Source of the DNA: Cytobacillus firmus
Lineage (GTDB): Bacteria > Bacillota > Bacilli > Bacillales > Cytobacillaceae
Direction: 5' to 3'
NCBI RefSeq assembly: GCF_023612095.1
Contig: NZ_CP086235.1
Location: forward strand, 2,429,501 to 2,493,500
Length of the DNA stretch: 64,000 nt
Shown piece after piece: positions 1 to 64,000 of the stretch; position 1 is the stretch's first letter; the number at the start of each line of letters is the position of its first letter. The notes beneath the pieces are model-generated. The model had not been told where the DNA came from. It did no database searches and saw only the letters and a program-made list of their open reading frames with translations. The translations under genes and the position numbers were made by a program.

Positions 1-752
1 AAGACGACAGCAGGAGAATGCTTTCTGGCATTCTGGAAAAGGTTTCTGACACGGGATGCACCAACACCTACGAATAATTCATTAAACCCGGAACCGCTTG
101 TTGAAAAGAAAGTTGCTCCAAGCTCCTTGGCAATTGCCTGAGCCAGCAAGGTTTTTCCCGTTCCGGGAGGCCCGTATAAAAGAATTCCCTTCGGCGGCTT
201 GATCCCCATTTTTAACGAGCGCTCAGGTTCTTTTAAAATGGAAAGAGTCTGCATGATTTCCTCTTTCATTTCTTCCTGGATCCCGCCAACATCTTCAAGC
301 GAAATAGTAGGCAGGGCTTTAGGCTTCGAGACACTTTGCTTCATTGTATTTGTAGCGCCCATTCCGCCTTTTCCTGATTTAAACAGGTAAATTCCAACGG
401 CTATGAACAAAAGGACTACACCGCCCAGAATCCAGGGGGTTAAAGGTCCTGTGTTTGCGAACGAATATTGTATATTATAGGTTTCTACTAATTTATCAAC
501 CATCTCACTGTTGGGAGGCACATGGGAGATGTACTCTCCGTCAGGAGCTGTTATCAGAAGTTTTCCATTTTTATATTCCTGTACTGCAACAGTCTTTCCA
601 TCCTGGGAAGCTATAATTTTTTCCACAGAAGAGAACGGGACAGTCACATCCTTTTTTCCTGCTTGTACGGTCCAAATAACCGCAGCCAAAATCACCGTGA
701 CTACCAATGCAATAGAAATAATCGTCGAAGGCTTCTTAAGACGTGATTTCAA
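1..752 (-). CDS. FtsH-like membrane AAA+ ATPase (partial, N-terminal part)
   Basis: N-terminal 250 residues of a membrane-anchored AAA+ ATPase; the C-terminal part lies beyond the window edge. The TTG start at 752 follows a GAGGAGG ribosome binding site. Two membrane segments (about residues 10-28 and 108-126) flank a small extracytoplasmic domain of about 75 residues, as in FtsH. The AAA domain then opens with a VGG motif and a Walker A GPPGTGKT near residue 200, followed by an FtsH-like pore region (FNELFVGVGASRVR). Whether the zinc protease domain (HEXXH) follows cannot be seen, so it could be a true FtsH-type metalloprotease or an ATPase-only paralogue. The main B. subtilis ftsH sits next to hprT/tilS, so this is probably an extra copy. 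Confidence 0.8.
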   Translation of the reverse strand, partial: MKSRLKKPSTIISIALVVTVILAAVIWTVQAGKKDVTVPFSSVEKIIASQDGKTVAVQEYKNGKLLITAPDGEYISHVPPNSEMVDKLVETYNIQYSFANTGPLTPWILGGVVLLFIAVGIYLFKSGKGGMGATNTMKQSVSKPKALPTISLEDVGGIQEEMKEEIMQTLSILKEPERSLKMGIKPPKGILLYGPPGTGKTLLAQAIAKELGATFFSTSGSGFNELFVGVGASRVRNLFQNARKHSPAVV

Positions 753-1021
753 CTATTTCCCTCCTCATTGAACATATCTACATTATAAGAAATTAAAATT
801 GTTAAATACAGGGTTTTACACTTTTTAAACGTTGTAAATTATGGAAAAATAATTTTATCTGCTAGAAAGTGTGCTACAACAGCGTTCAGAGGCTATTGAT
901 TTGTGAAAAAATTGTGACAGGCAGGGAGGTACCTGTTTGATATATTTAAAAAATTTTCACCAGGGACCACTTTTCACTCTTACTCATTTCATATATACTA
1001 AAAGCGGATAATTCAATAACG

Positions 1022-1188
1022 TGCCACAAGGGGAGCATATCGCTGAGAGTGAACAGTTCGCTGTTCTGACCCTTTGAACCTGTTAGTTAATGCTAGCGCA
1101 GGAATGTGGAATGATAGGCAGATATAACTTTCTGCCTGCTTGTTCTCCCTTGGGGTATCGTCACGAGACTAAAGGGGGATTTTTTTAT
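1022..1188 (+). ncRNA. TPP riboswitch (THI box) and expression platform of thiT
   Basis: The aptamer spans about 1022-1110. It has the hallmark segments GGGGAGC, GCTGAGAG, a variable hairpin (GAACAGttcgCTGTTC), the CCCTTTGAACCTG core and the GCAGGAA closing part; outer stem CCACA (1024-1028) pairs with TGTGG (1105-1109). Downstream, TTCTCCCTT (1143-1151) can pair with AAGGGGGA (1172-1179), followed directly by seven T residues. This is an intrinsic terminator whose 3' arm is also the thiT ribosome binding site, so thiamine pyrophosphate binding could block both elongation and initiation. Confidence 0.95.
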
Positions 1189-1786
1189 GAAGAAATTAAG
1201 GTTAATTGCAATGATAGAGGCTTCGTTCTTTGCTGCCTTTGCTATCATTCTTGATTTTCTGCCATCCATCAAGCTGTCGCCATCCATTTCCATATCTGCC
1301 GCGATGATTCCCATTTTCATTCTGGCTTTCAGGTGGGGCTTTAAGGTCAGCTTCATTGCAGGCCTCTTATGGGGGATTTTGCAGATTGCCATGGGGGATG
1401 CCTGGATTGCCACTCCGCTTCAGGCATTTATCGAGTATTTTGTGGCATTTGCCTGTATTGGATTTGCCGGTTTGTTTTACCGCGTTATCCAAAATCAGCT
1501 GCGCACCGGCAATAAGAAGAAAGCGCTGGGCTGGGTGGTCGTGGCGGTATTTATCGGAAGCCTCGCCCGATATTTCTGGCATTTCATAGCAGGTGTGCTT
1601 TTCTTCGGAAGCTATGCACCAGAAGGGATGTCACCGGTCCTCTTTTCCTTCCTGGCAAACGGCGCAACCATGCTTGGAGCGGCCATTCTCTGCTCAATCG
1701 TGGCTGTCTTAATTATTTCATCGGCACCGAGATTAATCATTCGAAAATCGGTTGAAAGTCTTCAAACTCACAAGAATGCTTCATGA
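1187..1786 (+). CDS. thiT: Thiamine transporter substrate-binding (S) component ThiT
   Basis: ThiT is the membrane S-component that captures thiamine for an energy-coupling-factor (ECF) transporter; the shared ECF ATPases and EcfT are encoded elsewhere. The 199-residue protein has about six hydrophobic segments and the conserved N-terminal region of the family (IEASFFAAFAIILDFLP, then SISAAMIPIFILAFRWG), matching the usual length of about 190-200. The start at 1187 follows AAAGGGGG, and the gene directly follows a TPP riboswitch, which independently supports thiamine uptake. B. subtilis calls the orthologue yuaJ/thiT. The call is confident. Confidence 0.95.
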   Translation: MKKLRLIAMIEASFFAAFAIILDFLPSIKLSPSISISAAMIPIFILAFRWGFKVSFIAGLLWGILQIAMGDAWIATPLQAFIEYFVAFACIGFAGLFYRVIQNQLRTGNKKKALGWVVVAVFIGSLARYFWHFIAGVLFFGSYAPEGMSPVLFSFLANGATMLGAAILCSIVAVLIISSAPRLIIRKSVESLQTHKNAS

Positions 1787-1794
1787 TATATATG

Positions 1795-1826
1795 CCTCTT
1801 TGAAGTATTTCAAAGAGGTTTTTTTA
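1795..1826 (+). terminator. Terminator of thiT
   Basis: Hairpin CCTCTTTGA / TTTCAAAGAGG followed by a run of seven T just after thiT. Confidence 0.85.
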
Positions 1827-1885
1827 TATATTGGGAAATTGCTCCTGAAAAATGGGTATATTACTCAAAAAGGGGAGTGAAGACT

Positions 1886-2155
1886 TTGTCCAATACATTG
1901 CAGGGAAACATTATCACAGGTGTTTTTGATGTGGAAGCCAGTGCCTTTGAAATCCAGAAAGTAAAAAGCTTCAGTACCCAGTCAGTTCTCAACAAAAATC
2001 AATGTGAAACTCTGTATAACTATCTGTCCCTTCATGAAGAAGATGAGGGAGGGCAAATCATTACACTTTACGATCAAATGCCGCTTATGCTGACCCGGCA
2101 GGAAATATGCAGTCTTAAGAAAGATTTGGAGAACATTAAAAAGCTATATCAGTAG
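1886..2155 (+). CDS. Small hypothetical protein
   Basis: Unrecognised 89-residue soluble protein with no signal peptide or membrane segment. TTG at 1886 is preferred because AAGGGGAG sits about 10 bases upstream; the in-frame GTG at 1877 overlaps that ribosome binding site. The C-terminal half is charged and helix-prone (KKDLENIKKLYQ). It is monocistronic, with its own hairpin terminator. No function can be assigned from sequence. Confidence 0.6.
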   Translation: MSNTLQGNIITGVFDVEASAFEIQKVKSFSTQSVLNKNQCETLYNYLSLHEEDEGGQIITLYDQMPLMLTRQEICSLKKDLENIKKLYQ

Positions 2156-2161
2156 AAAATC

Positions 2162-2188
2162 GCTTTGCAGCTTGCAGAGCTTTTTTTT
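2162..2188 (+). terminator. Terminator of the small gene at 1886
   Basis: Stem GCTTTGCA / TGCAGAGC (one G-U pair) with a three-base loop and eight T residues. Confidence 0.8.
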
Positions 2189-2205
2189 ACGCAAAAATAA
2201 TTTTG

Positions 2206-2253
2206 ACAACTTTGTGACAAAAAGTTTGACAAATTTGTGAACATAGTTAGAAT
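2206..2253 (+). promoter_or_regulatory. Promoter with two TTTGACAA/TTTGTGA direct repeats
   Basis: A sigma-A-like promoter, TTGACA (2226-2231), 16-bp spacer, TAGAAT (2248-2253), lies 24 bp before the gene at 2277. It is embedded in two imperfect repeats of TTTGACAA followed by TTTGTGA (starting about 2203 and 2225). TTTGTGA resembles the core published for the redox response regulator ResD in B. subtilis, so redox control is possible but unproven. Confidence 0.5.
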
Positions 2254-2276
2254 ATTAAATAAAAGGAGATGGGGAT

Positions 2277-2516
2277 ATGACACTTCAACAGCAGCGCGTA
2301 TTGCATTTTTTCAGAAATAGTACAGCAGCAGGAATTATATTAGGTTTTATTGTTTTTATTTCAAGCTTTTTTGTAAGCGGCATCACAGGCGAGTATGTAT
2401 TATCCATCGGCTTAAGCATTATGGTTTCTTCCATGCTGCTTTTCGGATTCGGATTTTTTATCAATGTAATGGAAGAAATGACAAAGGGAAGCAAGGGAAT
2501 CAGACAATACAAATAA
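2277..2516 (+). CDS. Small two-helix membrane protein of unknown function
   Basis: A 79-residue protein with two strong hydrophobic segments (about residues 17-36 and 40-62) joined by a short turn, and a basic C-terminal tail (TKGSKGIRQYK). AAAGGAGATGGGGAT precedes the ATG with good spacing. It lies alone between two terminators and faces the qox operon. I do not recognise the family. A role with respiratory membranes would be only a guess from the neighbouring qox genes and the ResD-like promoter motif. Confidence 0.65.
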   Translation: MTLQQQRVLHFFRNSTAAGIILGFIVFISSFFVSGITGEYVLSIGLSIMVSSMLLFGFGFFINVMEEMTKGSKGIRQYK

Positions 2517-2548
2517 AACCGGCCTCCAATGGGGAGACCGGTTTTTTT
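2516..2548. terminator. Bidirectional terminator between the small membrane gene and qoxD
   Basis: Stem ACCGG(C)CTCC / GGGGAGACCGGT, with T-rich flanks on both strands, between convergent genes. Confidence 0.75.
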
Positions 2549-2553
2549 ATACT

Positions 2554-2588
2554 GTCTAGCTCCAGCGTCGTGATCAAGGCGCTTCTAT
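2554..2588 (+). repeat. Truncated copy of the CTCCAGCGC...AAGGCGCTT intergenic repeat
   Basis: TCTAGCTCCAGCG and AAGGCGCTTCTATCC are the two ends of the longer repeat at 36125-36262 and of the inverted copy at 54237-54302; the interior is missing. It abuts the 3' end of qoxD. Confidence 0.6.
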
Positions 2589-2589
2589 C

Positions 2590-2895
2590 CTAATGTGAAG
2601 CATGTCCAGAGGTTAACACCCAAATAGAACCGACTACAATAACAATCACCATAAATACGGCATAAATCATATTGACCAGGTTCGTCTTGCCGTCTTCACC
2701 TTCTCTTAAGTGCATGAACATGAACAGCTGCATGCCTGCCTGAACGACAGCCAGTGAGCCGATGATCCACATGATCACTTTAAAAGAAAGGTTCGTTTTC
2801 AAAGCAATTCCTGCTGCTGCAAATGTCAGCACAAGGGAAACTACAAATCCAATGACATGGCTTATCGGGAAGCTTTTTGATTGATGATGCTCCAT
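2590..2895 (-). CDS. qoxD: Cytochrome aa3 quinol oxidase subunit IV
   Basis: Smallest subunit of the aa3-type menaquinol oxidase, a proton-pumping terminal oxidase. The 101-residue protein has the three hydrophobic segments typical of the COX4/CyoD-like family and the conserved MQLFMFMHLREGEDGK loop. It is the last gene of qoxABCD: its ATG at 2895 directly abuts the qoxC stop. Subunit IV has no metal ligands and probably supports assembly of subunit I. Confidence 0.93.
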   Translation of the reverse strand: MEHHQSKSFPISHVIGFVVSLVLTFAAAGIALKTNLSFKVIMWIIGSLAVVQAGMQLFMFMHLREGEDGKTNLVNMIYAVFMVIVIVVGSIWVLTSGHASH

Positions 2896-3501
2896 TTAAG
2901 CCACCAGTCCTTTCAGATACACAAATGTGAAGATAAAGATCCAGACTACATCAAGGAAGTGCCAGTAAAGGCCGATAATAAACGTTTTCCTTGCAGTAGT
3001 AGGGGTAAGGCCTCTTTTTAGAAGCTGGATGATAACCATCGTTGCCCAGCCAATTCCCAAAGTTACGTGAGCTCCATGTGTTCCCAGTAAAACAAATAAG
3101 CTGGAAAGGAATGCGCTTGTCTGCATCGTTGCGCCTTCATGGGCATAATGAATAAATTCATTAATCTCCATGAACAGGAAGCCTGCGCCAAGAGCCAGGG
3201 TAATCACCAGCCAGGTGATTAGCCCTTTGAGGTTGTTGCGTCGCATTTCAAAAATGGCAATGCCCATTGTAAAGCTGCTTGTCAGAAGGAGCACGGTCTG
3301 AATCATGACATCCTTGATGACAAAGATATCTTTATGTGTTGGTCCTCCTGCAAAGCGTTCATATAAAACTCCATATACTCCGAACAGAGTGGCAAACAGG
3401 ACGATTTCAGCGCCAAGGAAAACCCAGAAGCCGAGAATATTCATGCGGTCCTGCTCAGTTTGATATTCAAGCGGCAGAGACGTATCCACTTTAGCTGACA
3501 T
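2896..3501 (-). CDS. qoxC: Cytochrome aa3 quinol oxidase subunit III
   Basis: Heme-copper oxidase subunit III, 201 residues with five membrane helices, which is the short form found in quinol oxidases (B. subtilis QoxC is about 204). The ATG at 3501 (MSAKVDTSLP) is chosen because GGAGAGGTG lies just upstream and because it gives the usual N terminus; an open frame extends 23 codons further but has no support. The start overlaps the qoxB stop by 11 bp, indicating translational coupling. Confidence 0.93.
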   Translation of the reverse strand: MSAKVDTSLPLEYQTEQDRMNILGFWVFLGAEIVLFATLFGVYGVLYERFAGGPTHKDIFVIKDVMIQTVLLLTSSFTMGIAIFEMRRNNLKGLITWLVITLALGAGFLFMEINEFIHYAHEGATMQTSAFLSSLFVLLGTHGAHVTLGIGWATMVIIQLLKRGLTPTTARKTFIIGLYWHFLDVVWIFIFTFVYLKGLVA

Positions 3502-5467
3502 GATCGTGCACCTCTCCTTCTGTTTTTCTCCACGCGTTTTCAATTCGGTGAATTTCTTCTTTTGAAACATGGAATCCTTCGTTGTAATCGAATGAACGGA
3601 TAATCAAACCCGCAAAGATGCCGATACCGGCAACAGCTGCCGCGATGTGCCATTCAAACACAAGGAAGAAGCCTGCGATGCCAAAGATAACACCCATATA
3701 AATCGGTACCCATGAGTTGCTTGGCATATGAATTTCTTCTATTTCACTGTCATGCAATGTTAAACCTTCATTCTTTTTCTTCATGTGCCAGAATGGATCA
3801 AGAGATTTCACTTCCGGCAGCTTCGCAAAGTTATAGAACTGAACAGGTGATGCAGTAGACCATTCCAGAGTCCTTGCATCCCATGGATCGCTTGAGATGT
3901 TTCTGTCCGCATAGCGGATGCTCCAGTAAATGTTATAGCAGAATACAGCGAATCCGGCTGCGAGAACAATTGAACCAATGGCCGAAAGCATGAATAGAGG
4001 TGCAAAGCCTGATTCGGCAGAGTATGTGTATGCACGTCTTACAGCTCCGTTTAATCCAAGGAAGAACATAGGCATGAATGTTACATTAAAGCCGATAACG
4101 AATAGCCAGAAATGCCATTTTCCGATTTTTTCATTCAGCATGAAGCCGAACATTTTTGGCCACCAGTAGTACAGGCCTGCAAATACTGCAAACACGACAC
4201 CCGGAATTAATACATAGTGGAAGTGGGCAACCAGGAATAAGGTATTGTGATACTGATAATCCGCTGCACCCATTGCCAGCATAACGCCTGTAACCCCGCC
4301 GATGACAAAGCAAGGAACGAATGCCAATGCCCAAAGCATCGCAGACGTAATTTTTATGCGGCCTTTACGCATCGTAAACAGCCAGTTGAACATCTTAACG
4401 CCAGTCGGGATGGCAATCGCCATCGTCGTGATGGAGAAGAATGAGTTAACTGCAGGTCCTGAACCCATTGTATAGAAATGGTGAACCCATACAACCATAC
4501 TTAGAAGGGCAATTCCAAGGATGGAAAATACCATCGATTTATATCCAAACAATGATTTTCTTGAAAAAGTTGCAATGACTTCGGAGAAAATCCCGAAAGC
4601 AGGAAGGGCAACAATATATACCTCAGGGTGTCCCCATAGCCAGAACAGGTTAGCCCAAAGCATATCCATGCCTCCGCCGGATACGGTAAAGAAGTGTGTT
4701 CCATATAGACGGTCAAACGTCATCAATGCCAATGCGACTGTGAAAATAGGGAAAGCAGCCACAATCAGAATGGATGTTACGAATGTAGTCCACGTAAACA
4801 TCGGCATTTTCATCAGTGTCATGCCTTTTGTTCTCATTTTCAAAATCGTTACGATAAAGTTGATACCTGTCATTAATGTACCGATACCGGCAATCTGCAG
4901 GGCGACTGCGTAAAAATTATTGCCGATTCCCGGACTGAACTCCTTGCCTGCAAGAGGGAAGTAGGAAGTCCAGCCTGCATCAGGCGATCCTCCAATGACA
5001 AAGGAAATATTGAAAAGCATAGCTCCGCTGAAGAACAGCCAGAAGCTTAGAGCATTCAGCTGTGGAAAGGCAACGTCACGTGCACCGATCTGCAGCGGAA
5101 TGACAACGTTCATTAAACCAATCAAAAACGGCATCGCCATGAAAAGAATCATAATCACGCCGTGTGTTGTGAAAATCTCGTTGTAATGCTGGGAATTCAG
5201 GAATTCCATTTCAGGACGTGATGTCTGAGCTTTCATCAGCAGCCCGTCCATCCCGCCGCGGAAAAACATTAATACAGCGGAGATAATATACATAATACCA
5301 ATTTTTTTATGATCAACAGTAGTCAGCCATTCTGTCCACAGGTACTTCCATTTTTTCAGATAGGTAATCCCTGCCACTGCACCGACCATTGTCAGTAAAA
5401 TGGCAATCTGGGAACCTAGTATAAGGGGATCTCCAGTAATAAAAAACTCATCCCATTTAATGCCCAT
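3491..5467 (-). CDS. qoxB: Cytochrome aa3 quinol oxidase subunit I (catalytic)
   Basis: Catalytic subunit that holds the low-spin heme and the heme a3-CuB centre reducing O2 to water. The 658-residue protein shows the heme-copper oxidase signatures: TTVDHKKIGIMY near the N terminus, HPEVYIVALPAFG containing the CuB-binding His-Tyr pair, the HH motif in VWVHHFYTMGSG, and HFHYVLIPG carrying the heme ligands. About 14-15 membrane helices are present. The ATG at 5467 (MGIKWDEFFITGDP) follows GGAGGTGACC and matches the B. subtilis N terminus; upstream in-frame codons lack a binding site. It overlaps qoxA by 11 bp. Confidence 0.96.
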   Translation of the reverse strand: MGIKWDEFFITGDPLILGSQIAILLTMVGAVAGITYLKKWKYLWTEWLTTVDHKKIGIMYIISAVLMFFRGGMDGLLMKAQTSRPEMEFLNSQHYNEIFTTHGVIMILFMAMPFLIGLMNVVIPLQIGARDVAFPQLNALSFWLFFSGAMLFNISFVIGGSPDAGWTSYFPLAGKEFSPGIGNNFYAVALQIAGIGTLMTGINFIVTILKMRTKGMTLMKMPMFTWTTFVTSILIVAAFPIFTVALALMTFDRLYGTHFFTVSGGGMDMLWANLFWLWGHPEVYIVALPAFGIFSEVIATFSRKSLFGYKSMVFSILGIALLSMVVWVHHFYTMGSGPAVNSFFSITTMAIAIPTGVKMFNWLFTMRKGRIKITSAMLWALAFVPCFVIGGVTGVMLAMGAADYQYHNTLFLVAHFHYVLIPGVVFAVFAGLYYWWPKMFGFMLNEKIGKWHFWLFVIGFNVTFMPMFFLGLNGAVRRAYTYSAESGFAPLFMLSAIGSIVLAAGFAVFCYNIYWSIRYADRNISSDPWDARTLEWSTASPVQFYNFAKLPEVKSLDPFWHMKKKNEGLTLHDSEIEEIHMPSNSWVPIYMGVIFGIAGFFLVFEWHIAAAVAGIGIFAGLIIRSFDYNEGFHVSKEEIHRIENAWRKTEGEVHDHVS

Positions 5468-6449
5468 GATGGTCACCTCCATGGTTTTCTTCACTATCGT
5501 CATGGCCTTTATCTTCACCATGACCTTCAATTACATTCGGTTTCTCATTTTTATAATTATCGTCTTCTTCGAATGTCTTGCCCTGATATCCATGACCTCT
5601 GTAGAGTTCAGGATTTGTATATGCTTTAGAGTCGGGATCAGCATGATTCACCCATTCCAAATGAGTATTTGAATAGGTCAGCCTTCCTAAATGAGTAGGC
5701 TTCAGCAGCCCAACATATTCTTTCTCTGTCAATTTAGGAGCTGTATCCTTAACATCTTCAACCCATTGGTCGAAATCTTCCTGGGTTTGGGCGAGCACTT
5801 CAAATTTCATATCCGCATAGCCGCGGCCGTTAAAGTTCGTATTCTGGCCTTCATATGATCCAGGGTTGTCTGCAACAAGATATAATTTTGTTTCCATTTT
5901 CGGCATGGTGTACTTTTGTCCGCCAAGTGCAGGCACCCAGAACGATTGCATGGTGCTTGCAGAAGTCATTTTGAAAAGTACAGGCCTATCTTCAGGAATA
6001 TTGACATAATTCACCGTCTCAATTCCTTCTTCTGGATAACTGAAAATCCATTTCCAATCTGCAGAGGTTACATGTATAGTAATAGGCTCTTTTTCTTCGT
6101 AGCCTTTTGGTGCTTCTTCGAGAGCATAAAGTGTTTTTACGGTCGGGATTGTTAACGCAATGACAATTAAGATTGGAATCCCGGTCCAGATAATTTCAAG
6201 AAGTGTGCTTCCATGTTCCTCAGGCGGTTCATAATCCTTATTTTCTGGTTTCTCACGATATTTCCAGACGATGTAGCCGAATAATCCAAATACGACTACT
6301 ACAACAAGAAGCATCCAGATCAGGGACCAGTTAATTAATTCGGTAATACTTCTTGCAACAGGGCCCTGCGGTTCAAACACAACCATATTACAGCCGCTGA
6401 GAATAAGCATCGGCAATATAGCTGTTAAAAAGAGCAGCATTTTCTTCAT
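5457..6449 (-). CDS. qoxA: Cytochrome aa3 quinol oxidase subunit II (lipoprotein)
   Basis: Subunit II of the menaquinol oxidase. A lipoprotein signal peptide ends in lipobox LSGC about residue 20, followed by two membrane helices and an extracytoplasmic cupredoxin-fold domain (FWVPALGGQKYTMPKMETKLYLVADNPGSYEGQ). The CuA ligands of cytochrome c oxidases are absent, as expected for a quinol oxidase. The C-terminal tail is rich in His, Asp and Glu. ATG 6449 is preferred because AAAGGAG ends 12 bases upstream; the ATG at 6461 directly touches the binding site. It is the first gene of qoxABCD. Confidence 0.93.
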   Translation of the reverse strand: MKKMLLFLTAILPMLILSGCNMVVFEPQGPVARSITELINWSLIWMLLVVVVVFGLFGYIVWKYREKPENKDYEPPEEHGSTLLEIIWTGIPILIVIALTIPTVKTLYALEEAPKGYEEKEPITIHVTSADWKWIFSYPEEGIETVNYVNIPEDRPVLFKMTSASTMQSFWVPALGGQKYTMPKMETKLYLVADNPGSYEGQNTNFNGRGYADMKFEVLAQTQEDFDQWVEDVKDTAPKLTEKEYVGLLKPTHLGRLTYSNTHLEWVNHADPDSKAYTNPELYRGHGYQGKTFEEDDNYKNEKPNVIEGHGEDKGHDDSEENHGGDHHGH

Positions 6450-6735
6450 CTGATGGTTCATCTCCTTTAAACAAAAACTATTGTTAAATAATTCACAAAT
6501 AATGTGCGTGTTTTCACAAACATACCAAAAAAATATATAGATGGAAAAATTGCACACCCTTGAAACACTTATTTAACTTAGTTATCACTGTGTAAATGAT
6601 ATTAACATAAGCAAAAATAAAAAGTTGTGACAAAAGTTAGAAGGAAATAAATGTAAACATTTGGTACAACACTTCATTTTCTGCAAATAGCATTACGGCA
6701 ACGTTTTAACACCAAAATAAACTTTTGAACAACTT

Positions 6736-8325
6736 ATGAACTTTAATTCAGTTAATTTTTCCCAAGGGATTTTTTCGATAATGGAGGATAAAATACTTAA
6801 AAAATCCGAATCGTGGTGCAGCAAGATGAACTTTCGCAACCTGAAAATCAAGAAAATCCGCAAACTCAATAAAAATACGGATCAATCTATGCAGCCGCCG
6901 CTATTATCTTTTGTGGATAAATTCGAAGAAACCCAGGATTTCAGGGAATGGAATATTCAAGTTAATGACCAGAAAATCAGGATATTTTACCTTGAGTCTG
7001 TTGTTTCAAAAGAGAAATTTTATGAGCTTGTATTTGTGCCCCTATCCAACTTAAAAGGGGAACACATTGAAGAGTTTTTGATTTCTCTCAACGGCAAGGA
7101 GACAAAAGATCAAGAAGAAATCATCAGCTTATTGTTAAAAGGGAGCTTTGCGGTCTGCCTTCCTGAATCACAGAAAATTTATATGGTAAGCTTTCCAAAA
7201 GAGCTGGAAAGAACGATCCAGGAACCTGTAAATGAAGTTGTAGTTAGAGGGTCGCATGATGGTTTTATAGAAAACCTGCAGACCAATATATTCCTGATCC
7301 GCAACCGTATCGAAAGTCCGGATTTAACTGTCAGCTATATGAACATTGGGACTAAGTCAAAAACGAAAATTTCATTAGTATACCTGAAAGGAATAGCAAA
7401 TGAGGAGATTGTCAAAGAGATTAAGAGAAGACTTTCATTTATTAAAGCGGATTTGATTATCAGTCCCGGTTATATTGAAGAGTATATTGAGGATAATACA
7501 TTCAGCATATTCCCGCAAATCCTTAACACAGAACGTCCGGATCGTGTAATGGCAAACTTAACGGAAGGCAGGATTATCTTAATGGCTGAAGGCAGCCCTA
7601 CAGCTTTAATAATGCCTGCAACGTTTGTTACTTTCTATCAGTCACCTGACGATTACAATAGCAGATGGATACCGGCAACATTTATCCGTGTTCTCCGGTT
7701 TGTGAGTTTCGTCATAGCTATTACACTTCCGGGGATTTATATCGCCATTAATGCTTTCCATCATGAAGTAATTCCCCATGAATTAGTGATTCCGTTGAAA
7801 AATTCAGTTGAGGGAATACCGTATCCGCCATTATTGGAAGCGTTCATGATGGAACTGACCATTGAATTAATTCGTGAAGCAGGAATACGTCTGCCAAGGC
7901 CGATTGGGCAAACAATTGGAATAGTAGGGGGACTTGTCATTGGCGATGCGGTTGTTAATGCAGGGCTCATTTCAAATATTATGATTGTTGTGGTTGCTTT
8001 AACTGCGGTTTCCTCTTTTGTGGTACCGTCAAATGAAATGAGCACAACCGTCCGGCTCCTTCGTTTCCCTCTGATGATTCTCGCTTCCATAATGGGCTTT
8101 GTTGGTTTAATGTTTGGGATCATCTATATATTAATTGCACTATGCAGACTTGAGTCCTTTGGCGTTCCGTATTTTGCCCCGTTTGCACCATTTCGTCTAA
8201 AAGAAATAAAAGACACATTTATCAGGCTTCCGCTTTGGATGATGAATAAGCGCCCGCAAAGCTCGGGTGCCATTGATCTATTAAGGCAGAAGGATTCAAG
8301 AGGGTGGAAGAAGCATGAAGAATAA
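6736..8325 (+). CDS. GerA-family spore germinant receptor, A subunit
   Basis: A subunit of an inner spore membrane germinant receptor that senses small molecules and triggers germination. It has an N-terminal soluble domain of about 310 residues, then four or five membrane helices with the family signature RLPRPIGQTIGIVGGLVIGDAVVNAG and the C-terminal GVPYFAPFAPF motif. Length of about 529 is normal. The start is uncertain: ATG 6736 has no clear binding site, while ATG 6781 has AAGGG at a long distance. It is the first gene of an A-B-C operon with an 11-bp overlap into the B gene. Which receptor (GerA, GerK or another) cannot be told from sequence alone. Confidence 0.9.
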   Translation: MNFNSVNFSQGIFSIMEDKILKKSESWCSKMNFRNLKIKKIRKLNKNTDQSMQPPLLSFVDKFEETQDFREWNIQVNDQKIRIFYLESVVSKEKFYELVFVPLSNLKGEHIEEFLISLNGKETKDQEEIISLLLKGSFAVCLPESQKIYMVSFPKELERTIQEPVNEVVVRGSHDGFIENLQTNIFLIRNRIESPDLTVSYMNIGTKSKTKISLVYLKGIANEEIVKEIKRRLSFIKADLIISPGYIEEYIEDNTFSIFPQILNTERPDRVMANLTEGRIILMAEGSPTALIMPATFVTFYQSPDDYNSRWIPATFIRVLRFVSFVIAITLPGIYIAINAFHHEVIPHELVIPLKNSVEGIPYPPLLEAFMMELTIELIREAGIRLPRPIGQTIGIVGGLVIGDAVVNAGLISNIMIVVVALTAVSSFVVPSNEMSTTVRLLRFPLMILASIMGFVGLMFGIIYILIALCRLESFGVPYFAPFAPFRLKEIKDTFIRLPLWMMNKRPQSSGAIDLLRQKDSRGWKKHEE

Positions 8326-9423
8326 AGAATCAATCGATCTTCCTCAGCTTTTTTTTATCATTATTCAAACACAAATCGGAGTAGGAGTTTTATCTCTTCC
8401 CTTCACGATGTATAAGGCTTCAAAGACAGACGGCTGGATATCTCTGATGGTAGCAGGGGTCTTTGTTCAGCTCATTCTGACTATGTATTATTTCCTGCTG
8501 AAAAAATTTAATGGAAGTAATATATTTGACATCGCCAGAATAACAGCTGGAAAGATAATCGGAAACTTTATTATTTGCTTATATCTTCTGTATTTCTTAT
8601 TGATTGGAGTAATGATCCTCTCGCTCTTTGACAAAATTATTGCCACATGGATACTGCCCAGAACTCCAGGCTGGGCAGTTGGAGGCATATTTTCTTTTTT
8701 GGCCGCCGCTCTTTGCAGGGAGGGAATTCGAGTTATTGGCCGATTTTATACATTGGTAACACCCTTGCTTCTTCTGCTGATCTTTTTGATCACATACACG
8801 ATAAAGGATGCAAATATTTATTTTCTTTTTCCTATCGGTAAAGAAGGGATCAAGGATATTTTACTGGGAAGCAAAGAAGCTGTGATTGCAATGCTTGGCT
8901 TTGAGATGGTTCTGGTTATTTATTCACTGACAAATGCCGAACACAAGCGAAGATACCGTATAATTACCGGTGCCAATGCGCTAATTACTTTACTTTACAC
9001 CTATTTGATCATTATCCACTTTATTTATTACAGTCCAGAAGAGATTGCGCTCGTTCCTGAACCGATGTTATTTATTTTAAAGTCCTATTCGTTTAAAATC
9101 ATCGAACGAACCGATTTATTCTTTTTGTCCATTTGGATTATTTCCGTGTTCACTTCTTTTGTGAGCTACCTTTATATGTCGGCAAAAAGTGCAAAAAGAT
9201 CCCTAAGGGGAAAAACCGCTTCTTTGTTTATCTTTTTACAGCTGTAATTTTCCTTGGCGCCAGTGGAATCATGTCAATTATAGGATTAACAGAGAAGCTA
9301 TCCCAAGTGATGTCTTATGTCAGTTTACTTTTTATTATTATAATCCCTTTCCTATTGCTGGTCTTTTCTTACGTATTTAAGAGAAAACAAAAAGGGGGCA
9401 GCAGCCGTTATGATTATCATTAA
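8315..9423 (+). pseudogene. GerB-family germinant receptor permease subunit, frameshifted
   Basis: B subunit (APC-type endospore germination permease) of the receptor. Frame 1 (8315-9247) encodes ten hydrophobic segments up to FVSYLYMSAKSAKRS and stops prematurely. The normal C terminus (KKIPKGKNRFFVYLFTAVIF and two further helices) continues in another frame to 9423. One missing A in the run at 9193-9197 explains the break: with it the protein would be about 369 residues, the normal size. This is either a sequencing or assembly indel or a real loss of receptor function. A -1 slip on the A-rich site cannot be excluded but is not known in this family. The ATG of the C gene overlaps the restored end. 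Confidence 0.85.
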
Positions 9424-10537
9424 AAGAATACTTCTTCTCCTGATGATCAGCATCTTCCTGACCGGCTGCTGGGATCAGAACTTATTAAAGGAAGCAAGGC
9501 TTTTTATGAGCGCAAGCTTTGATCTTGAACCTGACGGCAAAATACGTGATGGCGTTACATCACCAATTCTGGGAACAAGCCCGGATTCCCCATCAAAAGC
9601 CCGGTCAGAATATTTTACCGCTACGGGGAACACTCCCAGGGATGGAAGAGTAAATATTGACAAAATAGCACCCAAAAAATTTGATGCTTCCAAATTAAGA
9701 ATAATGATTATTGGCAGTGAACTGGCAAAGCTGGATATATATCCGGTTCTCGACGTTTTTTATCGCGATCCTAAAAGCTCCTTAAGTGCCAAAATCGCGA
9801 TTGCTGAAGGAAGAGCGGATGAAATCCTTAAAAGCAGGCTGCAGGAGGAAGGGAAGGTTAGTGATTATTTACATAACTTAATAGTAAGTACAGAAATAGT
9901 ATCATTTATCACAGAAGAAAATATCCAATCGATTTGCGCTGAGCTGTTTGATCCCGGAGAAGATTTCCTCTTGCCATACCTCGGCCTGACTTCGGAAAAT
10001 GAAGTCAAAGTTAAAGGACTTGCCATGTTCAACGAAAGGTCATTTACCGGTGAAAGTCTTGGGGAAGATGAGTCAAAAATGTATATCCTTATGGATGATC
10101 AATTAGGGAAAAGCATGAGATTCACTAAAAAAGTGACAAAAAATGAAGAAATAGGACAATTAAACTTTATATCATTCGATGTAATTAAGTCTTCAAGCAA
10201 ATTAAAGCTTCAAATCAGCAACAATTCAATACAGGGTGCGGATATAAAAGTAAAAATGAAAATTAGTATTACAGAGTTTCCTCAGAATAAGCTGGATAAG
10301 AAGGATAAAGTAAAAAAATTAAATAAAAAGTTATCTCAAGAGCTGACTAAAGATGCGCAAAGGACAATAAAAAAAATGCAGGCTGCCAATTGTGATGGTT
10401 TTGGTATTGGAAGAAGACTCATTGCCATGCACCCTTCTGTATGGGAATCTGTAAAGTGGAAAGAGGATGTATATGCAAATCTTCCAATAAACGTAAAAGT
10501 TAAAGTTGAAATAGCCGGAAACGGCATTATCAACTAA
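9410..10537 (+). CDS. Ger(x)C-family germinant receptor lipoprotein, C subunit
   Basis: C subunit of the germinant receptor, a lipoprotein on the outer face of the inner spore membrane. A signal peptide ends in lipobox LTGC (Cys about residue 20), followed by WDQ, the nearly invariant start of mature GerC proteins (GCWDQ/R). Length 375 is typical. The C-terminal third is the lysine-rich region that ends Ger(x)C proteins. The ATG lies inside the end of the B gene, so the three genes form one operon. It is intact, in contrast to the B gene. Confidence 0.92.
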   Translation: MIIIKRILLLLMISIFLTGCWDQNLLKEARLFMSASFDLEPDGKIRDGVTSPILGTSPDSPSKARSEYFTATGNTPRDGRVNIDKIAPKKFDASKLRIMIIGSELAKLDIYPVLDVFYRDPKSSLSAKIAIAEGRADEILKSRLQEEGKVSDYLHNLIVSTEIVSFITEENIQSICAELFDPGEDFLLPYLGLTSENEVKVKGLAMFNERSFTGESLGEDESKMYILMDDQLGKSMRFTKKVTKNEEIGQLNFISFDVIKSSSKLKLQISNNSIQGADIKVKMKISITEFPQNKLDKKDKVKKLNKKLSQELTKDAQRTIKKMQAANCDGFGIGRRLIAMHPSVWESVKWKEDVYANLPINVKVKVEIAGNGIIN

Positions 10538-10568
10538 ACAACTGACCCCCCCAGATTGTAAAAAATTG

Positions 10569-10592
10569 TAAAGAGCCAGCAATGGCTCTTTT
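10569..10592 (+). terminator. Terminator of the germinant receptor operon
   Basis: Stem AAGAGCCA / TGGCTCTT with a four-base loop; the 3' side leads into TTTTATTAATT. Confidence 0.75.
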
Positions 10593-10658
10593 ATTAATTG
10601 AAAAATACAGAATAGTACAGTAACATGAAGTAAAAATAGATAGAGACAGGGTGAGGAA

Positions 10659-11690
10659 ATGATTGATTTAAGAAGCGACACAGTCACAAAGCCGACTGAA
10701 GCTATGAGAAAGGCGGCTTATGAAGCGGAAGTTGGAGATGATGTTTATGGAGAGGATCCTTCGATAAATCAACTGGAGGAAACAGCTGCTGAAGTGCTTG
10801 GAAAGGAAGCAGCACTTTTTGTAACGAGCGGCACACAGGGAAATCAGATCGCCATTTTAACACATTGCCGACCGGGCAATGAAATTATCCTCGAAGCAGA
10901 AAGCCATATTTTTTATTATGAAAGCGGAGCTTCTTCTGCCTTTGCCGGTGTCCAGACCAGAACGTTAAATGGGTCAAGAGGGGCCATGGATCCCTCTGAT
11001 GTGGAGTATGCCATTAGGGGAGAGGATCAGCATTTTCCTGAGACAGGATTAGTTTGTCTGGAAAATACGCATAATCGTGCCGGCGGAGCTGTAATACCCA
11101 TTGATAATATGAAGGAAATTCATAAAATTACAAAAGCTAATAATGTCCCAGTACATATGGATGGAGCAAGATTATTCAATGCCGCAGCAGCACTGAATCT
11201 GCCGGCTTCGGAATTAGCAAAGCATTCTGATACTGTCCAGGTATGCCTATCTAAAGGACTTGGTGCTCCGGTCGGATCCATACTGGCAGGGAATAGAGAT
11301 TTTATAACAGCCGCCAGAAAATGGCGCAAAAGACTCGGCGGGGGTCTCCGCCAGGCTGGCGTGATAGCTGCTCCAGGCCATATTGCATTAACTCAAATGA
11401 GAGAACGCTTGGCAGAGGACCATGAAAATGCCCAATATCTTGCACAGCAGCTTGGAAATATAAGAGGGATTGAAATTGTAAACCAGGTGGATACGAATAT
11501 CATAGTGGCAGATGTGAAAAATCTAAAGATGAATTCATCGGAATTTGTTGAAAGATTGAAAGCTGAAGGAGTTCTTTCAGGAACTTTCGGCCCTAGTTAT
11601 GTGCGTTTTGTTACGCACTATGATGTGAACAGAAATCAGCTTGAACAGGCCATTACAGCGATTCAAAAAACAGCTGATCAAGTTATATAA
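10659..11690 (+). CDS. ltaE: Low-specificity L-threonine aldolase
   Basis: PLP enzyme that cleaves L-threonine or L-allo-threonine to glycine and acetaldehyde, in the cytosol. The 343-residue protein starts with the family hallmark MIDLRSDTVTKPT and carries VGDDVYGEDPSINQLE, TSGTQGNQIA, HMDGARLFNAA and the PLP-lysine motif VCLSKGLGAPVGS (Lys about residue 197). AGGGTGAGGAA precedes the ATG. It is monocistronic, between two terminators. Closely related beta-eliminating lyases exist, but the motifs fit threonine aldolase best. Confidence 0.92.
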   Translation: MIDLRSDTVTKPTEAMRKAAYEAEVGDDVYGEDPSINQLEETAAEVLGKEAALFVTSGTQGNQIAILTHCRPGNEIILEAESHIFYYESGASSAFAGVQTRTLNGSRGAMDPSDVEYAIRGEDQHFPETGLVCLENTHNRAGGAVIPIDNMKEIHKITKANNVPVHMDGARLFNAAAALNLPASELAKHSDTVQVCLSKGLGAPVGSILAGNRDFITAARKWRKRLGGGLRQAGVIAAPGHIALTQMRERLAEDHENAQYLAQQLGNIRGIEIVNQVDTNIIVADVKNLKMNSSEFVERLKAEGVLSGTFGPSYVRFVTHYDVNRNQLEQAITAIQKTADQVI

Positions 11691-11696
11691 ACAGAT

Positions 11697-11732
11697 GAAA
11701 AAACGCATGTCATCTTCGGGCATGCGTTTTTC
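11697..11732. terminator. Bidirectional terminator
   Basis: Long stem AAAAACGCATG / GCATGCGTTTTT between ltaE and the convergent small gene at 11737; A/T runs serve both strands. Confidence 0.85.
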
Positions 11733-11736
11733 CTAT

Positions 11737-11913
11737 TTAGAAATATCTCTGCAGCGGCGCAGCAGTGTAATGTTGGGAATGAAAGTGGCTCTGATGCCAA
11801 ATACTGTGATAGGGATAGCCTTGTTGAATAGGCTGATACCAGGGACCATACTGCGTCTGGGAATATCCGTAATAATGGGCACCATTCATGCCGGTAATAA
11901 TATATTGCCTCAA
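11737..11913 (-). CDS. Small Tyr/His/Gln-rich protein
   Basis: A 58-residue reading frame starting with TTG at 11913, directly supported by AAGGAGGA about 7 bases upstream. The product is strikingly rich in Tyr, His and Gln (HYYGYSQTQYGPWYQPIQQG, then YHSIWHQSHFHSQHY) with almost no acidic residues. That composition recalls small spore-coat or crust proteins of Bacilli. It has no signal peptide or membrane segment and sits against a shared terminator. I do not recognise a family; the coat idea rests on composition only. Confidence 0.65.
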   Translation of the reverse strand: MRQYIITGMNGAHYYGYSQTQYGPWYQPIQQGYPYHSIWHQSHFHSQHYTAAPLQRYF

Positions 11914-12064
11914 AGAAAATCCTCCTTCCCATCTATTATAAATAAACTATGCAAAGCCTTTTAAAGTGGCCCCTCAATGAATACTCAATTTTTCCACCTA
12001 TACTTTTCGTCTTACTCCGTATGATAAAAAAGTAAAACTAACACTTTTAAAGGAGAATAAGACT

Positions 12065-12925
12065 ATGTTATTAAAGAAAAACTTTCTTCTCGGTGTTTTC
12101 CTGATTCTAACCCTTGCTGCATGTAATAATACTCAGCAGGGCATGGACTCAGGAGAGTTAAAAGGGGATGACCTGGAGGAAATTAGCAATACCAATAATG
12201 TGAATGTGGACAGGGAAAGACGGGGAATTGCTCCACTTGAATTGCAAAAAGTAAATAATGGTTACCTCACCATTGATCCTAATTCATACAGCACTGCAAC
12301 ACCAAGCCAGGAATTCCCTCATAGCCAATTAGCTGATGATGGCGGTATGCCATTGTACCAATTTGGAGAGGGCCAGCAGCAAAATCAAGGCATGGAAGGC
12401 GGACAGCCTGAAGGGCGTCAATTTGCTCAGCCGTTTGGCCAACAAGGCCAGCAGCCGCAAGCACCTGCAGAAAACCCTCCACAGGAAGGAACCGGACAGG
12501 CGCCAGAAGGACAAGGTGAACAGGCACCAGCTGCTCAAAATGATGAAATAAACAACTTTGAATCTAAAGTAATCCAATTAACCAATGCAGAACGGGAGAA
12601 AAATGGGCTAAACGCTCTAAAATCAGATAAACCGCTAAGTGGTGTGGCACAAGCTAAGTCGAATGATATGCAGCAGAAAAATTACTTTTCTCATACGAGC
12701 CCAACATATGGTTCGCCATTTGATATGATGAGGGATTTTGGAGTCAATTACAGCACAGCAGGCGAAAATATTGCCATGGGACAGCAGACTCCTGAACAAG
12801 TGGTGCAGGCATGGATGGAAAGTGAAGGGCATCGCAAAAATATATTAAACGGCACCTTTACACATATTGGTGTAGGATATACGGATGACGGATCTTACTG
12901 GACACAAATGTTTATTGCAAAATAA
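12065..12925 (+). CDS. CAP/SCP-domain lipoprotein (YkwD-like)
   Basis: Secreted lipoprotein of 286 residues. The signal peptide has lipobox LAAC (Cys about residue 20). A low-complexity Gln/Gly/Pro/Glu-rich linker spans about residues 95-160, then a C-terminal CAP (SCP/PR-1) domain (about 165-286) with the conserved FSHTSPTYGSPFDMM, AGENIAMGQ, GHRKNIL and GVGY motifs. B. subtilis YkwD/YlbC-type proteins share this domain. The function is uncertain; CAP domains bind lipids or act at the cell surface, and several are sporulation-associated. Its CAP domain is closely related to that of the LysM-CAP protein at 53640. AAAGGAGAATAAGACT precedes the ATG. Confidence 0.9.
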   Translation: MLLKKNFLLGVFLILTLAACNNTQQGMDSGELKGDDLEEISNTNNVNVDRERRGIAPLELQKVNNGYLTIDPNSYSTATPSQEFPHSQLADDGGMPLYQFGEGQQQNQGMEGGQPEGRQFAQPFGQQGQQPQAPAENPPQEGTGQAPEGQGEQAPAAQNDEINNFESKVIQLTNAEREKNGLNALKSDKPLSGVAQAKSNDMQQKNYFSHTSPTYGSPFDMMRDFGVNYSTAGENIAMGQQTPEQVVQAWMESEGHRKNILNGTFTHIGVGYTDDGSYWTQMFIAK

Positions 12926-12930
12926 AGCAA

Positions 12931-12970
12931 CAAAAAGGAAATCGGCGCGTTAGCCGATTTCCTTTTTGTT
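12931..12970. terminator. Bidirectional terminator overlapping the end of a small minus-strand gene
   Basis: Stem CAAAAAGGAAATCGGC / GCCGATTTCCTTTTTG. The left part terminates the CAP lipoprotein transcript; the 3' end of the convergent gene (stop at 12950) lies inside the hairpin. Confidence 0.85.
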
Positions 12971-13096
12971 TATTAAAGGTTCAAGCTGACTTTTTATATC
13001 ATCAAGCAGTTCATGAATAGTCAATTCTGTATCTGTTTGCCCTTTATCTAGAGCAGATTCCAATAGCTTTGCAAAATCACTAAAGTTAGATTTCAT
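12950..13096 (-). CDS. Small acidic hypothetical protein
   Basis: A 48-residue frame starting ATG at 13096 after GAAGGTG (spacing about 7). The sequence is helix-prone and acidic (FAKLLESALDKGQ, ELTIHELLDDIKSQLEPLI). Its last codons lie within the shared terminator hairpin, a compact arrangement common for real small genes. It is divergent from the 42-residue protein at 13375, with a shared inverted 11-bp box in the intervening region. Unrecognised; possibly a regulatory or sporulation peptide, without direct evidence. Confidence 0.6.
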   Translation of the reverse strand: MKSNFSDFAKLLESALDKGQTDTELTIHELLDDIKSQLEPLINKKEIG

Positions 13097-13374
13097 AATA
13101 GACACCTTCAAACAGCAATGTATTTTATGATTCTATACCCTGTGCATTTTTTTTGAAACTAACCATATATACTATTCGAATGCGGGCTGAGGCGTGAAAA
13201 AAATGCACTTTCATCCAACTTTCTTTAACATAAATGATTTATATACTATAAAGACGGGTATTAAATACTGATTATATTTTCCGGCTGCCCCCATACCTTT
13301 GATTTGAACAGCGAATAGTATAGCAGGAAAGAGAATTTAGATTATAATTACCTTGTTAAATTGGAGGTCTGATT
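13097..13374. promoter_or_regulatory. Divergent intergenic region with inverted sequence boxes
   Basis: No gene over 278 bp. Two inverted pairs are visible: GTGCATTTTTTT (13142-13153) with AAAAAAATGCAC (13197-13208), and TATACTATTCG (about 13169-13179) with CGAATAGTATA (about 13311-13321). The second pair places the same 11-bp box, in the same orientation relative to transcription, upstream of each of the two flanking small genes. It could be a shared promoter or operator. Confidence 0.4.
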
Positions 13375-13503
13375 ATGAGATTGGTGCAAATGGATATTGA
13401 TCAGCTATTGGAATCTACATCTGAGATTGCCGAAGAAGATCTTGGCTATATGATCAGACAGGTGGAAATTGATCATTTATTAGAGCGTACCCAGGATTGG
13501 TAA
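13375..13503 (+). CDS. Very small hypothetical protein
   Basis: A 42-residue acidic peptide starting ATG at 13375, with TTGGAGGTCTGATT giving a good ribosome binding site, and followed immediately by a strong terminator. The sequence contains two similar segments (DIDQLLEST and EIDHLLERT), suggesting a helical hairpin. It is too short for confident family assignment; binding site, terminator and compactness support it as a real gene. Confidence 0.65.
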   Translation: MRLVQMDIDQLLESTSEIAEEDLGYMIRQVEIDHLLERTQDW

Positions 13504-13513
13504 TATATAATAG

Positions 13514-13550
13514 AGAACTCCCCTCAGTCATAAGCTGAGGGGAGTTTTTA
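13514..13550. terminator. Bidirectional terminator
   Basis: Stem AACTCCCCTCAG / CTGAGGGGAGTT with T-rich flank, between the small gene at 13375 and the convergent EamA transporter. Confidence 0.85.
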
Positions 13551-14489
13551 TGCTGAAAACGTATCTTCTTGCGAATGACTCTTCGATCGAATAGATTTCC
13601 TGGAAGACAGGACTATGCCGACAATCACAATTCCCCCGCCAATTATCTGATACAAGTACAATTTTTCCTGTGTGAAACACAAGGCAAAGATAATAGCGAA
13701 AACAGGAAGAAGATTGAGAAAAACCCCCGCTTTGGCTGCTCCGATTATGTGAACTCCAAAATTCCATGATAGAAAAGCCATAATGGAAGCCAGAAACCCA
13801 ACATACATCAAGATTCCTATAGAGGGAAGAGTGAAGACAGGTTTTGCTGCCTGCAGCCACAAATATTCAACCAGGCTTAAGGGCGCCAATAGTAAAATTC
13901 CAAGAAAAACAGATACATAAAAAGCAGACAGCAAAGGCAGCACGTCGGCATATTTTTTGCCAATCACAGAATACAAAGCCCACATAAAAACCGCTGCCAA
14001 AACGTAAAAGTCACCGGCATTTATTTTCCATGAAAGAAACACTTCAACCGATCCCTTTGAAATGACAAATATAATCCCAAAGACTGACAGGAGGATTCCT
14101 GATGCCTGGTGTGCCTGAAGCTTTTCTCTTAATAAAAATACGGCCATTATCGCGATGAAAAGCGGTGTTGTGCTGTTTACCACTGACGCATTTATAGACG
14201 TGGTGTATTGCAGTGCAACATAAATGATTGTATTGTAACCGGCAATACCGGTCACAGCCAGGAGCAAAAGGATTTTCATATGCTTCCTTATAATATTCCA
14301 ATCATTTTTAAGCTGCTTTAACATAAAAGGAGTTAAAAGCAGAAAGGCAATGATCCAGCGCATAAGGGAAAAAAGGACTGGCGGAAAATAATCAACACCA
14401 ATTCTCCCTATAACAAAATTACCTCCCCATATCATATTAGCTAATATCAGCAATAGAAAGCCGTTTGTTTTGTTTCTCTCATCCAGCAA
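13548..14489 (-). CDS. EamA/DMT-superfamily transporter
   Basis: Ten-helix drug/metabolite-type permease made of two EamA repeats (LANMIWGGNFVIGRIGVDYFPP opens the first; FYVLAAVFMWALYSVIGKKYA opens the second). Substrate cannot be predicted; the family exports amino acids, metabolites or drugs. TTG at 14489 is preferred since AGAGGAAGAAGG lies 9 bases upstream and places the first helix close to the N terminus. An ATG at 14540 would add 17 residues but lacks a clear binding site. Length of about 313 is normal. It is monocistronic. Confidence 0.85.
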   Translation of the reverse strand: MLDERNKTNGFLLLILANMIWGGNFVIGRIGVDYFPPVLFSLMRWIIAFLLLTPFMLKQLKNDWNIIRKHMKILLLLAVTGIAGYNTIIYVALQYTTSINASVVNSTTPLFIAIMAVFLLREKLQAHQASGILLSVFGIIFVISKGSVEVFLSWKINAGDFYVLAAVFMWALYSVIGKKYADVLPLLSAFYVSVFLGILLLAPLSLVEYLWLQAAKPVFTLPSIGILMYVGFLASIMAFLSWNFGVHIIGAAKAGVFLNLLPVFAIIFALCFTQEKLYLYQIIGGGIVIVGIVLSSRKSIRSKSHSQEDTFSA

Positions 14490-14636
14490 TAATGAAAACC
14501 TTCTTCCTCTATTTAATAAATAAAATTTTAACTCTGTCATCAAGAAAATACACTAATTTCAGAAAAAATTTTCTTGAAAAATTTGTAACTATTGGAAGAG
14601 GCAGCGCGTCAACTTACTTAAAAAGGGGTGTCTGTC

Positions 14637-16805
14637 ATGAAAAATAAATGGCTTTTTCTTGGGTGTATCACATTATTCCTTATCATCCTTGTGTCTATAT
14701 CATTCTTTAACAGATTAAAAATTGTGAGTACTCTGGCAGGAACTAATGAAGAATTAGTTGTTTTAAACAATAAAGTGTGGGATATTACATTCTCAAAAGA
14801 ACTTAATCCGGATAGTGTTAACAATGCCTCTGTTTATATTCTGAATGAGAAGGGAGAAAAAGAGCAGGTAAGAACCTCTCTGAAAAACAATAATAAATCC
14901 ATTGAAATTCAGCCGCCCGAGGAAGGATATAATCTGCATTCACCTCACTATACATTGGTGATCACCAATGATATTAAAACAAAGAAAGGACAAAATCTGA
15001 ATAAATCAGTAAAAACAGCCTTTAAAGTTATTAATACATTGCCGGCAATCGGCTCAAGAAAAAAATTGAACAGTTATTTTTCAAAAATGCTTAAGGAAGA
15101 AAGGACTTTCTTTTCCGGAAGGGATATGGCGGTGAGCGAGGAGAGCAGCAGCGCAAAAAGCTCAGAAGATTCTGCAGGGACAGATTTTTCGGGGACGAAT
15201 GTGCAGGTTACGGGTATTGATGAAGCCGATCTGATCAAAACAGATGGAACGCACATATATAAAATCTCCGAAAATAAAGTCCAGATTATCAAGGCAGTTC
15301 CGGCAGATAAAATGGAGCTGGAATCCCAGTTAACTTTTAATGGAGACTTTTCTCCCTATCAGTTATTTATAGAAGGCAGCCAATTAATCGTTTTGGGCCA
15401 CAGTTATAAAGATGTACCTGAACACATTGGTAAGGCTTCTGCAGAAAAAATGATTGCACCTGCATTCCAATCCACAAAATCATTTGTTTATAATATCGAA
15501 CATAAACAAAAACCAAAAAAAGTGAGAGAGGCAGACATTGAGGGAAGTCTGCTTGCTTCGAGGCTAATGGATGGAAAAGTATATTTAATTACAAGTTATC
15601 ATCCCGACTATTGGATACTGGAAAGAAATGAAAATGCCGACCTGCGTCCCCGTTATTACGATACTGCCGAGAGTAAAGAGCAGCAAATCGTTGATTACAA
15701 TGAAATAAAGTATTTTCCAGGTTCTCAAAATGCAAATTATACGAATATAGCTGTATTAGATTTAAAAGACGTCAGTAAACCATTAGCAGTCACAAGCTAC
15801 TTAGGCAGCGGAAATGAATTTTATATGTCCAAAAATAATTTATACCTGGCAGCCACTCAATACAGTAATGAAATCATCGCCAACAGACAGATGCCACATC
15901 CGGATACGAGCATCTATAAGTTCAATATTAAAGACGGGAAAGTAGAATTCCAGACATCTGCGGAAATAAAAGGCACCGTTTTAAATCAGTTTTCTATGGA
16001 TGAGTATAATGGGAACTTCAGAGTCGTGACAACCAAGGGGGAAGCCTGGGATGAACGAACTCCTTCATCCAATAACCTTTACATTTTGGATAAAAACTTT
16101 AAACAGATTGGTAAGCTTGAAGACCTGGCAAAAGGGGAGAGGATTTACTCTGCAAGGTTTATGAATGACCGGATTTATATGGTTACTTTTAAGGAAACCG
16201 ATCCTCTCTTTGTTATTGATGGCTCAAATCCGGAAAACCCTTTTGTTCTCGGCGAATTAAAAATACCCGGCTTCAGCAATTACCTGCATCCTTTGGATGA
16301 AAATCATCTCATTGGCTTTGGTTATGATACAAAGATTAGTGGAGGCAAAGAAGCTGCCAGCCAGCCTGTTATTACAACGGACGGTGTTAAAATATCTTTA
16401 TTCGATGTAAGTGATACAAGTAATCCTGTTGAAAAGGATACAGAAATAATCGGAGGCCGCGGCACCCACTCGACTTTAAACTACGACCATAAAGCGCTTT
16501 TCGTTGATAAAAAGAGGAATCTATATGGATTCCCCATTTCAATCTACCGGAATAAAGAAGGAAGCCAGTTTGAATCCATATTCGACTTCCAGGGTGCGTT
16601 AGTATACAAAATTACTGTCCAAAACGGAATAGAGCTTCAAAGTGAAATTACCCATCAGACAGAAAAAGCAATCTATGAAGAATGGGAAGATACAATCGAG
16701 AGGCTTATCTATATCGGTGATTACATTTATAGCATTTCACCTCAAAAAGTGGATGCCTATCATACAGATGGGTTTCAAAAAGCTGGAGAATTAAATTTAA
16801 ATTAA
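14637..16805 (+). CDS. Membrane-anchored secreted beta-propeller protein
   Basis: A 722-residue protein with one N-terminal membrane anchor (residues about 4-24), then an Ig-like segment of the Big_5/SbsA type (DITFSKELNPDSVNNASVYIL), a low-complexity Ser/Glu linker, and a large beta-propeller domain beginning at TDFSGTNVQVTGIDEADLIKTDGTHIYKI. That last motif (NVQVxGVDExDxVKTDG) is diagnostic of the Beta_propel family (PF09826). It probably lies outside the membrane; function unknown. ATG 14637 has AAAAGGGG at good spacing; GTG 14628 overlaps the binding site. Standalone with its own terminator. Confidence 0.88.
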   Translation: MKNKWLFLGCITLFLIILVSISFFNRLKIVSTLAGTNEELVVLNNKVWDITFSKELNPDSVNNASVYILNEKGEKEQVRTSLKNNNKSIEIQPPEEGYNLHSPHYTLVITNDIKTKKGQNLNKSVKTAFKVINTLPAIGSRKKLNSYFSKMLKEERTFFSGRDMAVSEESSSAKSSEDSAGTDFSGTNVQVTGIDEADLIKTDGTHIYKISENKVQIIKAVPADKMELESQLTFNGDFSPYQLFIEGSQLIVLGHSYKDVPEHIGKASAEKMIAPAFQSTKSFVYNIEHKQKPKKVREADIEGSLLASRLMDGKVYLITSYHPDYWILERNENADLRPRYYDTAESKEQQIVDYNEIKYFPGSQNANYTNIAVLDLKDVSKPLAVTSYLGSGNEFYMSKNNLYLAATQYSNEIIANRQMPHPDTSIYKFNIKDGKVEFQTSAEIKGTVLNQFSMDEYNGNFRVVTTKGEAWDERTPSSNNLYILDKNFKQIGKLEDLAKGERIYSARFMNDRIYMVTFKETDPLFVIDGSNPENPFVLGELKIPGFSNYLHPLDENHLIGFGYDTKISGGKEAASQPVITTDGVKISLFDVSDTSNPVEKDTEIIGGRGTHSTLNYDHKALFVDKKRNLYGFPISIYRNKEGSQFESIFDFQGALVYKITVQNGIELQSEITHQTEKAIYEEWEDTIERLIYIGDYIYSISPQKVDAYHTDGFQKAGELNLN

Positions 16806-16834
16806 GAGAACTGGCCTTCCGGCTGGTTCTTTTC
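16806..16834 (+). terminator. Terminator of the beta-propeller gene
   Basis: Stem AGAACTGGCC / GGCTGGTTCT (two G-U pairs) followed by TTTCTTTATA. Confidence 0.75.
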
Positions 16835-16951
16835 TTTATAATACCGACCAATATAACATTGGAAGTGAATTTCCATATCGTGGTATGAATTTGTTATTAA
16901 TGGCTATTCTATAGTATATAACTATAATTTTACTAAATGGCTGGTGAGAAT

Positions 16952-17956
16952 ATGAACGGCAGCAGTATTCCTAAATTGATATCGTCCGAAATGGCCATGC
17001 TCTGGAATACCTATATAGCAGATACAGCAGCAGTCTGCTGTATAAAGCACTATATAAAAACAAATGAAGACCCGGATGTCCTGCCGGTATTGAACTATGC
17101 ATTGACTATCGCAGAGGATCACATAGACGAAATTTCCTCACTCTTTACTGCAGAGGAATTTCCCATACCCGATGGATTCAATGAGCAAGATTTGCACATT
17201 GACGCTCCCAAGTTATTTTCAGACATAACCTATTTAAGATTTATGCATCATTTAGGCAGAACCGGATTGAATGCCTATTCCCTTGCTAAATCAGTTTCTG
17301 CCCGAGAAGACGTTCGCAGCATGTTTAAGAAATACTATGAACAAACCGAAAAACTCTTTGATATGGCAGCTGAGGCTATGCAGGAAAAAGGAATCTTCAT
17401 TCGATCACCCTATATTGAATATCCTAAACAGGTAAAGTATGTATCAGACCATAGCTTCCTTGGCGGGATTGCAGGGAAAAAACGTCAGCTGCTGGCTATC
17501 GAAATTGCCCATCTGGGCACCAATATCGAGTTATCCAATATTGCCAAAACCATGCTTCTAGCATTCAGCCAGGTAGCTAAGGAAAAAATGATAAGCAATT
17601 ATTTCAAAAAAGGCTATGACATGAGCCTGGAGCATGTTGAATATTTTCTCAATGTCTTAAAAAATGACGATGTAGCCTATCCAAGCACATGGGATGGGTC
17701 CATTACAGACTCAACGGTCTCACCTTTTTCGGATAAATTAATGATGTTTCTGATCGCCAGTATAACTGCTGTCGGGGTAATGGACTTTGGAATAGCAATC
17801 GGTGCAAGCATTAGAAAAGATTTGGCTATCCAGTATGCTAAAATGATGATCAAAGTCGGCAGTTTTGCAGACGACGGAGCAAAAATGATGATTGACAACG
17901 GCTGGCTGGAAAATCCCCCTCAATCACTTGATAGAGATGAACTCAGAAAAAAATAG
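16952..17956 (+). CDS. DUF3231 family protein
   Basis: A 334-residue protein with two related ferritin-like helical halves, as in DUF3231 proteins, many of which resemble spore coat protein F. The opening (IPKLISSEMAMLWNTYIADTAAVCCIKHY) is the typical DUF3231 start, repeated in the second half (FLGGIAGKKRQLLAIEIAHLGTNIELSNI). ATG 16952 follows GGTGAGAAT; the upstream ATG at 16937 has no binding site. It may be sporulation-associated, as several relatives are, but no enzymatic role is known. Confidence 0.85.
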   Translation: MNGSSIPKLISSEMAMLWNTYIADTAAVCCIKHYIKTNEDPDVLPVLNYALTIAEDHIDEISSLFTAEEFPIPDGFNEQDLHIDAPKLFSDITYLRFMHHLGRTGLNAYSLAKSVSAREDVRSMFKKYYEQTEKLFDMAAEAMQEKGIFIRSPYIEYPKQVKYVSDHSFLGGIAGKKRQLLAIEIAHLGTNIELSNIAKTMLLAFSQVAKEKMISNYFKKGYDMSLEHVEYFLNVLKNDDVAYPSTWDGSITDSTVSPFSDKLMMFLIASITAVGVMDFGIAIGASIRKDLAIQYAKMMIKVGSFADDGAKMMIDNGWLENPPQSLDRDELRKK

Positions 17957-17957
17957 C

Positions 17958-17995
17958 GGTGAAGCATTCTTTTAAAGGGAATGCTTCATTTTTTA
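17958..17995 (+). terminator. Terminator of the DUF3231 gene
   Basis: Stem TGAAGCATTC / GAATGCTTCA followed by TTTTTTATG. Confidence 0.85.
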
Positions 17996-18060
17996 TGAGT
18001 GCTGCCCAATAATTGGGGTAATAGAATACTAGCTTAAAAAAAAGAAGGAGATGAAACTGA

Positions 18061-18467
18061 ATGCATAAATCGATGCTTGCTTTTACCGCATGCATGATGC
18101 TGACAGCCTGCAGCGCGGGGAAGAGAATAAAGATGAAGCGGCTAAAAAAGACAACAGCAGCCAGGAATACAATGAAGCCACAAACACAGAAGGTGAAAAG
18201 AAGCCACTCTCTATTGCCGAGCTGGATGAACGCATTGACGAGGGTATGAATATTGATACGTACTCTGCCGAAGTGCAGTCATGGGCTGAAAAGGGTCAGC
18301 TGGAAATGGAGGAAACAGTAGTCGTTGAAGATGAAAATACGTCATCAGCAGATATTCTTCAGCTTGCTGATGGATTTTTAGGAGTGGCATATGACGAGAA
18401 AGAAGTTACAGAAGTAAAAATGTTCCAGTCTGCAGAGCATGCAAAAAAATATTTTGAATCACTATAA
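18061..18467 (+). pseudogene. Small lipoprotein, frameshifted
   Basis: Signal peptide with lipobox LTAC (MHKSMLAFTACMMLTACS) in one frame; the acidic mature domain (EENKDEAAKKDNSSQEY through the C-terminal AEHAKKYFESL) continues in another frame. Insertion of one G in the run at 18117-18120 would fuse them into a 135-residue lipoprotein. AAGAAGGAGATGAAACTGA precedes the ATG. No known family; the mature part contains Asp/Glu-rich helices and is probably surface exposed. The clean +1 repair in a homopolymer, with otherwise intact sequence, suggests a sequence error or a very recent mutation. Confidence 0.75.
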
Positions 18468-18473
18468 TGAATA

Positions 18474-18504
18474 GTGGACCTTCCGGACGGAAGGTCCACT
18501 TTCA
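18474..18504. terminator. Bidirectional terminator
   Basis: Stem AGTGGACCTTCCG / CGGAAGGTCCACT between the lipoprotein gene and the convergent truncated hemoglobin gene. Confidence 0.85.
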
Positions 18505-18884
18505 TTCAGGACTGTTTACCATAATTGCTGCAACTTGCATTAATCGATCATAGAAAAGGACAGATGCAGGATTTTGTTCGAGGCCCGTCTCCTGAAAGGC
18601 CTCCTTCATACAGGCCAGCCATCTTTGCGCTCTTAATGGTGTAATTTCAAATGGAAGATGTCTTTGTTTCATGGCAGGCGGGCCAAACTCCTGGCTGTAG
18701 AGAGGCGGCCCCCTAGGAATTGCGTAAGGAACATTCTTTGTTTTCGCTTAATATCCTCAATATCTCCTTCAAAAAGAGGACTTAAAACGGGATCTGCATA
18801 CACACGCGGATAAAACGCCTCAACCAGTTTTTCAATAGTTTCAGTTCCGCCTATTTCTTCAAAGAGTGATTGAAAATTTTGCAC
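18502..18884 (-). pseudogene. Group II truncated hemoglobin (YjbI-like), frameshifted
   Basis: Truncated hemoglobin that binds O2 or NO at a heme. The N-terminal part (IGGTETIEKLVEAFYPRVYADPVLSPLF, then KQRMFLTQFLGG) is in one frame; the rest (PPLYSQEFGPPAMKQRHLPF with the proximal-His region, then RWLACMKEAF and AIMVNSPE) is in another. One missing C in the C-run 18709-18713 accounts for this; repaired length is 127, near the 132 of B. subtilis YjbI. In B. subtilis yjbI sits beside yjbH; here it stands alone. An FNR-like box lies about 65 bp upstream. Confidence 0.85.
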
Positions 18885-18949
18885 GATACTTCACCTGCCT
18901 GTAATTCATATATTTTATTGTCATTATATAGAAGTAATTCTAGCTTAAA

Positions 18950-18965
18950 CGTGACATAAATCACA
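18950..18965 (-). promoter_or_regulatory. FNR/CRP-like box upstream of truncated hemoglobin
   Basis: CGTGACATAAATCACA matches TGTGA-N6-TCACA with one mismatch, 66-81 bp before the hemoglobin start codon. The same motif, perfect, stands before pflB. The divergent aldo/keto reductase start is 120 bp on the other side and could share it. Confidence 0.5.
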
Positions 18966-19087
18966 GTTTAAAATTATTCTTAGACAAACATCCGCTAAAA
19001 CTTTCATTTTTAAGCATAAAATTTTGTTAAAAGAAAAAATTGTGAGAAAATTATCCAGTAATTCAATAGTTAAAATGAGGTGAAAGA

Positions 19088-19915
19088 ATGGAAAATTTAC
19101 ATTCAGCTGTATCATTACATAACGGTGTCAAAATGCCTTGGCTTGGTCTTGGTGTTTTTAAAGTTAAGGACGGGGACGAAGTTGTCCATTCAGTTAAATC
19201 TGCCCTGAAAGCAGGCTATAAAAGCATTGACACGGCCGCGGTCTATGGGAACGAAGAGGGTGTAGGCCAGGCAATTAAGGAAGCAGGCGTACCTCGTGAA
19301 GAATTATTTATTACCACGAAAGTCTGGAATTCTGATCAGGGTTATGACTCAACAATCACTGCATTTGAAACCAGCCTTGAAAAACTTGGTCTCGATTATA
19401 TTGACCTTTACCTGATTCACTGGCCTGTGAGAGGGAAATATAAAGAAACATGGAAAGCACTCGAAACTCTTTATAAAGAGAATAAAGTAAAAGCCATTGG
19501 TGTGAGCAACTTCCAGATTCATCACCTGGAAGATCTCATGAAGGATGCCGAGATAAAGCCGATGGTCAATCAGGTGGAGCTTCATCCTTTACTCAGCCAG
19601 TCTGAGCTTAGAGACTTCTGCAGAAATCAGGAAATTCAGATAGAAGCATGGTCACCGCTTGCACAGGGAGAGCTTCTTGAAAACGCAGCATTGAAGGAAA
19701 TTGCCCAAAAGCACGGCAAATCGGTTGCACAGGTTATCTTAAGATGGGATCTTCAGAACGGAATTGTTACTATTCCAAAGTCAGTAAAAGAACATCGCAT
19801 CATTGAAAATGCCGAGGTATTTGACTTTGAACTTTCTTCAGAAGATATGGACAAAATCAGCAGCTTAAATGAAAACAGACGAGTAGGTCCGGACCCTGAC
19901 AACTTCGATTTTTAA
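19088..19915 (+). CDS. Aldo/keto reductase (YvgN-like)
   Basis: NADPH-dependent aldo/keto reductase of the AKR5 group, 275 residues. The catalytic tetrad is visible: Asp in [15 protein letters not shown] with its Tyr, Lys in TTKVWN and His in LIHWPV. The cofactor-binding motif [22 protein letters not shown] is also present. It is closest to B. subtilis YvgN (glyoxal/methylglyoxal reductase) and 2,5-diketo-D-gluconate reductases; substrate is not resolvable from sequence. TGAGGTGAAAGA precedes the ATG. It ends in its own terminator. Confidence 0.9.
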
Positions 19916-19927
19916 ATACGGAAAGAA

Positions 19928-19964
19928 ACCGGCAGGCATACATAGCCTGCCGGTTTTCTTTTAC
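19928..19964. terminator. Bidirectional terminator
   Basis: Stem AAACCGGCAGGC / GCCTGCCGGTTT between convergent genes, followed by TCTTTTA. Confidence 0.85.
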
Positions 19965-20161
19965 TCCTCAAAATAATCCCGAAATTCTTCTGTATCCGTT
20001 TCAGTTTTATTCCTGTAGTAAGGATTATCTTCAGTCGAATTTTCCGGATCAAGATTGGTCTTTATGACAAGTGTTGGCCCCGTAGTATGTTTGGCAATCA
20101 TCCGATCATCCAGTTCTTCGAAGTCCGGAAGCTTTTTGCTTCCTGGTTTTATTGGATCCAT
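19961..20161 (-). CDS. Small acidic hypothetical protein
   Basis: A 66-residue protein beginning MDPIKPGSKKLPDFEELDD. ATG 20161 is preferred over an in-frame codon at 20212 because GGGAGGTG lies 5 bases upstream. It is hydrophilic, acidic at the C terminus (ETDTEEFRDYFEE), with no membrane segment. The composition is like small soluble Bacillus proteins of unknown function. No family recognised. Confidence 0.6.
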   Translation of the reverse strand: MDPIKPGSKKLPDFEELDDRMIAKHTTGPTLVIKTNLDPENSTEDNPYYRNKTETDTEEFRDYFEE

Positions 20162-20324
20162 GGCTGCACCTCCCAATTCATAGCGTGCAATGACTAGGTA
20201 CAATTTATTCATTAAATCCCCTTAAATACGAAAGAATGTTTGCACAGGCGGAAAAAAGGATATTAGGAATAAAACAATCTTTGTGTTATATAAACCCACC
20301 CAGGTTTTTGTTGGAGGAAGATAA

Positions 20325-20897
20325 ATGAGTATTTTCGAGAACATTTTAGATATCCTGGAGAAAAAGGGGGCTATTTCTATCCCTTCTCTGCTGGACGAAA
20401 TGAATAGGCCAAGTAATTTTCAGAGAACCGGCGCGAAGCCTGTTGAACTATCACATGTTAAATCAGTCATCAGCAGGAAAAGAGAGCTCTTTCATATTAA
20501 AAATAATATTGTCACGATTGACCCTGATAAAGAACCCATTCTTTTGAGTGTCAGCCTCGGCGGTTATCCCGGGCCATGGTATAAGATTGAAGTGGATTTC
20601 ATCAATGGCCGTTTTGTTTATTTTGAATGGCATTTAAGTAATTTTTCATCAAGAAATGAGCTGCCGAAAGCGTCAGGAAGCATTGAAGAATTTAAAAAAG
20701 AATTATACCGGCTGAAAATTTGGAAGTGGCAGAAGGAATACAAAAACCCAGGGATAGTAATGGATAGTGTGACATGGTCTATAAAACTGGTTACGAAGGA
20801 AAATATTTTTGAGAGTCAGGGGATACAGTCTTTCCCTAATGGCTGGGAAAAGTTTTGCATGGCACTTACGAATCTGACAGGAAAATATATTTGTTAA
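20325..20897 (+). CDS. Hypothetical protein
   Basis: A 190-residue cytosolic protein with no recognised domain. The N-terminal 60 residues (ILDILEKKGAISIPSLLDEMN, then VKSVISRKRELFHI) look like a winged-helix-type fold, where a helix-turn-helix is followed by a positively charged strand. The middle is beta-rich and aromatic (PGPWYKIEVDFINGRFVYFEWHL). A strong GGAGGAAGATAA binding site supports the start. Function cannot be assigned; a DNA-binding role is speculation. Confidence 0.65.
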   Translation: MSIFENILDILEKKGAISIPSLLDEMNRPSNFQRTGAKPVELSHVKSVISRKRELFHIKNNIVTIDPDKEPILLSVSLGGYPGPWYKIEVDFINGRFVYFEWHLSNFSSRNELPKASGSIEEFKKELYRLKIWKWQKEYKNPGIVMDSVTWSIKLVTKENIFESQGIQSFPNGWEKFCMALTNLTGKYIC

Positions 20898-20932
20898 AAA
20901 GCTGCTGCTGAAAAACCGGCTGCAGCTTTTTA
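20896..20932. terminator. Bidirectional terminator
   Basis: Stem AAAAAGCTGC / GCAGCTTTTT between convergent genes. Confidence 0.75.
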
Positions 20933-21238
20933 GTTTTCTGAAACGATCTTCAGGACAAAGCTCTTATCTTTCTCATCAATATACAGGCAATATTCTTCTT
21001 CCTCTGTTATATCCAGCAGCTGCTGAAGTTCTTTGGGAATATGGATGGAGCCATTTTCAGAAATTAGCCTTTTATTGTGGGTTGATTCCAAATTGGCTCT
21101 TTCAATAATAATCTGATCATGATCGAATCGAAGATCAGCCAGTTTACCCGGCAAAAGGCCAAATTGGCTGCGCCACTTGCTCGGAAGAAGAATTTTACCC
21201 GTTTTGTTGAAGTTCTTGCACTTGTACATTGTCATCAT
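20930..21238 (-). CDS. AbrB/SpoVT-like DNA-binding protein
   Basis: A 102-residue protein with an N-terminal swapped-hairpin AbrB-type domain (KTGKILLPSKWRSQFGLLPGKLADLRFDHDQIIIE). The second half (ENGSIHIPKELQQLLDITEEEEYCLYID) looks like a second, degenerate copy of the same fold. A transition-state or antitoxin-like (MazE) regulator is therefore likely; no toxin partner is adjacent. AAGGAGCTGATCAGC precedes the ATG. Target unknown. Confidence 0.7.
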   Translation of the reverse strand: MMTMYKCKNFNKTGKILLPSKWRSQFGLLPGKLADLRFDHDQIIIERANLESTHNKRLISENGSIHIPKELQQLLDITEEEEYCLYIDEKDKSFVLKIVSEN

Positions 21239-21394
21239 GCTGATCAGCTCCTTCTATGCTTGTTAATCTATTACACATATTGGAACTTTCAAAACACGAT
21301 TTTCATGCAATTTCGCAAAAAATTCATTGGCTCCCCTAAAAAGGATGAATAAAATTCCTGTAAATACAAAACCTTTAAAAAAAGGTGGGGTAAG

Positions 21395-21904
21395 ATGAAA
21401 AAGAAGCTATATTTGGTGCTGATAATTCTCCTTTCCTGGCTGACTGTTCCATTTATAGGCAAAAAGGATTTTAAGCGATTTTATCCTGCTGCTCTGTTTA
21501 TGGGGTTTTATGTATTAATAGAAGGGATTATTGCTGAAAAAAACAATTGGTGGACGATTAAGGAAAGATTTCATCCCAAGCTCAGTGGTGAACTGCCATT
21601 AGTTTTAGGACCTTTTTTTGCAGGGTCTATATGGATATTAAAATTCACTTATAGAAAGCCGTTGCTGTATTTACTTTTGAATGCTCTGGTCGATGCCTTT
21701 TTCGCCTATCCTTTTTATACTTGGTTCAAAAAGATCGGAATATGGAAACTTCGGCGCTTTTCACAAATGAAGCTGTTTATGCTGTTTTTGCTGAAGTCAA
21801 TCTTCATGTATGTTTTCCACCTCATCTTTGTGGATAAAAAAACAATATCCAGGTTAGCGAATGGATTTAAAAAAACCTTTATGAACAGGGGAGTGGAGAG
21901 ATGA
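21395..21904 (+). CDS. Multi-pass membrane protein of unknown function
   Basis: A 169-residue protein with about four to five hydrophobic segments (first at residues 4-20; others around 32-48, 68-82, 90-105 and 128-145) and basic loops. AAAAAGGTGGGGTAAG precedes the ATG. It resembles the loosely defined CBO0543-type small membrane proteins of spore formers, but I am not certain. Its stop overlaps the ATG of a tiny acidic protein, so the two are co-translated. Confidence 0.65.
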   Translation: MKKKLYLVLIILLSWLTVPFIGKKDFKRFYPAALFMGFYVLIEGIIAEKNNWWTIKERFHPKLSGELPLVLGPFFAGSIWILKFTYRKPLLYLLLNALVDAFFAYPFYTWFKKIGIWKLRRFSQMKLFMLFLLKSIFMYVFHLIFVDKKTISRLANGFKKTFMNRGVER

Positions 21905-22050
21905 AAATGCAAGAAAGAAAAGACGTTGCCTGTACGGATGATAAGGATATTCTTCATCATTTAATGGAAGAACAAATTGCTTATATCTGTGTGGAAGAAG
22001 AGGAAGAGCGGATGAAGGAAGAAACTATGAATAGTGTCGATGGCGATTAG
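21901..22050 (+). CDS. Tiny acidic protein, coupled to the upstream membrane protein
   Basis: A 49-residue frame whose ATG overlaps the stop of the preceding gene (ATGA), with GGGGAGTGGAGAG as ribosome binding site within the upstream gene. The composition is very acidic (CVEEEEEERMKEETMN). No known family. Operon position and overlap are the main support. Confidence 0.5.
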   Translation: MKMQERKDVACTDDKDILHHLMEEQIAYICVEEEEERMKEETMNSVDGD

Positions 22051-22075
22051 GATACTTCCCGGAAAGAGGTGTATA

Positions 22076-22411
22076 ATGAAGAAATTAATAATCAGTCTTA
22101 TGGTAATGATGTTCATAACCGAATACATTCCCATCTCGACATTCGCCGGAGAAGTGTATGCAGAGAAACCGGAACCAGCCTATGCGAAGTGGGGCAGACT
22201 TGCTATGGAAACAGCAAAAGAGAAATACCCCAGGGCTAAAATCCTTGACTACCTGCATATCGGAAGAGAAAAAAGACAAACCACAGATATCGAAAGGTTT
22301 AAGCTATGGGTAGAGGATGGCGGCAAAGAATTCGGTTTATACATTGATATTGAATTTGATTCAAAAACGGACAGAGTTGTCAGGATCAATATGAGGAAAT
22401 CAGCTAATTAG
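22076..22411 (+). CDS. Secreted DUF3889-type protein (YqzG/YhdC-like)
   Basis: A 111-residue exported protein: basic n-region (MKKLIISLMVMMFITEYIPISTFAGEV), signal cleavage predicted near residue 25-30, then the family core KWGRLAMETAKEKYPRAKILDYLHIG and a C-terminal FDSKTDRVVRINM. This matches the YqzG/YhdC (DUF3889) family of small secreted Bacillus proteins of unknown function. ATG 22076 has GGAAAGAGGTG upstream; the in-frame ATG at 22034 would bury the signal peptide. Confidence 0.8.
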   Translation: MKKLIISLMVMMFITEYIPISTFAGEVYAEKPEPAYAKWGRLAMETAKEKYPRAKILDYLHIGREKRQTTDIERFKLWVEDGGKEFGLYIDIEFDSKTDRVVRINMRKSAN

Positions 22412-22430
22412 CTCACTCAGAAGCAAAGCG

Positions 22431-22463
22431 GGACTTCACCAAGGTGAAGTCCTGTTTCCTTTT
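22431..22463 (+). terminator. Terminator of the DUF3889 gene
   Basis: Perfect stem GGACTTCACC / GGTGAAGTCC, two-base loop, followed by TGTTTCCTTTT. Confidence 0.8.
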
Positions 22464-22518
22464 ATCGCAGTCTAACGGGCAGTAAGACCCCCACTGATTG
22501 AAGTTTCACTTTATCGCA
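22462..22518 (+). repeat. 57-bp short copy of the odhA-odhB structured repeat
   Basis: It carries both ends of the element at 34493-34760: 25 bp identical at the left (TTATCGCAGTCTAACGGG and following) and about 29 bp nearly identical at the right (CCCACTGATTGAAGTTTC and following). All internal hairpins are missing. The octamer TTATCGCA occurs at both of its ends. Confidence 0.75.
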
Positions 22519-23063
22519 ACCTCAAATTTTGAATAACAATCAATCGAGAAGTCTGCATATGGATTATTGCTGCGGAAGGCACAGGTGCTGATGCCGATCT
22601 GTCTGGCAGGCATTAAATCTGTATCCTGGTCGCCAATGGCCAAATCAATATGATATCGCCGGTGAAGATATTCATAGGACTCCGGATGCGGCTTTAAAGA
22701 GAAACCATCAAATTCCGGGCAGATAACTTCTTCAAAATAGGAAGTAAGTTTCCAATGCTCCAGCAGTTCCTCCGTTGATTGCCGGTTACGGTGGGTGACA
22801 AGCACGTTAACATTATTTCGCTCTAATATTCCCCTTACATATGGAAACAATGGCTTTTCATCATGCATAAAAGTGGCTTCCATTTGACGGAAGTCAGCAA
22901 TTTTTTCTGGAGGAACATCAAATTTCTGATAGGCTGTCCCGTTTTTCAGGGGCTTGAGCACTTCGTCAGGATCCAGCTTTTTGCCGGATATGCGAATAAA
23001 AGACTGAACCAAAGTGGGCCAAGTATCCAGAATCGTGCCATCTAAATCCCAGAGAACATTCAT
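22506..23063 (-). CDS. HAD-superfamily phosphatase
   Basis: HAD hydrolase of 185 residues. The nucleophile motif DLDGTILDT is at residues 6-14; motif II is Thr in VLVTHRN; the conserved Lys is in FDGFSLKPHPESYEYL; and motif III is AIGDQDTDLMPARQIG. The arrangement fits the beta-phosphoglucomutase/phosphoglycolate-phosphatase-like class IA; substrate unknown. AAGGAGGAGATTATT precedes the ATG. It lies downstream of and in the same direction as metH, 87 bp away, so read-through from the S-box operon is possible. Its last codons overlap the 57-bp repeat. Confidence 0.85.
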   Translation of the reverse strand: MNVLWDLDGTILDTWPTLVQSFIRISGKKLDPDEVLKPLKNGTAYQKFDVPPEKIADFRQMEATFMHDEKPLFPYVRGILERNNVNVLVTHRNRQSTEELLEHWKLTSYFEEVICPEFDGFSLKPHPESYEYLHRRYHIDLAIGDQDTDLMPARQIGISTCAFRSNNPYADFSIDCYSKFEVAIK

Positions 23064-23150
23064 AATAATCTCCTCCTTGCTATGTATTCATTGTATAGGC
23101 TGTGAGGAGGCAAAGGCAACTACCCGGCCATTTTACCTGCCGGGTATCTA

Positions 23151-26100
23151 TTATCTCAATACATTAAAGTATCTGGCTTCAGGATGGGCAAACACCATTG
23201 CAGATACAGAAGCCTCAGGTTCCATCATGCATTCTTCAGTAAGGTGAACACCAATATCCTCAGGCTGTATAAGCTTAAACAGCTTTTTCTGGTCCTCCAG
23301 ATCAGGGCACGCTGGATAGCCATATGAAAAGCGCTGCCCCTGGTATTTCGCCGCAAAACGGTCCTTCATCGTCATTTCAACCGGATCCGGGAACCCCCAG
23401 CGATCGCGGATCTGGCGATGGATCAGCTCAGCAAGGCCTTCAGCCGTCTCCAAAGCCAGCGACTGCAGGGCATGGCTTTCCAGAAATCTGCCTTCCGCTT
23501 TTAAACTGTCTGCTATACCGCGTATTCCTTTCCCTGCTGTCACAGTGAAGAAGGAAACATAATCCATTTGATCGCTTTCTTTTGATTTAAGGAAATCTGC
23601 CAGACATAAGAATGGCTCTGTTTCCTGGCGTGGAAATTCGAATGTCTCAATGACCGTTTTTTCATCCTTAGCATAAATAATCACCTTATCTCCATCTGAC
23701 TGGGCAGGGAAGAATTGATAAACTGCTTTAGGCTCAATCCAGCTTTTCTCATTTGCTTCAGCAATCAGTTCATCAACCAATGCGTTAATTTTAATGGCTT
23801 TTTCATCTTTTTCCGCAAGCAGCTTTTGCAGGTTTCCTTTTAAGCCAAGGTGATGGCCAATCAGCATCTGCTTGTTAATATACGGCTCAATATGCGAGAG
23901 GGAATAGGCTTTCAGCAAATGCCGTTTTAAATCTTTTGGAACAAATACAGGTACTTGTGTGCTTACTGTTGGTTTAGGCTTTACTGCAACCGCCACTGAT
24001 CCGCGGTCATAAGGAACAGCATTTAGCGCTGCTGCCTGTTTTTGATCCTGCTGGATTCGCAGTTTCTCAGCTTCTTCAGGCTCCTGAAGCTGATTGGCTA
24101 AAGAGAGACCGTTCATAGCATCCTTGGCATACAGCACGAGACCGTCATATTCCTTGGAAATTTTAGTATCCGTAAATTTCCTTGAAAGGGCGGCGCCGCC
24201 AACTAAAATAGGAATATCAATTCCAGCCTGTTTCATGTCGTGTGCCGTTATGACCATCTGCTGTGCAGATTTAACAAGCAGCCCTGAAAGGCCAACCATA
24301 TCCGGATTCTCACGCCTGATGTTTTCAATCAGTTCAGCAGGGGAGACTTTGATTCCCAAATCTATCACTTCATATCCATTATTGCTTAAAATAATATCCA
24401 CAAGATTTTTCCCTATATCATGAACATCGCCTTTAACGGTTGCCAGGATGATTTTCCCCTTGGATGAAGATTGGGCTTCACCTTTTTCCATATGCGGTTC
24501 AAGATAAGCGACAGATGCTTTCATAACCTCGGCGCTCTGCAGAACCTCTGCGACAATCAGCTGATTATCATTGAACAATCTCCCTACTTCCTTCATTCCG
24601 TTCATTAAAGGCCCATTAATGATATCAAGCGGAGCAGGGTATGCCTGGAGAGCAAGTTCGAGATCCGGCAGCAGCCCTTCTTTTGTTCCTTCGAGTATAT
24701 AATAGGCGAGGCGTTCTTCAAGTGTCATATCCGGAAGAACACTTTTGCTTTCTTTCTTCTTATCCCGGTAAAAATCAGTGAAAATGGCAAGTGATTCATC
24801 AGTAGTTTCAAATAGCAGCTTTTCAGCCATTAAAACCTCTTCCTTAGATATGGAAGCAAATCTTTCGAGTTTTTCTGTGTTCACTATCGCATAATCCAGG
24901 CCTGCCTGGGTGCAGTGATAAAGAAATACAGAATTTAAAATTTCCCTGCCGACAGGAGGAAGGCCGAAGGAAACGTTACTGATTCCCAAAATAGTTTGAA
25001 CCTCCGGCAGAGCCTCTTTAATAAGTCTGATTCCATCTACCGTTGCCTTTGCAGACCCGATGTATTGCTCATCCCCTGTCCCGACAGGGAAGACGAGGGG
25101 TCAAAAATAAGATCCTGAGGCGGGATATTATATTTATTTACAAGCAAATCATGAGAACGCTTTGCAATCTCAAGTTTACGTTCAGCCGAAACACCCATTC
25201 CTTCTTCGTCAATCGTTCCGACAACCACTGCAGCACCATAGCGGTGAACAAGAGGGGCAATCGCCTCAAAGCGTTCTTCGCCATCTTCCAGATTAATCGA
25301 ATTTATTATGGCTTTACCCTGTGAATAGGTGAGAGCTTTTTCAATCACTTTTTCATCTGTTGAATCGATCACTAGCGGAACTTTGATTTTTTTCACTAAT
25401 TCCTTGATAAAATTCTCAACATCCTGCATTTCTTCACGGTCAGGATCTGCCAGGCAAATATCAATAACATGGGCACCGCCTTTTACCTGGGCACGGCCTA
25501 TCTCTGCAGCTTCCTCGAACTTTCCTTCTGCAATCAGTCTTTTAAACTTGCGGGAGCCAATTACATTTGTTCGTTCGCCGACCATTATGGGTCTTAAAGT
25601 TGGATCATCATAAATCAGAGGTTCAATTCCGGAAACTTTATGCAGGGAGTTCCCCTCATAATTCCTTGGTTTATAATCTTTAACCGACTCAGCAATTGCC
25701 TGGATATGTTCAGGTGTGGTTCCGCAGCAGCCGCCTACAATATTCAGCCAGCCTTCCTTGGCAAATCCCTCAAGCTTCCTCGCCAGTGATTCGGGAGTTT
25801 CATGATACTGTCCTTCTTCATCAGGCAATCCTGCATTGGGATAGCAGCTGACTGCAGTGGAAGCCAATCCTGATAGAGAACGGATATGGTCCTGCATGAA
25901 TTCGGGACCAGTCGCACAGTTGAGTCCAACTGCCAGAGGCTTCATATGTTCAAGCGAAATATAAAAGGCTTCAATCGATTGGCCTGCAAGGGTTGTGCCC
26001 ATCGGTTCAATTGTCCCGGAAACAATGAGCGGCAGTTTTATTCCCGTCTTTTTTGATGCCTTTTCAATGCCGATAAATCCAGCCTTCACATTCAGCATAT

Positions 26101-26596
26101 CCTGACTGGTTTCGAGGAGAAGAAGATCGGCACCGCCGTCTATTAACCCTCTGGCCTGCTCTTCATAAGCTTCTATCATGTTTTCAAATGTAGAACCGCC
26201 GGTAACACTCAGTGTCTTCGTCGTTGGTCCCATAGCGCCTGCCACATATCTCGGCCATTCAGGAGTAGACATGCGGTCTGCAGCTTCTCTGGCAATTTCA
26301 ACAGCAATTTTATTCAATTCATAAGCTTTTTCTTCCAGATCGTAATCTGCGAGAACAATGCTGGTTGCGCCAAAGGTGTTGGTTTCAATAATGTCTGCGC
26401 CGGCTTTTAAATATTCAAGGTGAATATGTTCAATAACCGATGGAGCTGTAATATTTAAATTCTCGTTGCAGCCTTCATATTCTTCTCCGCCAAAATCATC
26501 TGCTGTAAGATTGGCTCTTTGAAGCATGGTGCCCATTGCTCCGTCCATGATCAGGATCTTCTTTTTTAACTGCTCCTGCAGTGATGGTTTATGCAT
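23151..26596 (-). pseudogene. metH: Cobalamin-dependent methionine synthase, frameshifted
   Basis: Transfers a methyl group from 5-methyltetrahydrofolate to homocysteine via cobalamin. The upstream frame (26596-25037) has the homocysteine/zinc domain ([10 protein letters not shown]) and most of the pterin domain (RTNVIGSRKF, LADPDREEM). The downstream frame holds the rest of the pterin domain, the B12 module with the cobalt-ligand His in DVHDIGKN and the SAM-activation domain. A missing C in the C-run (plus strand G-run 25097-25100) breaks it after LIFDP; restored length is 1148, the usual size. ATG 26596 follows AAGGAGG; it overlaps yitJ by 8 bp. It is the last gene of the S-box operon. Confidence 0.93.
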
Positions 26597-28439
26597 GCTG
26601 TTTCCTCCTTGAAAGCCGTTCGGTTGTCTCACGGGCATAGTTTGATAGCTCGACAGTCATTTCATAGCGCATAAATGGAGTGATAAGGTAAATGCCATTA
26701 AACAGCTCTGCCGCAGCATCGATCAGCGACTTGGCAATGGCAATGCCTTCAGCGCCAGCTCGTGCTGGATCATCCTTTAATGAAGCCATCCTGCTTCTAA
26801 TACTGTCGGAAATTTTGATTCCCGGAACTTCATTATGAAGAAATTCTGCATTCCGGCTGCCGGTAAGAGGCATTAAGCCTATATAGACAGGTGCTTTTAA
26901 ATCTTTCACAGCCTCATGAACCTCAAGCAGTTTTTCTTCAGAGAAAACAGGCTGCGAGATAAAATAATCCGCACCATGCTCCAGTTTCTTTTCGAGCCGC
27001 CCAACCGCTTTTTCCAATGAACGTACATTGGGGTTAAAAGCACCCGCCACTGAAAAGGCAGCTTTATGGCCAAGGTCTTTGCCTGAAAACGACAATCCTT
27101 CATTTAACTGCTTGATCATACTGATCAATTCAAATGAAGAAACATCATACACAGAAGAGGCGCCTGGAAAATCACCGACACGGGCAGGGTCTCCTGTTAC
27201 AGCAAGAATATCATTTAACCCCAGGGCATGAAGACCCATTAAATGGGATTGAAGTCCGATTATATTCCGATCCCTGCAGGTTACATGAACAAGAGGGCGT
27301 AATCCGGTCTGCTGCTTGACAAGATAGCCGAGTGCAGAGTTGCACACCCTTGGTGAAGCAAGGGAATTATCTGCAAGAGTTATAGAATCAATTCCAGCAT
27401 CCTTCAATGCCTTTGCACCTTCGAAGAAGAGGGCAGTATCAAGCTTCCTTGGAGGATCCAGCTCAACAATTACCGATGGCCTTTCTCTGACAATATCCTG
27501 AAGAGGAGGGAGCTCTCTTAATGGTTCCGGTTTCTCTGAAACAATTATTTTATTAACTGCCTTTATCTCTTTTTCCTCGATTGGGGGAAGTCCTTTTAAA
27601 ACGTCAGCAAACGCCTTGATATGGTCAGGTGTTGTTCCGCAGCACCCTCCAAGCAGGCGGATGCCCTGATTCCGGAATTCTATTGCGGACTGCCGGAAAT
27701 ACTCCGCGTCACCTTCATAGTGAAATTTCCCGTCCGTATAGGCTGGAATACTGGCATTTGGATAGGCAGATAAATAGGCATTCTTTGGCAAAGGCACACT
27801 TTCGAACGTTTTCAGCATATGATGGGGGCCTAGCCTGCAATTGATTCCGACAACATCAGCGCCCATTCCGTCAAGCTTTGTTAATGCATCTGCTATAGGA
27901 GTCTGGTTCTGAAGAACTCCAGCTTCCTGAAGTGAAACCTGTGCGATAATCGGCAAATCGGTTTCTTTTCTGACTATAGCGAGAACCGTTTCAAGTTCTT
28001 CAAGATCATAGTAAGTTTCAAGCAAAATACCATCTACATCCTCAAGCAGCAGACAATAAAGCTGCTCACGGAAACTTCTTTTTATTTCCTCCAGTGTAAT
28101 CATGTTCGGTTTGAACCCTCTGATCCCGCCGATTGTACCGGCAACATATGAACGTCCCCCGGCAGCTTTTTTGGCAATCCGGGCTGCAGCACTGTTAATA
28201 TCTTTCACAGAGTCTTCAAGCCCATACCGCTGCAGCTTCAGATAATTCGCCGCATACGTATTGGTTTGAATCAACTCAGCCCCTGCGCCTATGTACGCTT
28301 CATGGATGTGTTGGATCTGCTCAGATTGCGATAGATTTAATTCCTCAAAACAGCTGTCGGTGCCATAGGAATAAAGAAGAGTTCCCATCGCGCCATCTGC
28401 TATAATGATTTCATTCTTCAATTTATCCAGGAAACTCAA
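26589..28439 (-). CDS. yitJ: Bifunctional homocysteine S-methyltransferase / methylenetetrahydrofolate reductase
   Basis: A 616-residue fusion: an N-terminal homocysteine S-methyltransferase domain (residues about 1-300; [13 protein letters not shown] and zinc-binding [13 protein letters not shown]), then a C-terminal methylenetetrahydrofolate reductase domain (from about 320; [61 protein letters not shown]). B. subtilis YitJ has this architecture and is S-box controlled. Start TTG 28439 follows GGGGGTGATAC. It supplies methyl-THF for the downstream metH and may itself methylate homocysteine. Confidence 0.94.
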
Positions 28440-28443
28440 AGTA

Positions 28444-29628
28444 TCACCCCCGCTGTAAAATGGATTGCTTTGTTTGTCCGGCAGCAGATAAAGCTGCCTT
28501 AAAATCTTCTATAATATCATCTGCGTTCTCCAGACCAACAGAAAGACGGAGAAGACTGTCTGTTATACCGCGTTTTTCTCTTTCAGATGCAGGCATGGCT
28601 GCATGCGACATTTTGGCAGGGTAGGAGAGGATGGATTCAACTGCTCCGAGACTTACTGCAAAAACAGGAATTTTTGCATTTTCCACAAATACTCTCATCG
28701 ACTGTTCATCTTCAAGTTCAAAGGATAAAACAGCACCTGCGTTCACAGCCTGCTTTTTCTGTATTTCATATCCGGGATGTTCTGTGAAACCGGGATAATG
28801 AACCTTCTTTACTGCCGGGTGATCAAGAAGGAAACGGGCAATCTTTTCAGCCGATTTCACAGACTGGTCGAGCCTTACCTGCAGCGTTTTAATGCCTCTC
28901 AGGACAAGCCAGGCATCCTGAACACCCAGAACAGCTCCAAAGGAATTTTGGAGAAAAGCCAGCCTTGCACCTAATTCCGGATCATTCACAACAGCTAATC
29001 CGGCAACGACGTCACTGTGTCCGGATAAAAATTTGGTTGCGCTGTGCAGAACGATATCTGCCCCTAATGAGAGCGGTTTTTGAAGGGCAGGGGTCAGGAA
29101 TGTATTATCTACAAATGTCAGCGCTCCATGCTGTCTTGCCAGTGAACTGATCGCCTGTATATCTGTCACCTTCAGCAGCGGGTTGGAAGGAGTCTCTACA
29201 TAGAAAACTTTTGTGTTAGGGCGGATTGCTTCTTTAACTTCCTCAAGATTTGTCATATCAACAAATGTGTGCTCAATGCCAAAACGGGAAAGGACTTCTG
29301 TTGTCATGCGATAGGTTCCACCATATACGTCTTCGGTAATGACAACATGATCTCCCTGAGATAAGAGAAGGAAGGCTGTGGAAATGGCAGCCATTCCAGA
29401 AGAAAAGGCAAACCCTCTAGTACCTTCTTCAAGCCCGGCAATGACTTCCTCAAGTGCTTCCCTTGTTGGATTCAGGCTGCGGCTATAATCATATTTTCCG
29501 AACGCATCAATATCTTTTTGATGAAAGGTGGAAGCATGCTGGATCGGTACACTGACAGCTCCTGTTTCCGGGTCGAATTTTTGATTATTATGAAGCAGCT
29601 TCGTTTGGAATGAATAATTTGCACTCAT
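28444..29628 (-). CDS. metC: Cystathionine beta-lyase
   Basis: PLP enzyme of the Cys/Met metabolism family converting cystathionine to homocysteine, pyruvate and ammonia. 394 residues; substrate loop [37 protein letters not shown] and the PLP-lysine motif [12 protein letters not shown]. It is distinguished from MetI mainly by operon order and greater similarity to B. subtilis MetC. The ATG has AAAGGAGGCAGTACG and overlaps the metI stop (ATGA), so translation is coupled. Confidence 0.9.
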
Positions 29629-30737
29629 CGTACTGCCTCCTTTAAAACCTTTGCAAAAGCATGTTCAAGATCAGCCTTCAAATCTTCTGCATTTTCAATT
29701 CCAACCGAGAAACGCAGAAGCCTGTTACAGACGCCGGTTTCAATGCGGATCTCTTCAGGGATGTCCGCATGCGTTTGTGTTGCGGGATATGTTATAAAAC
29801 TCTCGACTCCGCCAAGGCTTTCAGCAAAGGAGATAAGGGAGAGGTTCTGCAGAAAAGGATTCACCCAGGTTTCATCCTGGACCCGGAAAGATATCATGCC
29901 TCCCTTGCCTGGATAAAGAACATCCGTTACGGCATCGTGGTCTGATAAGAAAGCCGCTAATTCCCGGGCATTTTTTTCATGACGTTCCATGCGAAGAGAT
30001 AGTGTCTTCATGCCTCTGATTAAAAGCCAGGAATCAAATGGGCTAAGGACCGCACCGGCAGCATTGTGGTTCATGGCCAGATCGTCACATAACTTTTTGC
30101 CTTTTGCGACAACTAAACCGGCAAGGACATCATTATGGCCTCCAAGATACTTTGTCGCACTATGGATGACAATATCAGCACCAAGCTTTAGAGGCTGCTG
30201 AAGAAGGGGAGTGTAAAATGTGTTATCAACAATCAGGAGAATATTATGCCGTTTCGCGATATCAGCTATCAACTGAATATCTGTCTCTTCCATCAGCGGA
30301 TTTGTGGGAGTCTCCAGAAAAATAGCTTTCGTTTTTTCGGTGATTAATTCTTCAACATTTTCCGAAGTGCCCGTATTCACATATTTGCTCTGCAGTCCCC
30401 ATTTTTTGAAGCCCTGTTCAAGCAGACGATAGGTTCCGCCGTATAAATCCTTGGAAACAATCCACTCATCACCTGATTTAAAGAGGGAAAGAATCGTAAG
30501 GATGGCAGCCATACCCGAACTGCAGGCATAGCCTTGATCGCCTTCTTCCAGATCTGCGATCGCCTTTTCAAGCAGCTGGCGGGTAGGATTGCCTGTACGG
30601 CTATAGTCAAAGCCGGTTGACTGGCCAATGCCTTCATGCCGGTAGGCAGTGGAAAAGTATACAGGCGGATTGACTGCACCTGTTGCTGATTCGCTCCTGT
30701 TTCCAATTTGCGCTAATTTGGTGTCAATATTATACAT
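29625..30737 (-). CDS. metI: Cystathionine gamma-synthase / O-acetylhomoserine thiolyase
   Basis: First enzyme of the operon, making cystathionine (or homocysteine directly) from an acylated homoserine. It starts MYNIDTKLAQIGNRSESATGAVNPPVYFSTAYRHEGIG, the B. subtilis MetI pattern, with PLP lysine in HSATKYLGGHNDVLAG. 370 residues from ATG 30737, which has GAAGGAG 11 bases upstream; the in-frame GTG at 30749 would sit on the binding site. The S-box riboswitch leader immediately precedes it. Confidence 0.92.
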   Translation of the reverse strand: MYNIDTKLAQIGNRSESATGAVNPPVYFSTAYRHEGIGQSTGFDYSRTGNPTRQLLEKAIADLEEGDQGYACSSGMAAILTILSLFKSGDEWIVSKDLYGGTYRLLEQGFKKWGLQSKYVNTGTSENVEELITEKTKAIFLETPTNPLMEETDIQLIADIAKRHNILLIVDNTFYTPLLQQPLKLGADIVIHSATKYLGGHNDVLAGLVVAKGKKLCDDLAMNHNAAGAVLSPFDSWLLIRGMKTLSLRMERHEKNARELAAFLSDHDAVTDVLYPGKGGMISFRVQDETWVNPFLQNLSLISFAESLGGVESFITYPATQTHADIPEEIRIETGVCNRLLRFSVGIENAEDLKADLEHAFAKVLKEAVR

Positions 30738-30762
30738 GCTGGTAAACACTCCTTCTTTAAAA

Positions 30763-30930
30763 TAAAAAAAAGCCTTCTATAAGAAGAAGACTTTTAATGT
30801 GAACAGCCATTCTTCTTATCTTTCAAGTTTTCTAAAAAACTTGCAGGAATTAGCACCTTTTCAATCAAAATACGATTGCTGGTTGCTGAGGCGTCGTCGG
30901 GCCATACCCTCGACCTCTCTGGATAAGAAA
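30763..30930 (-). ncRNA. SAM riboswitch (S box) leader of metI-metC-yitJ-metH
   Basis: Minus strand. The conserved S-box start CTTATCCAGAGAGGT (ends about 30928), GAGGGTATGGCCC, GACGCCTCAGCAACC, AAGGTGCTAATTCC and closing GATAAG are all present; the P1 arms are CTTATC and GATAAG. The aptamer ends near 30815. The intrinsic terminator AGTCTTCT / AGAAGGCT (30771-30792) with eight T follows at 30763-30770. High S-adenosylmethionine should favour the terminator and turn off the methionine operon. Confidence 0.96.
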
Positions 30931-31121
30931 TCAATTATTAAATTTTCTCTAAACTTTACTACAGTAAACCGTTAATAGTCAACACTTTTTTGAATATTTC
31001 ATGTATTGATTTTAAATGACTTCTTCCTGGCATAAACTGTTATAGGTAGATCGCTTTAAAGTTCAGAATATTTCCTTTATAATGATGATGAACATAATAT
31101 TTTTCTTGGAGGGAAGCTTTT

Positions 31122-31361
31122 ATGCAAGAACATAGTCACTGTCTTCACAGATTTGCCGAAACAGATGGGCCGGCGGTTTTCCGGACAATTGATGGCATTG
31201 AAGTGAATGTCGCCGGCAGCTTATTTCAAAAGTGTACAACTTGCGGACATTTTGATTTTCCCGTGGATACCAGAGAAGCTATTGAATCTTCCCTTAAAGA
31301 AAAGAGAAAAAATACCAATGAATCGAAACAAATCTATATAAACCTGGTAGAAACTTTTTAA
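31122..31361 (+). CDS. Small hypothetical protein with a CxxC
   Basis: A 79-residue soluble protein. Features: an HSHCLHRF start, a central FQKCTTCGHFDFP segment with one CxxC plus His, and a Lys-rich C terminus. One CxxC is not enough for a zinc ribbon, though with the N-terminal Cys/His residues a metal site is conceivable. TGGAGGGAAGC precedes the ATG. Monocistronic with a terminator. Unrecognised. Confidence 0.65.
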   Translation: MQEHSHCLHRFAETDGPAVFRTIDGIEVNVAGSLFQKCTTCGHFDFPVDTREAIESSLKEKRKNTNESKQIYINLVETF

Positions 31362-31387
31362 AGCCGAAACCTTTCGGCTTTTTTTAT
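31361..31387 (+). terminator. Terminator of the gene at 31122
   Basis: Stem AAGCCGAAA / TTTCGGCTT with T-run. Confidence 0.8.
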
Positions 31388-31502
31388 ATGTTCAGTTATT
31401 TCATATTTATAAATGTTTAACCTTTTACAAATCATTTTTTTAGAATAAGTAATTGCTAAAAAAATTTTTTAATAGTTTTCCACTATATTCATGTTTTTAT
31501 CT

Positions 31503-31550
31503 TTGTACAACTAGATTTTACGTGTTAGAATAACTGTGGAAACGTTTTAT
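31503..31550 (+). promoter_or_regulatory. Promoter of odhA with overlapping cre-like site
   Basis: TTGTAC (31503-31508), 17-bp spacer and TAGAAT (31526-31531) form a sigma-A-like promoter. TGGAAACGTTTTAT (31537-31550) resembles the catabolite-responsive element recognised by CcpA, differing at the last two consensus positions, and would overlap the transcription start. Carbon catabolite repression of odhAB is therefore plausible. Confidence 0.45.
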
Positions 31551-31678
31551 CCTCTGAAAAATATTATTATTCATAAAAATGAATTTGTTAATCCCTTCTA
31601 ATGATGGGTATTGTACTTTTAGAGAGCAAAAACGTATTGAATTATTCACTTACAAAACAGTTATGGAGGTAATTTTCC

Positions 31679-34516
31679 ATGAAAAAGCCATCTAATGGTG
31701 AGGGACCTTTTGAACAGGGATTTCATGGCCCAAACCTTGGCTACGTTATTGAACTTTATGAAAGATATTTAGAGGATCCATCATCAATTGATCCTGAAAT
31801 GAAAGAGTACTTTAAAAAAAATGGTTCCCCTCTTACGAGTGAAGGAACGGCGCAAATGGCTTCATCAGCAAATCAGCCAATGAATGCCGGACAGCTTGAG
31901 AAGACGCTCGCTGCTATTCGCCTGGCTGATACTATCCGCACATATGGCCACTTGGCTGCCGATATTTATCCGCTGGGTAACAATAAATCGGAAACTGCTT
32001 TATTTGAACTGAGCAAATATGGCTTAACTGAAAATGACTTAAAAGAGATCCCTGCTGGTGTCATTACTAAAGATGCCACATATCCTTTACGCAACGGACT
32101 TGAAGCAATTGAATTCCTGAAGAGCGCTTATATGGGACCCATTGCTTTTGAATTCCAGCATATATTTGATGAAAACGAAAAAGACTGGCTTCGCCGCAAA
32201 ATTGGGGCCAACAGCCATAAGCTGTCAATGCAAAAGACGGAAAGACTGAAAGTTTTAAGAAGACTGACTGAAGTTGAGGAATTTGAAAAGTTCCTTCATA
32301 AAACCTTCGTCGGACAAAAGAGATTCTCCATTGAGGGTCTGGATACAATGGTTCCTTTATTGGATGAAATTGTTTCTGAATCTGTTTCGGATGGAGCAAA
32401 AACGATTAACATCGGCATGGCCCACCGCGGCAGGTTAAATGTTCTTGCCCATGTGCTTGGAAAGCCGTATGAAATGATTTTCGCGGAATTCCAGCATGCG
32501 CCGAATAAAGAACTGGTTCCTTCTGAAGGATCTATCGGCATCAATTACGGCTGGACAGGCGACGTGAAGTATCATCTTGGTCTTGATAAACAGATCAAAG
32601 ATGAGAATACGACCATTGCCAGACTGACATTAGCTAACAATCCGAGCCATCTTGAATTTGTCGGTTCACTTGTTGAGGGCTACACGCGAGCTTCACAGGA
32701 CAACAGAACAAAGGCCGGTTATCCTGAAGTAGATCCAAAAGCGGCTTTAGCCATTATCATTCATGGAGACGCAGCATTCCCAGGACAGGGGATTGTAGCA
32801 GAAACACTTAATCTCGGACAGCTGACCGGCTATAACACTGGCGGTTCGATCCATATCATTGCCAATAATACTATTGGGTTCACAACAGAATCATATGATT
32901 CACGCTCTACCAGATATGCAAGTGATCTGGCCAAAGGGTATGAGATGCCAATTATGCATGTTAATGCAGACGAACCTGAAGCAGTAGTTGCAGCGGCAAG
33001 AATTGCCTGCGAGTATCGTGCTAAATTCCAGAAGGATATCCTCATCGACTTAATCGGGTACCGCCGTTTTGGACATAACGAGATGGACGAGCCTATGACG
33101 ACGAATCCTCTTATGTATAATATTGTACGCAAGCGGCCAACCGTGAAAGCGCTGTATGCTGAAAAGCTCTTAAATGAAAAGATCATCAGCAAAGAGGAAG
33201 CTGAAGGCGTCCATAATGAAGTACTGGAAAAAATGAAGGCAGCCTATGAAAAAGTCCCAAAAGAAAAGAAGGCAGCTGAGTTAACCGATCCTCCTGAAAC
33301 TGTCGAAAAGGGTCTGCCAAAAATTAATACAGCCGTTTCAATTGATAAACTAAAGCAAATCAATGAAGAATTATTAAAATGGCCGGAGGATTTCAAGGTA
33401 TTTGATAAACTCGGCAAAATTCTGCAGCGCAGATTGGAAGCGCTTGAAGGGGACGGCAAGATTGATTGGGGTCTCGCAGAAACACTGGCATTTGCAACCA
33501 TCCTATCTGATGGCACACCTGTCAGACTGACTGGCCAGGATTCAGAGAGAGGAACATTTGCTCAAAGAAACGTTGTTCTGCATGATCATACAACTGGAAA
33601 AGCGTATTCACCTTTGCATAAGCTTTCAACTGCCAAGGCTTCTTTCGCTGTCCATAATAGCCCATTATCTGAAGCCGCTGTTGTAGGCTTTGAATATGGA
33701 TATAATGTATTTGCTCCGGAAACGCTTGTTTTATGGGAAGCTCAATATGGTGATTTTGCCAATGCAGCACAGGTAATGTTTGACCAGTTTATTGCTGCCG
33801 GCCGTGCAAAATGGGGCCAAAAATCAGGTCTTGTCATGCTCCTTCCTCATGGATATGAAGGACAGGGACCTGAACATTCAAGTGCGCGCCTGGAAAGATT
33901 CCTGACTCTTGCAGCTGAAAACAACTGGACAGTTGCCAATCTTTCTTCATCAGCACAGTACTTCCATATTTTACGAAGACAGGCTGCCATACTTGGAAAA
34001 GAGGAAGTTCGCCCGTTAGTGATCATGTCTCCGAAGAGTCTGTTGCGCAATCCGACTGTCGCATCAAATGGAATTGAATTGAGCGAAGGAGAGTTCCGGT
34101 CTGTAATCGAACAGCCTGGTTTAGGCCAAAATCACGAAAAAGTGAAACGCATCATTCTTGGAACAGGAAAGATTACAATTGATTTAGCCGAAAACCTGAA
34201 AAATTATCCGGATCAGGATTGGTTCCATATTTTACGTGTGGAAGAAATCTATCCATTCCCAATGGATCAGATCAAAGACATTTTAACCCGTTATCCAAAT
34301 GTGGATGAAATTGTCTGGATACAGGAAGAACCTAAAAATATGGGTGCATGGAATTTCGTTGAACCTAGACTGAAAGAAATCGCAGGCAGCGATATTGATG
34401 TCACCTACATCGGAAGAAGACGCCGATCAAGCCCGGCAGAAGGTGACCCGACTGTTCATAAGAAAGAACAAGCACGCATAATAGATGAATCATTATCGCA
34501 GTCTAACGGGCAGTAA
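31679..34516 (+). CDS. odhA: 2-oxoglutarate dehydrogenase E1 component
   Basis: Thiamine-diphosphate-dependent E1 of the 2-oxoglutarate dehydrogenase complex (TCA cycle). 945 residues, matching B. subtilis OdhA. N-terminal [19 protein letters not shown]-binding region with [45 protein letters not shown]-terminal transketolase-like domain with [37 protein letters not shown] precedes the ATG. The last codons (SLSQSNGQ and stop) are encoded by the left end of a repeat element shared with 22462, so its C terminus has been rewritten by that insertion. odhB follows in the same operon. Confidence 0.95.
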
Positions 34517-34760
34517 GCCTCCCGCATTAAAACTTAGATATATGAATTGAATAGACTTAGCGGGAGTCAAACTCCCCGTAAAGGCCCGATTGGTGAGATA
34601 CAGTGAAACTTGCCGATGCACAGGCAGAGGCTTAGTTGAACCAATCGGGTTCGTAGTGTCGATTGATCGAAGCGTTAGCGGAGATCTTAGCGACACTAGA
34701 ACGCGACTAACAATCAGTGGGAAAAATCACCCACTGAATGAAGTTTCACTTTATCTCGCA
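34493..34760 (+). repeat. Structured multi-hairpin repeat element between odhA and odhB
   Basis: About 268 bp separating odhA and odhB. Stems in order: CTCCCGC (34519-34525)/GCGGGAG (34560-34566); CCCGATTGGT (34585-34594)/ACCAATCGGG (34640-34649); TAGTGTCG (34654-34661)/CGACACTA (34691-34698); TCAGTGGG (34714-34721)/CCCACTGA (34730-34737). An alternative CGGGAGT/ACTCCCG hairpin competes with the first. Both ends match the 57-bp copy at 22462-22518. No open frame is supported. It may be a MITE-like element or a structured RNA; there is no family name I can assign. Confidence 0.75.
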
Positions 34761-34781
34761 AGCAAGAAGGAGGAAATTAAG

Positions 34782-36035
34782 GTGGCAGAAATCAAAGTTC
34801 CAGAATTGGCGGAATCCATTACAGAAGGTACGGTGGCACAGTGGCTGAAACAGCCTGGTGACACAGTCAGTAAAGGTGACTATGTTGTCGAACTAGAAAC
34901 GGATAAGGTAAATGTTGAAATCATTTCTGAACATAGCGGAGTTTTACAGGAAATCAAAGCACAGGAAGGCGACACGGTTAATGTCGGTGAAACCATTGCT
35001 ATCGTGAATGAAAGCGGACAAGCTGCACCTGCACCGGAAAAAACCGAAGAAAAGCCTGAGGCAGCTAAAGCTGAAGAACCTAAGGCAGAGGAGCAGCCGG
35101 CACAGCCTGCAGCTGAAGAAAAAACTGGCGGACAGCGTCCAATCGCTTCACCTGCAGCACGAAAACTGGCAAGAGAAAAGGGCATTGACCTGAGCCAGGT
35201 GCCGACAGCCGATCCGATGGGCCGAATCAGAACACAGGATGTTGAATCCTACAATCCAAATCAGGCAAAACCGGAGGCGCAAGCACCAAAACCGGCAGCC
35301 ACTTCCAAACCTGCTGAACAGCCGTCCGGCGGCAAAGAAGTGGAACGGATCAAAATGTCCCGCAGACGCCAGACAATTGCAAACCGTTTGGTAGAAGTTC
35401 AGCAAACGGCAGCCATGCTGACAACATTCAATGAAGTGGACATGACAAATGTGATGAACCTTCGCAAGAAGCGGAAAGATAAATTCTTTGAAGAAAACGA
35501 TGTTAAGCTTGGCTTCATGTCATTCTTCACAAAAGCCGTTGTTGCAGCACTTAAAAAGAGTCCTTACTTAAATGCTGAAATTCAAGACAATGAAATCGTT
35601 CTGAAAAAATTCTATGACATTGGAATCGCTGTATCAGCTCCTGAAGGTCTTGTCGTTCCGGTTGTCCGTGACGCAGACCGCAAAAACTTTGCTGAAATCG
35701 AAAAAGATATCATGGACCTTGCAGTGAAGGCAAGAGACAATAAACTTGCTCTTTCAGATCTGCAGGGAGGAAGCTTCACCATCACAAATGGCGGTGTTTT
35801 TGGCAGCATGATGTCTACGCCAATTCTAAACGGACCTCAGGTTGGTATCCTTGGAATGCACTCCATCCAGCTGCGCCCGGTTGCGATAGATGCTGAAAAA
35901 ATGGAAAACCGTCCAATGATGTACATCGCACTATCCTATGACCACCGCATTGTTGACGGAAAAGAAGCAGTTACATTCCTGAAACGTGTTAAAGAACTGA
36001 TTGAAGATCCGGAAAGCCTTCTTTTCGAATCTTAA
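34782..36035 (+). CDS. odhB: 2-oxoglutarate dehydrogenase E2, dihydrolipoyl succinyltransferase
   Basis: E2 of the 2-oxoglutarate dehydrogenase complex, transferring succinyl groups from lipoate to CoA. 417 residues. N-terminal lipoyl domain with lipoyl lysine at residue 42 ([11 protein letters not shown]), an Ala/Pro/Glu-rich linker (about 80-120), the E1/E3-binding domain ([19 protein letters not shown]), a second linker, and the catalytic domain ending in [19 protein letters not shown] 34782 follows AAGGAGGAAATTAAG; the upstream open frame lies within the repeat element and is not coding. E3 is encoded elsewhere. Confidence 0.95.
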
Positions 36036-36044
36036 TAAATAATG

Positions 36045-36077
36045 AAACCAGAGCGGAATTCCGTTCTGGTTTTTTAT
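36045..36077 (+). terminator. Terminator of odhAB
   Basis: AACCAGA(G)CGGAATTCCG(T)TCTGGTT followed by TTTTATT. Confidence 0.85.
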
Positions 36078-36124
36078 TGGCGTAGGAAACTATAAAAATG
36101 AACGATATTAATACTGTGGAAGAG

Positions 36125-36262
36125 TATCTGCATCCAGCTCCAGCGCCTACCCCCTCGAGGTCACAAGCCCATCCACCCAAAAAGGCAAAGAACGCCTTTC
36201 CAGGTGGATCGTCTTGTGCTTGTCGGGGTGAGCAAGGCGCTTCCGCTTTCGTTATGGAAAAT
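36125..36262 (+). repeat. Bacillus-type CTCCAGCGCCT...AAGGCGCTT intergenic repeat, long copy
   Basis: It starts CCAGCTCCAGCGCCTACC and ends GGTGAGCAAGGCGCTTCC. Internally it has nested inverted stretches: AGCGCCT with AGGCGCT at the ends; ACAAGCCCATCCACC with GGTGGATCGTCTTGT; AAAGGC with GCCTTT. The whole could fold into one long hairpin. Shorter relatives occur at 2554-2588 and, inverted, at 54237-54302. It is a common type of intergenic repeat in Bacillaceae. Confidence 0.75.
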
Positions 36263-36324
36263 TATTTGCATTAAGGAAACAATGTACAGGTTATGAATAG
36301 TATATTAAAAAGCAGGTGATAACC

Positions 36325-36450
36325 TTGAAAAGAAGGCAAATGAAAATTCTTCAGTATAGTGCGGTCTTAAAGAAATTAGGGGTTATAAATGAAGAGGAAT
36401 ATGAAAATATAAAAAAAGCAAACAAACTTACAGCTTACGTCCGAAGATAA
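36325..36450 (+). CDS. Tiny basic protein
   Basis: A 41-residue frame with TTG start at 36325 and an AGGTGATAACC binding site. The product is basic and helical (MKRRQMKILQYSAVLKKLGVINEEEYENIKKANKLTAYVRR is the full layout: a short HTH-like helix pair). The GVINEEEYENIKK segment resembles the linker-like 'SHOCT' segments found in short bacterial proteins. No terminator of its own on this strand. Real-gene status moderate. Confidence 0.5.
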   Translation: MKRRQMKILQYSAVLKKLGVINEEEYENIKKANKLTAYVRR

Positions 36451-36451
36451 T

Positions 36452-36476
36452 AAAAAAAGCGGGAATAGCTCCCGCT
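36452..36476 (-). terminator. Terminator of the sda-like gene
   Basis: Minus strand: AGCGGGA / TCCCGCT hairpin followed by a run of seven T. Confidence 0.75.
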
Positions 36477-36522
36477 CTACATATTCACTAAGTATTTGGC
36501 TAACTAATATGGAATTTGAAAC

Positions 36523-36654
36523 TTACTCTTTAAACGGTCTTAAGCCGCGTTTTTGAATTTCTGTTTTTAATATCCTAATCCATTCCTTTTCAGACCCTGA
36601 CTTTAATGCATCACGATACGAGACGACCAGCTGTTCATTACTCATAATTTTCAT
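36523..36654 (-). CDS. sda: Sda-like sporulation histidine kinase inhibitor
   Basis: A 43-residue peptide (MKIMSNEQLVVSYRDALKSG and onward to GLRPFKE) with the Sda helical-hairpin pattern: compare the B. subtilis arrangement SDELLIESY, a variable turn, then a second helix ending EIKRRSL, with SNEQLVVSY, turn, and EIQKRGL here. Sda binds KinA/KinB and blocks sporulation phosphorelay signalling when DNA replication is perturbed. AGGAGG lies 8 bases before ATG 36654. It is monocistronic with a terminator. DnaA boxes were not clearly seen upstream. Confidence 0.7.
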   Translation of the reverse strand: MKIMSNEQLVVSYRDALKSGSEKEWIRILKTEIQKRGLRPFKE

Positions 36655-36864
36655 TATGCATACCTCCTGGTTAAATGGATTGAATATTCTATTTTTTATT
36701 ATTGTAAAGGTTATTTAAGATTTTGTGAACCCTTTATTAAAAAAAGATTTATTACATTATGGTGACATTTTTCTGCAAATTCTAATCCCAAGAGCAGACA
36801 GTAGACGTTGTTTTATAGGAAAGGTAAAATTTATCTAACTACTGAATAAAGGGAGAATCTTCAT

Positions 36865-37659
36865 ATGAATGTAACGCTTGATCATATTGTTCACTTTATA
36901 AATGCTGAGCCGGCTGCTGCTGCTTCAAAATGGAGGGATCATGGATATAAGGCAATCACCGGGGGCAGTCATGAAAACTGGGGAACTTATAACAGTCTTT
37001 TGTACATTGGGCATTCCTACCTCGAATTTTTATCGATTGAAAAGGATCATATTGCCTTAAGTACAGATAATCCTCTTATTAAACAGCTGACAGAAGAAAT
37101 CAGACTTGGAGAAGGGATTGGCCAAATTTGTTTCCGAACCAATAATATTGAGGAGCTGCAGAGTGAATTAACGGAAAAGGGCTTTGAGACCTTTCCAATC
37201 TTTGATGGAAGCAGAAAGAGGGCTGATGGAAGCATCCTTTCATGGAAAATGCTCTTTATAAAGGAAGACCCAGATTATAAATACCCTTTCTTTATTGACT
37301 GGGGCATGGAAGACGATAAAAGATTAGAAGTACTGAGACAACAAGGCTTAATTGATGAGAAGCTTGCTGCTAAAAAGATTGAAGCAGTCTATATAGCTTC
37401 AAAAGACTGTGAAAAATCTGCGTCAGCATGGCAGGAGATCACGCCAGCTTCCGGGGTTGATATTTACATAAGCCATGACAGAAAAGAAAAAAGAGCATCC
37501 ATTGTGATTGGTTCAGTAAATATCATCTTTTGCCAGCCATTATACGAGAATGGAAGGACGATGGAGGTCCTTCGAAAAAGAGGTGAAAAGCCCTTTGCTG
37601 TTCAATTGACGCCAAGCCTTGAAAAAGAAATATGGCTATATGAAGGTCTTTATTTTTAA
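36865..37659 (+). CDS. VOC-fold glyoxalase-like protein
   Basis: A 264-residue protein of the glyoxalase-like PF13468 type: LDHIVHFINAEPAAAASKWRDHGYKAITGGSHENWGTYNSLLYIG at the N terminus carries the characteristic first beta-alpha-beta module and the HxxWGTYN motif, and a second degenerate module spans the C-terminal half (VYIASKDCEKSASAWQEITPA). Substrate unknown. AAAGGGAGAATCTTCAT precedes the ATG. Monocistronic. Confidence 0.82.
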   Translation: MNVTLDHIVHFINAEPAAAASKWRDHGYKAITGGSHENWGTYNSLLYIGHSYLEFLSIEKDHIALSTDNPLIKQLTEEIRLGEGIGQICFRTNNIEELQSELTEKGFETFPIFDGSRKRADGSILSWKMLFIKEDPDYKYPFFIDWGMEDDKRLEVLRQQGLIDEKLAAKKIEAVYIASKDCEKSASAWQEITPASGVDIYISHDRKEKRASIVIGSVNIIFCQPLYENGRTMEVLRKRGEKPFAVQLTPSLEKEIWLYEGLYF

Positions 37660-37688
37660 CGGGAGAAAAGTTACAACTTAAACCTGCT

Positions 37689-37716
37689 GCTCCTTTTTAA
37701 GGGGAGCTTTTTTCAT
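37689..37716 (+). terminator. Terminator of the VOC gene at 36865
   Basis: Stem GCTCCTTTT / AAGGGGAGC followed by TTTTTTC. Confidence 0.75.
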
Positions 37717-37784
37717 CTTATAAAAATAATAAACTATCACTATATGAAAATATTGAATATTCAGCAATATATGTTAACATAAAA

Positions 37785-37798
37785 TGTAAGCGTTTTAT
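37785..37798 (+). promoter_or_regulatory. cre-like site before the acyl-CoA ligase gene
   Basis: TGTAAGCGTTTTAT resembles the CcpA consensus TGWAANCGNTNWCA except at the last two bases, 64 bp before the start codon and overlapping a TAAAAT -10-like sequence. The deviation is the same as in the odhA site. Confidence 0.35.
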
Positions 37799-37861
37799 AA
37801 CATTCTTCTTAGAGGAATCTTTTGCATAATGATGAGATCATATACCAAGGAGGATTTCTGG

Positions 37862-39517
37862 ATGACAGAATTATTGAATCTTACAGTAGGGAAGCTCCTG
37901 GAGGAGAAAGCCGGCCTTCACCCTGATCATGAAGCTGTAGTTTATGCCGATCGCGGTCTCCGAATGAGTTATAAGGAGTTTAATGAATATTGCAGGCTTG
38001 CTGCCAAAGGGTTCATGAAGCTGGGCCTTGAAAAAGGGGAGCATATTGCCGCATGGTCGACAAACACGCCGGAATGGCTTACGTGCCAGTTTTCAACAGG
38101 CAAGATGGGAGCTGTCCTTGTAACCGTTAATACAAACTATCAAGCTGCTGAACTCGAATATCTATTAAAGCAATCTGATAGTACAACGATTGTTCTGATG
38201 GAAAAGTTCCGAGAAACCTCTTACATAGAAATGCTATACAGCATTGTCCCTGAACTGAAGGATTCCGAACCGGGGCAGCTGAAAAGCAAAAAACTTCCTT
38301 TCTTAAAAAACGTTCTCGTAATGGGAGAAAAGCGCTTTCCAGGGACATACAGCTGGGAAGATATTATCCGGATGGGCGAATCTGTCACTGACAGTGAACT
38401 CGATGAGCGGATGGAAAGCCTTGATCCTTACGATGCCATAAATATGCAATACACATCCGGAACGACAGGCTTTCCAAAAGGGGTTATGCTAACCCACAAT
38501 AACATCGTTAACAATGGATATAATATCGCAAATTGTATGCAATTAACAAAAGATGACCGCTTATGTATTCCTGTTCCATTTTTCCATTGCTTCGGCTGTG
38601 TGCTGGGAACGATGGCATGCATATCCGTCGGCGCCACCATTGTTCCAGTGCAGGAATTCAGTCCTAAAGCTGTTCTGCAGACGGTCCAGGATGAGAAATG
38701 TACAGGCCTTCATGGGGTGCCGACAATGTTTATCGCAGAGCTGAATGATCCTGATTTCAGCAAATATGATCTATCCACCCTTCGTACAGGCATAATGGCT
38801 GGCTCCAATTGTCCAATTGAGGTCATGAAAGGCGTTATCGAAAAAATGGGCGCCAGCGAAATAACCATTGCCTATGGACAAACAGAGTCATCGCCTGTCA
38901 TAACCCAGACACGGACAGATGATCCAATTGAACTTAGAGTCGAGTCTGTCGGAAGGGCATTGCCGAATGTAGAAGTAAAAATTGTAGAGCCGGGCACAAA
39001 TAACGAAGTCCCTGCCGGCGTCCAGGGGGAGATGTGTACCAGAGGCTACCATGTCATGAAGGGATATTATAAAAATCCGGATGCTACAAAAGAAGCTATT
39101 GATGAGGATGGCTGGCTCCATACCGGGGATCTCGCTGTAATGGATGAGAACGGGTACTGCAAAATTACCGGCAGACTAAAAGATATGATCATTCGCGGCG
39201 GAGAAAATATTTATCCACGTGAAATAGAGGAATTCTTTTATACTCATCCGCAGATTCTCGACGTTCAGGTGGTTGGGGTTCCTGATGCTGTATATGGTGA
39301 AGAAGTGGTCGCCTGGATAATTGCGAAGGAAGACTCTGACTTAACGGCAGAAGAACTTCGCGATTACTGCAAAGGAAAAATTTCTCGCCATAAAATCCCA
39401 CGCTATATGGAATTTATTAAAGAATATCCAATGACAGCTTCAGGCAAAATCCAAAAGTTCAGATTGCGTGAACAGGCTAAAGAAGTCATTGAAAATGCTA
39501 ATACATTAAAACAATAG
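37862..39517 (+). CDS. Acyl-CoA synthetase (AMP-binding, YngI-like)
   Basis: ATP-dependent acyl-CoA ligase of the ANL superfamily, 551 residues. The P-loop-like motif YTSGTTGFPKG, AYGQTESSPV, HTGDLA, and the C-terminal RGGENIYPREIEEF hinge and catalytic Lys (TASGKIQKF) are all present. Overall it matches B. subtilis YngI (549 residues), usually assigned to medium/short-chain acyl-CoA formation. ATG 37862 has AAGGAGGATTTCTGG; the in-frame codons at 37829 are not supported. It stands alone with a strong terminator. Confidence 0.9.
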   Translation: MTELLNLTVGKLLEEKAGLHPDHEAVVYADRGLRMSYKEFNEYCRLAAKGFMKLGLEKGEHIAAWSTNTPEWLTCQFSTGKMGAVLVTVNTNYQAAELEYLLKQSDSTTIVLMEKFRETSYIEMLYSIVPELKDSEPGQLKSKKLPFLKNVLVMGEKRFPGTYSWEDIIRMGESVTDSELDERMESLDPYDAINMQYTSGTTGFPKGVMLTHNNIVNNGYNIANCMQLTKDDRLCIPVPFFHCFGCVLGTMACISVGATIVPVQEFSPKAVLQTVQDEKCTGLHGVPTMFIAELNDPDFSKYDLSTLRTGIMAGSNCPIEVMKGVIEKMGASEITIAYGQTESSPVITQTRTDDPIELRVESVGRALPNVEVKIVEPGTNNEVPAGVQGEMCTRGYHVMKGYYKNPDATKEAIDEDGWLHTGDLAVMDENGYCKITGRLKDMIIRGGENIYPREIEEFFYTHPQILDVQVVGVPDAVYGEEVVAWIIAKEDSDLTAEELRDYCKGKISRHKIPRYMEFIKEYPMTASGKIQKFRLREQAKEVIENANTLKQ

Positions 39518-39522
39518 CCATA

Positions 39523-39560
39523 CGAAACCTGCGGGGGAACTTCCCGCAGGTTTTTTTTTC
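39523..39560 (+). terminator. Terminator of the acyl-CoA ligase gene
   Basis: Stem AACCTGCGGG / CCCGCAGGTT followed by nine T. Confidence 0.9.
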
Positions 39561-39676
39561 ATTTTCCATCTTCTTTCGTTCAAAAGACTTAAAATATCTC
39601 CTCCTCAGAGCCAATGTGATAAAGCTTTTGAGAAATTAAAATGGTATTAAAGATATGAGAAAAGGAGCGAGAGCAG

Positions 39677-39829
39677 ATGTATGATGAAATGTATGTAATG
39701 GAAGCTTTAATGAATGCAAAACAAAAAGAAATGGATTTAATAACACCACACCATAATACCTCAAATAACAAACTAATTTGCAGGCTTCCGGTAATAAAGA
39801 ATTTGGATGCCTGCCAATGCCAGGAATGA
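39677..39829 (+). CDS. Small Cys-containing protein
   Basis: A 50-residue frame with AAAGGAG 7 bases upstream of ATG 39677 and a terminator hairpin that begins at its stop codon. N-terminal half is Met-rich helix (MYDEMYVMEALMNAKQKEM); C terminus has CQCQE. It is unlisted in common families as far as I can tell. The binding site plus overlapping terminator make it a believable gene. Confidence 0.6.
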   Translation: MYDEMYVMEALMNAKQKEMDLITPHHNTSNNKLICRLPVIKNLDACQCQE

Positions 39830-39857
39830 CGGAGATGTTTCTCCGTCTTCTTTTTTG
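39827..39857 (+). terminator. Terminator overlapping the stop of the small gene at 39677
   Basis: GACGGAGA / TCTCCGTC hairpin, then TTCTTTTTTG. Confidence 0.75.
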
Positions 39858-39917
39858 AAAAGAATCTTCAGAAAATGATACTATAATAGACAAAAGAGAG
39901 AACCAAGGGGGAATGTT

Positions 39918-40793
39918 TTGCTTATGACTACACAGAAATTGTTTGTATATGGAACCTTAAGAATGCATGAAACAAATCACTTTGTTCTAAAAGGAAGTCC
40001 CTGCATTGCCGAGCAGGCATGGGTATACGGAGAATTATTTGATACGGGACTGGGCTATCCATCTATGAAACCATCACTTGACCAAAAAGTGTATGGCGAG
40101 CTTTATGAAGTGCATTTGGATCATTTTTCCGATCTGGATGATTTGGAAGATTATATCCCGGGCAGAAAAGACAACTTATACGACAGGGTAGAACAGACTG
40201 TCCATACGGATAATGGAGAAGTAAATGCACTTGTATATGTATCCTCAAGGGATGACCTGCTTGCAGAACCAATCCTTCACGGAGATTGGAAGCTATACCA
40301 GCTTATGAAGGATAAGCCGGAGAAGAACTATTATTTTGCTTACGGATCCTGTATGGATGATGAACGATTTTGCGTGGCCAAGGTAGATCACCATTTCAAA
40401 ACGATTGTAGGCGGGGGAATATTGGCCGGCTATTCAATGCAATACCTGTTTTCCAGAGATGATGGAGGAAGGGCAGATATTATTGAAAATGGCGGTGTTA
40501 CTGAAGGCGTTTTATATGAACTCCCCTTTGAAGCTGTTGAATATCTGTTCCAAAGGGAAGGTTTTTACGGACAATGGTACCGTCCTGCCTTTGTAAATGT
40601 CCAGGCAGGGAGCAAATTGTACAAAAATGTCCTGACTTTCCATGTCTATAATAAAAAAGGGGAGCTGCCCCCGCCTGACCATTACGCTCTTGAAATTCTC
40701 CGTGGCGCAAGAGGAAGAGTAAGTGATGATTATTACAAAAAGCTCGAACAGCAGCTGGAAAAATTGGGAGTTAAGATTCGACTGGATGCATGA
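39918..40793 (+). CDS. Tandem gamma-glutamylcyclotransferase-fold protein (YkqA-like)
   Basis: A 291-residue protein with two GGCT/AIG2-like domains: the N-terminal half begins KLFVYGTLRMHETNHF, and the second begins YYFAYGSCMDDERFCV near residue 138. Both carry the (F/Y)xYGxx motif of the cyclotransferase fold. B. subtilis YkqA has the same two-domain layout. The likely activity is on gamma-glutamyl amines or peptides, but the substrate is not known. TTG 39918 has AAGGGGG 6 bases upstream; ATG 39924 is the alternative. Confidence 0.82.
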   Translation: MLMTTQKLFVYGTLRMHETNHFVLKGSPCIAEQAWVYGELFDTGLGYPSMKPSLDQKVYGELYEVHLDHFSDLDDLEDYIPGRKDNLYDRVEQTVHTDNGEVNALVYVSSRDDLLAEPILHGDWKLYQLMKDKPEKNYYFAYGSCMDDERFCVAKVDHHFKTIVGGGILAGYSMQYLFSRDDGGRADIIENGGVTEGVLYELPFEAVEYLFQREGFYGQWYRPAFVNVQAGSKLYKNVLTFHVYNKKGELPPPDHYALEILRGARGRVSDDYYKKLEQQLEKLGVKIRLDA

Positions 40794-40804
40794 TAGCATA
40801 CGAC

Positions 40805-40835
40805 TAAAGGATGAACACAAGTTCATCCTTTTTTC
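40805..40835 (+). terminator. Terminator of the YkqA-like gene
   Basis: AAAGGATGAAC / GTTCATCCTTT followed by TTTCTG. Confidence 0.85.
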
Positions 40836-40901
40836 TGTATGGCAAGGGTATTCCTTTTTATACAATAAAAACAGATAAAAAATGAATTGGAGGACCATAC
40901 C

Positions 40902-41309
40902 ATGCAGGGAGCAAAATTATATGAAGCACATCTAAACTCAAGCAATTTGGAAAGAAGCATCAAATTTTATGAAAACCTCGGCTTTAAAGTTGCTTACACA
41001 ACAGAAGACAGGAAAGCAGCATTTTTCTTTCTGGGTGAAAATAAAGAGAACATGCTGGGCATCTGGGAAACAAAAGACACCCCAATAAGGAGAAATCATA
41101 TAGCCTTTTCTGTTTCGCCTGAGAAGCTCCGGGGAATTATTCCGTTTTTAACCGGAAAAGAGATCGAGGTCAGGGAAAGCTTTGGCCTATCACCGGCAGA
41201 ACCAATTGTCCATACATGGATGCCGGCTGCTTCAGTCTATTTTTATGATCCGGACGGCCACTCATTAGAATATATCGCTGTCTTGGAGGGGAGGAAAAAC
41301 CACACCTAA
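40902..41309 (+). CDS. VOC family (glyoxalase/bleomycin-resistance-like) protein
   Basis: A 135-residue single VOC module pair: KLYEAHLNSSNLERSIKFYENLGFKVAYTTED at the start with the conserved metal His region, NHIAFSV in the middle, and FYDPDGHSLEYIAV at the end (the third metal ligand Glu). ATG 40902 follows GGAGGACCATACC. Substrate unknown; candidates are lactoylglutathione-like or drug-binding proteins. Standalone. Confidence 0.85.
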   Translation: MQGAKLYEAHLNSSNLERSIKFYENLGFKVAYTTEDRKAAFFFLGENKENMLGIWETKDTPIRRNHIAFSVSPEKLRGIIPFLTGKEIEVRESFGLSPAEPIVHTWMPAASVYFYDPDGHSLEYIAVLEGRKNHT

Positions 41310-41435
41310 ATCCAATGCACCTGAGTGAGTGGGAAAAACTAAGCTAATTCCTGTAAAATTTCATTTGGTGGTTTGAAACAGGCTAAGCGGGTGGTATATA
41401 ACCTTTGCCATCATCTTAGAAAGAGGGTCATCAAA

Positions 41436-41678
41436 ATGAAAATTTTAGCAGATAATGGCTTTTATGAAGTGGAATATGATAATGAACATTATGATTATTT
41501 GGAATTAGTACGAACAGACCAAATCTGCGAAATTAACTATGTAACAATGAAAAACTCGTTAACTGGAGAAGTTTATACATTTGAGGCTGATAAAATCAAG
41601 CGACTTCGAAAAATAATGAGATTAATGCCAGCCACTAAAGAGAATCTGGTTGCAGACAACCGTTCCTATTCATTATAA
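41436..41678 (+). CDS. Small hypothetical protein
   Basis: An 80-residue acidic/beta-rich protein beginning MKILADNGFYEVEYDNEHYDYLELV. ATG 41436 is chosen for its AAGAGGG ribosome binding site at a moderate distance; an upstream in-frame ATG at 41373 adds an unlikely basic extension. No recognised family. It is likely monocistronic or co-transcribed with the gene at 41734. Confidence 0.6.
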   Translation: MKILADNGFYEVEYDNEHYDYLELVRTDQICEINYVTMKNSLTGEVYTFEADKIKRLRKIMRLMPATKENLVADNRSYSL

Positions 41679-41733
41679 TAAAAACTAAACAACTAAACAT
41701 ATAAGCAATTCAGACTTTGAAGGAGTGGCAAAA

Positions 41734-41937
41734 GTGATTCATTTAAATTGGCATGAACGCGAAACACTGAAAAAAGTAAAATGTGTGCACACTGATGCAG
41801 CAAAATACATTGTAAACCGGGCTTTAACAGCAGGGAATATCTATGATGTAAAAAATGAAACGGAAGAATTTTATTTCATTGTAGACAATTCCGGAAAAGT
41901 AAGCGGATTTTATAAAGACTACTTCCAGGATGCTTGA
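41734..41937 (+). CDS. Conserved-looking small protein (DUF6501-like)
   Basis: A 67-residue cytosolic protein starting GTG 41734 with AAGGAG 8 bases upstream. The sequence MIHLNWHERETLKKVKCVHTDAAKYIVN, then FYFIVDNSGKVSGFYKDYF resembles a small Bacillus family I associate, with limited certainty, with DUF6501. Function unknown. It ends in a bidirectional terminator. Confidence 0.7.
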   Translation: MIHLNWHERETLKKVKCVHTDAAKYIVNRALTAGNIYDVKNETEEFYFIVDNSGKVSGFYKDYFQDA

Positions 41938-41940
41938 TCG

Positions 41941-41978
41941 CAAAAGAAAACGGCCTGTTATGGGCCGTTTTCTTTTTA
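41941..41978. terminator. Bidirectional terminator
   Basis: AAAAGAAAACGGCC / GGCCGTTTTCTTTT between convergent genes. Confidence 0.9.
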
Positions 41979-42530
41979 CCTTTGTGTCGGAAAAATTCTG
42001 CGCACAGTTTGCGTAAATTCATCAAAAAATCCTGCTACTGGATGACCTGCCCGAATGTCCTCTGTGTATCCTGTCATTCGGTCATAAAAGTCGGGGTTAA
42101 CAGAAACATATACGTTATCGATGTCCTGATCGACGGCTTTAACCTGATCTGAAATCTTCCCCTCGACATCCTTAGTCAATTCCCCATTTCCATCTTTTAA
42201 CCTTGCGGCCACATAGGCATTATTGTCTGTTACGATGACATTCGCAGACTCAACCTCTGGTATAGAGGTAATTTTATTGGCAGCTTTATCAGCAACCTTC
42301 ATTCTCGGAGAATCATTTTGATTATCATTGTCCGTTCCCGTGCGGGTAAGATCAATCCCCGGCTCAGTGGTGCGTCCATTTTCTCCATAGCTGCTGTCGT
42401 TCACTTTAGTCGGCTCTGTCAGGTCTCTGTTTCTCTGAGCTGTTTCATTCATATCAGTATCATTCGTGGCACAGCCTGCAAGCAATGCAGCTGACAGTGC
42501 TCCTGCCATCAAAAATTTATGCTTAATCAT
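41976..42530 (-). CDS. YhcN/YlaJ-family sporulation lipoprotein
   Basis: Lipoprotein of 184 residues. The signal peptide has lipobox LAGC (Cys about residue 20). A low-complexity Asn/Asp/Thr segment follows, then the YhcN/YlaJ domain (KVADKAANKITSIPEVESANVIVTDNNAYVAARLKD, then VYVSVNPDFYDRM). In B. subtilis these proteins are made during sporulation and found in the inner spore membrane. ATG 42530 has AAAGGAGG 7 bases upstream. It ends in a shared terminator. Confidence 0.9.
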   Translation of the reverse strand: MIKHKFLMAGALSAALLAGCATNDTDMNETAQRNRDLTEPTKVNDSSYGENGRTTEPGIDLTRTGTDNDNQNDSPRMKVADKAANKITSIPEVESANVIVTDNNAYVAARLKDGNGELTKDVEGKISDQVKAVDQDIDNVYVSVNPDFYDRMTGYTEDIRAGHPVAGFFDEFTQTVRRIFPTQR

Positions 42531-42603
42531 ACACATTCCTCCTTTTGATTTTCCCCCTTATCTTTCCAAGAATAGATACTGTTATTCAAATTTCTTTAAA
42601 CAA

Positions 42604-42636
42604 GAAAGGAGCAGGCATTAAGCCCGCTCCTCGTTC
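42604..42636 (-). terminator. Terminator of yidC2
   Basis: GGAGC(A)GG / CC(C)GCTCC hairpin just after the yidC2 stop on the minus strand, flanked by TTTCTTG. Confidence 0.7.
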
Positions 42637-42637
42637 A

Positions 42638-43426
42638 TTACGATTCTGACATAAACTGCACATGATCAGTTTTATTCTTGTTATATAATCTTCTTCCAAG
42701 CCATGATTGAAAAACTAAAAACAATCCGCCCGCAGTCCAGTATAGCGGCAAAGCGGCAGGAGCATTTAAAGAAACCAGCATAATCATTACAGGAGACATT
42801 AAACCCATGAATTTCATTTGCTTTGGCGTTTGCGCAGTCATATTGCTAAGCGTGAACCGATACTGAAGATAGTACACTATTCCTGCAATGATCGTGATCC
42901 AAATGTCAGAATAACCCAGATTAAACCATAGAAATGAATGTGCCGCAATTTCCTGATTTCCTCTAATGGCATAATAGAACCCCATTAAAATGGGCATTTG
43001 AATTAAGATTGGAAGGCATCCCGCCGCATTCAAAGGATTCACTCCGTGTGATTGATACAAACCGAACATTTCCTGCTGCAGCTTTTGCTGCTCCTCCGGT
43101 TTTTTCGCTATTTTCAGTTTTTGCTGGATTTTTTCAAGTTCAGGCTTTAACTTATCCATTTTTTCTTTCATTAAGCTTTGATTTTTATATTGTTTAAGCA
43201 TTAAAGGCATTAATATCAGCCTGATCATGATAGTAATGAAGATAATGGCCAGTCCGAAATTACCATGAAAGAAGACAGCCGTTCCATGTATGGCCAATGC
43301 AAACGGATTGACAAAATAATGATGGAAAAAGCTTGTTCCTTGTCCTCCATGTGCCTGACAGGCAGATAAGAATATTGGCAATATAGTGATCATAGTAATG
43401 GCCAGCAACCGTTTTATTTTTCTCAT
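42638..43426 (-). CDS. yidC2: Membrane protein insertase YidC (second copy, YidC2/YqjG type)
   Basis: YidC/Oxa1/Alb3 insertase of 262 residues. Lipobox LSAC at residue 22, then five membrane helices with the family core (FGLAIIFITIMIRLILMPLMLKQYKNQ; NPLNAAGCLPILIQMPILMGFYYAI; LPLYWTAGGLFLVFQSWLGRRLY). The conserved Arg of the hydrophilic groove is in MIRLILMP. In B. subtilis this gene (yidC2/yqjG) is induced when the primary SpoIIIJ is limiting, through the mifM leader; a similar leader stands directly upstream here. Binding site GCGGGAGG. Confidence 0.93.
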   Translation of the reverse strand: MRKIKRLLAITMITILPIFLSACQAHGGQGTSFFHHYFVNPFALAIHGTAVFFHGNFGLAIIFITIMIRLILMPLMLKQYKNQSLMKEKMDKLKPELEKIQQKLKIAKKPEEQQKLQQEMFGLYQSHGVNPLNAAGCLPILIQMPILMGFYYAIRGNQEIAAHSFLWFNLGYSDIWITIIAGIVYYLQYRFTLSNMTAQTPKQMKFMGLMSPVMIMLVSLNAPAALPLYWTAGGLFLVFQSWLGRRLYNKNKTDHVQFMSES

Positions 43427-43470
43427 TCAGGTCAAACCTCCCGCTATATTTTTATTATAAAATAGGGGAG
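43427..43470 (-). promoter_or_regulatory. Hairpin sequestering the yidC2 ribosome binding site
   Basis: Minus strand: CTCCCCTATTTT at the end of the leader can pair with AAAATATAGCGGGAG just before yidC2, burying the GGGAGG ribosome binding site. Ribosomes stalled at the end of the leader would open it. This is the logic established for B. subtilis mifM-yidC2. Confidence 0.55.
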
Positions 43471-43746
43471 AGGCTTTCCGGCTCATCGCTTTGGTCGCCT
43501 TTTTTCAGGATCAGCTTTGCCATCCATGACTGTATCGAATCGCAAATTAAGGCCCGGTCCATGCAAAACTCTGGAAGGTTTTCAGCATTCGTTTTGTTCA
43601 TTCCCGATATTACCGGGACTATAAAAAGCTGGCGTGATTTTCCAAATAATTAACAGCTTAGCAGCTAATCCAATGATATATGTTAAATAAAGAGTATATT
43701 CTGATGAAATAAAAGAAGATTCAATTAATAGTTCAAAGATGTCCAT
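43455..43746 (-). CDS. mifM: MifM-like force-sensing leader peptide (apparently frameshifted)
   Basis: Upstream of yidC2. One frame from ATG 43746 gives a short peptide with one strong membrane segment (YTLYLTYIIGLAAKLLIIWK) and stops early. The overlapping second frame ends at 43455 and carries an arrest-like tail: Ile, two residues, Trp-Met (SIQSWM), then an acidic cluster DEPE exactly 16 residues after that Ile. From memory, B. subtilis MifM has Ile70, Trp73-Ile74 and DEED at 86-89, the same spacing. Removing one A from the AAAA run in TGGAAAATCACG would join the membrane segment and arrest tail. The start codon lies immediately after GAGGTGA, an unusually tight spacing. Confidence 0.55.
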
Positions 43747-43959
43747 TCACCTCATTTCACATATGTAAGTATAATTGAATGCTGTATTGATAACAATTGC
43801 TGATATTGAACCATTTGCAAAAACTTATTTCTTGTCCATTCTATTGTCACTAAATAGGAATATAATAGGAAAAAGTATATATATATTAAGCTTTTGTATG
43901 ATACACTCTATCAGGGAGATTAAATTATCTCTAGTTCACTTAATGAATGGTGGGGTATT

Positions 43960-44895
43960 TTGTCCTTGTTCAAACAAAAAACAATTATCACGCTTGCCAA
44001 ACTCCTTGTACCCTTATTCATTTTGCTGTTTGTCATGCTTGAAGCAAAAGGGATATTCACTGATTTTAATTGGGCTCTCCTTGAGCTTTATATTGAACGG
44101 CTAACCGTCCGCCGAATATTTTTTATCCTTTTATTGGGACTGGCTGCACTTTTTCCAATGTATTTTTATGATGAAATATTGCAAAGACTGTTCAGAATAA
44201 GGGTTCCTAAAAAAAAGCTTGTATTTTATTCTTTATCTGCTAACGCATTCTCTAACTTTATCGGACTGGGAGGTGTGGCAGGAGCTACACTCAGGTCCTA
44301 TTTTTATAAAGATTACCTGACAGGCAGTACACCGTATATCAAAATAATTGCCAAGCTGTCACTTTTTTACCTTACAGGCTTGTCTATATTATCATGGGTT
44401 GTCCTATTTACCGATTTACATTTGTATGATGATGTAAAGCTTATAAAGCTCGCAGTCTGGGCTGTCGCTGCTTACACACCGCTGCTGCTGGGCGTTTACT
44501 TTTTTAAGTCGTCATTTTGGAATACAAAGCATATCAAGAAGGGGTTTGCAGGGGAACTGCTGACGGTTTCATTACTGGAGTGGCTGTTTATTATCATATG
44601 TATCTGGGGAATTGCCAGAGCCCTTGAAGTATCGATTCCATTTTTTGTTTTGTTTCCGATTGTCATCATCTCTGCTTGTGCCGGTATTGCGAGTATGATA
44701 CCAGGCGGAATAGGATCCTTTGACTTTGTATTTTTAATTGGACTGGAATCCCAGGGTGTCCCATCAGAACTGGGGCTTTTGATTCTCATGTTCTATCGTC
44801 TCAGCTATTATATTGTTCCTGTGTTTATCGGCACACCCTTTATCATGAATCAGATTTGGAATAACGGATTGCCAAAAAACAGCTTTAAAATGTAA
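43960..44895 (+). CDS. UPF0104/MprF-type flippase-like membrane protein
   Basis: A 311-residue protein with about eight membrane helices, of the lysylphosphatidylglycerol synthase membrane-domain family (UPF0104). Family features visible: LSANAFSNFIGLGGVAGATLRSYFYKDY and the MIPGGIGSFDFVFLIGLESQGVP motif. It lacks the C-terminal aminoacyl-transferase domain of MprF, so it is not an LPG synthase; a lipid flippase or unknown transport role is likely. TTG start with GGTGGGG binding site. Ends in a terminator. Confidence 0.82.
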   Translation: MSLFKQKTIITLAKLLVPLFILLFVMLEAKGIFTDFNWALLELYIERLTVRRIFFILLLGLAALFPMYFYDEILQRLFRIRVPKKKLVFYSLSANAFSNFIGLGGVAGATLRSYFYKDYLTGSTPYIKIIAKLSLFYLTGLSILSWVVLFTDLHLYDDVKLIKLAVWAVAAYTPLLLGVYFFKSSFWNTKHIKKGFAGELLTVSLLEWLFIIICIWGIARALEVSIPFFVLFPIVIISACAGIASMIPGGIGSFDFVFLIGLESQGVPSELGLLILMFYRLSYYIVPVFIGTPFIMNQIWNNGLPKNSFKM

Positions 44896-44921
44896 AAGAG
44901 CCTTTAGGGGCTCTTTATTTT
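44892..44921 (+). terminator. Terminator of the UPF0104 gene
   Basis: AAAGAGCC / GGCTCTTT hairpin then ATTTTTGG. Confidence 0.8.
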
Positions 44922-44966
44922 TGGCTCTTTTCGTATAAAATGTTGTTTTTGCCAACAATGTTGTCC

Positions 44967-45095
44967 GTTGATTTCCGCTCCAGGCTGCTCGCTTTCCGCG
45001 GGGCAGGCGGTGAGCCTCCTCAACGCTGCGCGTCTGCGGGGTCTCACCTGTCCCGCTACTCCCGCAGGAGTCTCGCACCTTCCGCTCCAATCAAC
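44967..45095 (+). repeat. GTTGATT-flanked, GC-rich Bacillus intergenic repeat
   Basis: About 129 bp, much richer in G+C than its neighbours. Ends are inverted (GTTGATT ... AATCAAC). The interior contains the widespread Bacillus repeat words CTCGCTTTCCGCGGGGC and CCCGCAGGAGTCTCGC, CCGCTCC near each end, and an inner CAGGCGGTGAG / CTCACCTG pair. It lies between a terminator and the DUF1906 gene. An open frame crosses it by chance only. Confidence 0.75.
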
Positions 45096-45149
45096 TCTGT
45101 AAATAATATATTAAAAGTAAACCTCGCCAATACAATTCTATATTTTTAT

Positions 45150-46214
45150 TCACCAAAGAACATCCAAAATGTCTTTGTTAAATAAGTTTGTATCGATATT
45201 GCATGCCTTCGCATCAATTCCATACTGCCAGCCTGCAATCAGTGAGTTTTCCGGAGCTTCTGGTTTATATTCAGGCGCCTGTTTCTTAGCGGTGATTCCT
45301 TTATTCGGCGCAGCAGTCCATATAAATGTGTTATCAAGAAGGGGAGAGTTTTCAGCAGCAGCCTGATCGAAAGCTTTCATCAGGACCTTTTCCTTATCAA
45401 AAATCCCGTAAATGCCAGGTTCATAGGGTGATTCCGACATGGCTTGATACCAGCCTTTTATAAAAGAAGAGTCGACAGGATAGTTAGGCTCGATATCCGC
45501 AAAAATCGCGACACCCTCGGGTATCCCCAGCTCCTTTGCCAATTGAACAGCTGCTCTTGCTTCACTCTGTCCATTTTCAAGGCCTGTTGCATCATTAAAT
45601 CGATTCCATATCACGAGTAATTTAATATCATTGTCCTGCAGCAGTTCAGCCTCTTCGGGTGTAATGCCTGCTGATACACCTTCTTTTTCACCTAAATACC
45701 GTCCCCATACTTTAGGAGATCCAAAGTTTTCACGAACACAAGAAAGCAAGTCGCTTGTAGTGAGACTTGCCGAGTCTACACCCCAAACGACTTCATCATC
45801 CCCTGACTGGCCGTCCTGGTCATTTTCCTTACCCTTACCGCCGCTGCTATTTTCCTTTTCATTATCTTTTTGACCGGAGTCCTGGTTTTTATCAGCTTTA
45901 TTTTTTATCGTATTGGTTACATTCACATCAACATTTACCTCTATATCATTTGTAACATTATTTTCAATTTGACTATCTTCACCATTATTTAAATCGTTGT
46001 CAATTGAATTATTCACATTGGCTTTATTGCCTTTAATATTATTTTTTACTTCATTCGAGATATCACTGTCATGGTTTGTGCTCTGGCCATCCGGAACGGT
46101 CTCTGTTTTTGGCGGCTCGGCATCCTTTGAATCCATAAGCGAAAAAGTAAAGAGTGAAATCATTACGGCAAAAAATGCGGTCACAACAAAAGGCAAAAGG
46201 CCCCGTCTTTCCAT
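45150..46214 (-). CDS. Membrane-anchored DUF1906 (glycosidase-like) protein
   Basis: A 354-residue protein: N-terminal membrane anchor (residues 8-26), a long Asn/Asp/Lys-rich low-complexity spacer (30-135), and a C-terminal TIM-barrel-like DUF1906 / glycoside hydrolase 25-like domain (VVWGVDSASLTTSDLLSCVRENFGSPKVWGRYLG; GVAIFADIEPNY with the acidic residues of the active-site region; WQYGIDAKACNID). It is probably anchored outside the cell and may act on the wall; activity of this family is not firmly established. It lies divergent from pncB. Confidence 0.85.
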   Translation of the reverse strand: MERRGLLPFVVTAFFAVMISLFTFSLMDSKDAEPPKTETVPDGQSTNHDSDISNEVKNNIKGNKANVNNSIDNDLNNGEDSQIENNVTNDIEVNVDVNVTNTIKNKADKNQDSGQKDNEKENSSGGKGKENDQDGQSGDDEVVWGVDSASLTTSDLLSCVRENFGSPKVWGRYLGEKEGVSAGITPEEAELLQDNDIKLLVIWNRFNDATGLENGQSEARAAVQLAKELGIPEGVAIFADIEPNYPVDSSFIKGWYQAMSESPYEPGIYGIFDKEKVLMKAFDQAAAENSPLLDNTFIWTAAPNKGITAKKQAPEYKPEAPENSLIAGWQYGIDAKACNIDTNLFNKDILDVLW

Positions 46215-46598
46215 ATCTCACAGCCCTCCTTGTCAGTTCATGACATCTTATGCGGAGGGCGGAGGGTTGGTGATTACTGCAAAAGGGGGGTGAAAATGCT
46301 TTCTTATCCTAAAATAACTTCACAGCATCAGATAATCGGGAAATAATTTTAAAGAGTTATAACGCGATAATATCACTTGTTCAAAATAACGAACAGCAGT
46401 TGGAGAATGTGTAAAAAAGTCTTAAATGGGTAAATATCCGTATATATTTCAGGTTAAAAAATTTGCTTAAGCCTTTGAACTTCACTACTATAAAAATAAT
46501 AGGCAAATTTTCCATTCATTTAAGATGAGAAAGATATGAATAGGGAATACTAGCCGATAAGAAATTTATTAGGAAGATTTGTCACAGGAGGTTGCATT
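46215..46598. promoter_or_regulatory. Divergent intergenic region between the DUF1906 gene and pncB
   Basis: 384 bp without a credible gene. It should hold both promoters. No riboswitch or strong palindrome was recognised. A TCACAGGAGGTTGCATT binding site ends it before pncB. Confidence 0.4.
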
Positions 46599-48056
46599 AT
46601 GGACAGGGAATTTGCGGATGACAGTATAGCTTTGCATACTGATTTGTACCAGATCAATATGGCGCAGACTTATTGGGAAGACAACATACATAATCGAAAA
46701 GCCGTTTTTGAAGTCTACTTTAGGAAGCTCCCTTTTGGGAATGGATATGGTGTTTTTGCAGGCCTTGAAAGGGTCATCGAGTATATTGAGAATTTCAGAT
46801 TCACCGAAAGTGACCTGCTTTACTTAAAAAATGAATTGAATTATGCTGATGATTTCCTCGATTATCTGAAAAACATGACTTTTTCAGGAACCATTAAATC
46901 AATGGAAGAGGGAGAGCTTGTGTTTGGCAATGAGCCAATTATGCGTGTAGAAGCTCCGCTGGCAGAAGCCCAGATCGTGGAAACAGCACTATTAAATATT
47001 ATAAATTACCAAACTTTGATTGCGACAAAAGCGACACGAATCAAAGAAGTGATTGGCGATGGGACCGCTATGGAATTTGGCTCCAGAAGGGCTCAGGAAA
47101 TGGACGCAGCCATCTGGGGTACGCGAGCAGCCTATATTGGCGGCTTTGATGCCACTTCCAACGTAAGAGCTGGCAAGAAATTTGGCATTCCAGCTGCAGG
47201 GACACATGCCCATTCTTTTGTACAGGCATATCAGGACGAGTATACCGCTTTTAAGAAATATGCCCAAACCCATAAGGACTGTGTTTTTCTCGTCGATACG
47301 TATGACACGCTGAAATCCGGAGTCCCAAACGCCATTAAAGTGGCCCGGGAAATGGAAGGTCAAATTAACTTTAAAGGAATTAGACTGGATAGCGGGGACT
47401 TGGCGTATCTGTCCAAAGAAGCGAGAAAAATGCTGGATGATGCCGGTTTTCATGATACTAAGATTATTGCATCAAATGATCTGGATGAATACACCATCAT
47501 TAACCTTAAAGCTCAAGGAGCGAAAATCGATATTTGGGGCATTGGCACAAAATTGATCACGGCTTATGAGCAGCCTGCATTAGGAGCTGTTTATAAACTC
47601 GTTTCAATCGAAAATGAAGATGGCAAGATGACTGACACAATCAAAATAAGCGGCAATCCGGAGAAAGTGACTACCCCAGGCCTGAAGAGAGTATATCGGA
47701 TTATTAACAAAGACAACCATAAATCAGAGGGAGACTATATTGCGCTGGATCATGAAAATCCTCAAGCTGAACCAAAGCTTAAGATGTTCCATCCAGTTCA
47801 CACGTTCGTAAGCAAATTCGTTACTAATTTTGATGCGAGAGAATTACATAAAGTGATTTTTCAGGAAGGGAAGCTCACCTACAAAGTTCCATCTTTAAAA
47901 AAGATGCAAAGCTTTGCAAAGGAAAATCTCAACGTATTATGGGACGAGTACCGCCGTTCTCTTAATCCGGAGGAATACCCGGTCGACCTGAGCCAGGAGT
48001 GCTGGGATAATAAAATGAACATGATCAGCCAGGTAAAACAAAATATAAAGAGCTGA
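46599..48056 (+). CDS. pncB: Nicotinate phosphoribosyltransferase
   Basis: Salvages nicotinate to nicotinate mononucleotide for NAD synthesis. 485 residues, in the YueK class. HTDLYQINMAQTYWED near the N terminus, FEVYFRKLPFGNGYGVFAGLE, EFGSRRAQEMDAAIWGTRAAYIGGFDATSNV with the conserved substrate-binding Arg residues, AAGTHAHSFVQ and FKGIRLDSGDLAYLSK. It is followed by nadE 27 bp downstream, so the two consecutive NAD-pathway enzymes form an operon. CACAGGAGG binding site. Confidence 0.95.
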   Translation: MDREFADDSIALHTDLYQINMAQTYWEDNIHNRKAVFEVYFRKLPFGNGYGVFAGLERVIEYIENFRFTESDLLYLKNELNYADDFLDYLKNMTFSGTIKSMEEGELVFGNEPIMRVEAPLAEAQIVETALLNIINYQTLIATKATRIKEVIGDGTAMEFGSRRAQEMDAAIWGTRAAYIGGFDATSNVRAGKKFGIPAAGTHAHSFVQAYQDEYTAFKKYAQTHKDCVFLVDTYDTLKSGVPNAIKVAREMEGQINFKGIRLDSGDLAYLSKEARKMLDDAGFHDTKIIASNDLDEYTIINLKAQGAKIDIWGIGTKLITAYEQPALGAVYKLVSIENEDGKMTDTIKISGNPEKVTTPGLKRVYRIINKDNHKSEGDYIALDHENPQAEPKLKMFHPVHTFVSKFVTNFDARELHKVIFQEGKLTYKVPSLKKMQSFAKENLNVLWDEYRRSLNPEEYPVDLSQECWDNKMNMISQVKQNIKS

Positions 48057-48083
48057 AGCTTTATGAAGAGGGAGGAACCTGTA

Positions 48084-48905
48084 ATGAATAGGCAAAAAGA
48101 AATTATGGAAGATTTAAATGTGAATCCAGTAATCGATCCAAAAGAAGAGATAAAAAACAGAATTCAGTTTTTAAAGGATTACCTTGTTAAATCGAATGCC
48201 AAAGGGTATGTACTTGGCATAAGTGGGGGCCAGGATTCCACTCTCGCCGGAAGACTTGCGCAGCTCGCCGTTGAAGAAATGCGAAATGAAGGCAAAGAGG
48301 CAACTTTCATGGCAGTCCGCCTGCCATATGGTGTACAGCAGGATGAAGAGGATGCACAGCTGGCGCTTTCTTTTATTCAGGCTGACCGTGAAGTTGTATT
48401 TAACATTAAAAATGCAGTGGATGAAGTACAAACCGAATATGATCGTATATTGCCGGAGGAACCTTTAAAGGATTTTCATAAAGGCAATGTGAAAGCCCGC
48501 ATGAGAATGATCGCCCAATATGCAGTTGGCGGCCAATACGGCCTGCTGGTTGTCGGGACGGATCATGCAGCAGAAGCAGTGACAGGATTCTACACAAAAT
48601 ATGGTGATGGCGGAGCAGACGTCCTGCCATTATCCGGACTGACTAAAAGACAGGGAAAGGCATTGCTTAAAGAGCTTGGGGCAGAAGAAAGACTTTACTT
48701 AAAAGTGCCGACTGCCGATCTTCTGGACCAAAAACCCGGACAGGCTGATGAAACGGAACTGGGTATTTCATACGATGAATTGGATGACTACCTTGAAGGA
48801 AAATCAGTAAGTCCGGAAGCCGCAGAGAAGATTGAAAAACGTTACATCGTTTCCCAACATAAACGCCAGATGCCTGCATCCATGCACGATAACTGGTGGA
48901 AATAA
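48084..48905 (+). CDS. nadE: NH3-dependent NAD+ synthetase
   Basis: Last step of NAD synthesis: amidates deamido-NAD. 273 residues, as in B. subtilis NadE (272). The ATP pyrophosphatase loop is [14 protein letters not shown]; also [44 protein letters not shown], and [14 protein letters not shown] at the C terminus. ATG 48084 has GGAGGAACCTGTA; the in-frame ATG at 48063 lies before that binding site. Ammonia-dependent, since no glutaminase domain is fused. Confidence 0.96.
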
Positions 48906-48907
48906 TG

Positions 48908-48944
48908 TACACAAAAAGGAAAATCCCTGGGGATTTTCCTTTTA
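48908..48944. terminator. Bidirectional terminator
   Basis: AAAAAGGAAAATCC / GGATTTTCCTTTT between nadE and the convergent membrane gene. Confidence 0.85.
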
Positions 48945-50003
48945 CTTTTGAGCTAATTTGTTCGAAACCTCCTGATAAAACCTCTGCGGTTCATCCACAT
49001 TCAGAACAATGCGGCTTGCTTTTCTTTTAATGCCGAACATCAGCTCATAAACTGCCGGCTCCTTCAGTATAATTTCGAACATCGGCTTTTCCTGGATAAG
49101 ATCAGGCACTCTTGCATCAAATATATCATTCATTTCTTGTTTGCTAAACTTTTCGGGGCCATCATAATAGTTGATCTCCTTGATTTCCTCCAAATGAAGG
49201 TACATGCTTTTTGAGAATCCGGTTTGCAGCAGCAAATGAGAATTAGTAAGGACGAAAGGGGTTAAGCGGGTGGCGTTTATCTCTGCCAGGAAGTACATAA
49301 TGCCATAAATATTTGCAATTAGGATGATATATGCCACAATTGCATTCCATGAATGAAGCCAATAATGAAGTCCGATCGACTCAATGGCTATCGCATGAAT
49401 CAGCATAATATAAACAGCATTTACACTTGTTTTCTGATGGTAGGTGAATGAATCTCCATGCTTTATGGAAAGCTTCTTTTTCCATGAAAACAGGGCGTAA
49501 TTAAACATGGCGAATTCAGTGACGAATACAGTTACCAACCTATTATTCGGCAAATGCGTTTCAGCCGCTCTCTTAACATTAAAGAGAAATAGGGAATTAA
49601 TATCGTTTAGCCTGCGGTATTCTTTTAAAAGTACAGGCAGCTTAGTAAGAATCTTATAGGCAATAAACAGCTCCAGCCCAATAAAAAGCGCTTCGGAAAA
49701 AACAATTACATATGGCAAAAAGGCAAACTGCGATAATTGGCTGGCAGGGATAATAAAATAAGCAGCTGCGTATCCTGCTAGAATAACTGCCCCTAAATAC
49801 TTCAGCGAATACCTTTTCCGCAAGATAAGGAAATACGCCAACAGCGGAACAACAACGAGCAAATCAATCAAAGAGCCAACAGCCGCACCATCCGGAACCG
49901 GACCAAATAGCGGGGTTCTGTATAGGATGTAGTTGGAACACAGAATCATAGATAAAAGTACACCAAAAACCAGCCACTTAGGCTTTTTAAATGTAATTGT
50001 CAT
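48942..50003 (-). CDS. Multi-pass membrane protein of unknown function
   Basis: A 353-residue protein with eight or so hydrophobic segments in the first 260 residues, then a soluble C-terminal domain of about 90 residues that looks PH-like (TPFVLTNSHLLLQTGFSKSMYLHLEEIKEINYYDGPEKFS). Related Bacillus proteins have been annotated without evidence as 'beta-carotene monooxygenase'; no such motif is present. ATG 50003 has GAGGTGG upstream. Function unknown. Confidence 0.7.
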   Translation of the reverse strand: MTITFKKPKWLVFGVLLSMILCSNYILYRTPLFGPVPDGAAVGSLIDLLVVVPLLAYFLILRKRYSLKYLGAVILAGYAAAYFIIPASQLSQFAFLPYVIVFSEALFIGLELFIAYKILTKLPVLLKEYRRLNDINSLFLFNVKRAAETHLPNNRLVTVFVTEFAMFNYALFSWKKKLSIKHGDSFTYHQKTSVNAVYIMLIHAIAIESIGLHYWLHSWNAIVAYIILIANIYGIMYFLAEINATRLTPFVLTNSHLLLQTGFSKSMYLHLEEIKEINYYDGPEKFSKQEMNDIFDARVPDLIQEKPMFEIILKEPAVYELMFGIKRKASRIVLNVDEPQRFYQEVSNKLAQK

Positions 50004-50070
50004 AATTATCCACCTCACTTTAATTATAGCTTATATGAGGGGTAAATGATATTGAAGTTTTGATGAATTT

Positions 50071-50174
50071 TGACTCAGCGAGCATTCGTTCGCGGTTTTG
50101 TGTCAGAACCCATGCCAACTTCTGACTCAGCGAGCATCCGTTTGTGTTTTTGAGTCCGAACCCGGCACTCGCAC
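50071..50174. repeat. Two tandem imperfect copies of a 52-bp repeat
   Basis: Copies start at 50071 and 50123, each with TGACTCAGCGAGCAT, then a T/G-rich stretch, then GAACCC. The second copy has TGACTC paired with GAGTC, giving a small hairpin. No gene overlaps. It lies between the membrane gene and the pflA terminator. Confidence 0.7.
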
Positions 50175-50202
50175 TGTAACAATCGACAAATACAAGATAC
50201 AA

Positions 50203-50230
50203 ACAAAGCCCCAATCACAAAATTGGGGCT
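50203..50230 (-). terminator. Terminator of pflBA
   Basis: Minus strand: AGCCCCAAT / ATTGGGGCT hairpin followed by TTGTTTG. Confidence 0.75.
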
Positions 50231-50258
50231 AACCACGCAAAACGTTTCATCTAAGATC

Positions 50259-50987
50259 CTATAACCCAGCCAAAATCCGATAAGCCCATTCCGTTTTTTC
50301 CTCGTTCGGAGGCTCAATATCCTTCAGCGGATATTCCAAGCCAAGCGCTTCCCATTTATATACACCAAGCTTGTGGTAGGGGAGAACCTCGATTTTTTCC
50401 ACATTGTTCAATTCTTTAATAAAGCTTCCTAATCGTTCCAAATCCCGTTCATCATCAGACTTTGTTGGCACCAGCACATGGCGGATCCACACAGGCACCT
50501 GATGGTCAGACAGATACCGGGCAAATTGAAGAATGTGTTCATTTGTAAGTCCTGTCAGTTTTTTATGTTTCTCCCTATCAATATGCTTCAAATCCAGCAG
50601 CACGAGGTCTGTATAGCTCATAAGCTCTTTCAGCTGCGTCTGGAAAAGCGGGGAGCTGGAATAGCAGCCTCCTGATGAATCTATGGCAGTGTGAATGCCA
50701 AGTTTCTTGCATTCTTTAAAAAGCTCTATAAGGAATGGAAGCTGCAGCAAAGGTTCACCGCCGCTGACTGTGATGCCGCCTCCGGAAGCCTCGAAGAAAG
50801 GGAGATAGGATTGCAGGTCATTCATGATTTCTGAAACGGACATTTGCTTCCCAGTTCCAATTTCCCAAGTATCTGCATTATGGCAAAATTGACAGCGCAG
50901 GAGGCACCCCTGTGTAAAAATAACATACCGGATGCCAGGTCCGTCTACTGTACCGAATGTCTCGATTGAATGAATGTTGCCGTGCAT
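50259..50987 (-). CDS. pflA: Pyruvate formate-lyase activating enzyme
   Basis: Radical SAM enzyme that installs the glycyl radical on PflB. 242 residues; the [4Fe-4S] motif CLLRCQFCHN (Cx3Cx2C), GGGITVSGGEPLLQ, and DLKHID are typical. It starts MHGNIHSIETFGTVDGPGIRYV at ATG 50987, with AAAGGAAG upstream; two upstream in-frame ATGs are less likely. Immediately downstream of pflB in the same operon. Oxygen-sensitive, consistent with anaerobic expression. Confidence 0.94.
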   Translation of the reverse strand: MHGNIHSIETFGTVDGPGIRYVIFTQGCLLRCQFCHNADTWEIGTGKQMSVSEIMNDLQSYLPFFEASGGGITVSGGEPLLQLPFLIELFKECKKLGIHTAIDSSGGCYSSSPLFQTQLKELMSYTDLVLLDLKHIDREKHKKLTGLTNEHILQFARYLSDHQVPVWIRHVLVPTKSDDERDLERLGSFIKELNNVEKIEVLPYHKLGVYKWEALGLEYPLKDIEPPNEEKTEWAYRILAGL

Positions 50988-51087
50988 GATCATCTTCCTT
51001 TCCATAAGCACCGGTGCAGCCGCAGCTGCACCTTGCTAAAGCTTTTTGAAGAAGGGGGCCGATTAAAATGGCCCGCTATCCGATTGG

Positions 51088-53313
51088 TTACATGGATTCA
51101 TGGAATGTTCGATTTATTACATCAAGCTGCTGCTCTTTAGTCAGCTTAATGAAGTTCACTGCATAGCCTGAAACCCTAATGGTCAGCTGCGGATATTCCT
51201 CCGGATGTTCCATGGCATCCAGAAGTGTTTCTTTGTTAAATACATTGACATTTAAGTGATGCCCGGATTTTATAGCATATCCATCGAGTATGGATACCAG
51301 ATTGCGCACACGGCTTTCATCATCCTTTCCGAGTGCTTTAGGGACAATGGAGAAGGTGTTGCTGATGCCATCGAGCGCCTGTTTGTATGGTAATTTTGCA
51401 ACAGAAGACAGGGACGCAAGCGTTCCTTTCGTATCTCTTCCGTGCATTGGATTTGCACCAGGCGCAAATGGCTCTCCGGTACGCCTTCCATCAGGTGTAT
51501 TTCCAGTTTTCTTGCCATATACCACATTTGAAGTAATGGTTAAGATCGACATGGTATGCATAGAGTTTCTGTAAGTCTGGTGCTTGCGGAGCTTTTTCAT
51601 AAACCGTTCAACAAGGTCTATAGCGATGCTGTCAACGCGATCATCATTATTTCCGTATTTCGGAAAATCTCCTTCTGTTATAAAATCAACCACGATCCCA
51701 TTCTCATCACGGACTGCTTTAACGGTTGCGTATTTGATGGCACTTAGGGAATCGGCCGCAACACTCAGACCTGCGATGCCAGTGGCCATTGTTCTGAGAA
51801 TTTCAGAGTCATGCAGTGCCATTTCGATTCGTTCGTAGCTATATTTATCATGCATGTAATGAATGATATTCAAAGTATTAATATAGAGGTCTGCCAGCCA
51901 TTCCATCATGAAATCAAACTTCTCCATCACTTCCTCATAATGAAGGATGTCTGATGTTATTGGGGCATAGGCCGGGCCGACCTGATCCTTAAGTATTTCA
52001 TCTTTGCCGCCATTAATGCTATATAATAGAGCTTTTGCAAGGTTGGCTCTTGCTCCGAAAAACTGCATTTGTTTTCCGATTTCCATTGCAGAAACACAGC
52101 AGGCGATTCCATAATCATCGCCATACTCAGGAAGCATGATATCGTCGTTTTCGTATTGGATTGAGCTTGTTTCGATTGACATCCTGGCACAATATTTTTT
52201 AAAATTCTCAGGAAGCTTGGCGGACCATAAAACCGTTAAGTTTGGTTCCGGAGCCGGACCAAGATTTCTAAGGGTATGAAGGAAGCGGAATGAATTCTTT
52301 GTGACAAGCGGACGGCCATCAAGCGCCATGCCGCCTATGGATTCTGTCACCCATGTAGGATCACCGCTGAATAATTCATTATAGTCAGGCGTTCTTGCGA
52401 ATTTTACAAGGCGCAGCTTCATGACAAAATGGTCAACAAGCTCCTGCGCTTCCTTCTCGGTAAGTGTTCCGTTCTTTATGTCTCTTTCTATGAAAATATC
52501 AAGAAAAGTGGAAACACGGCCAAGACTCATAGCTGCACCATTTTGTTCCTTGATGGCGGCAAGATAAGCGAAATACAGCCATTGGAAAGCTTCAAGAGCA
52601 TTTCCTGCTGGTTTAGAAATATCAAAACCGTAGCTGTTTGCCAGCTGCTTCAGTTCCTTCAGAGCTCTGATCTGTTCTGAAATTTCTTCCCTCAATCGAA
52701 TATTTTCTTCCGTCATTACACGTGTGGTTGATTTCAAATCCGCTTTTTTGGCTTCAATCAAGCGGTCAGTCCCATAAAGGGCAACCCTGCGGTAATCACC
52801 GATAATCCTGCCCCGGCCATATGCATCAGGCAGACCGGTTATAATGCCGGCCTTACGGGCGAGTTTCATTTCATCAGTATAGGCATCAAACACACCCTGG
52901 TTATGTGTTTTGCGGTAGTCCGTAAATATTTTTTCCATATCTTTGCTGGCTTCATAGCCATATGCTTCACAGGCAGCCACAGCCATGCGGACTCCGCCAA
53001 ATGGCTGAAGTGAGCGCTTAAACGGCTGGTCAGTCTGAACACCTACAATTTTTTCTTTATCTTGATCGAGATAACCAGGTCCATGTGAGGTAATAGTAGA
53101 GACGATTTCTGTGTCCATATCGAGCACGCCGCCTTGTTCCCGCTCTTTTTTAGTGAGATCCATTACTTTTTCCCATAATAACGATGTAGCATCTGTCGGG
53201 CTTTCCAAAAATGATTCATCTCCGGAAAAAGGTGCAAAATTCTTTAATATAAAATCTCTAACATCAATTTCACGTGTCCAAATGCCTTCTCTAAAGCCAT
53301 TCCATCTTTCCAT
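51088..53313 (-). CDS. pflB: Pyruvate formate-lyase (formate C-acetyltransferase)
   Basis: Converts pyruvate and CoA to acetyl-CoA and formate in anaerobic fermentation. 741 residues. The active-site Cys-Cys pair is in [20 protein letters not shown] (about 400) and the glycyl-radical motif RVSGYAVNF is near the C terminus. ATG 53313 follows TTGAGGTGAACTGGC. A perfect TGTGA-N6-TCACA box stands 76-91 bp upstream. B. subtilis 168 lacks pfl, so this marks a different fermentative repertoire. Confidence 0.96.
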
Positions 53314-53388
53314 GCCAGTTCACCTCAAAGGGATTATTGGTGTAACAGTTATTACAACTTTACTATACTCTCAATATAACAGATTTAA

Positions 53389-53404
53389 TGTGAAATAAAT
53401 CACA
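53389..53404 (-). promoter_or_regulatory. FNR/CRP-type operator of pflBA
   Basis: TGTGAAATAAATCACA is a perfect TGTGA-N6-TCACA palindrome, the site used by B. subtilis Fnr. Its position, 76-91 bp before the pflB ATG, fits an activator site near -41 of the promoter. Confidence 0.75.
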
Positions 53405-53639
53405 AGGATTTTGAACGTATTGTGAAATGTAATGTTTTATACAACTTCAAGTAAAACGTGTATTACAAAACCCCCGGAATCTTAGAACTGTTATATATAC
53501 AGATGGAACACTGGATAATAAAAAGATAGCAATCACTTTGAAATTCTTACATTCTGCCCAACAATTACCTGTTTATAAGAATAAAAGATTTTGATTAAAT
53601 ATAAATATGAAAACACTATCAAAAATTTCATTCATTTAA

Positions 53640-54233
53640 ATGTTGTCTGTCGCACTTGTCTTTGGATTCAATTTTGATGCAAAAGCATCAACAGTACATA
53701 CCGTTCAGCCAGGGGATACGATGTGGAAGATCGCCATGAAGTATCAGGTTGGGGTCTCTGAAATCATCAATGCCAATGGGCAGATCTCAAATCCGAACTC
53801 CATTTATCCAGGGCAAAAGGTGAATATCCCTACTCTTTCAAAAGCCACAACAGGGGTGGAAGAGCAGGTCGTCCAGCTTGTTAACCAGGAAAGAGCAAAG
53901 TATGGATTAAAGCCGTTAAAATCGAATTGGGAGCTTGCCAGAGTAGCAAGGTACAAATCTCAGGATATGATTAATAAGAGATATTTCGATCATAACTCCC
54001 CTACATACGGAAGCCCGTTTGATATGATGAAGAGCTTCGGAATCACCTACAGGACTGCCGGGGAAAACATTGCTGCCGGGCAAAAAACGCCTCAGGAAGT
54101 AGTAACTGCCTGGATGAACAGTGAAGGACACCGCAAAAATATCCTATCTGCGAACTTCACAGAAATCGGAGTAGGCTACGCTCAGGGCGGAACTTACGGA
54201 CACTATTGGACACAAATGTTTATTGGGAGATAA
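53640..54233 (+). CDS. LysM-CAP domain protein with an interrupted signal peptide
   Basis: A secreted wall-associated protein: a LysM repeat (VHTVQPGDTMWKIAMKYQVGVSEIINANGQISNPNSIYPGQKVNIP), then a CAP domain (LVNQERAKYGLKPLKSNWEL; YFDHNSPTYGSPFDMMKSFG; GENIAAGQKTPQEV; GHRKNILSANFTEIGVGYA). The downstream ATG 53640 gives MLSVALVFGFNFDAKAS, which has no basic n-region. Upstream in the same frame, ATG 53607 reads MKTLSKISFI, exactly a signal peptide n-region, but an in-frame TAA (53637-53639) separates the two. No clear ribosome binding site precedes either. Probably a damaged or mis-sequenced gene. Confidence 0.8.
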   Translation: MLSVALVFGFNFDAKASTVHTVQPGDTMWKIAMKYQVGVSEIINANGQISNPNSIYPGQKVNIPTLSKATTGVEEQVVQLVNQERAKYGLKPLKSNWELARVARYKSQDMINKRYFDHNSPTYGSPFDMMKSFGITYRTAGENIAAGQKTPQEVVTAWMNSEGHRKNILSANFTEIGVGYAQGGTYGHYWTQMFIGR

Positions 54234-54236
54234 GAG

Positions 54237-54302
54237 GAAAAGCAGAAGCGCCTTGCCCACCCCCGACACCTCAAAGGGGTAGGAGCTGGAGCCAGACAGT
54301 AA
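54237..54302 (-). repeat. Inverted copy of the CTCCAGCGC/AAGGCGCTT repeat
   Basis: Minus strand: ACTGTCTGGCTCCAGCTCC, then GGCAAGGCGCTTCTGCTTT at the other end; shorter interior than the copy at 36125. It lies directly after the LysM-CAP gene. Confidence 0.65.
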
Positions 54303-54304
54303 AG

Positions 54305-54335
54305 AAAAGCACCGGAGAAATCCGGTGCTTTTGCT
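54305..54335. terminator. Bidirectional terminator
   Basis: AAAAGCACCGG / CCGGTGCTTTT between convergent genes. Confidence 0.85.
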
Positions 54336-54342
54336 TTGCCCA

Positions 54343-54795
54343 TTAATCTACTACAATATAAGCAATCATCGGTCCGCTATTATCCTTATCCGGATGAGTA
54401 AGACAAACCAGACGGTATACGCCTTCTTTGTCAAATTGAAGAGGGACCACTGTTTCTTCAGCTTTCTTTACAACTCCCTTAATATCCGTTCCTTCGATAA
54501 TATAAGGGTGTTCCATTCCATTAACTCCCCAAATCTTCAGATTAACCTTTTCATTTTTTTCGAGAAAAATGGTTCCCGGATCCCAGCGATACGCTTCAAT
54601 TTCCTTGCCATCAGGCAGCTTTGCTTTAAACTCTCCTGTAACCATATGGATTTCCCGGACTTTTTCGCCTTCATTCTGGTTGAATACCGTCAAACTGTCC
54701 GACTTTGAAAAAAACCAAAGGGATGCAGAAACAATGACTGAAAATATGATGACAAAGGCAATGATGCTGCGTTTCTTTAATACAAGAAAAGGCAT
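54343..54795 (-). CDS. Membrane-anchored cupredoxin-like protein
   Basis: A 150-residue protein with an N-terminal membrane anchor (about residues 10-28) and an exported cupredoxin-fold domain. Likely copper ligands: His in NGMEHPYII, then Cys, His and Met in VCLTHPDKDNSGPM, a Cys-x2-His-x8-Met type-1-like loop. It may carry copper or donate electrons on the outer membrane face; no partner is adjacent. ATG 54795 has GGAAGGAGTATGAGC; upstream in-frame ATGs are not supported. Confidence 0.75.
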   Translation of the reverse strand: MPFLVLKKRSIIAFVIIFSVIVSASLWFFSKSDSLTVFNQNEGEKVREIHMVTGEFKAKLPDGKEIEAYRWDPGTIFLEKNEKVNLKIWGVNGMEHPYIIEGTDIKGVVKKAEETVVPLQFDKEGVYRLVCLTHPDKDNSGPMIAYIVVD

Positions 54796-54942
54796 GCTCA
54801 TACTCCTTCCAAAATTAGTTGTCCATATATAGATATGCTGTAAGGGCCTCATAACTTGTCTACTATTTGCGGGATTTTTCCGATTTTTCTTTACAGCTGC
54901 TGAAAAATTATTTCATAATAGAATTAAAAAGGATGTGGCAGC

Positions 54943-56427
54943 ATGTACAAGGTACTTGTGGCCAATCGGGATGAGTACGATACAAAGGGTATAGAGTGGC
55001 TGCTAAAATCTTCAATGAACGCATGGGAAGTAGAGGCTGCCGAAGATGAGGCAGGGCTTATTAAAAAGCTTGAGACTTTTCAGCCCGATCTGCTGATTTT
55101 TGAACTGGATCTGATAAAGGAAGATAGATACAGCTCTTTCTTAAAAACCATTCAAATTATAGGGCCGGATCTTATTGCACTTACGATGGAAGCGACCTTT
55201 TCACAGGCAAAACGAGCCATTGACATGGGTGTAGCCGATTTAATACTTAAGCCCATTTCAGCTGATATTTTATTGAAATCCGCACGAAACATTCATAGGC
55301 GCCAGAAGCTGAGAATTCCAGCGGCTTTAAAAAGCTCCGGAATGGTTACTGATAAAGCATTTAATTATCAGGATATATTTTTAGAAGCTCCAGAACCGGC
55401 AGAACGTTTTCTTTCCATTGGCATAAAAACTGAGAATGTCCTTGAGCTTCCAAAGTTATATGAATTTCTGGAAAGCTATGGCTTCCAGAAAAAAGTCGAT
55501 CATTTTATTTTAAGTGACATGGTACTGATAGTTGCTGAAAAACCGGGCGTATCATGGAAAGAGGAAAGCGTCAGATTCATGAGGAATTGGCAGGAAACCT
55601 CAGCTGAACCAATCGCCATAAGCATTCATACTGGCCAGGATGATCAGAATACACTAAAAAACCATTATGATGCGAACAGAAAATTGATGGAGTTAACTTT
55701 TTACAGGGGATTTAATCAGGTAATTGAGGAAGCCTCATTGCCTAAATGGGTTTCAATTGATCCGTTCTTAACTCCCGAGGAACAGAGCAGCTGGATTGAT
55801 TTTCTGAATCAGGCTGATTTAGAAGGAATCAAATCATGGTTTTCCAAAGAGTTTCTTATATTGGAAGATCCATATCCGGAACCCGGGCTTATCAGAATCC
55901 GGCTGACCAGTATTCTTGCGCAAATCCGCAGGCATATGAAGACATTCCGCCTGGCCGACGGAGAAATGGAGAAGGAGTACCTTCGTTTATTCCAGACGAT
56001 TCTTTATTCGCCCTTGATTTACCGCATTATTAATGAAATGATCAGCTTCATTTCCTATGTTTTTGAAACCATTCGATCTGATAAGAAACTGAAGCTGGAT
56101 CTTACAGACAGAGTTCAATACTTCATAGAAACAAATTACTGGGATTCATCTGTCACCCTTGAGAGGGCAGCTGAATATGCAGATCGAAACCCAAACTATA
56201 TTAGCTCCATGCTGGCGAAAAAATGCGGAAAGTCATTTCGGGAGCTCCTTAACGAAACCCGGATCAGGCAATCTGCTAAGCTGCTGCAGGAATCAGAAAT
56301 GAGCATAAATGAAATCTCATCCGTCTGCGGTTTTCGCAATCAGCAGTACTTCAATAAAGTATTCAGTAAAATTAAAGGTATGCCGCCGAATCAATTTAGA
56401 AAAAGTCTGCACAAAACCTCCTTTTAA
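54943..56427 (+). CDS. AraC-type response regulator with a Glu at the phosphoacceptor position
   Basis: A 494-residue regulator: N-terminal receiver-like domain (residues 1-118), a central domain of about 270 residues, and a C-terminal AraC helix-turn-helix pair (LERAAEYADRNPNYISSMLAKKCGKSFRELLNETRIRQSAKLLQ, then EISSVCGFRNQQYFNKVFSKIKGMPPNQFRK). The layout resembles YesN-type regulators. The receiver sequence PDLLIFELDLI places Glu where PDLVLLD-type receivers have the phosphorylated Asp, though Lys in LILKPIS is kept. The sensor kinase is not adjacent. Position 172 bp before hutU suggests it regulates the hut genes. Confidence 0.82.
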   Translation: MYKVLVANRDEYDTKGIEWLLKSSMNAWEVEAAEDEAGLIKKLETFQPDLLIFELDLIKEDRYSSFLKTIQIIGPDLIALTMEATFSQAKRAIDMGVADLILKPISADILLKSARNIHRRQKLRIPAALKSSGMVTDKAFNYQDIFLEAPEPAERFLSIGIKTENVLELPKLYEFLESYGFQKKVDHFILSDMVLIVAEKPGVSWKEESVRFMRNWQETSAEPIAISIHTGQDDQNTLKNHYDANRKLMELTFYRGFNQVIEEASLPKWVSIDPFLTPEEQSSWIDFLNQADLEGIKSWFSKEFLILEDPYPEPGLIRIRLTSILAQIRRHMKTFRLADGEMEKEYLRLFQTILYSPLIYRIINEMISFISYVFETIRSDKKLKLDLTDRVQYFIETNYWDSSVTLERAAEYADRNPNYISSMLAKKCGKSFRELLNETRIRQSAKLLQESEMSINEISSVCGFRNQQYFNKVFSKIKGMPPNQFRKSLHKTSF

Positions 56428-56446
56428 AAGGGGGTTTTATTTTTGT
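56413..56446 (+). terminator. Terminator of the response-regulator gene
   Basis: AAAACCTCCTTTT / AAAAGGGGGTTTT, then ATTTTTG; it overlaps the end of the gene. Confidence 0.8.
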
Positions 56447-56599
56447 ATATTTTTATAAAAACACTAATATTAATATAAAAATAGACAAAATCCAAGAAAA
56501 TAATCTAACAATTTTACAAAAAATCAAACCTAATTATTCTACTTTTCAGATAGTTCTCATTATAAAATCTAAATATGAGATAACATTGGAGGGATAACA

Positions 56600-58261
56600 A
56601 TGAAAGCGGAAACAAAAAGAGAAATTAAAAATTATCAAGGCAGTGAGCTCCATGCAAAGGGCTGGATTCAGGAAGCGGCACTCCGCATGCTTATGAATAA
56701 CTTAGACAAAGAGGTTGCAGAGATTCCGGAGGAGCTGGTTGTTTACGGCGGGATTGGAAAGGCTGCCCGGAATTGGGATTGCTATGATGCGATTGTAAAA
56801 ACCCTGCATGAATTAGAAGACGATGAAACACTACTTGTTCAATCCGGAAAACCGGTTGCAGTATTTAAATCACATAAAGATGCACCAAAGGTATTGATCG
56901 CCAACTCGAATCTGGTGCCGGCCTGGGCAAACTGGGATACCTTCCATGAGCTTGATAAGAAAGGCCTGATGATGTATGGCCAAATGACAGCCGGAAGCTG
57001 GATTTACATCGGCAGCCAGGGAATCGTCCAAGGAACTTACGAAACATTTGCAGAGCTTGGCAGACAGCATTTCTCCGGCTCACTGAAACAGACGATTACG
57101 TTAACAGCAGGCCTTGGCGGAATGGGTGGCGCTCAGCCGCTTGCCGTAACCATGAATGATGGTGTCTGCATTGCCATTGATGTGGATGAACACCGCATTG
57201 ACCGCAGGCTTGAAACGAAATATCTGGATACAAAGGTTTATTCCATTGAAGAAGCTATTAAACTGGCAAAAGAGGCAAAACAGGAAGGACGTCCGCTTTC
57301 TATCGGTCTATTAGGCAATGCAGCTGAAATTTTACCAAAAATGCTTGAAATGAATTTCATCCCGGATGTCCTGACTGACCAGACTTCCGCGCATGATCCT
57401 TTAAATGGCTATGTCCCGATTGGCTATTCTTTAGAGGAAGCAGCTGTTCTGCGAAAGGAAGATGCTGCTGAATACGTCCAGAAATCAAAAGCAAGCATGG
57501 CTGTCCATGTTAAGGCAATGCTGGACATGCAAAAGAAGGGCGCAGTTACATTTGATTACGGAAACAATATCCGTCAGGTTGCAAAAGATGAGGGTGTCGA
57601 GAATGCGTTTGATTTCCCTGGATTCGTGCCTGCCTACATCCGTCCGTTGTTCTGTGAAGGGAAAGGGCCTTTCCGCTGGGTAGCATTATCAGGAGATCCG
57701 GAAGATATCTATAAAACAGATGAAGTGATCATGCGCGAATTTGCGGATAATGAACACCTTTGCAAATGGATCAAGATGGCACAGGAGAAAATTCAGTTCC
57801 AGGGGCTGCCTTCAAGAATTTGCTGGCTTGGTTATGGAGAGCGCGCAAGATTCGGAAAAATCATCAATGATATGGTTGCCAGCGGGGAACTAAAAGCACC
57901 GATTGTTATCGGGCGTGATCATCTGGATTCCGGTTCAGTTGCATCTCCAAACCGCGAGACAGAAGCCATGAAGGACGGCAGTGATGCAGTGGCAGACTGG
58001 CCAATCCTGAATGCTCTGATAAATGCGGTCGGCGGAGCAAGCTGGGTTTCCGTCCACCATGGAGGCGGCGTAGGAATGGGCTACTCTCTTCATGCAGGAA
58101 TGGTAATCGTTGCGGATGGCACGAAGGAAGCGGAACAGCGCCTTGAACGCGTCCTTACATCAGATCCTGGAATGGGAATCGTACGCCATGTAGATGCAGG
58201 CTATGATCTTGCTATCAAAACAGCAAAAGAAAAAGGCGTAAACATTCCAATGATGAAATAA
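56600..58261 (+). CDS. hutU: Urocanate hydratase
   Basis: Converts urocanate to imidazolone propionate (second step of histidine degradation). 553 residues, normal for urocanase. Conserved segments: [79 protein letters not shown], and the active-site Cys in [32 protein letters not shown] precedes the ATG. The upstream region is AT-rich without a recognised operator. hutH, normally paired with hutU, is absent from the window. Confidence 0.97.
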
Positions 58262-58279
58262 AGATTTCCTTTTATGAAC

Positions 58280-58378
58280 TTTGCAAATAGAAACGAAAAA
58301 TTTGCAAATAAACCATGCTAATTTGCAAATAGACCAGTCAATTCTGCAAATAAAACCCTTAAACTTGCAAATAACCAT
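58280..58378. repeat. Five direct TTTGCAAATA repeats with exact 21-bp phasing
   Basis: The G of GCAAATA falls at 58283, 58304, 58325, 58346 and 58367: four identical 21-bp steps. Core word (T/C)TGCAAATA(A/G/C); the 11 bp between cores vary. 21 bp equals two helical turns, so all cores face the same side of the DNA. It begins about 20 bp after the hutU stop, before the hut hairpin and hutI. On either strand 21 bp also equals seven codons. Confidence 0.9.
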
Positions 58379-58393
58379 GAATATATTCAATGA

Positions 58394-58442
58394 GGAAGCC
58401 CTCCAATCCGTAATTTTCTGCGGATTGGAACTTCCATTTTTT
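58394..58442 (+). terminator. Hairpin with T-run between hutU and hutI
   Basis: GGAAG(CCC)TCCAATCCG pairs with CGGATTGGA(A)CTTCC, followed by ATTTTTT, then the hutI ribosome binding site. It would terminate hutU transcripts unless hut genes use an antitermination step. Confidence 0.75.
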
Positions 58443-58457
58443 AAGGAGGAGCACAAA

Positions 58458-59744
58458 ATGCACTCAAAACCTATTTTTATCAAACATGCAAATCAGATGA
58501 TCACCTTAAAGGGCGGCTCCAAACAGCCCCTCACCAAAGAAAAAATGAGCGAGCTTCACATCATTGAAGACGGAGCAGTATGGATTGAAGAGGACAGAAT
58601 TAAATCAGCAGGGACCACAGCGGAACTCCAAGCTGAATATCAAAGCCGGCTTCAGGAAGCTGAAATCATTGATGCGACAGGAAAAATCCTCCTTCCAGGG
58701 CTTGTTGATCCGCATACACACCTCGTATATGCAGGCAGCAGGGAAGAGGAGTTCAATATGCGCCTGAACGGGGCGACGTATATGGAAATTATGAACAATG
58801 GCGGGGGCATTCATGCTACCACTTCAATGACCAGAAACGCATCTGAAGAGGAATTGGTAGATGCGAGCCTTGTCCGTCTTGATCGCTTTCTTAAACACGG
58901 AGTAACCACGATAGAGGCAAAAAGCGGATATGGACTGGATTGGGAAACAGAGCGAAAACAGCTGACAGCAGCCCGTAAAGCGGATGAACTGCATCCGGTG
59001 GAGGTTGTCCGCACCTTTATGGGAGCACATGCAGTTCCTGCTGAATACAAAGAGAATCCAGATGCCTTTATAGATTTAGTTATTGAAGAAATGCTTCCGA
59101 AAGTCGCGGAAGAAAAGCTCGCCGAATTCAATGATATTTTCTGCGAAAGAGGGGTATTCACACCGGAGCAGTCCAGAAAACTTCTTGAAGCAGGGAAGAA
59201 GCATGGCCTTATTCCTAAGATCCATGCCGACGAAATCGAACCCTATGAGGGGGCCGAGCTTGCTGCAGAAGTTGGTGCCATCTCTGCGGATCACTTGCTC
59301 AGAGCATCTGATAAGGGCATGGAAATGATGGCTGAAAAGGGAGTAATCGGCGTTCTTCTTCCAGGCACAGCATTCTTCCTGATGGCTGAAGCAGCCAGAG
59401 GCCGCCGCATGATTGATAAGGGTGTTCCAGTTGCATTATCAACCGATTGCAACCCCGGCTCTTCGCCAACCTGCTCCATGCCATTTATGATGAATCTTGC
59501 ATGCATGCACATGGGACTTACACCTGCAGAAGCGATTGCCGCCGCTACCATTAATGCAGCACATGCGATCAATCGGGCAGAAGAAGTGGGAAGCATAGAA
59601 CCCGGCAAAAAGGCTGATTTGCTTCTACTCAATGTGCCGAACTATATGCAAATGCAGTATCACTACGGCATGAACCACACAGACACAGTGATTAAAAATG
59701 GGGAAGTGGTCGTTAAAGGAGGAAGCTTATGCTACCAACAATAA
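58458..59744 (+). CDS. hutI: Imidazolonepropionase
   Basis: Third step of histidine degradation: hydrolyses imidazolone propionate to formiminoglutamate. 428 residues, amidohydrolase family. Metal ligands: HxH in LVDPHTHLVYAGSREEEF, later His in EVVRTFMGAHAV, His in KIHADEIEPY, and the catalytic Asp in STDCNPGSSPT. Start ATG 58458 has AAGGAGGAGCACAAA; the frame stays open upstream through the repeat array, but that would add an implausible 59-residue repetitive tail. Overlaps hutG by 16 bp. Confidence 0.96.
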   Translation: MHSKPIFIKHANQMITLKGGSKQPLTKEKMSELHIIEDGAVWIEEDRIKSAGTTAELQAEYQSRLQEAEIIDATGKILLPGLVDPHTHLVYAGSREEEFNMRLNGATYMEIMNNGGGIHATTSMTRNASEEELVDASLVRLDRFLKHGVTTIEAKSGYGLDWETERKQLTAARKADELHPVEVVRTFMGAHAVPAEYKENPDAFIDLVIEEMLPKVAEEKLAEFNDIFCERGVFTPEQSRKLLEAGKKHGLIPKIHADEIEPYEGAELAAEVGAISADHLLRASDKGMEMMAEKGVIGVLLPGTAFFLMAEAARGRRMIDKGVPVALSTDCNPGSSPTCSMPFMMNLACMHMGLTPAEAIAAATINAAHAINRAEEVGSIEPGKKADLLLLNVPNYMQMQYHYGMNHTDTVIKNGEVVVKGGSLCYQQ

Positions 59745-60709
59745 ATCCTCCCGGGTTTTTTTGGCCGCAAACCGAACTGGGAACTGACGTAAAGGTGAGT
59801 GAATGGATTCGCCAAATCCAGAGGGGAGAGGAATTAAAGAAAGACAATTGGGATGTCGTGCTTTTCGGTGTCCCTCTTTCCCGCTCATCGATAAGTGCAT
59901 CAGGAGCATCTGAATTCCCTGAATCCTTCAGGAGGTCCTGGAATGGATTCTCCACGTACAATCTGGATTTTGAAAGGGATCTTCAAGAACTGAAAGTTGC
60001 TGATCTTGGTGACGTGAAAATGCATTTCACGGATATTCCACAATGCCATTCCAATATAAAGCAAACGATGAAGGACGTACGGACGCAATTTCCTGATTCT
60101 TTCCCAATAGCGATCGGAGGAGATCACTCCATCACAGCCATGCTGGTCAGCGGCCTGAAGGAACTGGAGCCTGAAAAAGAAATCGGCATTCTCCAGCTGG
60201 ATACGCACCTTGACCTCAGAAGTCTTGAAGACCATGGACCGACAAATGGGACGCCCATCCGAAACCTGATTCAAAACAACAAAATTAAAGGAGAAAATGT
60301 CTACAATATTGGCCTTCATGGCTTTTTCAACAGCCAGTCACTCGTCCATTATGCTAAAGAGCATAAGCTAAATTATATTACCTTAAAGGAAGCCAGAAGA
60401 CGGGGAATTGAAGAAACGGTTAAAGAATCAATCCGGCAGCTGGAATCAAAAGTGGACCAAATTTATGTCACCATTGACATGGATGTGCTGGATATCGGTT
60501 TTGCGCCGGGTGTTCCCGCATCCACACCAGGCGGCATGAGTACTGAAGAACTATTTACTGCCGTATATGCTGCGGGACTTTCCTCCAAAACGGCAGCCAT
60601 GGATATTGTCTGTCTTGATCCAACAAGAGATCACCAGGCACAGCCAACCGTGAAAGCAGGCACGTACACCTTTCTGACCTTTATGACAGCTTTAATGAAC
60701 AGGAGGTAA
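59729..60709 (+). CDS. hutG: Formimidoylglutamase
   Basis: Last step of the pathway: hydrolyses formiminoglutamate to glutamate and formamide. 326 residues, ureohydrolase (arginase) family with Mn ligand motifs GGDHSITAMLV, LDTHLDLR (Asp-x-His-x-Asp), and ITIDMDVLDIGFAPGVPASTPGG. The ATG lies within the end of hutI, after AAAGGAGGAAGCTT, so the two are translationally coupled. Formamide is a dead-end product in this branch. Confidence 0.95.
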   Translation: MLPTINPPGFFWPQTELGTDVKVSEWIRQIQRGEELKKDNWDVVLFGVPLSRSSISASGASEFPESFRRSWNGFSTYNLDFERDLQELKVADLGDVKMHFTDIPQCHSNIKQTMKDVRTQFPDSFPIAIGGDHSITAMLVSGLKELEPEKEIGILQLDTHLDLRSLEDHGPTNGTPIRNLIQNNKIKGENVYNIGLHGFFNSQSLVHYAKEHKLNYITLKEARRRGIEETVKESIRQLESKVDQIYVTIDMDVLDIGFAPGVPASTPGGMSTEELFTAVYAAGLSSKTAAMDIVCLDPTRDHQAQPTVKAGTYTFLTFMTALMNRR

Positions 60710-60754
60710 GGGGCCCACTCCGCTCCTTGCCCCAAAAATGACGGGGGAATGAGA

Positions 60755-62095
60755 ATGGAAAAAGAAACAATAATAAAGCAATCTCACCAGCCTGAACTGA
60801 ATCCCAACGCAACCATTAAAAATAAAGCTAAGTTTTTTCTCTTCAGCGCCATTGGCCTATTTATGTTTTTTATACCAGTCACTGTTAATGAGAAATCATC
60901 TATTATGCTGGACCATATCGTCACTGCGATTCAGACATACCTGCCTGCAGCTGTTACATACTATGCGCTGCTTGTCATACTGCTCGGCGCCATTTATCCT
61001 TTCTATACAAAAACCTGGAACAAAAATAAAGTAAATACTATTTTCTCTTTTTTTAAGGTAATCGGATTTTTTACAGCCATTATGATTGTCTTCGGCTTCG
61101 GCCCTGCCTGGCTATTCGACCCGAGCATGGGACCTTTCCTGTTTGAGAAACTCGTGGTGTCTGTCGGACTTCTTGTTCCAATCGGCTCAGTATTTCTTGC
61201 CCTGCTCGTCGGATATGGATTGCTTGAATTTTTCGGTGTCATTATGCAGCCGATTATGAAGCCAATCTGGAAAACACCGGGAAAATCAGCTATCGATGCA
61301 GTTGCCTCTTTTGTTGGAAGCTATTCAATCGGACTGCTCATAACCAACAGGGTATTTAAAGAAGGAAAATATAGCATTAAGGAAGCAGCCATTATTGCTA
61401 CCGGGTTCTCAACGGTCTCAGCAACGTTCATGATTGTTGTGGCTAAAACACTTGGATTGATGGAAATCTGGAACACTTATTTTTGGACGACGTTTGCTGT
61501 CACTTTCATCGTAACGGCTATTACCGTAAGAATCTGGCCTCTTAAATCAATGAGCGAAGAATATTACAATGGCCAGGAGCCTCCAGTTGAAACCTTTACA
61601 GGGGGCCGTCTTCAGGCAGCCTGGAAAGAAGCAATGGATACAGCAGCCGAATCACCCACATTATGGAAAAACATAAAGGATAATTTAAAAGATGGGTTTG
61701 TCATGACAATGTCTATTTTGCCCTCCATTATGTCAGTAGGTTTATTGGGCCTGATTCTTGCCGAATTCACTCCTGTATTTGATTGGCTGGGTTATATCTT
61801 TTATCCTTTTACGGCTCTCGTACAGCTTCCTGAGCCATTATTGGCAGCAAAGGCAAGTGCCGTGGGAATTGCTGAAATGTTCCTTCCAGCCCTGCTGGCA
61901 GCAGAGGCTGCACTGGTCACTAAATTTGTAATCGGAGTAGTTTCCGTTTCAGCCATTATCTTCTTTTCTGCACTTGTTCCATGTATTTTATCAACAGAAA
62001 TTCCTATTACTATTCCGCAGCTGCTTGTCATCTGGGCAGAGAGAACCATTCTGACCATACTGATTACAGCTCCACTGGCTTATCTGCTGCTTTAA
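60755..62095 (+). CDS. YjiH-family membrane protein (putative histidine/urocanate transport)
   Basis: A 446-residue polytopic membrane protein of the YjiH/nucleoside-recognition (Gate) family. Two gate-like repeats are visible: GLLEFFGVIMQPIMKPIWKTPGKSAIDAVASFVGSYSIG and LGLILAEFTPVFDWLGYIFYPFTALVQLPEP. It shares the operon direction with hutG, 45 bp downstream. Its presence at the end of a hut cluster suggests transport of histidine or a pathway intermediate; this is inference from context. ATG 60755 has GGGGGAATGAGA; the ATG 60749 sits on that binding site. Confidence 0.82.
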   Translation: MEKETIIKQSHQPELNPNATIKNKAKFFLFSAIGLFMFFIPVTVNEKSSIMLDHIVTAIQTYLPAAVTYYALLVILLGAIYPFYTKTWNKNKVNTIFSFFKVIGFFTAIMIVFGFGPAWLFDPSMGPFLFEKLVVSVGLLVPIGSVFLALLVGYGLLEFFGVIMQPIMKPIWKTPGKSAIDAVASFVGSYSIGLLITNRVFKEGKYSIKEAAIIATGFSTVSATFMIVVAKTLGLMEIWNTYFWTTFAVTFIVTAITVRIWPLKSMSEEYYNGQEPPVETFTGGRLQAAWKEAMDTAAESPTLWKNIKDNLKDGFVMTMSILPSIMSVGLLGLILAEFTPVFDWLGYIFYPFTALVQLPEPLLAAKASAVGIAEMFLPALLAAEAALVTKFVIGVVSVSAIIFFSALVPCILSTEIPITIPQLLVIWAERTILTILITAPLAYLLL

Positions 62096-62101
62096 CTGGA
62101 A

Positions 62102-62131
62102 ATCCCCGCTCACTTCAGCGGGGATTTTTCG
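62102..62131 (+). terminator. Terminator of the hut operon
   Basis: AAATCCCCGCT / AGCGGGGATTT hairpin followed by TTCGC. Confidence 0.85.
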
Positions 62132-62196
62132 CATATATTTTTCCTCCATAACCAAACTAACAGAGGAATGAGTCTAAGAATAGCAGGTGATGGATT

Positions 62197-63387
62197 TTGT
62201 ACAGGCTGTTTACACATAATGACCTTGATGGTGTCGGGTGCGGCATTGTTGCCAGGATCGCTTTTGGAAAAGATGTTGAGGTGCGCTATAACTCTGTGAT
62301 GGGACTTGATTATCAGATAGAAAAATTGCTGGAAAATGAAAAAAACATAAAAGATGATTTTTTAATGATCACGGATTTATCAGTTAACGATGAAAATTTG
62401 ATCAGGCTTGATGATCTGGCAAAAAGCGGCGGAAACGTCAGATTAATTGACCATCATAAAACAGCTCTTCATTTTAATGATTACAGCTGGGGCAGAGTGA
62501 AAGTGCAATATGAAGATGGCAGGCTCACGGCTGCGACCTCTTTACTGTATGAGTATCTATTAAAACATGAACTGATCCAGCCGTCTCAGGCCCTCGATGA
62601 ATTTGTCGAGCTTGTGCGACAGTATGACACATGGGAATGGGATCAAAATGAAAATATAAAGGCAAAAAATCTGAATGATTTATTTTTCATGATTTCCATA
62701 GAAGAATTCGAAGAAAAAATGACGGAAAGAATCAAGAGCTCCAATACATTCGATTTTGATGAGTTTGAACAGAAATTGCTGGAAATGGAAGAGCAAAAGA
62801 TTGAGCGTTACGTCAGGCGGAAGAAACGGGAATTGGTACAAACGTTCATTGGGGAATATTGTACAGGCATTGTCCATGCAGAATCTTATCATTCGGAGCT
62901 TGGCAATGAACTTGGTAAAGAGTATCCCCATATCGACTATATCGCTATCTTAAATCTCGGGGGCAAAAAAATCAGTTTCAGGACAATCCATGACCACGTT
63001 GATGTTTCTGCCATGGCCGGAAAGTTTGGAGGGGGCGGACACGCAAAAGCATCGGGCTGTTCGATGGGAAAAGATGCTTATAAACTATTTGTTCAGGACA
63101 TATTTCCCCTGGACCCTTTGAGACAGGATGCATTTAAAAACAAATACAATATTAAAAGCACGAAACAGGGATCACTGTACGAAAATAAGAAGGGAGACAA
63201 ATTCTTTATTTTTGCTGAAGCCGATGACAAGTGGATCCTTGAAATGAACGGCAAGCCAATACAGGAACCTTACCCGGATTTCCAGGCAGCAGAAAATTAC
63301 ATTAAAAGAAAATACCAGGCATGGCTTGTTCATGATGATATTTATGTTGAATTTTTAAAGCGTTTTTATATTAAGGCAAAAAACTAG
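62197..63387 (+). CDS. nrnB: DHH-family nanoRNase / oligoribonuclease (NrnB-like)
   Basis: Degrades short RNA oligonucleotides, and possibly pApA, at the end of RNA decay. 396 residues. DHH domain: FTHNDLDGVGCG motif I (Asp-x-Asp-Gly), LMITDLSV, and the DHH motif in LIDHHKTALHF; C-terminal DHHA1 domain with FGGGGHAKASGCSM. Overall length and order match B. subtilis NrnB (YngD). The TTG start at 62197 has AGGTGATGG upstream; there is no in-frame ATG nearer the N terminus. Monocistronic. Confidence 0.9.
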   Translation: MYRLFTHNDLDGVGCGIVARIAFGKDVEVRYNSVMGLDYQIEKLLENEKNIKDDFLMITDLSVNDENLIRLDDLAKSGGNVRLIDHHKTALHFNDYSWGRVKVQYEDGRLTAATSLLYEYLLKHELIQPSQALDEFVELVRQYDTWEWDQNENIKAKNLNDLFFMISIEEFEEKMTERIKSSNTFDFDEFEQKLLEMEEQKIERYVRRKKRELVQTFIGEYCTGIVHAESYHSELGNELGKEYPHIDYIAILNLGGKKISFRTIHDHVDVSAMAGKFGGGGHAKASGCSMGKDAYKLFVQDIFPLDPLRQDAFKNKYNIKSTKQGSLYENKKGDKFFIFAEADDKWILEMNGKPIQEPYPDFQAAENYIKRKYQAWLVHDDIYVEFLKRFYIKAKN

Positions 63388-63393
63388 CTGAAG

Positions 63394-63421
63394 AGCAGTC
63401 CCTTTGGATTGCTTTTTTTCT
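63394..63421 (+). terminator. Terminator of nrnB
   Basis: GCAGTCC / GGATTGC hairpin followed by seven T. Confidence 0.8.
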
Positions 63422-63579
63422 TTCGGGCTCTTGGATAATTTCCTTTCATTATCAATCTTCTCAAATTACGGCATGAAATTTTCAATTATGTAACAATTTA
63501 TAAATATGATAGGGCTATGCATGGTTTGTTTGATACAATCAGGATGGATTGATTATCGGTTTGAATTGGATGTGTATTT

Positions 63580-64000
63580 ATGAAGAAATTGGTTGCTATT
63601 ATCCTGCTTTTGTTCAGTTTTCCTGCTGGTAACGCAGCGGCTGAGGAAACAAAAGAGCCTGAAATTATCAGTGAAGCCGCAATTGTAACAGATTCAGAAT
63701 CAGGGGCAGTTCTGTATGCAAAAAATGCGGATAAAAAGATGTATCCGGCCAGTTTAACGAAAATAGCAACAGCCATTTATGCCATTGAACATGGCGACTT
63801 GAGTGACCTGGCCACAGTCAGCAAAAAAGCAGCGGAGACTGAAGGGACACGAGTGTATTTGGAGGAAGGGGAACAGGTGCCCTTGAAAAAACTCGTTCAG
63901 GGAATGCTGGTTAACTCAGGAAATGATGCTGCCTGGAGCATTGCTGAGCATCTGGACGGCAATATAGAAGCATTCTCAGAGAATCTTAATCGCTACCTGA
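63580..64000 (+). CDS. D-alanyl-D-alanine carboxypeptidase (partial, N-terminal)
   Basis: Trims peptidoglycan stem peptides at the outer membrane face. 140 residues visible; the C-terminal part continues beyond the window. Signal peptide MKKLVAIILLLFSFPAGNAAA, then the serine beta-lactamase-type fold with SxxK (ASLTK, about residue 59), and SGND as the second motif. Low-molecular-mass PBP; DacB or DacF-like cannot be resolved without the rest. Only a weak TTGGATGTG binding site precedes the ATG. Confidence 0.88.
   Translation, partial: MKKLVAIILLLFSFPAGNAAAEETKEPEIISEAAIVTDSESGAVLYAKNADKKMYPASLTKIATAIYAIEHGDLSDLATVSKKAAETEGTRVYLEEGEQVPLKKLVQGMLVNSGNDAAWSIAEHLDGNIEAFSENLNRYL

What the first reader, a model, noticed from the sequence alone, without database searches (positions are those of the whole stretch)
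58280..58378. Exactly 21-bp-phased array of five TTTGCAAATA words between hutU and hutI
Five cores recur with identical 21-bp steps while the intervening bases vary, so selection is on the core and on helical phasing rather than simple duplication. Two full turns per unit would put five bound proteins on one DNA face. It lies in an operon gap that also holds a terminator. It is neither a CRISPR array (spacers too short) nor a known hut operator such as the HutP region.
Basis: seen in the sequence. Interest (0 to 1): 0.8.

Follow-up and report, generated by a model that had tools for sequence, protein, structure and literature searches.

The report
Phased 21-base repeat array, genome-wide family
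A short DNA word repeated every 21 bases between two histidine-breakdown genes is one of about fifteen such arrays in this soil bacterium; it belongs to a published but unexplained class of bacterial repeats, and comparison with a close relative shows that evolution keeps the word while the bases between drift freely.

Summary
The array is real: five cores at exact 21-bp steps between hutU and hutI. It is not a hut element. The same unit, RAAYY-TGCAAATAGA plus about six free bases, forms about 15 arrays in this genome (Cytobacillus firmus group), and paired units occur in 25 of 36 same-genus genomes (own included). An unbiased own-genome scan gives steps of 21 (63 of 86) and 20 (15), never 22. 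Between this genome and close relative G005, in the seven of fifteen arrays that align well, the core differs at 3% of sites and the middle of the unit at 24%, equal to four-fold sites of hutI (24%): the core is conserved, the middle near neutral. At the hut locus one intermediate clade does not show this contrast. Arrays tend to point the same way as neighbour genes (24 against 7 independent tandem gaps). TCGCGG arrays in 41 of 397 same-order genomes share the orientation bias. The class, 20-21-nt tandem repeats of constant length and variable sequence, is in print (Subirana and Messeguer 2021), function unknown. Best explanation: head-to-tail sites for an oligomerising DNA-binding protein near gene ends; the protein is unknown and RNA-level action is not excluded. 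Verdict: new member of a known kind, with new comparative evidence.

The parts
58270..58281 (+). Leader half-unit (TTTTATGAACTT) before the first core
   Evidence: Read; TATGAACTT, TATAAACTT or TGTGAACTT stands before the first core in most of the aligned hut gaps
58280..58289 (+). Core 1, TTTGCAAATA
   Evidence: exact
58301..58310 (+). Core 2, TTTGCAAATA
   Evidence: exact
58322..58331 (+). Core 3, TTTGCAAATA
   Evidence: exact
58343..58352 (+). Core 4, TCTGCAAATA
   Evidence: one change
58364..58373 (+). Core 5, CTTGCAAATA
   Evidence: one change
58394..58442 (+). Hairpin (58394-58435) plus T run (58437-58442), terminator-like, inside the hutU-hutI gap and downstream of the array
   Evidence: Inner stem; named stem paired in 95.9% of cells over 20 relatives
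56600..58261 (+). hutU, urocanate hydratase, upstream neighbour
   Evidence: NCBIfam TIGR01228, 1009 bits, over cut-off
58458..59744 (+). hutI, imidazolonepropionase, downstream neighbour (ribosome site AAGGAGG at 58443-58449)
   Evidence: NCBIfam TIGR01224, 502 bits, over cut-off

Best explanation
The array is one member of a dispersed cis-element family: head-to-tail binding sites, one per two helical turns, for a sequence-specific DNA-binding protein that contacts its neighbours along one face of the DNA. Each site is about 15 bp (RAAYY-TGCAAATAGA) followed by about six free bases. The arrays sit in intergenic DNA, mostly just after the 3' end of a gene and in the same direction. Shown: the family, the unit, core conservation against near-neutral middle bases, the step rule, a co-orientation bias. 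Inferred: that the ligand is a protein, that it binds DNA and not RNA, and that it oligomerises. The likely role (insulating or structuring DNA at ends of transcription units, as has been proposed for REP/BIME elements) is a guess by analogy. In hut the array is upstream of a conserved hairpin, so there it lies in the hutU-hutI transcript.
For: Own genome: 63 pairs at 21 bp, 0 in reversed control; with the gap left free, steps cluster at 20-21 with none at 22-38. Seven G000-G005 orthologous arrays: core 12/401 (3%), left flank 30/197 (15%), middle 55/229 (24%); four-fold sites of hutI 47/194 (24%). In the five most distant hut relatives: middle 0.54-0.67, four-fold 0.56-0.65, core 0.21-0.32. 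Co-orientation: tandem gaps 58 same, 12 opposite in 99 arrays; 24 against 7 after collapsing arrays that share a flanking gene, p 0.0017. TCGCGG arrays: 10 against 1. Not coding: 25 of 86 arrays keep frame. A/T-rich patches alternate with a 10.5-bp harmonic stronger than the 21-bp one.
Against: No ligand was found. At the hut locus the clade G027, G017, G021, G009, G020, G018, G032 shows no contrast between core (0.14-0.26) and middle (0.12-0.25), and G025 has 6/50 core changes. Alignment favours matching cores. RNA action is not excluded: the hut array as RNA folds better than shuffles (z -2.72), arrays fold with mean z -1.45 sense and -2.58 antisense. Steps of 20 without 22 fit simple rotational phasing poorly. 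A terminator between stop and array (46 of 58 tandem co-oriented arrays) is not clearly above array-free tandem gaps (9 of 16), so position says little. Predicted curvature is only slightly above shuffles (0.921 against 0.952, wedge values recalled).
Confidence: 0.5

Rival explanations
1. RNA-level element: the array acts in the transcript (of hutU-hutI here, of read-through RNA elsewhere), bound by an RNA-binding protein or ribonuclease, or as a source of small RNA, as Subirana and Messeguer discuss.
For: Co-orientation with neighbour genes; the hut array is upstream of the conserved hairpin and so in the transcript; the hut array folds better than shuffles (z -2.72; whole gap z -3.77).
Against: 52 of 77 arrays behind a co-oriented gene lie beyond a predicted terminator. 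Pairing between neighbouring cores is not favoured: TT, which it would need, precedes 121 of 698 exact cores, and in relatives with a GCGAATA core the core is no longer a palindrome. No array matched an Rfam family over its gathering score in nine loci.
Confidence: 0.2
2. Neutral or selfish satellite: arrays arise by replication slippage or insertion in permissive gaps and drift; core conservation reflects the growth mechanism.
For: Unit duplications in G008 and higher-order repeats in G006, G007, G008, G014; unit number varies between G000 and G005 at several loci; no theme among neighbour genes.
Against: Interiors differ between units while cores match, and orthologous arrays keep cores while middles drift, which slippage or conversion would not do. 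All ten loci with both flanks held carry the array in both species. Orientation bias.
Confidence: 0.2
3. hut-specific operator or attenuator (HutP-like) between hutU and hutI.
For: A conserved hairpin with a T run just before the hutI ribosome site in 20 of 20 aligned relatives.
Against: The same unit occurs at 14 other places in the genome beside unrelated genes; the hairpin persists where the array is deleted (G026).
Confidence: 0.05

Closest known systems
20-21-nt constant-length tandem repeats of Bacillus (Subirana and Messeguer 2021, PMC8161180; parts 1-4 of 5 read, tables by passage)
   Same: 20-21-nt unit, non-coding, several families per genome, a short core kept in all units of a species (TCGCGG in B. 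weihaiensis), patchy across species; a protein polymerising on DNA or small RNA suggested there.
   Different: The main text holds no 'firmus' and no GCAAATA; it reports no sequence conservation across species, whereas here the cores TGCAAATAGA, GCGAATAAA and TCGCGGATAAA share, by eye, GCRRATA; ortholog rates and orientation were not found in the parts read.
REP/BIME elements of enterobacteria (search listing only; binding of gyrase and others recalled)
   Same: Dispersed, intergenic, often near 3' ends, in arrays.
   Different: REPs are palindromic and alternate in orientation; here units are direct and not palindromic in general.
TAACTGA direct repeats of Beggiatoaceae (start of abstract only)
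   Same: Short conserved word repeated in intergenic arrays, role unknown, post-transcriptional role proposed.
   Different: Other word and other bacteria.
CRISPR arrays (recalled)
   Same: Constant part plus variable part.
   Different: Unit of 20-21 bp with about six free bases; no cas-like family among 30 neighbour proteins scanned.

Membership tests
20-21-nt constant-length tandem repeats (PMC8161180) | At least four repeats within 800 nt | tested here: met
   Five cores in 94 bp
20-21-nt constant-length tandem repeats (PMC8161180) | At least 60% of repeats of one length, plus or minus 1 | tested here: met
   All four steps 21 bp; own genome 82 of 108 steps 21 and 21 of 108 steps 20
20-21-nt constant-length tandem repeats (PMC8161180) | Not coding | tested here: met
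   25 of 86 arrays with four or more exact cores keep frame; array lies between hutU and hutI
20-21-nt constant-length tandem repeats (PMC8161180) | Short core shared by many arrays of one genome | tested here: met
   About 15 arrays
20-21-nt constant-length tandem repeats (PMC8161180) | Sequence specific to a species, none shared widely | tested here: inconclusive
   TGCAAATA core in 25 of 36 genus genomes; a related GCRRATA pattern in other cores is seen by eye only
CRISPR array | Long repeats and spacers, cas genes nearby | tested here: not met
   Unit 21 bp; no cas-like family in 30 neighbour proteins
HutP or other hut operator | Confined to hut genes | tested here: not met
   14 other loci
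REP/BIME | Palindromic units in alternating orientation | tested here: not met
   All units of the arrays printed run head to tail
REP/BIME | Binding by gyrase, IHF or Pol I | not testable with these tools
   Needs binding assay
Rfam RNA family | Match over gathering score | tested here: not met
   Nine array loci, four matches at E up to 1, none over gathering; one sub-threshold match overlaps an array in L041. The window itself was not scanned; L220, the hut locus of G005, was

The most novel reading that the evidence does not exclude
A Bacillales-wide DNA-organising system: a conserved protein family, its specificity drifting from lineage to lineage, binds head-to-tail GCRRATA-type sites every 20-21 bp in arrays that run with transcription, a Gram-positive counterpart to BIMEs. 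The upper limit at 21 bp would be the reach between neighbouring protein subunits.
Probability: 0.25. Interest if true: 0.8.

Novelty: new member of a known kind. Interest (0 to 1): 0.5.

Why it matters
These repeats have been catalogued without a function. The rates measured here say that the core is kept while the rest of the unit drifts at about the neutral rate, at least between close species, so something reads it. That makes the open question testable: the array is a ready bait, and the 20-but-not-22 rule and the orientation bias are constraints any candidate must meet.

Tried and rejected
Coding repeat (7 codons per 21 bp): rejected, most arrays break frame. RNA hairpins between neighbouring cores: not favoured. 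Static curvature: weak. Position behind terminators as a rule: weak after the control. Replication-origin clustering: arrays of G000 lie 166-451 kb on one side of dnaA, 386-828 kb on the other and within about 120 kb of the opposite point; G007 shows similar places in the 100 of 149 pairs listed, but the loci are orthologous, so this is one observation and not a test. Rfam: nothing over threshold. Papers: TGCAAATAG with Bacillus and repeat gave two papers, unrelated by title and abstract; 'Cytobacillus firmus' with 'tandem repeats' none; '21-bp tandem repeat' with Bacillus and intergenic none; a search with terminator and Bacillales terms none. The 2020 J. Bacteriol. paper of the same authors is not held, and supplementary tables were not open to me, so the motif may be listed there.

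Rows dropped: from the set, 23 loci (22 by source or look of the repeat, and L124, named Pseudomonas) before counting; arrays without two credible flanking ORFs were dropped uncounted; six more loci (L191, L201, L207, L208, L210, L212, not Bacillaceae or unknown) were found later and removed, 105 to 99. Searches used the set before that removal. One search left out five of 30 TCGCGG loci (L231, L232, L234, L238, L245) that looked like coding or simple repeats. One search summed seven of 15 arrays: three aligned below 0.6 identity (core 1/50, 6/85, 3/68), four lacked both flanks among held loci, one gave an odd gap. Flaw: the pattern allowed steps of 19-20 only, so its zero for G093 and the step counts for G004, G010 and G011 say nothing about 21; the seeds were likewise limited to 20-21 or 21, so step spectra from those loci are biased and one search is the unbiased one.

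Full report
What is there. The window's array is five cores at 58280-58373 with exact 21-bp steps, between hutU and hutI. The genome holds about 15 such arrays.

The unit. Over 82 own-genome 21-bp units the profile is TGCAAATAGA, then about six nearly free positions, then R A A/T Y Y before the next core. With the gap left free, the 86 TGCAAATA pairs of the genome have steps 21 (63), 20 (15), 19 (2), 18 (1), 39-40 (4) and 10 (1). Allowing one change per core, 108 steps are 21 (82), 20 (21), 19 (4) and 18 (1). Over 99 arrays from fetched loci exact-core neighbours give 21 (360), 20 (98), 19 (21), 18 (9), 22 (4), besides multiples, but those loci were fetched with 20-21-bp seeds.

Distribution. 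Paired units occur in 25 of 36 same-genus genomes, own included, some with one pair only; triple units in 23 of 193 family genomes, of which G171 also hits the reversed control. Named hits include Cytobacillus, Mesobacillus maritimus, Gottfriedia, Fictibacillus, Piscibacillus and Metabacillus; hits in other phyla, where read, look like simple repeats. A GCGAATAR core forms pairs in 11 of 36 same-genus genomes, among them G004, G010 and G011, which lack TGCAAATA pairs; the reversed control hits two genomes once each. The published TCGCGG core of B. weihaiensis is found at 20-21-bp steps in 41 of 397 same-order genomes; the reversed control also hits 18 by my count of the table, so some of the 41, above all in family f47, may not be above background. 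By eye TGCAAATAGA, GCGAATAAA and TCGCGGATAAA share GCRRATA.

Selection. In seven of 15 arrays that align between G000 and G005 the core differs at 12/401 sites, the five bases before it at 30/197, the middle at 55/229. Four-fold sites of hutI differ at 47/194. At the hut locus over 20 genomes the array is recognisable in 19 and deleted in G026. In the five most distant (G023, G016, G028, G031, G015) the middle changes at the four-fold rate and the core at about half of it or less; in the seven intermediate ones core and middle change alike, below the four-fold rate. So the contrast is strong between close species and not uniform further out, where cores have shifted to forms such as AGCAAAGAAA. 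Five more distant relatives whose gap I read have a 25-45-nt gap and no array.

Context. Neighbour genes share no theme. By my reading, of the own genome's 15 arrays seven lie in tandem gaps with both genes in the array's direction, six between convergent genes, two between divergent ones, none in an opposed tandem gap. Over 99 arrays: 58 same, 12 opposed, 19 convergent, 10 divergent; collapsed by shared flanking gene, 24, 7, 10 and 5 of 46. TCGCGG arrays: 10, 1, 9 and 3 of 23. Genes were called as longest ORFs. A predicted terminator stands between stop codon and array in 52 of 77 arrays behind a co-oriented gene (46 of 58 tandem), but 9 of 16 array-free tandem gaps have one too. In hut the order is reversed: array first, then a hairpin kept in 20 of 20 relatives, its named stem paired in 95.9% of cells; its covariation does not clearly exceed shuffles (40 of 500 reach the score).

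Mechanism. The likeliest reading is a row of protein-binding sites on DNA, one per two turns. For it: a conserved 15-bp motif, near-neutral middle bases, two A/T-rich patches per unit with a dominant 10.5-bp harmonic, and an upper step limit of 21 that suggests contact between neighbours. Against, or open: no ligand; the hut array folds as RNA better than shuffles; antisense arrays fold better still. I hold DNA binding at 0.5, RNA action at 0.2, neutral satellite at 0.2.

Known or new. The class is published with the same two ideas of mechanism (PMC8161180). In the searches named in Tried and rejected I found no paper on this core. New here are the ortholog rates, the orientation bias, the step asymmetry in an unbiased scan and the likeness of cores across lineages. 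I therefore file it as a new member of a known kind, interest 0.5.

Noticed in passing
window 58394-58449: A hairpin with a T run directly before the hutI ribosome site is kept in 20 of 20 relatives with the long gap, also where the array is lost (G026). It suggests attenuation or partial termination between hutU and hutI.
   Followed up: partly
window 58160-58483 (-) and 58281-59744 (+): The array opens spurious reading frames: a 107-aa minus-strand ORF with ICK every seven residues, and a TTG-started extension of hutI with LQI every seven.
   Followed up: partly
genome G093 (genus g16): 40 triple-unit matches in one g16 genome and none in the six other g16 genomes searched: horizontal gain or a lineage-specific burst.
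   Followed up: no
genomes of family f47 and others: The reversed control of the TCGCGG pattern also hits 18 genomes by my count, some with many places: other periodic arrays with a different core may exist there.
   Followed up: no
L074 (G014): G014 arrays alternate two unit types at strict 20-bp steps, so the growing unit is a dimer.
   Followed up: no
L141 (Mesobacillus maritimus): One array passes from GTGAATAGA-type units to TGCAAATAGA units, two core types in one row.
   Followed up: no
G000 chromosome: Arrays lie near the origin on both arms and near the opposite point, with wide empty arcs between; not tested against gene-order conservation.
   Followed up: partly
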